The position numbers and the translations under genes are program-made. 20,935 bases of DNA from a virus. The notes under the pieces are model-generated. The model ran no database searches, was not told where the DNA came from, and was given only the letters and a program-made list of their open reading frames with translations. Shown piece by piece: positions 1 to 20,935 of the stretch; position 1 is the stretch's first letter, and the number at the start of each line of letters is the position of its first letter. The DNA lies in IMG/VR virus record IMGVR_UViG_3300031920_000293, positions 1 to 20,935 of that record, one strand, 5' to 3'.

Positions 1-1
1 A

Positions 2-64
2 TATTCCAGAGTTGATGAGGTATTAAATAAGTTAAAGCAAACCATATTAAATAGTCAGAAATAA
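2..64 (+). CDS. C-terminal end of an upstream phage gene, probably large terminase
   Basis: This frame is open from the left edge and stops with TAA at 62-64; the other two plus frames close within 24 bases. The visible 20 residues begin YSRVDEVL and form a charged, helical-looking tail. In phages of this type the gene just upstream of the portal is normally the large terminase subunit, which pumps DNA into the prohead. The identity is inferred from position only, because no ATPase or nuclease motif lies in the window. Confidence 0.45.
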   Translation, partial: YSRVDEVLNKLKQTILNSQK

Positions 65-137
65 GAAAAAAAAGAAAAAATTGCACTGGAATAGGTTATC
101 CATCAAAAATAAATATAGTGAAATAAAGGAGTTACAA

Positions 138-335
138 TTGACTAAAGAAGAAAAGATTAAAAAAGTAAGAGATGCAAAATTATCTATTCACCCAGGATGG
201 TTATGTCCGCTCGACAAAGAGCCATGTGAGAAAAAATGTTATTGTTTTGTTGAAGCGTATATACAGGAATATAAAACTATAGATTCAGTATTTATTTCCG
301 CTGCTTGTAATAATGCATCATTTACAAAAGGGTAA
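138..335 (+). CDS. Small Cys-rich phage protein, function unknown (65 aa)
   Basis: The chosen start is TTG at 138, because a strong AAAGGAG lies at 125-131, six bases upstream. An earlier in-frame TTG at 81 has no comparable ribosome site. The protein begins MTKEEKIKKV, and its middle carries four clustered cysteines in the pattern CPLDKEPCEKKCYC, followed by a fifth near the C-terminus (AACNN). Such spacing could bind a metal ion or form a small knuckle, but it matches no family I can name. It lies between the putative terminase end and a second Cys-rich mini-gene, five bases before the latter's ATG. Being real is supported by the ribosome site and the tight packing; the function is unknown. 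Confidence 0.6.
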   Translation: MTKEEKIKKVRDAKLSIHPGWLCPLDKEPCEKKCYCFVEAYIQEYKTIDSVFISAACNNASFTKG

Positions 336-339
336 TATT

Positions 340-462
340 ATGAGTGCAGATAAATGCCCTAATTGCGGTGTAACACCGTTTCAATATGAATGCTGTGGTA
401 GAGTAGCAGTATGTCATGTTTGTAATACAAGATTTGCAACAACAGCAGAAAAAATTTTTTAA
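340..462 (+). CDS. Zinc-ribbon-like mini-protein (40 aa)
   Basis: An ATG at 340 follows AAAAGGG (326-332), which overlaps the stop of the preceding gene. The 40-residue product contains CPNCG near the N-terminus, a CCG in the middle and CHVCN further on, giving six cysteines and one histidine. The two CxxC pairs are the classic layout of a treble-clef or zinc-ribbon knuckle, so zinc binding is likely. Phage zinc knuckles of this size include translational regulators such as Mu Com, and many of unknown role; nothing here proves an RNA- or DNA-binding target. The gene ends with TAA 18 bases before the portal ATG, so it would be co-expressed with the packaging genes. Confidence 0.6.
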   Translation: MSADKCPNCGVTPFQYECCGRVAVCHVCNTRFATTAEKIF

Positions 463-480
463 CTCACAAAGAGGCAGTGA

Positions 481-1833
481 ATGAGTAAAAAAGTAAACAC
501 AGATAGCAGACACGAGGCAGGGAATATTAATACTGATGGATGGCAAAATTTATTTACTAAATCAGGATTTAATCAGTATGATAAAAAAGCTAACAAACAG
601 TTTAAAATTAATAAAACGCTGGGTGAATATGTTTTGGATGATCTGTATGAGGGTGAGGGTTTAGGGTCAAAAATCATAGATGTGTATCCGCTATATGCGT
701 TGAAAGAGGGTTTTGTTATTGAAGGGGATCCTGAAAACCAGATATTAGATGTGTACGAGAATTTAAAATTATTTAAACCCATAAAAAGATCATTAATCAT
801 AGATAGAATACATGGTGGCTCTTTAATATTTTTTGGTTTAAATGATGGCGGTGATGCTGAAGATGAGGTAAATTTAGATAGATTAGACGGTATAGAGTTT
901 ACCCAGGTCTACGATAGATGGCGGGTGCAATGGTATGATGAAGATTTACAAACGGATATTAATAAACCAAGATATAATGAACCCGAATTTTATAGGATAA
1001 CACCTATCAATGGACAAGAATTTAAGGTGCATTATTCTAGAACATATATACTGGACGGTTTGCAGGTGTCTGATAGAGTTAGAAACACACTACGAGGCTG
1101 GGGTAATCCTGTGTTCCAAGAAATTTTTACAAAGCTATCATCATGCATGGCTGTATTTGACAATGTTGAAGATGTAACATATGATTTTATGCAGACTATT
1201 ATAAAAATGGATAATCTACAACAAATGATCTACTCTGATCAGATTGACAAAGTAAGAGATAGGATGAATATTATTGATGAAGGTAGATCAACAATGCACA
1301 CAATTATGCTTGACACAAAAGAAGATTACACTAAGTCCTCATCTTCAGTGGCTGGGTTACCACAGGTCATGCAGGAGTATTACATTATGTTAGCTGCTGT
1401 ATCACGATTACCAGTAACATTACTCATGGGCAGGTCACCCGCAGGAGAGAATGCTACTGGACAAGCCGATTTTGAATCTTTTTATGGTTGGGTTGAGGCA
1501 TATCAATTAGATAAAGTTCAAGGTTTAGTTGAGTTTATTAATCAATTGATTATTAATTCAAAAGCGTATAAAATAAAATTACCCGAGAATGGCACATTAA
1601 AAGTAATTTTTAAACCTATCAAAAAACCGGATCCAAAAGAGCTATCCGAGATCAATACTAAAAAGATTGAGGATTATTCTAAATTAATTGACAGGAACGT
1701 CTTACTCCCCGAAGAAGTGCTTTGGTTGTTGAATAATGATAAACAGTCTGGCGTATATATAGATATTAACAAAAGGAAAGAGTTATTGAATAAAATGGAG
1801 TCGATAGAGAATGAGGAAATAAATAATGGCTAA
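481..1833 (+). CDS. Phage portal protein, DUF1073 / Phage_portal_3 type
   Basis: The 450-residue product forms the dodecameric ring at the unique capsid vertex through which DNA enters and to which the neck binds. It has the usual marks of the DUF1073 (PF06381) portals: an N-terminal segment with GWQNLF and a G.GSKIIDVYPLYALKEGF stretch (residues about 60-80), the RIHGGSLIFFGLNDGG motif (about 109-124), and a C-terminal half containing the MGRSPAGENATGQAD loop (about 318-332). Length is normal for the family. An AAGAGG ribosome site lies just before the ATG. The gene overlaps the next one by eight bases, indicating translational coupling. PF06381 is also labelled 'Acb1-like N-terminal', but nothing resembling the Acb1 phosphodiesterase domain follows here, so I read it as a plain portal. 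Confidence 0.92.
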   Translation: MSKKVNTDSRHEAGNINTDGWQNLFTKSGFNQYDKKANKQFKINKTLGEYVLDDLYEGEGLGSKIIDVYPLYALKEGFVIEGDPENQILDVYENLKLFKPIKRSLIIDRIHGGSLIFFGLNDGGDAEDEVNLDRLDGIEFTQVYDRWRVQWYDEDLQTDINKPRYNEPEFYRITPINGQEFKVHYSRTYILDGLQVSDRVRNTLRGWGNPVFQEIFTKLSSCMAVFDNVEDVTYDFMQTIIKMDNLQQMIYSDQIDKVRDRMNIIDEGRSTMHTIMLDTKEDYTKSSSSVAGLPQVMQEYYIMLAAVSRLPVTLLMGRSPAGENATGQADFESFYGWVEAYQLDKVQGLVEFINQLIINSKAYKIKLPENGTLKVIFKPIKKPDPKELSEINTKKIEDYSKLIDRNVLLPEEVLWLLNNDKQSGVYIDINKRKELLNKMESIENEEINNG

Positions 1834-2698
1834 AGAACCCTCTTTTTTATCTATTGCATTTGGTTTACAAAATAAGATAAACAATAAAAAGAAATTGAAG
1901 AAAACACCGAAATGGAAATATCCCTGGGCGGTGGAAAAGTTGTACGAGGCTGAATTAGTTAGATATGTAAATATCATAGAACATGAGGTCAATACATTAA
2001 TAATACCTGCTATCCCAGGATTGAAGGCAGAATATGAATTAAATAAAATATCTTTTGATGGTGTTGATTATTTTGTAGCTCATCGAAATGATGAATATAC
2101 AGCAAATTTAAACAGCGTATTTGATACATTAAAAATAAGATTAGCTACTGAAACACCATCCCCAGTGTTATTGGCTACTGATATAAGCCAAAAAACAAAT
2201 AAATGGAATAGTGCGCAGTGGTCAAGTATTTTACAGAGTGTATTAGGTATTAAAGGCTTTATTCGAGTCCCTGGTGTAGCTCAAATCATTAAAGCGTTTA
2301 TAAATGAGAATGTTAATTTAATAACTAATTTAGAATCTGAGACTTTAAGAAAAATGAAGCTCAGTCTAAATAATAGTATTATCTCTGGACAACGAGTTGA
2401 AACTATAGCGTCTAATGTAGAACACACATTAGACGTGTCCAGGTCAAGAGCCAGGTTAATAGCCAGGGATCAAATAGGAAAATTAAACGGGCAATTGACA
2501 ATGAATAACCAGACCGGGTATGGTATAACACACTATATCTGGCAAGCTTCCAACGATAGTCGTGTACGACAAACGCATTTAAATAATAATAATAAACGAT
2601 TTGCGTGGGATACTCCACCTATGTCAACAGGTCATCCAGGACAGGATTATCAATGCAGATGCTGGGCAGATCCTGATTTTTCAACGATTGGATTATAA
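1826..2698 (+). CDS. Phage head morphogenesis protein, SPP1 gp7 / Mu F-like
   Basis: This 290-residue minor head protein belongs to the Phage_Mu_F/SPP1 gp7 family (PF04233), whose members sit on the portal inside the prohead and act in head assembly or DNA entry. The C-terminal third carries the hallmark series: RLIARDQIGKLNGQL (210-224), W.ASNDSRVRQTH (239-251), and TGHPGQDYQCRCWADPDF (268-285) with the conserved His-Pro and Cys-x-Cys. The N-terminal 200 residues are mainly helical, with a basic run KKKLKK at 21-26. The ATG lies inside the last codons of the portal gene (eight-base overlap). No toxin or ADP-ribosyltransferase extension is present after the family domain. Confidence 0.92.
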   Translation: MAKEPSFLSIAFGLQNKINNKKKLKKTPKWKYPWAVEKLYEAELVRYVNIIEHEVNTLIIPAIPGLKAEYELNKISFDGVDYFVAHRNDEYTANLNSVFDTLKIRLATETPSPVLLATDISQKTNKWNSAQWSSILQSVLGIKGFIRVPGVAQIIKAFINENVNLITNLESETLRKMKLSLNNSIISGQRVETIASNVEHTLDVSRSRARLIARDQIGKLNGQLTMNNQTGYGITHYIWQASNDSRVRQTHLNNNNKRFAWDTPPMSTGHPGQDYQCRCWADPDFSTIGL

Positions 2699-2700
2699 GC

Positions 2701-2898
2701 ATGAGTATAAAAGAAGCTGTAAAAGGGATCACTAAAATACTGTGTATGTATTTGTCAGTTCCTCTGTTTAAAAAATACACAGGGAAAATAATTATAGAAA
2801 TAAACTGTAGAGCTGGCGGGATTGGATCGTTTAACGTATCAACCGTACAGAGCTATAATCAAAAAGATTTAAAAAATGACACTATGGAAGATAAATAA
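2701..2898 (+). CDS. Small conserved-looking phage protein of unknown function (65 aa)
   Basis: The ATG at 2701 begins two bases after the stop of the head morphogenesis gene; the ribosome site is weak (TTGGA, 9 bases upstream), so translation may rely on coupling. The protein has a short amphipathic or membrane-seeking N-terminal helix (about residues 8-23, ITKILCMYLSVPLF), then a strand-like core KIIIEINCRAGGIGSF, and a polar tail. It is the last gene before a long hairpin, hence the end of the packaging block. I do not recognise the family. It could be a small head accessory factor, but that is only position. Confidence 0.6.
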   Translation: MSIKEAVKGITKILCMYLSVPLFKKYTGKIIIEINCRAGGIGSFNVSTVQSYNQKDLKNDTMEDK

Positions 2899-2983
2899 AA
2901 AAAGTAGCGCTTTTTTGAGAATTTTAATATATATTGATAATAACTAAGAGATTTGTAATTTAAGCTAGTAAAGCAATGTGCTT

Positions 2984-3048
2984 AAAAACCCTCTTTTATT
3001 AAACTAGATAAAGATTTTTTTTATTTAGCGCAATAAAAGAGGGTTTTT
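2984..3048 (+). terminator. Long perfect hairpin, probable (bidirectional) intrinsic terminator
   Basis: A perfect 17-bp inverted repeat: AAAAACCCTCTTTTATT at 2984-3000 and its exact complement AATAAAAGAGGGTTTTT at 3032-3048, followed by more T residues to 3050. The loop is 31 bases and itself contains a run of eight T. Because the stem starts with A residues and ends with T residues it could end transcription from either side. It separates the portal block from the protease/capsid block only 31 bases before the next ATG, so it may act as an attenuator rather than a full stop. Confidence 0.7.
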
Positions 3049-3079
3049 TTGTTTTTTAGGATAAAATATAAGGACGACA

Positions 3080-4297
3080 ATGAGAAAAGTAAAACAAGGT
3101 ATACGTTTTGATGCTGGCAGCATCGACCGAATTATAGAAACTCGTGAAGGGTTTTTGAAAGGTGATAGTGTTATTACTCGTACTGGCGTGTTTACATATG
3201 TGAATCAAGATGGCACATTACGCAAAGAATTACGCCACCCGGATGATGTATTTTCCTTGGATAGTTTAAATTCACTGGAAATGATACCCATTACTAATGA
3301 CCATCCCTCAGTGATGATAGACTCAAATAATGTAAAGCGATTATCCGTAGGCACAACAGGTGAAAATGTGCGCCCAGATGGGAAATATCTGGTATCATCT
3401 GTGATTATTACAGATCAAGTAGCTATCGATGCCGTTAATTCTGGTAAACGTCAATTGTCACTAGGCTACACAGTTGATTTAAAAAAAGATGCTGGTGAGT
3501 ATGATGGTGAGAGGTACGATTATAGACAAACCAATATACGGTATAACCACCTTGCCTTAGTTACTACTGCACGAGCTGGCAGTAACGCAAAATTGAAGTT
3601 TGATTCTGTTGATTGTGATTTTGCTATTGAATTAAAGAATAATATAAAGAATAATACAAATAAAGACTCATTAAAAAATAAGGAGAAAATTATGAGCATA
3701 GAAAATATGGTGAAAGTTGATTGTGGCGATGGTTTAAATTATGATTCATCCCCAGAGGTTGCGAACAAGGTAAAAAATTTATCCCGGAAAAACACTGTTG
3801 TTACACAGAAATATGATGCAGCAGTAGTAAATGTTGATGGGCTGAAAAAAACTATTGCTACATTGACCGCTGAACGTGATGACGTAAAAGAAAAATTTGA
3901 AAAGCTTGAAAAGCTTGATAATTCAGATGCTGTAAAAGTTGCTGCAAAAGAAATGATTAGGCTTAATTTTGTTGCAGATGCAATTCTTGATGATGAAGCA
4001 AAAAAGAAATTAGATACAATGAGTAATGCAGAAATTAAAAAAGCCTGCGTACTTGTAAAGTATCCATCTATTAAAGAAGATGCAGATGATGCGTATATTA
4101 CAGCACGTTTTGATATTCTTTGTGAAGAGCTTGATTCAGGCGGCAATAAGGATAAAAATATTAATACGCAAAGAGCAAAGAGCGCAAGTCGGTTTAATAG
4201 TGACAGTAGTAAAGTAATTGACTCTGAAAAAGCACGGGTAGATGCCTTTAAAGAATTACAGGAATCATGCGAAAACTATGGTAAAGATAAAAAATAA
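3080..4297 (+). CDS. Prohead protease-scaffold fusion, DUF2213 type
   Basis: This 405-residue product combines a DUF2213-type prohead protease (about 5-175) with a scaffold region (about 205-405). In the protease part, TNDHPS (His75) and QLSLGY (Ser127) look like the His/Ser pair of herpesvirus-like prohead proteases, and the domain closes with NHLALVTTARAG (156-167), typical of DUF2213. The linker 184-204 is rich in Asn and Lys. The C-terminal part is charged and contains a predicted coiled coil (about 229-280), as expected of a capsid scaffold that is digested on maturation. The start ATG follows AAGGACGA. An in-frame ATG at 3692 has its own strong ribosome site and probably gives a separate scaffold. 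Catalytic residue assignment is by motif reading only. Confidence 0.88.
   Translation: MRKVKQGIRFDAGSIDRIIETREGFLKGDSVITRTGVFTYVNQDGTLRKELRHPDDVFSLDSLNSLEMIPITNDHPSVMIDSNNVKRLSVGTTGENVRPDGKYLVSSVIITDQVAIDAVNSGKRQLSLGYTVDLKKDAGEYDGERYDYRQTNIRYNHLALVTTARAGSNAKLKFDSVDCDFAIELKNNIKNNTNKDSLKNKEKIMSIENMVKVDCGDGLNYDSSPEVANKVKNLSRKNTVVTQKYDAAVVNVDGLKKTIATLTAERDDVKEKFEKLEKLDNSDAVKVAAKEMIRLNFVADAILDDEAKKKLDTMSNAEIKKACVLVKYPSIKEDADDAYITARFDILCEELDSGGNKDKNINTQRAKSASRFNSDSSKVIDSEKARVDAFKELQESCENYGKDKK
3679..3694 (+). promoter_or_regulatory. Internal ribosome binding site for a nested scaffold start
   Basis: TAAGGAGAAAATTATG occurs here inside the protease-scaffold gene and is identical over 16 bases to the ribosome site and ATG of the major capsid gene (5173-5188). 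It is preceded by the same A-rich context. The ATG is in frame with the long gene. Such a strong site inside a coding region is unlikely to be accidental. Confidence 0.75.
3692..4297 (+). CDS. Nested capsid scaffold protein from an internal in-frame start
   Basis: Translation from ATG 3692 would give a 201-residue protein equal to residues 205-405 of the long product. It starts MSIENMVKVD and holds the whole coiled-coil, Lys/Glu/Asp-rich scaffold region but none of the protease. The arrangement parallels lambda C/Nu3, where a free scaffold is made in excess from an internal start within the protease gene, and it would allow many scaffold copies per protease copy in the prohead. The evidence is the internal ribosome site matching that of the major capsid gene, plus the exact domain boundary. 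The functional assignment is inference from the lambda precedent and the position directly before the capsid genes. Confidence 0.7.
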   Translation: MSIENMVKVDCGDGLNYDSSPEVANKVKNLSRKNTVVTQKYDAAVVNVDGLKKTIATLTAERDDVKEKFEKLEKLDNSDAVKVAAKEMIRLNFVADAILDDEAKKKLDTMSNAEIKKACVLVKYPSIKEDADDAYITARFDILCEELDSGGNKDKNINTQRAKSASRFNSDSSKVIDSEKARVDAFKELQESCENYGKDKK

Positions 4298-4324
4298 GTA
4301 AATAGTTTTATCCGTTTATTAAGG

Positions 4325-4354
4325 TAAAAAATAAAAATAAAAATAAAAAATAAT
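4325..4354 (+). repeat. A-rich imperfect TAAAAA tandem leader repeat
   Basis: About four imperfect copies of a TAAAAA unit lie between the scaffold stop and the ribosome site of the cement gene. Similar A-rich leaders precede the capsid gene and the gene after it. It is likely an unstructured leader, possibly aiding ribosome loading. Confidence 0.5.
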
Positions 4355-4376
4355 ACATTTACAGAAGGGAAGCATT

Positions 4377-5105
4377 ATGCAATTAGATTATAACAAGAAT
4401 ATGGCAGAGGCGTATGAGGGGATGATTGCCACGCTTGAAAACACAAATGTGAAATCAGGTGCTGCTGAAGTTGCTGTGCCTTTTGGTTTTGGTGTTGTCC
4501 AGGGAGCTGATGAAAACCAGGTGAGTCTACCTTATGTACAAATCGGTGCTATAACTTTTAGTGCAGATTTTGTTACGGGTAATGTAATCAACGGCACTGT
4601 CAATGGTGTTGCCATTGCACCGGTAACGTTTTCAGTAGATCAGGGAACTACATTAGATCATGTCATTGATGCAATTGATGCTTTATCTGGTGTATCAGCT
4701 ATCTATGATTCTGGCAGAACCATTATTGTTACATCCACCGAAAATGAAAATATTATCTTGTCATTTGTTGTCACTGCTGGGGGATCACAAGCGACAGCCA
4801 CTTATGTGTATTCAAGCAGTGAGGTTTTTAGAGGTATATCAGTGCATACACATAAAATGGCAAATCTTACAGCAGATACATCAATATACGCTGTTGGTGA
4901 GGCTGTTGGCTATTTGACAAAAGGCCCTATTTGGGTTCCCACAGTTGTTGCTGTTGTAAAAGATGAGACTGCTTATGTTGTTGTTGGTGGTGCGAATGCA
5001 GGTAAGTTTACAAATGTTTCAAGCGGTAATTTAGCTACTGGCGGTAAATTTATAAGAACGGTTGCTGCTGCTGGAATAAGTATTGTTGAAATAAATAACC
5101 CTTAA
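4377..5105 (+). CDS. Capsid structural cement / decoration protein with an inserted domain
   Basis: The 242-residue protein sits between scaffold and major capsid, the normal place of the gp24-like structural cement proteins that bind and stabilise the capsid surface. The cement core is split: residues 1-53 carry AEAYEGMIAT and VPFGFGVVQG, and residues about 150-242 carry FRGISVHTH, YAVGEAVGYLTKGPIWVP and a final TGGKFIRTVAAAGISIVEIN strand set, as in that family. Between them, about 54-148, is a Thr/Val/Ile-rich beta module starting ITFSADFVTGN and ending QATATYVY that plain cement proteins lack. No cysteine is present. The start follows AGAAGGGAAGC, about five bases before the ATG. The assignment is by pattern and position. 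Confidence 0.75.
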   Translation: MQLDYNKNMAEAYEGMIATLENTNVKSGAAEVAVPFGFGVVQGADENQVSLPYVQIGAITFSADFVTGNVINGTVNGVAIAPVTFSVDQGTTLDHVIDAIDALSGVSAIYDSGRTIIVTSTENENIILSFVVTAGGSQATATYVYSSSEVFRGISVHTHKMANLTADTSIYAVGEAVGYLTKGPIWVPTVVAVVKDETAYVVVGGANAGKFTNVSSGNLATGGKFIRTVAAAGISIVEINNP

Positions 5106-5185
5106 TTTTAGTGCGGCTATTAAATTGGCTGTGTTTTTAATTTTAAGTTAATAATAAATAGAAATAAAAAACTAAGGAGAAAATT

Positions 5186-6136
5186 ATGGCTGGTGTAAAT
5201 TCTTCGAGACTTGATCAAGGGGAAACAATCTTTTTTGAGCAAGAACTTGAACATGTAAAAGCAAAAGCATACCAGAAAAAATACCCTTTAATGAAAGCAT
5301 TGAACGGGTTATTCCCAATATCGACTGAAGCTGATCCTGCTGATGAGACTATTACGTATGAAATGTTTGATGAGGTTGGAGTAGCTAAAATTATTGCCTC
5401 TTATGCTGATGACCTACCTGTAGCCGATATTAAAGGCGAACGCTTTACAAGCGATATTCGTGGTATCGGAACAAGCTATGGTTACAGTATTCAAGAAATC
5501 AGAAAAGGCTCTAAAACCGGAAAACCTTTAAAACAGTCAAAAGCAAATTCTTCAAAGCGTGCAAATGATCAAGAAGTCAATAGAATTGCATGGTATGGTG
5601 ATTCTAAATACAATCTGGTTGGTTTTTTGTTTCATCCAAACGTCACATCTGAAATAGTTCAAGTAGGCGCAACATCTGGCAATAGCCTATGGTCGGGTAA
5701 ACTACCATCAGAAATATTAACTGATATGAACGCTGCTGTTACTGATACAATAGAGCTGACAAATGGAGTCGAGGCTCCTGATACTATGATATTACCTATT
5801 GCTCAATATGCACTCATTCAGAAAACACCGCTTGCTGCTGGTTCTGATACAACGATTCTTCAGTTTTTTCTTGCTAACAATCCAAGTATCACACGGATTG
5901 ATTGGGTTAATGAGCTGAAAGATGTTACACCAGCACCAACAGGAGCGTCCGGCCCGGTTAACGTTATGGCAACATACACTAGAGAAACTGATCATTTATC
6001 ACTTGAAATACCACAGTTTTTTGAGCAACTACCACCAGAGCCACGAAACCTTGCATATAAAATTGCTTGTCATTCACGGTGTGGTGGAATGATAATTGCA
6101 TATCCTTTATCCGTAAGGCTTGTTGAAGGGGTATAA
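5186..6136 (+). CDS. Major capsid protein, DUF2184 type (HK97-like fold expected)
   Basis: This 316-residue protein is the shell subunit. Features fitting DUF2184 capsid proteins are the N-terminal FFEQELEHVKAKAYQKKYP (about 17-35), the ITYEMFDEVGVAKIIASYADDLPVADIKGE segment, and a conserved mid part RIAWYGDSKYNLVGFLFHPNV. It ends with a strand-rich region carrying PQFFEQLPPEPRNLAYKIACHSRCGGMIIAYPLSVRLVEGV. Length is typical for an unprocessed family member, and no long N-terminal delta domain is seen, consistent with a separate scaffold. It has one of the best ribosome sites in the window (AAGGAG, seven bases before the ATG) after an A-rich leader, and a hairpin follows it, as expected for a highly expressed gene. 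Confidence 0.9.
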   Translation: MAGVNSSRLDQGETIFFEQELEHVKAKAYQKKYPLMKALNGLFPISTEADPADETITYEMFDEVGVAKIIASYADDLPVADIKGERFTSDIRGIGTSYGYSIQEIRKGSKTGKPLKQSKANSSKRANDQEVNRIAWYGDSKYNLVGFLFHPNVTSEIVQVGATSGNSLWSGKLPSEILTDMNAAVTDTIELTNGVEAPDTMILPIAQYALIQKTPLAAGSDTTILQFFLANNPSITRIDWVNELKDVTPAPTGASGPVNVMATYTRETDHLSLEIPQFFEQLPPEPRNLAYKIACHSRCGGMIIAYPLSVRLVEGV

Positions 6137-6160
6137 AAACGTAAATTTTAAATGTATAGC

Positions 6161-6206
6161 AAAAGGGTATTAATACTAATACTAATACTAATATTAATGC
6201 CCTTTT
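6161..6206 (+). terminator. Hairpin after the capsid gene with a trinucleotide-like repeat loop
   Basis: AAAAGGGTATTAATA (6161-6175) pairs with TATTAATGCCCTTTT (6192-6206) over 15 positions with one G-T wobble. The 16-base loop and its flanks consist of repeated ACTAAT units. The stem ends in four T residues, but no long T run follows, so this is either a weak terminator or an mRNA-stabilising/attenuating hairpin that sets capsid expression above that of downstream genes. Confidence 0.6.
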
Positions 6207-6210
6207 AGAC

Positions 6211-6234
6211 TAAAAAAATAAAAAAATAAAAAAA
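6211..6234 (+). repeat. Three perfect tandem TAAAAAAA octamers
   Basis: The octamer TAAAAAAA is repeated exactly three times directly before the CGGAGA ribosome site of the next gene. It resembles the A-rich leaders of the other head genes and may be a slippage-prone unstructured leader. Confidence 0.7.
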
Positions 6235-6245
6235 CGGAGAATATA

Positions 6246-6641
6246 ATGATAATAATGAATAGCAGTAAAAAAATAATTGTTATTGGTAAAGTATGTCTCA
6301 AACCTGGTAACAATGTAATTACATCCGCAGAAGTGGTCAAAATGAAACCATACAAAGCACAATTTGAGCTTATTCCAGCTCTTGATGTTACTGATGGTAG
6401 TTTTACCCCTCGTGCAAAAAAAACTAATGTTGTTACTAATGCCCCATTACAGGAATCAGTTATATCAGAGCTTAGTGATAGAAAAGCATTATCAGTTGTT
6501 AAGAAAACGGTTGATAGAAATAGTTTAATTCGTTTGCTTGAAGATGAAGAAGCTAACTCTAATAGATCAAAAGTTATTAATGCTATTAAAAAGCAGTTAG
6601 AAGTTTTCGACACTGGTACTGAAGTTGAGATTGACAAATAA
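6246..6641 (+). CDS. Head-tail region protein of unknown function (131 aa)
   Basis: The ATG at 6246 follows CGGAGA by five bases. The product starts with a beta-like stretch (KIIVIGKVCLKPGNNVI) and ends with a helical part containing RNSLIRLLEDEEANSNRSKVINAIKKQLE. That end reads like a small helix-turn-helix-like bundle (LEM/HeH-like in appearance), although I cannot assign it with confidence. Genes of this size between capsid and the DUF4054 connector are common in phages with DUF2184 capsids, where they are usually hypothetical. The stop codon overlaps the ATG of the DUF4054 gene (TAATG), so the two are translationally coupled. A structural or connector accessory role is inferred from position only. 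Confidence 0.7.
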   Translation: MIIMNSSKKIIVIGKVCLKPGNNVITSAEVVKMKPYKAQFELIPALDVTDGSFTPRAKKTNVVTNAPLQESVISELSDRKALSVVKKTVDRNSLIRLLEDEEANSNRSKVINAIKKQLEVFDTGTEVEIDK

Positions 6642-7039
6642 TGTCTACTGACTCAATAACAAGTATTGTTGCTGTATTGTCACCGCAATACGCTACTGAT
6701 CCAAGGCTGGATGATTTAATAATATTAGCTAAATTAAATACATCAATAGTGTGTTTTGGTGATACCACAGAAACTAAATATAAATACGCTGTAGCGTTAA
6801 GAGTTTGTCACGGATTAGCTCTTGAAGCTCGTGACGGTGGGGCTACTGATGGCAGTGACTCTGGTGGTGGTGCGTCTGGTGCTTTAAAAAGTGAAAAAGA
6901 GGGGCAATTATCAAAAAGTTATGAGCAAACCACATCCGAAGATAACGGTTTTGGTGATTTAAATGCAACCACTTATGGGCAAAAATTAATTGAGCTAATA
7001 AAAGGAAATTGTGTTTTACCAATGAATAGATTGGTATAA
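6641..7039 (+). CDS. Head-tail connector protein, DUF4054
   Basis: This 132-residue product matches the DUF4054 pattern (PF13262): an N-terminal helical part with DPRLDDLIILAKL, a helix KYKYAVALRVCHGLALEAR (about 45-63), a Gly/Ser/Asp-rich loop (about 64-82), a segment SEKEGQLSKSYEQT, and the C-terminal L.ATTYGQKLIELIKG motif (about 107-122). Family members form the adaptor ring bound to the portal. Length is typical. It starts with a one-base overlap with the previous gene. Low-complexity glycine and serine in the loop are normal for this family. Confidence 0.85.
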   Translation: MSTDSITSIVAVLSPQYATDPRLDDLIILAKLNTSIVCFGDTTETKYKYAVALRVCHGLALEARDGGATDGSDSGGGASGALKSEKEGQLSKSYEQTTSEDNGFGDLNATTYGQKLIELIKGNCVLPMNRLV

Positions 7040-7046
7040 ATAAAAC

Positions 7047-7565
7047 ATGCTTAAATTAGGCGTTAAAAATACAAAATTTTTAAAGGTAGTAGATGACTCA
7101 AGCTGGGTACATGTTATACATGCGTTAAATGTACTTGAAAAAAGTTATGTGAAAGTAGGTTTCCCGGAAAACGGAAAACTTGCTTCAAGTACAAAAAAAG
7201 GTAGTGATCATAAACCAGCAACAGCGTTTTCGGAAATAATAATGATTGCAGCATTTAATGAGTTTGGCACAGATAAAATACCAGAAAGACCATTTATACG
7301 ACAATCATTTGATAATAATTTAAAAGGTTTAAATGACTTTAAAGAAAAACTGTATATACGAGTAGTAAAAGGACAATTAAACGCAAGTAAAACATTAGGT
7401 TTATTGGGTGAATGGATGCTTGCAGCAACTAAAAGAGAAATAAGAAATGGAAATTTTACTGAATTAAGTGATTATACTAAGCAAAAAAAAGGAACTAATA
7501 AAACTTTAATTGACACAGCACAAATGCTTAACTCTCTTCAATATGATATAGTGATAATAAAATAA
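7047..7565 (+). CDS. Neck / tail-completion protein, HK97 gp10-like
   Basis: The 172-residue protein has the familiar gp10/Mu G-like pattern: an N-terminal strand-helix part with SYVKVGFPENG (about 32-42), the core motif AAFNEFGTDKIPERPFIRQSF (about 68-88), a helical middle, and the C-terminal GNFTELSDYTKQKKGTNKTLIDTAQMLNSLQYDI, where the 'KG..K.LIDTA.M..S' element is diagnostic. Such proteins complete the tail end or neck and connect to the terminator ring. There is no clear Shine-Dalgarno sequence before the ATG, which lies seven bases after the preceding stop; coupled re-initiation is likely. Confidence 0.8.
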   Translation: MLKLGVKNTKFLKVVDDSSWVHVIHALNVLEKSYVKVGFPENGKLASSTKKGSDHKPATAFSEIIMIAAFNEFGTDKIPERPFIRQSFDNNLKGLNDFKEKLYIRVVKGQLNASKTLGLLGEWMLAATKREIRNGNFTELSDYTKQKKGTNKTLIDTAQMLNSLQYDIVIIK

Positions 7566-7566
7566 T

Positions 7567-7911
7567 ATGAGTTTACGGAATAATACATTAACAGCATACA
7601 GAATGTCAGGCGGTGACTGGGTTGACGGTTATTGGGTTGACGGCACAGAAGAAGCTTTACCTGCTGTAAAAGCAAGTATACAACCATTTAATCCTGAGGA
7701 AATTGATTTCATCCCAGCAAATAGGCGGGGTTCTGATAGATTAAATATTTTTACGGGCTCTTTACTTTTTTGTCTATTGGACAATGACGATGATCAGCCG
7801 GATCAAATAGATCACGATGGATCACGCTGGGAAGTGATAAAAAAATTTGTTTGGCAGAATAACATAATAAATCACTATAGATATATTATAATCAGATTGG
7901 TTAATAAATAA
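7567..7911 (+). CDS. Probable head-closure (stopper-like) connector protein
   Basis: The 114-residue product has a beta-rich make-up with repeated WVDGYWVDGTEE near the N-terminus, then ASIQPFNPEEIDFIPANRRGSDRLNIFTGSLL and DQIDHDGSRWEVIKKFVWQNNIINHYRYIIIRL. The 'I.PF...E....P..RR..D...IFT' followed by 'D.I..DG..WEV' pattern is common among small phage head-closure or stopper proteins encoded between gp10-like and terminator genes. The family name is not certain. Position between the gp10-like gene and the terminator, together with TAATG overlap to the next gene, supports a connector role. Confidence 0.65.
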   Translation: MSLRNNTLTAYRMSGGDWVDGYWVDGTEEALPAVKASIQPFNPEEIDFIPANRRGSDRLNIFTGSLLFCLLDNDDDQPDQIDHDGSRWEVIKKFVWQNNIINHYRYIIIRLVNK

Positions 7912-8447
7912 TGTTAACACAAACAGATATTCAAAATACAATACGGGCATGGGCATTATTAATATTCCCAACAACAACTATAGTGTTTAGAGAATCACTC
8001 ACTCCCAGTGGAACGAGACCAGACTTACCGTATATTGGGTTAAAATTTATGTCTATACAGGCAGTATTATCAAATCATCAAACAGCACCAGATATAAATG
8101 AGGTAGCTGTTATTACTGGGACAAGAGAGATAATATTTAGTGCGCAATATTACGGCAATAACGCAAAAACAGAGCTTGAAAAATTTACTCTATTTTGTAA
8201 AGATAATGTAAATATAACATATCTTCTGAAAAATGGTGGTATATCATATATACAAAATTTAGGAATACATGATATATCAACATTGAGAGACACGATATAT
8301 GAGCAGAGGGCTAATATAGATATGGCATTTAGAATTGGTTCACAAGTAGAAATAGACGCACCAATAGTCGAGACTGTGGGTATCAATGGTGAATTAAAAG
8401 ATCAAGAAAATAATGTATTAAAAGAAATAAATATTTCTAATATATAA
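7911..8447 (+). CDS. Phage neck / tail terminator protein, gp12 (LIC_12616)-like
   Basis: This 178-residue protein directly precedes the sheath gene, where the tail terminator sits in this phage type. It carries the N-terminal helix TQTDIQNTIRAWALLIFP, a strand after RPDLPYIGLKF, the segment TREIIFSAQYYGNNAKTELEKF, and a C-terminal REDTIYEQRANIDMAFRIGSQVE-like element (here RDTIYEQRANIDMAFRIG) typical of the 'phage neck terminator protein gp12-like' (LIC_12616) family. The role is to cap the finished tube and sheath and join them to the head. It overlaps the previous stop by one base. Confidence 0.75.
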   Translation: MLTQTDIQNTIRAWALLIFPTTTIVFRESLTPSGTRPDLPYIGLKFMSIQAVLSNHQTAPDINEVAVITGTREIIFSAQYYGNNAKTELEKFTLFCKDNVNITYLLKNGGISYIQNLGIHDISTLRDTIYEQRANIDMAFRIGSQVEIDAPIVETVGINGELKDQENNVLKEINISNI

Positions 8448-8464
8448 GAAAAAGGGGTTTACAA

Positions 8465-9562
8465 ATGAGTGAAATAAGCTCAATTATAACAGTCAATATC
8501 ACAAGACAAACGCAGGCGCTATCCCAAGCATCATTTGGGATAATTAATATTGTAGGTGAAAACTCAAGCACCGGAAATAGAATTGATTTTTATACGACAT
8601 TATCTGATGTTGCGGCTGGTCTTGACAATGGAACGGCGGATCCTGAATATTTTGCAGCAAGAGAGATTTTTTCACAATCACCGACAGTTGAAAAAATTGC
8701 AATTAGCCACAAAGAAGTCGGTGATGTAGATTATTCAGCAGCATTAGATGCAATTAAGCTGATAGACAATTCGTGGTATGGGCTTATTGTTGCATCAAGA
8801 ACAGTTTCTGAGCAACAAAATGTAGCTGATTGGACACAGGCAAATGAAAAAGTAGCTGCTTTTGCGAGTGCTGGTACTGGTACACCAGGAACTGATAATG
8901 ACTTTTTAGATGAGGCTGATGGGACTGATGTTACGTCAATCGGTTATTATATTAAAACAAATGCGCATTTTAGATCTATGGGTATCTATAGTTTAGCTGC
9001 TGCTACAAAATATGTAGATGCAGGTATGTTTGGTGTAGCATTACCAAAAACGCCAGGCACATATACAATGGCATTTAAAACTATTTCAGGGGCTACAGTT
9101 GACAAACTAACAACAACTCAATCACTTAATGTATACAATAAATATTCAAATACATATACTGAAGTAGGTGGAAAAAATCTACTGTTGTTTTCAAAAATTG
9201 GTGATGGTGATTATATTGATACTATAATTTTTGTTGATTGGTTGAAAGCAAGAATAGCAGAGAATGTATTTGGGCTGTTAGCAAGGCATGATAAAATCCC
9301 ATACTCTGATGCTGGCATATCACAGGTTAAAAGTGCAATAAATCAAATATTATCTATAGCTCAAACAAATGGTGCATTAACAGAAACAACGTTTGATCCT
9401 GATACTGATGTACAAACTGGTGGGTATGTTATTAATGTCCCATTAGCATCCTCTATTCCAGTGAATGATAAAGCAGCACGTAATTTAACGGGTATTACAT
9501 TTACAGCTTGGTATAGCGGTGCGGTGCATACAGTACAGATTAATGGTACACTCACACTATAA
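8465..9562 (+). CDS. Contractile tail sheath protein, DUF3383
   Basis: The 365-residue product matches DUF3383 (PF11863): N-terminal IITVNITRQTQALSQASFGIINIVGE, the YTTLSDVAAGL segment, DPEYFAAREIFSQSPTVEKIAISH (about 59-82), a mid-domain with VDKLTTTQSLNVYNKYSNTYTEVGGKN, and the C-terminal IFVDWLKARIAENVFGLLARHDKIPYSDAGI (about 257-287), typical of sheath cores. Its presence, with a tube gene directly behind it, defines a contractile (myovirus-type) tail. Length is at the compact end of sheath proteins, which suggests few outer decoration domains. An AAAAAGGGG-type ribosome site lies before the ATG. Confidence 0.9.
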   Translation: MSEISSIITVNITRQTQALSQASFGIINIVGENSSTGNRIDFYTTLSDVAAGLDNGTADPEYFAAREIFSQSPTVEKIAISHKEVGDVDYSAALDAIKLIDNSWYGLIVASRTVSEQQNVADWTQANEKVAAFASAGTGTPGTDNDFLDEADGTDVTSIGYYIKTNAHFRSMGIYSLAAATKYVDAGMFGVALPKTPGTYTMAFKTISGATVDKLTTTQSLNVYNKYSNTYTEVGGKNLLLFSKIGDGDYIDTIIFVDWLKARIAENVFGLLARHDKIPYSDAGISQVKSAINQILSIAQTNGALTETTFDPDTDVQTGGYVINVPLASSIPVNDKAARNLTGITFTAWYSGAVHTVQINGTLTL

Positions 9563-9637
9563 TAGTGAGTAATTAAGTAAGTATTAAATATAAACTATAG
9601 AACGGTCTAAAAATAAATTTACAAAGGAGAAAAAATT

Positions 9638-10075
9638 ATGCCTTTATCAACGTATGATCCTGAAAAAGTGGATGTAATTATTGGTGGTGCTATAATGAGT
9701 GGTTTTGCGGATGGAACATTTGTCAGCATAGAAAGAGATGAAGATACATTTACAAAGGTTACCGGGGCGGATGGTAGAACATCCAGAGCTAAAAGTGCTA
9801 ATAAATCAGGGCGTGTCACACTCACTTTACAACAGACGAGTCTATCAAATAATGTATTGTCAGGTTTTGCTTTAGAAGATGAAGTCACGTCTAAAGCAAT
9901 AAAAGCAATACTGATAAGAGACAGCTTAGGGTCTACTAATATAGCAAGTGGTGCTGGGTGGGTAGTTAAACCTGCAAGCGTTGAATTTAGTAAGGAAATA
10001 AGCAATCGTGAATGGACTATTGATTGTGCAGATTTGTTTATGGGCGTGGGTGGTAACCCTACTTTTGGGGCATAA
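9638..10075 (+). CDS. Tail tube protein, DUF3277
   Basis: This 145-residue protein matches DUF3277 (PF11681): it opens STYDPEKVDVIIGGAIMSGFADGTFVSIERDED, continues with TKVTGADGRTSRAKSANKSGRVTLTLQQTSLSNNVLSGF, and ends with SVEFSKEISNREWTIDCADLFMGVGGN. These strands build the hexameric inner tube ring. It lies directly after the sheath gene and has a strong AAAGGAG ribosome site with A-rich spacing very similar to those of the major capsid and nested scaffold genes, in line with high expression. Confidence 0.92.
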   Translation: MPLSTYDPEKVDVIIGGAIMSGFADGTFVSIERDEDTFTKVTGADGRTSRAKSANKSGRVTLTLQQTSLSNNVLSGFALEDEVTSKAIKAILIRDSLGSTNIASGAGWVVKPASVEFSKEISNREWTIDCADLFMGVGGNPTFGA

Positions 10076-10081
10076 AAACTA

Positions 10082-10111
10082 TTGACATGTGATAATTATT
10101 ATAAACTTAAT
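10082..10111 (+). promoter_or_regulatory. Possible sigma70-type promoter between tube and chaperone genes
   Basis: A perfect -35 hexamer TTGACA (10082-10087) is followed after 18 bases by CTTAAT (10106-10111), a four-of-six match to -10. The site lies in one of the few intergenic gaps (65 bases), upstream of the tail chaperone gene. AT-rich DNA gives such matches by chance, and the -10 is poor. Confidence 0.3.
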
Positions 10112-10140
10112 ATTATGCTTATATCTAAATGGAGGATAAA

Positions 10141-10665
10141 ATGGCGTATAAAACAATTACAGAGACATATAAAGATAGTAACGGAGAAGATTCAAAAGTT
10201 ATGATCATGACTTTTGGGGCACGTGAAGGAATTAAAATCCAAGCTAAACTTTTACGTATCATGGTAAAATTTGGTCTTGGGTTTTTTTCTGTTATGGGTA
10301 GTAATAAAGATAAAAAAGAAGAGTTGAAAAAGAATAGTAAAGAGCTAAATAATATCATGGATAAGGATATTGATTTTTCTAACATTGATATTAATGAAAT
10401 AGCTGCTTTACTTATATCAGAGCTTGGTGAAGATGACGTGGTAAAAATCATCAATAGGCTATTATCTACCACCAGCGTTGACGGTAAGCCGATGAGTGAT
10501 AACAACATATTTGATGAAACTTTCGCTGGAGAATACGGGCTATTATTTGAGATATTAAAGAAAGTTTTAGAGGTAAATTTTCAAAGTTTTTTAGCCAACG
10601 GGGCTATTGGAAAAATCCTTTCATCAGTAAAACAGGCTCCGGCAATGAAAAAACTGCAAAGTTAA
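10141..10665 (+). CDS. Tail assembly chaperone, short (zero-frame) form
   Basis: The start is ATG 10141, five bases after a GGAGG site; the in-frame ATG at 10129 overlaps that site and is rejected. The 174-residue product is helical, with GAREGIKIQAKLLRIMVKFG, a charged KKEELKKNSKELNN stretch, and the C-terminal FDETFAGEYGLLFEILKKVLEVNFQSF (about 123-150). That last motif ('F...FAGE...L......VL..NF..F') is found in tail assembly chaperones lying between tube and tape measure genes. These proteins coat the tape measure and recruit tube subunits and are absent from the virion. The frame ends 23 residues beyond a T TTT TTA slippery site, so a longer form is likely made too. Confidence 0.8.
   Translation: MAYKTITETYKDSNGEDSKVMIMTFGAREGIKIQAKLLRIMVKFGLGFFSVMGSNKDKKEELKKNSKELNNIMDKDIDFSNIDINEIAALLISELGEDDVVKIINRLLSTTSVDGKPMSDNNIFDETFAGEYGLLFEILKKVLEVNFQSFLANGAIGKILSSVKQAPAMKKLQS
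10587..10641 (+). promoter_or_regulatory. Programmed -1 frameshift signal: T TTT TTA plus possible stem
   Basis: Read in the chaperone frame the sequence is AGT TTT TTA GCC, so 10587-10593 is a canonical X XXY YYZ heptamer, T TTT TTA. Five bases later CGGGGC (10599-10604) can pair with GCTCCG (10636-10641), including one G-U, to form a stem at the usual distance for a stimulator. Slipping by -1 enters a frame that is open from 10518 to 10853. Confidence 0.72.
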
Positions 10666-10856
10666 AATTATTGATTGATGGTATAGATAGAGATCTATTA
10701 TTTGAGTGGCCGCTTTGGAGATTAGTTATAATTGACAAAGTGGCAACACTCAAAGAGCTTGAAGAACACTGGGATATGGACGATTTAGTTAGAGCAAATA
10801 CTATGCTGGATGTAAAAGCACAATGCGAATCAATAATGATGGAAGAGGCTAAATAA
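10593..10856 (+). CDS. Frameshift extension of the tail assembly chaperone (long form)
   Basis: After the -1 slip the ribosome would read 87 codons beginning SQRGYWKNPF and ending SIMMEEAK, giving a long form of about 238 residues (151 zero-frame plus 87). The extension contains KLKLLIDGIDRDLLFEWPLWRLVIIDKVATLKELEEHWDMDDLVRANTMLD, a compact helical domain. A free start (TTG 10671) exists, but it has no ribosome site and would cut off the beginning of the domain. Gene order (tube, chaperone, extension, tape measure) is exactly that of lambda G/GT and similar pairs, where the extension binds tube subunits while the shared part binds the tape measure. Function follows that precedent. Confidence 0.7.
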   Translation, partial: SQRGYWKNPFISKTGSGNEKTAKLKLLIDGIDRDLLFEWPLWRLVIIDKVATLKELEEHWDMDDLVRANTMLDVKAQCESIMMEEAK

Positions 10857-11149
10857 TGACTAATTTACTGACTATTATACTAACTACTATTGTGTCAATA
10901 TCTATAACATTTTTACTGACATTCTTTTTTACAAATATCTCATCAAAAAATATAACTGAAAAAATAGCAATTAAAGAGGTAAAACAGCATGTTTTAATAA
11001 ATCATAAAGACTCAAAAACAGCAAAAGAGTACATTTTTGAGCATGAAAAAAATTGTTCAGCTACTAAAGAGTTAGCTAAATTAAAAATTGGTATGATTTT
11101 TATAGTAGGCAAACTGGACGGGGATCCACATGAGATGGGATTGATGTAA
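10856..11149 (+). CDS. Small N-terminally membrane-anchored protein before the tape measure
   Basis: This 97-residue protein starts with a one-base overlap (TAATG) with the chaperone extension. Residues about 4-27 (LLTIILTTIVSISITFLLTFFF) form one clear hydrophobic segment; the rest is polar and helical, with HEKNCSATKELAKLKIGMIFIVGKLDGDPHEMGLM at the end. The single Cys and the hydrophobic IGMIFIVG patch are notable. No known tail family is recognised. A membrane anchor is unusual in the chaperone-tape measure interval. It could be a holin- or spanin-like lysis factor, an accessory chaperone, or a factor for DNA passage; none is supported beyond the topology. Confidence 0.65.
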   Translation: MTNLLTIILTTIVSISITFLLTFFFTNISSKNITEKIAIKEVKQHVLINHKDSKTAKEYIFEHEKNCSATKELAKLKIGMIFIVGKLDGDPHEMGLM

Positions 11150-11150
11150 A

Positions 11151-12896
11151 ATGGTAGTGCGGGAATTAGTGAATTTAATTGGTTTTAAGATTGATGAAAA
11201 AGCATTCCGAAATGCTGAAGCACGTGTCAATCAGGTCAATAATAAGGTCAGTAAAATTGGGCGCACTATGTCAATTGCTTTTACTGCCCCATTTGTAGCC
11301 CTAAATGTATGGGTATTAAAGAGTTTATCAGACTTTGAACAATTAGATATTGCTTTTGCTACAATGTTAGGCAGTACTGAAAAAGGGAAAACTTTAGTAA
11401 AAGATATGCTACAGTTTGCTGCTGAAACTCCATTTGAAATTAAAGAAATTGGTCCGACTGTAAAACAATTATTAGCTATGGGTGAGAGCGGCGAAACGGT
11501 GTTGGATACACTAAAAGATTTAGGTAATGTGTCTGCTGGACTCGGTGTCCCCGTATCTAGATTAGCCTTAAATTTTGGGCAGGTAAGAAACCAAGGTAAA
11601 TTGACAGGAAGGGAATTAAGAGATTTTGCGGTTGCTGGTGTGCCTTTATTGGACACTTTAGCAAAACAATTCGATACTACTACTGGAGCAGTGACTAAAA
11701 TGGTTTCTGCTGGAACTGTTGGCTTTAATGATGTAGCAGCAGCGTTTAAAAGTATGGCAGGCGCTGGTGGTAGATTTGATAATTTAATGGAAAAACAAGC
11801 TAAAACGCTAGGTGGTAGATGGTCAAATTTTAAAGATATACTGACATTGACGGCAAGAACAATGGAAAAAATGCTACTTCCAATAGCTAAAAAATTAATT
11901 AATACATTAATTAAATTGGTTGATGTATTTAAAAATATGTCATCTACTTTAAAAGCTATAATTTTTATATTCGGAGGTTTACTTGCGGTAATAGGACCAC
12001 TATTATTAAGTTTTACCTTGATAGTTACTATGGGTAAATTTGTTGCAGGTACATTTGTTTTAATATCACAAGCAGCAACAAAAGCAAATATAAGCACTAC
12101 TATGTTTGTGGCTAAATTTGCTTTGATGGGTGTAGCAGTATTAGCTGTAATAGCAATATTGATTTTAGTTGCTGAAGATATAGCTATGTTTGTGCAAGGG
12201 CAAGATTCATTGGTAGGAAAATTTATGGCTCCGTGGTCAGAATTAGCACCAAAAATTAATGCTGCTTTAGCGCCCTTTATAATAATATTGCAAGATATGT
12301 GGAATAATATAAAAAATATACTTACTGGTATTATAGATTTTACAGTAGGTATATTTACAAATGACGTAGATAAAGCCGCTAAAGGGTTAGAGCTAATATT
12401 AGCAGATTCTCTTGATTTTTTAGCTAATATGGTGGCAATGATTTTACCCATATTGTGGACTACGTTAAAAACTATTTGGAGCCTGTTGACAACAGTAATA
12501 CCACAAATATTTACAATGCTGAATAATATGATAGCCACGGCTATAAAATCCGTGTTTAAAACTATTCTTGCGGCTTTTGATAAATTATTCAGCACTATTA
12601 AAAGTAAGCTTACAGACTCTGGTGTAGGTAAATTCTTTGGCAATATGTTTTCATCCCCAGCGTTTGGTAGTGGTGGTTTGGCAATGGCTGGTGGCGGTGG
12701 CATCCCGAGCAATATAGGCAACAGTTTAAACAGTAATAAATCAATAAATATCAGTGCTACTATACAAACATTTGTTCCTGAAGGGACTCCTCAATATCAA
12801 GCGGACTCTCTGAATGAAACATCAAGAGCAGTTGCACAAGAAGTTTTTAATGCTAATATAAACAACTTATACAATGATATACCGGAGGTTGAATAA
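11151..12896 (+). CDS. Tape measure protein
   Basis: The 581-residue protein sets tail length and is ejected ahead of DNA. It begins with a helical coiled part (1-45) and has the tape measure N-terminal domain (TIGR02675/PF20155-like, about 60-235) with FATMLGSTEKGKTLVKDMLQFAAETPFEIKEI, LAMGESGETVLDTLKDLGN and GKLTGRELRDFAVAGVPLLDTLA. Strong hydrophobic segments at about 267-305, 325-348 and 420-460 could insert into the host membrane during ejection, and a Gly-rich stretch lies at 506-520. It has no Cys or His and no Tyr before residue about 550. It is short for a tape measure; at roughly 1.5 angstrom per residue it predicts a tail near 85-90 nm (inference). It ends with a TAATG overlap to the Dit-like gene. 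Confidence 0.92.
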   Translation: MVVRELVNLIGFKIDEKAFRNAEARVNQVNNKVSKIGRTMSIAFTAPFVALNVWVLKSLSDFEQLDIAFATMLGSTEKGKTLVKDMLQFAAETPFEIKEIGPTVKQLLAMGESGETVLDTLKDLGNVSAGLGVPVSRLALNFGQVRNQGKLTGRELRDFAVAGVPLLDTLAKQFDTTTGAVTKMVSAGTVGFNDVAAAFKSMAGAGGRFDNLMEKQAKTLGGRWSNFKDILTLTARTMEKMLLPIAKKLINTLIKLVDVFKNMSSTLKAIIFIFGGLLAVIGPLLLSFTLIVTMGKFVAGTFVLISQAATKANISTTMFVAKFALMGVAVLAVIAILILVAEDIAMFVQGQDSLVGKFMAPWSELAPKINAALAPFIIILQDMWNNIKNILTGIIDFTVGIFTNDVDKAAKGLELILADSLDFLANMVAMILPILWTTLKTIWSLLTTVIPQIFTMLNNMIATAIKSVFKTILAAFDKLFSTIKSKLTDSGVGKFFGNMFSSPAFGSGGLAMAGGGGIPSNIGNSLNSNKSINISATIQTFVPEGTPQYQADSLNETSRAVAQEVFNANINNLYNDIPEVE

Positions 12897-13552
12897 TGGT
12901 ATCAATATTTACGAGTAATAAAGCCCAAGGGCAAATTGGAGATCTCTTATTAGATGTAACAATAAGAGAAGGGCACAGCTATAAAAACGATATGACAAAC
13001 TATTATGTAGAAGATGGTTTTGATATACATGATCATGTAAGAGCAGTTCCAGAGCAATTGACAATGGAGGGTTTTGTCACTAATTCACCTGTATCATTTG
13101 TTGATATAAATACTGGCAAATTTCATAACTTAATACGAGAGAGTAATACTAACCGTGATATTTTAGCGTTTAATCAATTGCTGGAGTATGGTGGTTTTGC
13201 AATACCAAAACAGCCAGGTGATAGAGTTGAAAAAATAAGTGATGCTATTAAATTAGATATTGTCACTACACTTAAATTATATACAGATATGGTGATAACA
13301 AGTGTATCATTTCCTGTTGACAAAACAACAGATAATACTATTAAATTTGTGGTCGAGTTTAAAAAAATAAATATTGTTAGCTCTGATATCACAATAATAA
13401 ATAATTCCAGCGAATTAAATGGTAAAGCACCATTTATAAAAAATCAAAATGGTAAAAAGATAGATACTGGAGTTGATTCTACAAAAGAGGTTAAACAAAG
13501 TTCTGTATTATATAAAATAGGGAAAAAATTTAAAGGATTACTTGGCAAATGA
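12896..13552 (+). CDS. Dit-like baseplate protein
   Basis: The 218-residue product carries the Dit-like tail protein pattern (PF21821-like) in residues about 12-70: IGDLLLDVTIREGHSYKNDMT, then YYVEDGFDIHDHVRAVPEQLTMEGFVTNSPVSF. The 'E.H....D.T...VEDG..I.DHV...P..L...G' series is characteristic. The C-terminal part has further strands, then a basic Lys-rich tail (about 150-218). Such proteins link the tube end to the hub and wedges of simple baseplates. A GGAGG ribosome site precedes the ATG, which overlaps the tape measure stop, and the gene's own TGA overlaps the plug ATG (ATGA). Confidence 0.8.
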   Translation: MVSIFTSNKAQGQIGDLLLDVTIREGHSYKNDMTNYYVEDGFDIHDHVRAVPEQLTMEGFVTNSPVSFVDINTGKFHNLIRESNTNRDILAFNQLLEYGGFAIPKQPGDRVEKISDAIKLDIVTTLKLYTDMVITSVSFPVDKTTDNTIKFVVEFKKINIVSSDITIINNSSELNGKAPFIKNQNGKKIDTGVDSTKEVKQSSVLYKIGKKFKGLLGK

Positions 13553-13881
13553 GATTAATACCGTTTAAAAATTTACCAGCATTTACTGAAGAAATAACAC
13601 TTGACAACACGCCATATGTATTTGACTTTATATGGAACTCAAGAGACAGCGCATGGGGAATGAGTATACTTGACAGAGAGCAAACACCATTAATTTTAGG
13701 AATCACTTTAGTTATTAATTTTGAGCTTATAACTAAATTTTCATATATAGAAAATTTCCCCCAGGGGCAGATGTACGTAGTTAGAGAAGATGGCACGTAT
13801 GATGAGATTGAGCAAAATGAGCTATTTAATGGTACGTGTAGTTTAATTTATTTTGAGGAAAATGAAGATGCCACTATTTAA
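13549..13881 (+). CDS. Baseplate plug protein, Pam3 gp18-like
   Basis: This 110-residue beta-rich protein resembles the cyanophage Pam3 plug gp18 family (PF22479/DUF6983): IPFKNLPAFTEEITLDNTPYVFDFIWNSRDSAWGMSILDREQTPLILGITLVINFELI (3-61), followed by GQMYVVREDGTY and a final LIYFEE strand. The pattern 'I.LDN..Y.F.F.WN.R...W.M.I.D....PL..GI.L' is the diagnostic part. In such baseplates the plug sits in the tube lumen at the hub and keeps the DNA channel closed. The start overlaps the previous stop (ATGA) and the end overlaps the hub gene by 14 bases. Confidence 0.78.
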   Translation: MRLIPFKNLPAFTEEITLDNTPYVFDFIWNSRDSAWGMSILDREQTPLILGITLVINFELITKFSYIENFPQGQMYVVREDGTYDEIEQNELFNGTCSLIYFEENEDATI

Positions 13882-14722
13882 TAGGAGTATATCATTAGAA
13901 GTTCAGGCGGGCGTTGAGCTTATAATAATTAAACACTTACGTGTAGATATTAAATGTGTTAAAACAGAAACGAGTGACACTAATAATTGCACTATTACTA
14001 TATATAATCTATCAGATGCAACATTAAACAAATTTAAAAACACAGATATTAATATTACTGTAAAAGCGGGATACACTGAAGCTAGCGGTGAGGGGACTAT
14101 TTTTAAAGGGAATACTACATCAATATATACTAAATTCGAGGGTGCAAATAAAATAACGACTATAATACTGCGAGATGGAGAAAAAGAGCTGAACAATTCA
14201 TTATCTTCAGTAGCGTACAAAGAGGGAACTGGTATAAAACAGATATTAAAAAAAGCCGTAAAAACATTAGGACTGCCGTTAAAAACAAACTTGAACCTGA
14301 TAAATTTTAAAAATATAAAATTTAATAATGCTTTTTCATTTGGTGGGATGACAAAAAACCTTATTGAAAAATTGACAAAATCAGGGGGTCTGCAATGGTC
14401 GGTGCAGAATCAAGAGATTAAATTTTATCTTGAAAATACTGTAGATAAATCTATTGTTTTATATATAACACCAAAAAGTGGCATGATTGGTAGTCCAGAA
14501 AAAGTAAAGATAAAAAAAGGCAAAAAAGAGGCTGCTGTAGAAATTGATGGCTGGAAAATAGTATCTCTGTTACAGCCTAAAATAGAGCCTGGTGGTACTG
14601 TAGGTATATCAAGCAGGCAGATACCTGCCAATAGTTTATTTAGGGTTATGACAGTGACGCACACAGCTTCATTGTACGAGGGTGTTTTTCAAACTGAATT
14701 AGAAGTAGCCAACTATGAATGA
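13868..14722 (+). CDS. Baseplate hub protein (gp27 / gp44-like)
   Basis: I choose ATG 13868 because GAGGA (13855-13859) lies eight bases upstream; earlier in-frame TTG 13853 and ATG 13862 are badly spaced. The 284-residue product has an N-terminal beta-barrel-like domain with SLEVQAGVELIIIKHLRVDIKCVKTETSDTNNCTITIYNLSD, a second barrel-like part with GTIFKGNTTSIYTKFEG, and a C-terminal SGGLQWSVQNQEIKFYLE and SLFRVMTVTHTASLYEGVFQTELEVANYE. The 'N.C.I.IYNLSD' and 'FKG' elements are typical of phage hub proteins that form the threefold to sixfold adaptor above the spike. It lies between plug and spike genes, as expected, and overlaps the spike gene by eight bases. Confidence 0.8.
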   Translation: MPLFNRSISLEVQAGVELIIIKHLRVDIKCVKTETSDTNNCTITIYNLSDATLNKFKNTDINITVKAGYTEASGEGTIFKGNTTSIYTKFEGANKITTIILRDGEKELNNSLSSVAYKEGTGIKQILKKAVKTLGLPLKTNLNLINFKNIKFNNAFSFGGMTKNLIEKLTKSGGLQWSVQNQEIKFYLENTVDKSIVLYITPKSGMIGSPEKVKIKKGKKEAAVEIDGWKIVSLLQPKIEPGGTVGISSRQIPANSLFRVMTVTHTASLYEGVFQTELEVANYE

Positions 14723-15281
14723 GCAAACAAATACGCTATCTAATGTTTACAAAAAGGCATTTAATTCTTTATTAGCAGAAGAATTAAACGTGGGCTTACC
14801 TGCTATTATTGAAGAAGTGTTAGATTATAAAAAGAAAAAAGTATCTGTAAAACCATTAATAAAAAAACAATATTTAAACAATATAGAATTACCATTACCT
14901 ATTATTGAAAATGTGCCTGTAATTTACCCAGAGGGTGATAATTGGATAATTAAACCACCATTAAAAAAAGGTCAAAAAGTGTGGTTATCTTTTTCTCAAC
15001 GGTCAATGGATGTGTTTTTATCCACTGGGATAGACTCATTACCTGGTAATACAGATAAATTTTCTTTGTCGGATGCAGTAGCGCATATAGGATTTAGAGA
15101 TTTTAAAGGGGATCATCCATTAATCAATAATAATGAGGATCTTGAAATTATATATAATGATAAAAAAATAATGTTACAAGATAATGGAGATATTACTTTA
15201 CAAAATGATAATGGTATAATAGCGATAAGGGCAAACGGACAAATTGATATTAACAATGGAAATTTAACAGTGGAAGCATAA
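14715..15281 (+). CDS. Baseplate central spike protein, Gp138 N-terminal type
   Basis: The 188-residue protein matches spike proteins with a Gp138 N-terminal (OB-like) domain (PF18352): an N-terminal helix, then NVGLPAIIEEVLDYKKKKVSVKPL, LPLPIIENVPVIYPEGDNWIIKPPLKKGQKVWLSFSQRSMDVFLSTG, and FSLSDAVAHIGFRDF (about 116-130). After about 140 the sequence becomes short repeating strands (NNEDLEIIYNDKKIMLQDNGDITLQNDNGIIAIRANGQIDINNGNLTVEA), as expected of the triple-stranded beta-helix needle that pierces the membrane. It is compact and has no lysozyme domain. It lies directly behind the hub gene with an eight-base overlap. Confidence 0.85.
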   Translation: MNEQTNTLSNVYKKAFNSLLAEELNVGLPAIIEEVLDYKKKKVSVKPLIKKQYLNNIELPLPIIENVPVIYPEGDNWIIKPPLKKGQKVWLSFSQRSMDVFLSTGIDSLPGNTDKFSLSDAVAHIGFRDFKGDHPLINNNEDLEIIYNDKKIMLQDNGDITLQNDNGIIAIRANGQIDINNGNLTVEA

Positions 15282-15677
15282 ATGAGTAATGAAGTAGCAG
15301 TACAGGGCATGACGCTGGAAATAGTTGATGGGTTACCCACTCCAGTGGAAGGCACTATAGTTATAGTGAGTTTGCCATCATTGATAAATAAAACCGGTGG
15401 AAAAGGCGCTTATCTTGATGGTTTACAGATAATCATTACTGCTATAACCTCTAATGCTGGTGGTGCAACTACACCGGATCCATTACCTGTTAATGCTGTT
15501 ATAAACGCTACGATTACCAAATGTAAAGAAAATGGTGTTTTGTTTTTGGTTACTAATGATGAAACAGCTATTTTAAATGCTACACCAATAATACCAGGCT
15601 CACCACCAGTGAATTATCCAGTTACATTTAACGTTAAAATAACAGATGCAAATCAAACTGTATGGAAAGTGAAATAA
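15282..15677 (+). CDS. Baseplate protein of unknown type, possibly spike-associated
   Basis: This 131-residue protein starts immediately after the spike stop (TAA then ATG). It begins NEVAVQGMTLEIVDGLPTPVEGTIVIVSLPS, then KTGGKGAYLDGLQIIITAITSNAGGATTPDP, and ends with strands NYPVTFNVKITDANQTVWKVK. It is beta-rich and has one Cys and no His. In many phages a PAAR-like tip follows the spike gene, and the N-terminal 'VAVQGMT' has a vaguely PAAR-like look. But the Cys and His residues used by metal-binding tips are missing, so tip function is only a position-based guess. It may instead be a small baseplate accessory. Confidence 0.6.
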   Translation: MSNEVAVQGMTLEIVDGLPTPVEGTIVIVSLPSLINKTGGKGAYLDGLQIIITAITSNAGGATTPDPLPVNAVINATITKCKENGVLFLVTNDETAILNATPIIPGSPPVNYPVTFNVKITDANQTVWKVK

Positions 15678-15679
15678 TT

Positions 15680-16045
15680 ATGTTAGATTTAGAATTGGAT
15701 CAAACCACCCATGATTTAAAAGTGACTAATTTTGACCTTAAAATTTTATCTGATGATGATGAATTGATACAGCGATTAAAAATAAAATTTTTATTCTTTT
15801 TTGGTGAATGGTTTTTGGACACTACAAAAGGCATTAAATATTTTGAAGAAATAATGAAGAAAAATCCGAATATAAATACAGTAGATAATATTTTTAAAAG
15901 AACAATTCTTGAAGAGCCAGAAGTAAAATTGCTTACTGAGTATAAAACTGTGTTTGATTCTGAATTGAGAGCATATTCTGTTGTATTTACTGCTGTAAAA
16001 AATGATAATACTGTTATACAATTTAATGAGGATATAACATTATGA
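15680..16045 (+). CDS. Baseplate wedge protein, gp25 / W-like
   Basis: The start is taken at ATG 15680, behind GGAAAG (15664-15669); an in-frame ATG at 15662 lies inside the previous gene and lacks a ribosome site. The 121-residue product has the gp25-like features: a short strand part DLKVTNFDLKILSDDDELIQRLKIKFLFFFGEWFLDTTKGIKYFEEIM (about 12-61), in which the 'Q.L...F.GEWFLD...GI.Y' core is diagnostic, then LEEPEVKLLTEYKTVFDSELRAYSVVFTAVKND. gp25-like proteins start sheath assembly at the wedge. The stop overlaps the J-like gene ATG (ATGA). Confidence 0.85.
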   Translation: MLDLELDQTTHDLKVTNFDLKILSDDDELIQRLKIKFLFFFGEWFLDTTKGIKYFEEIMKKNPNINTVDNIFKRTILEEPEVKLLTEYKTVFDSELRAYSVVFTAVKNDNTVIQFNEDITL

Positions 16046-17487
16046 GTTTTGGTCTAAATGATGAGGGATTTACATTAAAGAGATTTAATGATATTAAATC
16101 AGAAATTGAAGATAATATTAAAGCTTTTTATCCCGATGCTAACCTATCTCCAGAGAGCGTATTTGGACAGATAATCGGTGTATTTACTAAACCGCAAGCT
16201 GATGTGTGGGAACAAATGCAAAAAGTCTATAGCAGTCAAAATCCTTCAGCAGCAAGACAAGCGTCTTTGGATGATTTAGTACAGTATAACGGCTTAGTCA
16301 GATTATCTGCACAGCCCTCATTAGTCACAATAGGGTTATCCGGGGATGATTTAACAGTAGTACCACAGGACACTTTAGTAAGTGCATCAACAACCGGTGA
16401 GGTATTTACTTTACTTAATGACACTATCATTACTGAAATACAGCAAAGAAATATCTATATAAAGCTTGATACGTATGTAGAATCTATAGACTATATAATA
16501 ACACTTGACGCAATAGTTAATACAGTAGCTTCAGGGACTGGTGGTAGTGTTGAAACTGTAGCGCAAGCTTTAGCAGATGAGATAAATGGAAATGCATCAA
16601 ACCCAGCAACAGCGACAAAATTATTTGGTGGCGTGGTAAAAATAGAAGCCAAAATAAGCCCATTTGATACTGCTTTAAACAATAATATGTCATACTATGC
16701 ATTTTCTGATTTTGTATCAGTAGATAAAGGGGCAATATTAGTTAATGCAAACTCTATCACTACTATAGATACACCAGTAATAGGTTTTGATTTTGTGGAG
16801 AATTTTGAGGCTGGTGATCAAGGCAGAGGTGTTGAGTCTGATGCTGAATTACGCATACGGAGAGAACAGAGTTTACAAATAATAGGGGCAGGGACATTAC
16901 CAGCTATTGTTGCACGTATGGAAAATGATATAATTAATATTGATGCCGTAAAAGGTTTTGAAAATAGAACAGATCTTGTGGACGTTGAGGGTAGACCACC
17001 ACATAGTATTGAAATTGTTATTTTAGGTGGATCAGATCAGGATATTGCAGATAAATTATGGGCAGTAAAAGGTGGTGGGATTGAAACTTTTGGAAATGTA
17101 AATGGTGGTGTAGGTATTGATATTACTGATAGCAATGGAGATATCCAAACAATGCACTTTTCCAGACCTGTAAATAAATACATTTGGTTAGAGGTAATAA
17201 TTGACTTATACAATGAAGAAACTTTCCCTAGTGATGGTGAAACTCAAATTAAAAATCAAGCATTAGCATATGGGTTATCAACACAGCAGGTTGGTTTAGA
17301 TGTTATTCAGCAACGATTTTTTGGATCTATTTTTGAAGTCCCTGGGATTGAAATTATAAAAATTAGCGCTAATTTTACAAACGCTCCCGGCGATCCAGCA
17401 CCACCATTGAATTATAATACAGTACCTATATCTAGTTCAGAAATAGCTGTTTTTGATATTAGCCGTATATCAGTAACAATACCATAA
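16042..17487 (+). CDS. Baseplate wedge protein, J / gp6-like
   Basis: The 481-residue protein belongs to the Baseplate_J family (PF04865-like). It shows GFTLKRFNDIKSEIEDNIKAFYPDANLSPESVFGQIIGVFTKPQADVWEQMQKVYSSQNPSAARQASLDDLVQYNGLVR at the N-terminus (about 8-87), a beta domain to about 240, GRGVESDAELRIRREQSLQIIGAGTLPAIVARMEN (about 261-295), and a C-terminal domain with VIIDLYNEETFPSDGETQIKNQALAYG and FEVPGIEIIKISANFTNAP. The 'ESDAELR.R...SL' motif is the classic J mark. This protein builds the wedge ring around the hub with the gp25-like subunit encoded just before it. Length is normal for phages of this group. Confidence 0.9.
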   Translation: MSFGLNDEGFTLKRFNDIKSEIEDNIKAFYPDANLSPESVFGQIIGVFTKPQADVWEQMQKVYSSQNPSAARQASLDDLVQYNGLVRLSAQPSLVTIGLSGDDLTVVPQDTLVSASTTGEVFTLLNDTIITEIQQRNIYIKLDTYVESIDYIITLDAIVNTVASGTGGSVETVAQALADEINGNASNPATATKLFGGVVKIEAKISPFDTALNNNMSYYAFSDFVSVDKGAILVNANSITTIDTPVIGFDFVENFEAGDQGRGVESDAELRIRREQSLQIIGAGTLPAIVARMENDIINIDAVKGFENRTDLVDVEGRPPHSIEIVILGGSDQDIADKLWAVKGGGIETFGNVNGGVGIDITDSNGDIQTMHFSRPVNKYIWLEVIIDLYNEETFPSDGETQIKNQALAYGLSTQQVGLDVIQQRFFGSIFEVPGIEIIKISANFTNAPGDPAPPLNYNTVPISSSEIAVFDISRISVTIP

Positions 17488-17501
17488 GTAAAGGAATAAT
17501 T

Positions 17502-17933
17502 ATGCAATTACCAAGCTCACAAAGAAATTTAATATCTAATTTTGTTACAGACCAGGTGGACGCTGGGAGCAGTCCTGGGGAAATTAGATTGTATGATGAT
17601 GAAAATAAAGGAACTTTAGGCGTGATTTTAGTCCTAAATGATCCTGCATATACAAACAGTAACGCTGAAGGTTTGGCAGGCGTAGTTTTACAACCACAAA
17701 TTATGGGCAGGTGTTGGTTAGATATAACCACCAACCCAGTAGCTGGAACACCTCTTGTAAATACAGCGGTTACATATGGTGAGATTGTTGATAGCTCTGG
17801 AAGCATAAAACAGACTGGTTATGTATCTGTATCTGCTGGGGCATTTATCCAATTGTCAGGCCTTAATTTATTAACATCCGTACAGGTGCAATGTATAAAT
17901 GGATATTTTGAAACGTTTGCTGGAAATAAATAA
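17502..17933 (+). CDS. Small beta-rich phage structural protein, function unknown
   Basis: The 143-residue product begins after an AAAGGA ribosome site. It has repeated strand-like stretches: GEIRLYDDENKGTLGVILVLNDPAYT, LQPQIMGRCWLDITTNPVAGTPLVNTAVTYGEIVDSSGSIKQTGYVSVSAGAFIQLSGLNLLTSVQVQCINGYFE. The 'G.IR.YD.....LG..L.L..P.......G......I.....D..G....G.VS' layout is seen in small hypothetical phage virion proteins encoded near baseplate genes, so I infer a structural or fibre-associated role. It lies between the J-like wedge and a second small protein of equal length (143 residues), but the two sequences are not obviously related. Confidence 0.65.
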   Translation: MQLPSSQRNLISNFVTDQVDAGSSPGEIRLYDDENKGTLGVILVLNDPAYTNSNAEGLAGVVLQPQIMGRCWLDITTNPVAGTPLVNTAVTYGEIVDSSGSIKQTGYVSVSAGAFIQLSGLNLLTSVQVQCINGYFETFAGNK

Positions 17934-17965
17934 TTATAAAAATTAACCTCTAAAGGAAAAATATT

Positions 17966-18397
17966 ATGCCAAATAAAATATTATGGTCTGCGGGTAGTCC
18001 AGTAACACTATTGACAACAGAGTTAAACGCTATAGTTCATGGTGGGTTATTGACAAGTGCGATTGTTGATGCAGTTAATGAGCAATTTATATCGTTAAAA
18101 TTAACCCTATCTGCTACGGTATCAGCTAAAGCCAGCGGGGCATATTTTGCATTGTATTTATTACCTGAGCTTGATGATATATACCCGCTTTCAGCGCCAA
18201 CAACGTTACCTCTGAGCGCTTATTTAAAACCAGTCTTTAATTTTCATAATTTAGTAGATGCCGAATCAAGTATTGTTACTAATATATTTCTACCTTTTAG
18301 TAAATTTAAAATCGCAATAATTAATAATATAGGGCAAACTACGCATACATCTGGTAATACATTACAATATAAATTAGGGTCATCAGAGGTACAATAA
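17966..18397 (+). CDS. Small beta-rich phage tail-region protein, function unknown
   Basis: The 143-residue protein follows AAAGGA and an A-rich spacer. It opens KILWSAGSPVTLLTTELNAIVHGGLLTS, continues LKLTLSATVSAKASGAYFALYLLPELDDIYPL, and closes LPFSKFKIAIINNIGQTTHTSGNTLQYKLG. The final 'LP..KFK..I.N..GQ....SGNTL' pattern is common in small hypothetical proteins near phage fibre genes, suggesting a beta-sandwich structural protein. The exact role is unknown. Its stop overlaps the ATG of the LamG-wedge fusion gene by one base, so the two are likely made together. Confidence 0.65.
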   Translation: MPNKILWSAGSPVTLLTTELNAIVHGGLLTSAIVDAVNEQFISLKLTLSATVSAKASGAYFALYLLPELDDIYPLSAPTTLPLSAYLKPVFNFHNLVDAESSIVTNIFLPFSKFKIAIINNIGQTTHTSGNTLQYKLGSSEVQ

Positions 18398-19806
18398 TGA
18401 GCATTGATTATAGTTTACAAAATAAGCCACCTCTTGGTGCTAAAATAGATAGAGGGCATGCTTTATCATTTGGCATAGAAGAGGCTTTTTTATTAAATAC
18501 CGGTTTTGGTTTAGCCGGTGTTAATGCACGATTATTATATAGCCCATTTAATACTCATTTACAAAACGAGCAAAATATGGTTGTATATACTGATGGGGTA
18601 TTCAGGACAACAACTATTAATAGCTATATAAAACGAGTAAATACCTCAGTGCCTATTTTAGATGGATATGATCAATGCACAATAGTAACGAGGATTAAAA
18701 CGTTTAATAGATCATTGACACCATTTCAGTTTTTCTTCAGTACCGGTATGGGTAATTTTCAAATAATGACCTATATAAATTATCAAAACAATAATATCAA
18801 AACATTTTTTAACACATCTACTGGTCGTGTGCATATCGGTGATGCTAATATTATAACTATAGAAAATGATGAATGGGTAGATATTGTTATTAGATATGAT
18901 GGTGCTTTATTAGAGCTGTTTACAAACGGGCAACTCGGTGAAAGTGTAGCAAAAACCGGAAATATGTATCAATCTGATGGTCTTTTGTACGCTGGTAGTA
19001 GATACGGTAATGTTGATGGTTTAAACGGAGAAATGGAATTTTGCTATATATACCATAGGGCTTTACAAGATGACGAAATATTGAGTTTACAGCAGAACCC
19101 GTATCAGATAGTAGAGCCGTGTTATTTACCACCACCTAGGGCAGAAGATCTACCAATATTAAGCAGTGTGTCCTCTGGTATATCGTTTGAATCGAGTGCA
19201 GTAGCAATCCCAACAAGTAGCATTATTACAGATCACGTAGACCGTGCAATAGCATTATTAATAGAGCAATTTAAAGATAAAAATGCTCTGAAGAATATAA
19301 TAATTTCTATGTTATCACCAATCCAGGAATTAGAATATCTTTGTCAATCTTTTTTATTATGCAGAAATATTGATTGTGCAGTTGGTGATCAATTGGATAT
19401 TGTAGGTGAAATTGCTGGAGAAGATAGACAATTTAGATTAGATCCTAAGTATAGAGAAGCTATAAAAATACGAGTGCTATTAAATAAATCATATGGAGAA
19501 CCGGAAATCATAATACTAGCTGTTAAGCAAATCACAAAAGCCCTTGAATGCCACTACAGTGAGCTACATCCCGCTGGGTTGGAGGTATTATTTAAAACTA
19601 ATAGTCCTCTACCGGAAAATTTAAGAGTTCAAATAGAATCTATTATGCTTGCTGGTGTTAAATTATCGTTGATAATGAGTGATGATGAAATGGATTTTGG
19701 TTTTGATGGGGAAGGCAGTTTTCCCCCAGAGCCGGGTATTTTAGGTTTTGGGGAAACTGGGGCAGGGTATGAAAATGAAGGTGGTCAATATGTTGAACAA
19801 CTATAA
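18397..19806 (+). CDS. LamG-like domain fused to a DUF2612-like baseplate wedge protein
   Basis: This 469-residue protein has two parts. Residues about 85-240 look like a concanavalin-A/LamG jelly roll: YDQCTIVTRIKTFN, then NDEWVDIVIRYDGALLELFTNGQL (157-180) and LLYAGSRYGNVDGLNGEMEFCYIYHRALQDDEILSLQQNPYQI (196-238), the common phage LamG ending. After a Pro-rich linker (243-260), residues about 275-469 resemble DUF2612 wedge proteins: LIEQFKDKNALKNIIISMLSPIQELE, GDQLDIVGEIAGEDR (335-343), DPKYREAIKIRVLLNKSYGEPE and a final Gly/Phe tail FGFDGEG/LGFGETGAGYENEGG. The wedge part occupies the gpI-like place after the J gene. LamG parts usually bind carbohydrate. No internal start with a ribosome site separates the two, so I read a genuine fusion. 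Confidence 0.75.
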   Translation: MSIDYSLQNKPPLGAKIDRGHALSFGIEEAFLLNTGFGLAGVNARLLYSPFNTHLQNEQNMVVYTDGVFRTTTINSYIKRVNTSVPILDGYDQCTIVTRIKTFNRSLTPFQFFFSTGMGNFQIMTYINYQNNNIKTFFNTSTGRVHIGDANIITIENDEWVDIVIRYDGALLELFTNGQLGESVAKTGNMYQSDGLLYAGSRYGNVDGLNGEMEFCYIYHRALQDDEILSLQQNPYQIVEPCYLPPPRAEDLPILSSVSSGISFESSAVAIPTSSIITDHVDRAIALLIEQFKDKNALKNIIISMLSPIQELEYLCQSFLLCRNIDCAVGDQLDIVGEIAGEDRQFRLDPKYREAIKIRVLLNKSYGEPEIIILAVKQITKALECHYSELHPAGLEVLFKTNSPLPENLRVQIESIMLAGVKLSLIMSDDEMDFGFDGEGSFPPEPGILGFGETGAGYENEGGQYVEQL

Positions 19807-19818
19807 AAAGGAGAACAC

Positions 19819-20553
19819 ATGGCTAAACCCACAATAAAATCATTATGGGCACAAACGGATGTAATTGATCCAACTACAGGACAAAACAATAAAGTTGCAT
19901 CAACTACAGATCAACAAAATTTTGGCTGGTATCCGTACCGAAAAAAACCAACCAGAAATGTTAGCAACTATAATCAATACGCAAATGGGTTGTGGCAAAA
20001 TTGGCTGGATACTGAGATAGAACCACAGCTCCAAATATTAGACGGGGCGGCGCTCACCGGTGTAGTTGATATGTCTATATATCTAACTACTGGGAATATT
20101 GCACAGGGCTGGAGCACCCTGGGGGCGGGATCAGCCGGGGTAATACGGGCAGCCGATGTTGAGTATGTGGATTTTGAGGCGGCATGGACACAGATTAGAG
20201 ATATTGTTTATTTGCATTTACCATATGTATGGGGTGAGCGAACAGCATCTACAACTATTACTGGTAGTTATATGACTATGCTAAATGAGCCAACATCATG
20301 GGGATTATCAGGCGCACAAAATGCACAAATGCTATTTAAACGTGGTAATGATGATCAAATTTTAAACGGTTATATATCAATCACTGGGGGAAATCCTTTA
20401 TTAAACACTTTTACAGAAGAGAGCTTATTAGGCGGTACTAATGATAATTATATTGATGATTTTATATTCAGCAATGCAGGAATGAATGGTGGCATATTGA
20501 GACAAACAATAACTTTACACGGGGATGATTTGGGATGGCCTGTAATACCATAA
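19819..20553 (+). CDS. Short tail fibre-like protein
   Basis: The 244-residue protein has a strong AAAAAGGAGA ribosome site. Its N-terminal part (about 6-75), with VIDPTTGQNNKV, FGWYPYRKKPTRNVSNYNQYANGLWQNWLDTEIEPQL, is the 'GW.....KP.R..(F/Y)NY......W..WLD.E' attachment element found at the start of many fibre proteins. The rest contains SIYLTTGNIAQGWSTLGAGSAGVIRAADVEYVDFEAAWTQIRDIVYLHLPYVWGERT and a polar Gly/Asn-rich C-terminus with strands ending LHGDDLGWPVIP, but no collagen-like or hydrolase motif. It may be a fibre stump or a small tail spike. It is the last gene before the operon terminator, and no fibre assembly chaperone follows. Confidence 0.7.
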   Translation: MAKPTIKSLWAQTDVIDPTTGQNNKVASTTDQQNFGWYPYRKKPTRNVSNYNQYANGLWQNWLDTEIEPQLQILDGAALTGVVDMSIYLTTGNIAQGWSTLGAGSAGVIRAADVEYVDFEAAWTQIRDIVYLHLPYVWGERTASTTITGSYMTMLNEPTSWGLSGAQNAQMLFKRGNDDQILNGYISITGGNPLLNTFTEESLLGGTNDNYIDDFIFSNAGMNGGILRQTITLHGDDLGWPVIP

Positions 20554-20628
20554 GCAATAAAATGTAATAATATTCCCCATTAATTTGAATTTTTTTGAGC
20601 ATTTTAAAATATTGTTTTATCTCCGTTG

Positions 20629-20677
20629 GAGCAGATTAATCCAGGTTAAATACCTGTTTTCTTCTGCTCTTTTTTTT
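20629..20677 (+). terminator. Intrinsic terminator closing the structural operon
   Basis: GAGCAGA (20629-20635) pairs with TCTGCTC (20663-20669), with an inner pair CAGGT (20642-20646)/ACCTG (20652-20656) inside, followed by a run of T from 20670 to 20677. A GC-containing stem directly before a T run 75 bases after the last gene is the clearest intrinsic terminator in the window. Confidence 0.8.
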
Positions 20678-20935
20678 ATTATTGCCGTTTAAACTATAAA
20701 AAATTCTTAAAAAGAGTAAAAACGCAAAAAAATATATAGTACCCGTATACCGCTGTTTATTTACTAAATCATTGAAACACAACGTAGATTAATATATTTT
20801 TTTTATATAGAATATATATGTATAGTACAGTTACTGATAAATGGGGATTATAGATGATGTACAAATAAAAGCATGGTATGGGTGCTATATATTTTTTTAC
20901 GTTTTTCCTCTTTTTTTAACTTTTTAACGTTTAAT
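20678..20935. other. AT-rich region without a supported gene
   Basis: No reading frame with a ribosome site is visible on either strand. The longest plus candidate (ATG 20841, 28 codons, hydrophobic) lacks a Shine-Dalgarno site. The octamer TATAGTAC occurs twice (20735-20742 and 20821-20828). The stretch may hold promoters for downstream genes beyond the window, but nothing definite can be named. Confidence 0.5.

Follow-up and report, generated by a model that had tools for sequence, protein, structure and literature searches.

We propose, with considerable confidence, that the tail assembly chaperone (TAC) gene in the window, the whole 20,935-base stretch of virus record IMGVR_UViG_3300031920_000293 (GC 34%), carries a -1 frameshift site that adds an 87-residue extension to the chaperone, and that two stimulators, a Shine-Dalgarno (SD)-like element upstream and a stem-loop downstream, probably increase the slip. 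Ribosomes of the window phage most likely slip back one base near the 3'-end of the TAC gene. The initial annotation had proposed a programmed -1 frameshift of the tail chaperone into a second domain, and the proposal is well supported by the match to a TAC family, the gene order and the conservation of the site and of both frames. Comparison of related sequences established a conserved site, coding in the extension, the SD-like element and a covarying stem.

Gene neighbourhood of the tail chaperone

The genes lie in the order sheath, tube-like gene, TAC, -1 extension, a small ORF (10856-11149) and tape measure. The tail sheath gene (DUF3383; 8465..9562, + strand) matched PF11863 (E 4.5e-25), and 1278 phage records were found carrying the sheath, all less than 60% identical. 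The gene at 9638..10075 (+ strand) encodes a KPP10 Orf10-like structural protein, probably the tail tube (PF11681, E 5.5e-12; phrog_280, E 2.6e-42); we call it the tube because of its position and the usage in the available text of the Adele paper (PMC12846349). The zero-frame product of the TAC gene (TAC-N; 174 aa, 10141..10665, + strand) matched PF21822 (Phage_TAC_15, E 6.2e-18) and phrog_1613 (E 1.8e-16), and its start was placed at the ATG at 10141 rather than at 10129 because GGAGG sits before 10141. The tape measure gene (11151..12896, + strand) matched PF20155 (TMP_3, E 8.2e-26). The small ORF just before it encodes 97 aa with a hydrophobic N-terminus, gave no family match, and has a start that overlaps the stop of the extension (TAATG). 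In L009 its counterpart occupies the corresponding position (4330-4608), and several further loci carry an ORF of comparable length at this position.

Proposed slip site and overlapping frames

The slippery heptamer T TTT TTA (10587..10593, + strand), which the initial annotation had assigned to the chaperone frame, is indeed read there as the zero-frame codons AGT TTT TTA GCC, and it lies at the same place in relatives. Past the site the zero frame continues for 23 residues to TAA at 10663-10665, as had been noted. The -1 frame, which was thought to be open from 10518, is actually open from 10551 to 10853, with a TGA at 10548-10550 closing it, and the heptamer sits 36 nt inside this corrected stretch. 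The -1 reading after the site begins SQRGYWKNPF and gives 87 residues (10593..10856, + strand, including the TAA at 10854-10856), for an expected fusion (TAC-NC) of 238 aa.

We rejected the heptamer by itself as evidence, since T TTT TTN occurs in frame six times, the slip site included, within the 26 main ORFs of the window (6283 codons). The 87-codon open -1 frame survived in 2/5000 dinucleotide shuffles. The heptamer alone is not more than chance would provide, and its conservation across relatives is the decisive evidence.

Conservation of the heptamer among relatives

To collect relatives, we aligned the tube protein encoded next to the TAC gene and searched IMG/VR with this alignment; the best 80 of 142 relatives were used. 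IMG/VR scans with single proteins gave few or no relatives. The first set held 83 loci including the window, nine of them without a -1 pair at first. Three of the nine (L012, L075 and L082) were read by hand, found to conform and added back, and the other six were left out: L019, whose TAC frame is broken close to the end of its contig, and five loci on contigs that stop too early. Removal of seven duplicates gave 67 loci and, with the three, 70 distinct loci, window included. The -1 pairs were retained from a search of both shifts, so the placing of the extension in the -1 frame is partly by selection, and in L026, L036, L064 and L076 the +1 frame was also open, for 45-59 codons.

T TTT TTN was found at the homologous place in 63/70 distinct loci, window included, drawn from the best 80 of 142 relatives. 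It was present in 50 of the 56 representatives at <70% TAC identity (median pairwise identity 29%), compared with 12.2/50 expected from amino acids and synonymous codon use, a figure computed on the 50 carriers. The 56 representatives comprised TTTTTTC (32), TTTTTTA (8), TTTTTTG (6), TTTTTTT (4) and other sequences (6). Loss of the heptamer in close relatives, which the initial annotation had named as an outcome that would speak against the frameshift, was not seen: L008, L009, L011 and L035 keep T TTT TT[AC]. Aligning relatives, as had been suggested, revealed that the heptamer and both frames are kept even in very divergent ones. The nearest relative found (L002/L003/L008, one contig) is 71% identical in the extension and shares the stretch AGTTTTTTAGCCAACGG.

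Seven of the 67 loci lacked T TTT TTN (L020, L026, L038, L042, L044, L053 and L063). CTT TTT or CTT TTC replaces it in L026, L038, L042 and L053, and a strong hairpin was still folded at the site in L026, L042 and L053 despite its absence. Another heptamer of the X XXY YYZ form stands at the place in L063 (3845; C CCT TTG) and in the hold-out locus L169 (2843; C CCT TTA); by their sequences, these two are natural swaps of one slippery heptamer for another.

The same two loci bear on the possibility that the slippage is transcriptional, with RNA polymerase rather than the ribosome slipping on the T run and the fusion being encoded by altered mRNAs. Runs of 6-7 T do occur at the site in most loci; however, L063 and L169 keep an X XXY YYZ heptamer with only three T, and an SD-like element at fixed spacing together with a stem after the site suits ribosomal stimulation. 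We regard transcriptional slippage as barely credible. The heptamer search required phase, and phase is therefore no independent evidence against transcriptional slippage.

We assembled a hold-out set from genome assemblies, a further IMG/VR scan and a Criblamydia plasmid, in which 82/86 loci had a -1 pair. The plasmid locus, L107, had already been inspected earlier. Many of the 86 loci lay on first-set contigs and were removed by the 70% filter; the hold-out lineages number 17, each sharing <70% identity with the first set and with the other new lineages. T TTT TTN was present in 14/17 of them, the exceptions being L163, L167 and L169. The six genome hits came from Chlamydiota (2), Verrucomicrobia (1), Flavobacteriaceae (1), Fermentibacteria (1) and Nanoarchaeota (1), as metagenome bins with uncertain hosts. 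Relatives of the tail module occur in Chlamydiota assemblies and on a plasmid (L109, L110 and the plasmid locus L107).

The extension as a coding domain

The extension was evaluated by a conserved alignment, dN/dS and an AlphaFold2 model. Between the window and L008, dN/dS was 0.23 in the extension beyond the TAC stop and 0.21 in the TAC gene upstream of the site; within the overlap it was 1.04 in the -1 frame (24 codons) and 0.49 in the zero frame (23 codons). The extension is, on such comparison, under purifying selection. It could be aligned in 49 of 50 loci, L084 being left out for a long insertion, and W42 and D64 were nearly invariant. The AlphaFold2 model predicts a small helical domain (mean pLDDT 80.9, pTM 0.67). 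No structural match of this model was convincing: Foldseek gave none at E 0.001, and the best VIA Z, 4.4, stood among unrelated rows.

Compared with PHROGs at E up to 0.1, the extensions matched phrog_4364 (23/49), phrog_37484 (16/49), phrog_3976 (12/49) and phrog_4625 (10/49), four small families without a known function; in Pfam, with E up to 1 allowed, DUF6889 was matched in 7/49, with a best E of 7e-4. We suggest that these four PHROGs, and perhaps DUF6889, represent the -1 half of a split chaperone. A tblastn search with the extension found nothing at E 1 in phages and one record among plasmids, from Criblamydia sequanensis. In this plasmid locus (L107 3106-3722) the site is T TTT TTT, followed by a stem.

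We weighed the alternative that no fusion is made and that the extension is an independent small gene with a start of its own, an arrangement that the initial annotation had put forward as evidence against frameshifting. A stand-alone hypothetical gene is annotated at this place in KIL2, MAG1, barba and phiPsa381, and the window has a TTG at 10671. The conserved core was located by a simple pattern, and the stretch of the -1 frame leading to it from the site contains no ATG, GTG or TTG in 27/56 representatives; for these a stand-alone gene is ruled out. The other 29 have a start codon and leave the objection partly standing: a candidate with an anti-SD energy of -5 kcal/mol or better occurs in 8/56 representatives (best L071, -10.0), whereas 34 of the 42 candidate starts are weaker than -5 and the TTG of the window is at +0.8 kcal/mol. 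The shifted frame also overlaps the TAC gene, with the heptamer retained at the junction, which argues against a separate gene. We consider that arrangement very unlikely, and a fusion made by frameshifting remains our reading.

An upstream Shine-Dalgarno-like element

We propose as the 5' stimulator an internal SD-like GAGG (10570..10573, + strand; in AGAGGU), 13 nt upstream of the heptamer. The stimulators were tested in the 50 representatives, of 56, that carry T TTT TTN. GAGG was located exactly 13 nt before the heptamer in 37/64 sites (50 discovery and 14 hold-out), and a GAGG-type element was absent from the 24 nt upstream in 23/64. In many loci the codons shortly before the site run CTG GAG GTG AAC, giving the stretch GGAGGTGAA. 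A start codon in the -1 frame was found within 12 nt of the heptamer in 1/64 sites, and the SD-like element is therefore no start site for the extension.

The frameshift could be real while the SD-like element and the stem are by-products of coding or base composition, and the upstream peptide is indeed conserved around L-E-V-N. GAG and GAA are, however, synonymous in the zero frame, and the Glu codon at the element was GAG in 31/32 loci, with 12.0 (sd 2.6) expected from each locus's codon use; in the hold-out lineages it was GAG in 11/12, with 3.5 expected. Where Glu sits two codons nearer the site, GAA returns and prevails (GAG 1/6, 1.3 expected), which also argues against a by-product of coding. 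The anti-SD energy beat synonymous sampling across the representatives (combined p 1e-6, n=50), with only 10/50 single loci reaching 0.05. The AGAGGU of the window alone was not significant (fraction of the synonymous null 0.219).

A downstream stem-loop

An imperfect stem-loop (10599..10641, + strand), separated from the heptamer by a 5-nt spacer, is proposed as the 3' stimulator on the basis of its predicted fold and of covariation at the group level. Its pairs are 10599-10605/10635-10641, 10606-10609/10625-10628 and 10610-10613/10619-10622. The pairing of CGGGGC (10599-10604) with GCTCCG (10636-10641) five bases downstream of the site, pointed out in the initial annotation, is part of this fold, a predicted three-tier hairpin of -11 to -12.5 kcal/mol. 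The stem of the window gave z scores of -0.79 and -1.37 against shuffles (two stretches folded; 41/200 and 15/200 shuffles as good), p 0.025 against synonymous recoding of the -1 frame, and a rank of 0.22 when its own downstream arm was compared with the arms of other loci. In the window itself both stimulators are present but weak when taken alone, as might be expected of by-products; the stem, weak there by itself, is real at the group level as judged by comparison, and given that result the initial annotation undersold its own stem. The exact form CGGGGC/GCTCCG was rejected as the conserved stem: the nearest relative has CGGAAC, which pairs with a different downstream arm.

We folded 70-nt stretches at 43 offsets in the 50 representatives and obtained a sharp minimum at the offset 5 nt past the heptamer, with a mean z of -1.69 (se 0.23), compared with a mean z of -0.84 or higher at the remaining 42 offsets. 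The 5' arm, frequently CGGTATTGG, is predicted to pair with an arm about 20-50 nt on, as judged by eye, and L006 has a quite different 5' arm (AGCGTCTTTACG) with a matching 3' arm. A long stem was predicted in 44/50 loci and was lacking in 6/50. Among the 44 loci, 20 had the outermost pair 5-8 nt past the heptamer, 2 had it at 9 nt and 1 at 12 nt; in the remaining 21 it lay at 0-3 nt, through extra pairs close to the site. The spacer is therefore not sharply defined.

Covariation of the stem was assessed by swapping arms between loci. Native pairing averaged -12.71 kcal/mol, against -9.26 (sd 0.35) for exchanged arms, and 0/5000 permutations were as low (n=50). Control offsets were slightly positive, a point in favour of a by-product: native arms were better at six of the eight, by up to about 3 sd, and not at two, compared with about 10 sd at the site. 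Taken singly, 11/50 loci ranked no better than the middle. When the -1 frame was recoded synonymously, the energy rose from -12.71 to -9.45 (combined p 3e-14, under a null that ignores the zero-frame constraint within the overlap; 21/50 loci at 0.05 or less). The swap result recurred in the hold-out lineages (-13.89 versus -10.84, sd 0.66; 0/5000; n=14), and by these comparisons both the SD-like element and the stem of the heptamer site replicate in held-out lineages.

In many loci the 5' arm is read as R-Y-W by the -1 frame and as G-I-G by the zero frame, as selection on the peptides alone could produce; yet the arms covary between lineages and beat synonymous recoding, which argues against a by-product. 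We hold it rather unlikely that the two elements are by-products, and favour their action as stimulators.

Proposed mechanism

In the proposed mechanism, the gene at 10141-10665 would encode the major tail assembly chaperone. The tRNAs on UUU and UUA at U UUU UUA (10587-10593) would slip back one base to UUU UUU, and a fraction of ribosomes would then continue in the -1 frame, adding the 87-residue helical domain to give a minor 238-aa chaperone. The GAGG 13 nt upstream would anneal to the 16S rRNA tail of an elongating ribosome, which the downstream stem-loop, 5 nt on in the window, would hinder; each would raise the slip. By analogy with lambda gpG/gpGT, the common part may bind the tape measure protein and the added domain may recruit tail tube subunits. 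The slip and its efficiency, what each stimulator does and what role each product has are our inferences from the sequence comparison.

Relation to known frameshift systems

The frameshift is ordinary in kind, since by comparison it is of the lambda G/GT type and has been described, T-rich site included, for related phages. As in lambda, the gene lies between those for the tail tube and the tape measure, with a -1 slip near the 3'-end and a minor fusion to a C-terminal domain; the heptamer differs, being G GGA AAG in lambda and T TTT TTA in the window. The window thus has the position and family of a TAC, an in-frame slippery sequence and a conserved overlapping C-terminal domain. Frameshifting in tail chaperones is among the commonest recoding events and is often thought to be stimulator-free. 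In E. coli dnaX, an SD-like element lies about 10 nt upstream of the site. The SD-like element and downstream stem-loop of the dnaX type were found for the group of the window, and the A AAA AAG heptamer was not; dnaX also differs in its unrelated genes and in an efficiency of about 50%. On the sequence comparison, the cassette of the window would work like the dnaX type and is not a member of it.

The E. coli dnaX and IS cassettes share with the group the upstream SD-like element, the heptamer and the downstream stem-loop, as far as they are described in the accessible parts of two reports (PMC3711429, PMC5009743). According to the available portion of the latter, a 2016 review, SD stimulators act in dnaX and in an estimated 56% of IS elements (PMC5009743). 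The same portion indicates that stimulators seem not to be involved in the frameshifting of certain tailed phages, in contrast to the group of the window, which appears to have them (PMC5009743). In the accessible part of PMC3711429, frameshifting at two HK97-like tail chaperone sites is given as 6% and 7%.

The initial annotation singled out the T-rich heptamer in this phage type as worth confirming; it is not new: U-run sites had already been described for P2, SPP1, Vandenendeviridae and Andersonviridae. In the available text of the Adele paper (PMC12846349), a -1 frameshift with an invariant GTTTTT is reported for 56 alleles from 159 Vandenendeviridae, with the -1 frame open in every allele examined, and the motif is common to 231 Andersonviridae too. 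Compared by domain families and gene order, these phages share with the window the sheath family and a -1 shift at a T-rich site, and differ in the motif, GTTTTT in the accessible account (PMC12846349). The same available text makes no mention of Shine-Dalgarno, hairpin, stem-loop, pseudoknot or secondary structure (PMC12846349). The portions available for P2 and SPP1 give TTTTTTG for the P2 E/E+E' site, with hairpins sought in P2-like phages and not found (PMC3091744), and UUUUUUC for SPP1 17.5/17.5* (PMC6316719); both, so far as these sources go, have U-run heptamers as in the group of the window, and different tail modules.

Within the literature covered, made up mostly of papers outside subscription and some of it available only in part, we found no phage tail chaperone described with both stimulators. 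By comparison, then, the dnaX-like two-stimulator cassette in a tail chaperone appears new as far as found. It is likely that this cassette is carried by a widespread group of mostly uncultured phages with contractile tails, one copy lying on a Chlamydiota plasmid, and it could allow the ratio of their two chaperones to lie well above the lambda level. The lineage would supply naturally occurring variants, some having the SD-like element and some lacking it, with several heptamers, for measuring what sets the chaperone ratio. If the proposal is true, the dependence of tail assembly on that ratio becomes testable via silent mutations.

Named cultured phages

We analysed 17 of 19 fetched regions from named phages, leaving out L097 and L101. 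T TTT TTN was present at the TAC end in 11/17: three Ounavirinae, three Vequintavirinae, a Chaseviridae phage, Shewanella phage 1/40, RHph_I36 and two others. GAGG at 13 nt was found in 3/11 of these (L096, L103 and L105), and the cassette is therefore not a general feature of the wider family. Four regions (Pakpunavirus, Flaumdravirus, Otagovirus and Saclayvirus) had GGTTTTT with C or T as the next base, and Barbavirus had GGGAAAG in the overlap. In Listeria phage PSU-VKH-LP041 (L100 5505-6036) the extension lies in the +1 frame, with 58 open codons past the stop, and seems to be reached by a +1 rather than a -1 shift. Slippage was annotated in 2/19 fetched records, as 'ribosomal slippage' in Michonne and as a joined chaperone in Shewanella phage 1/40.
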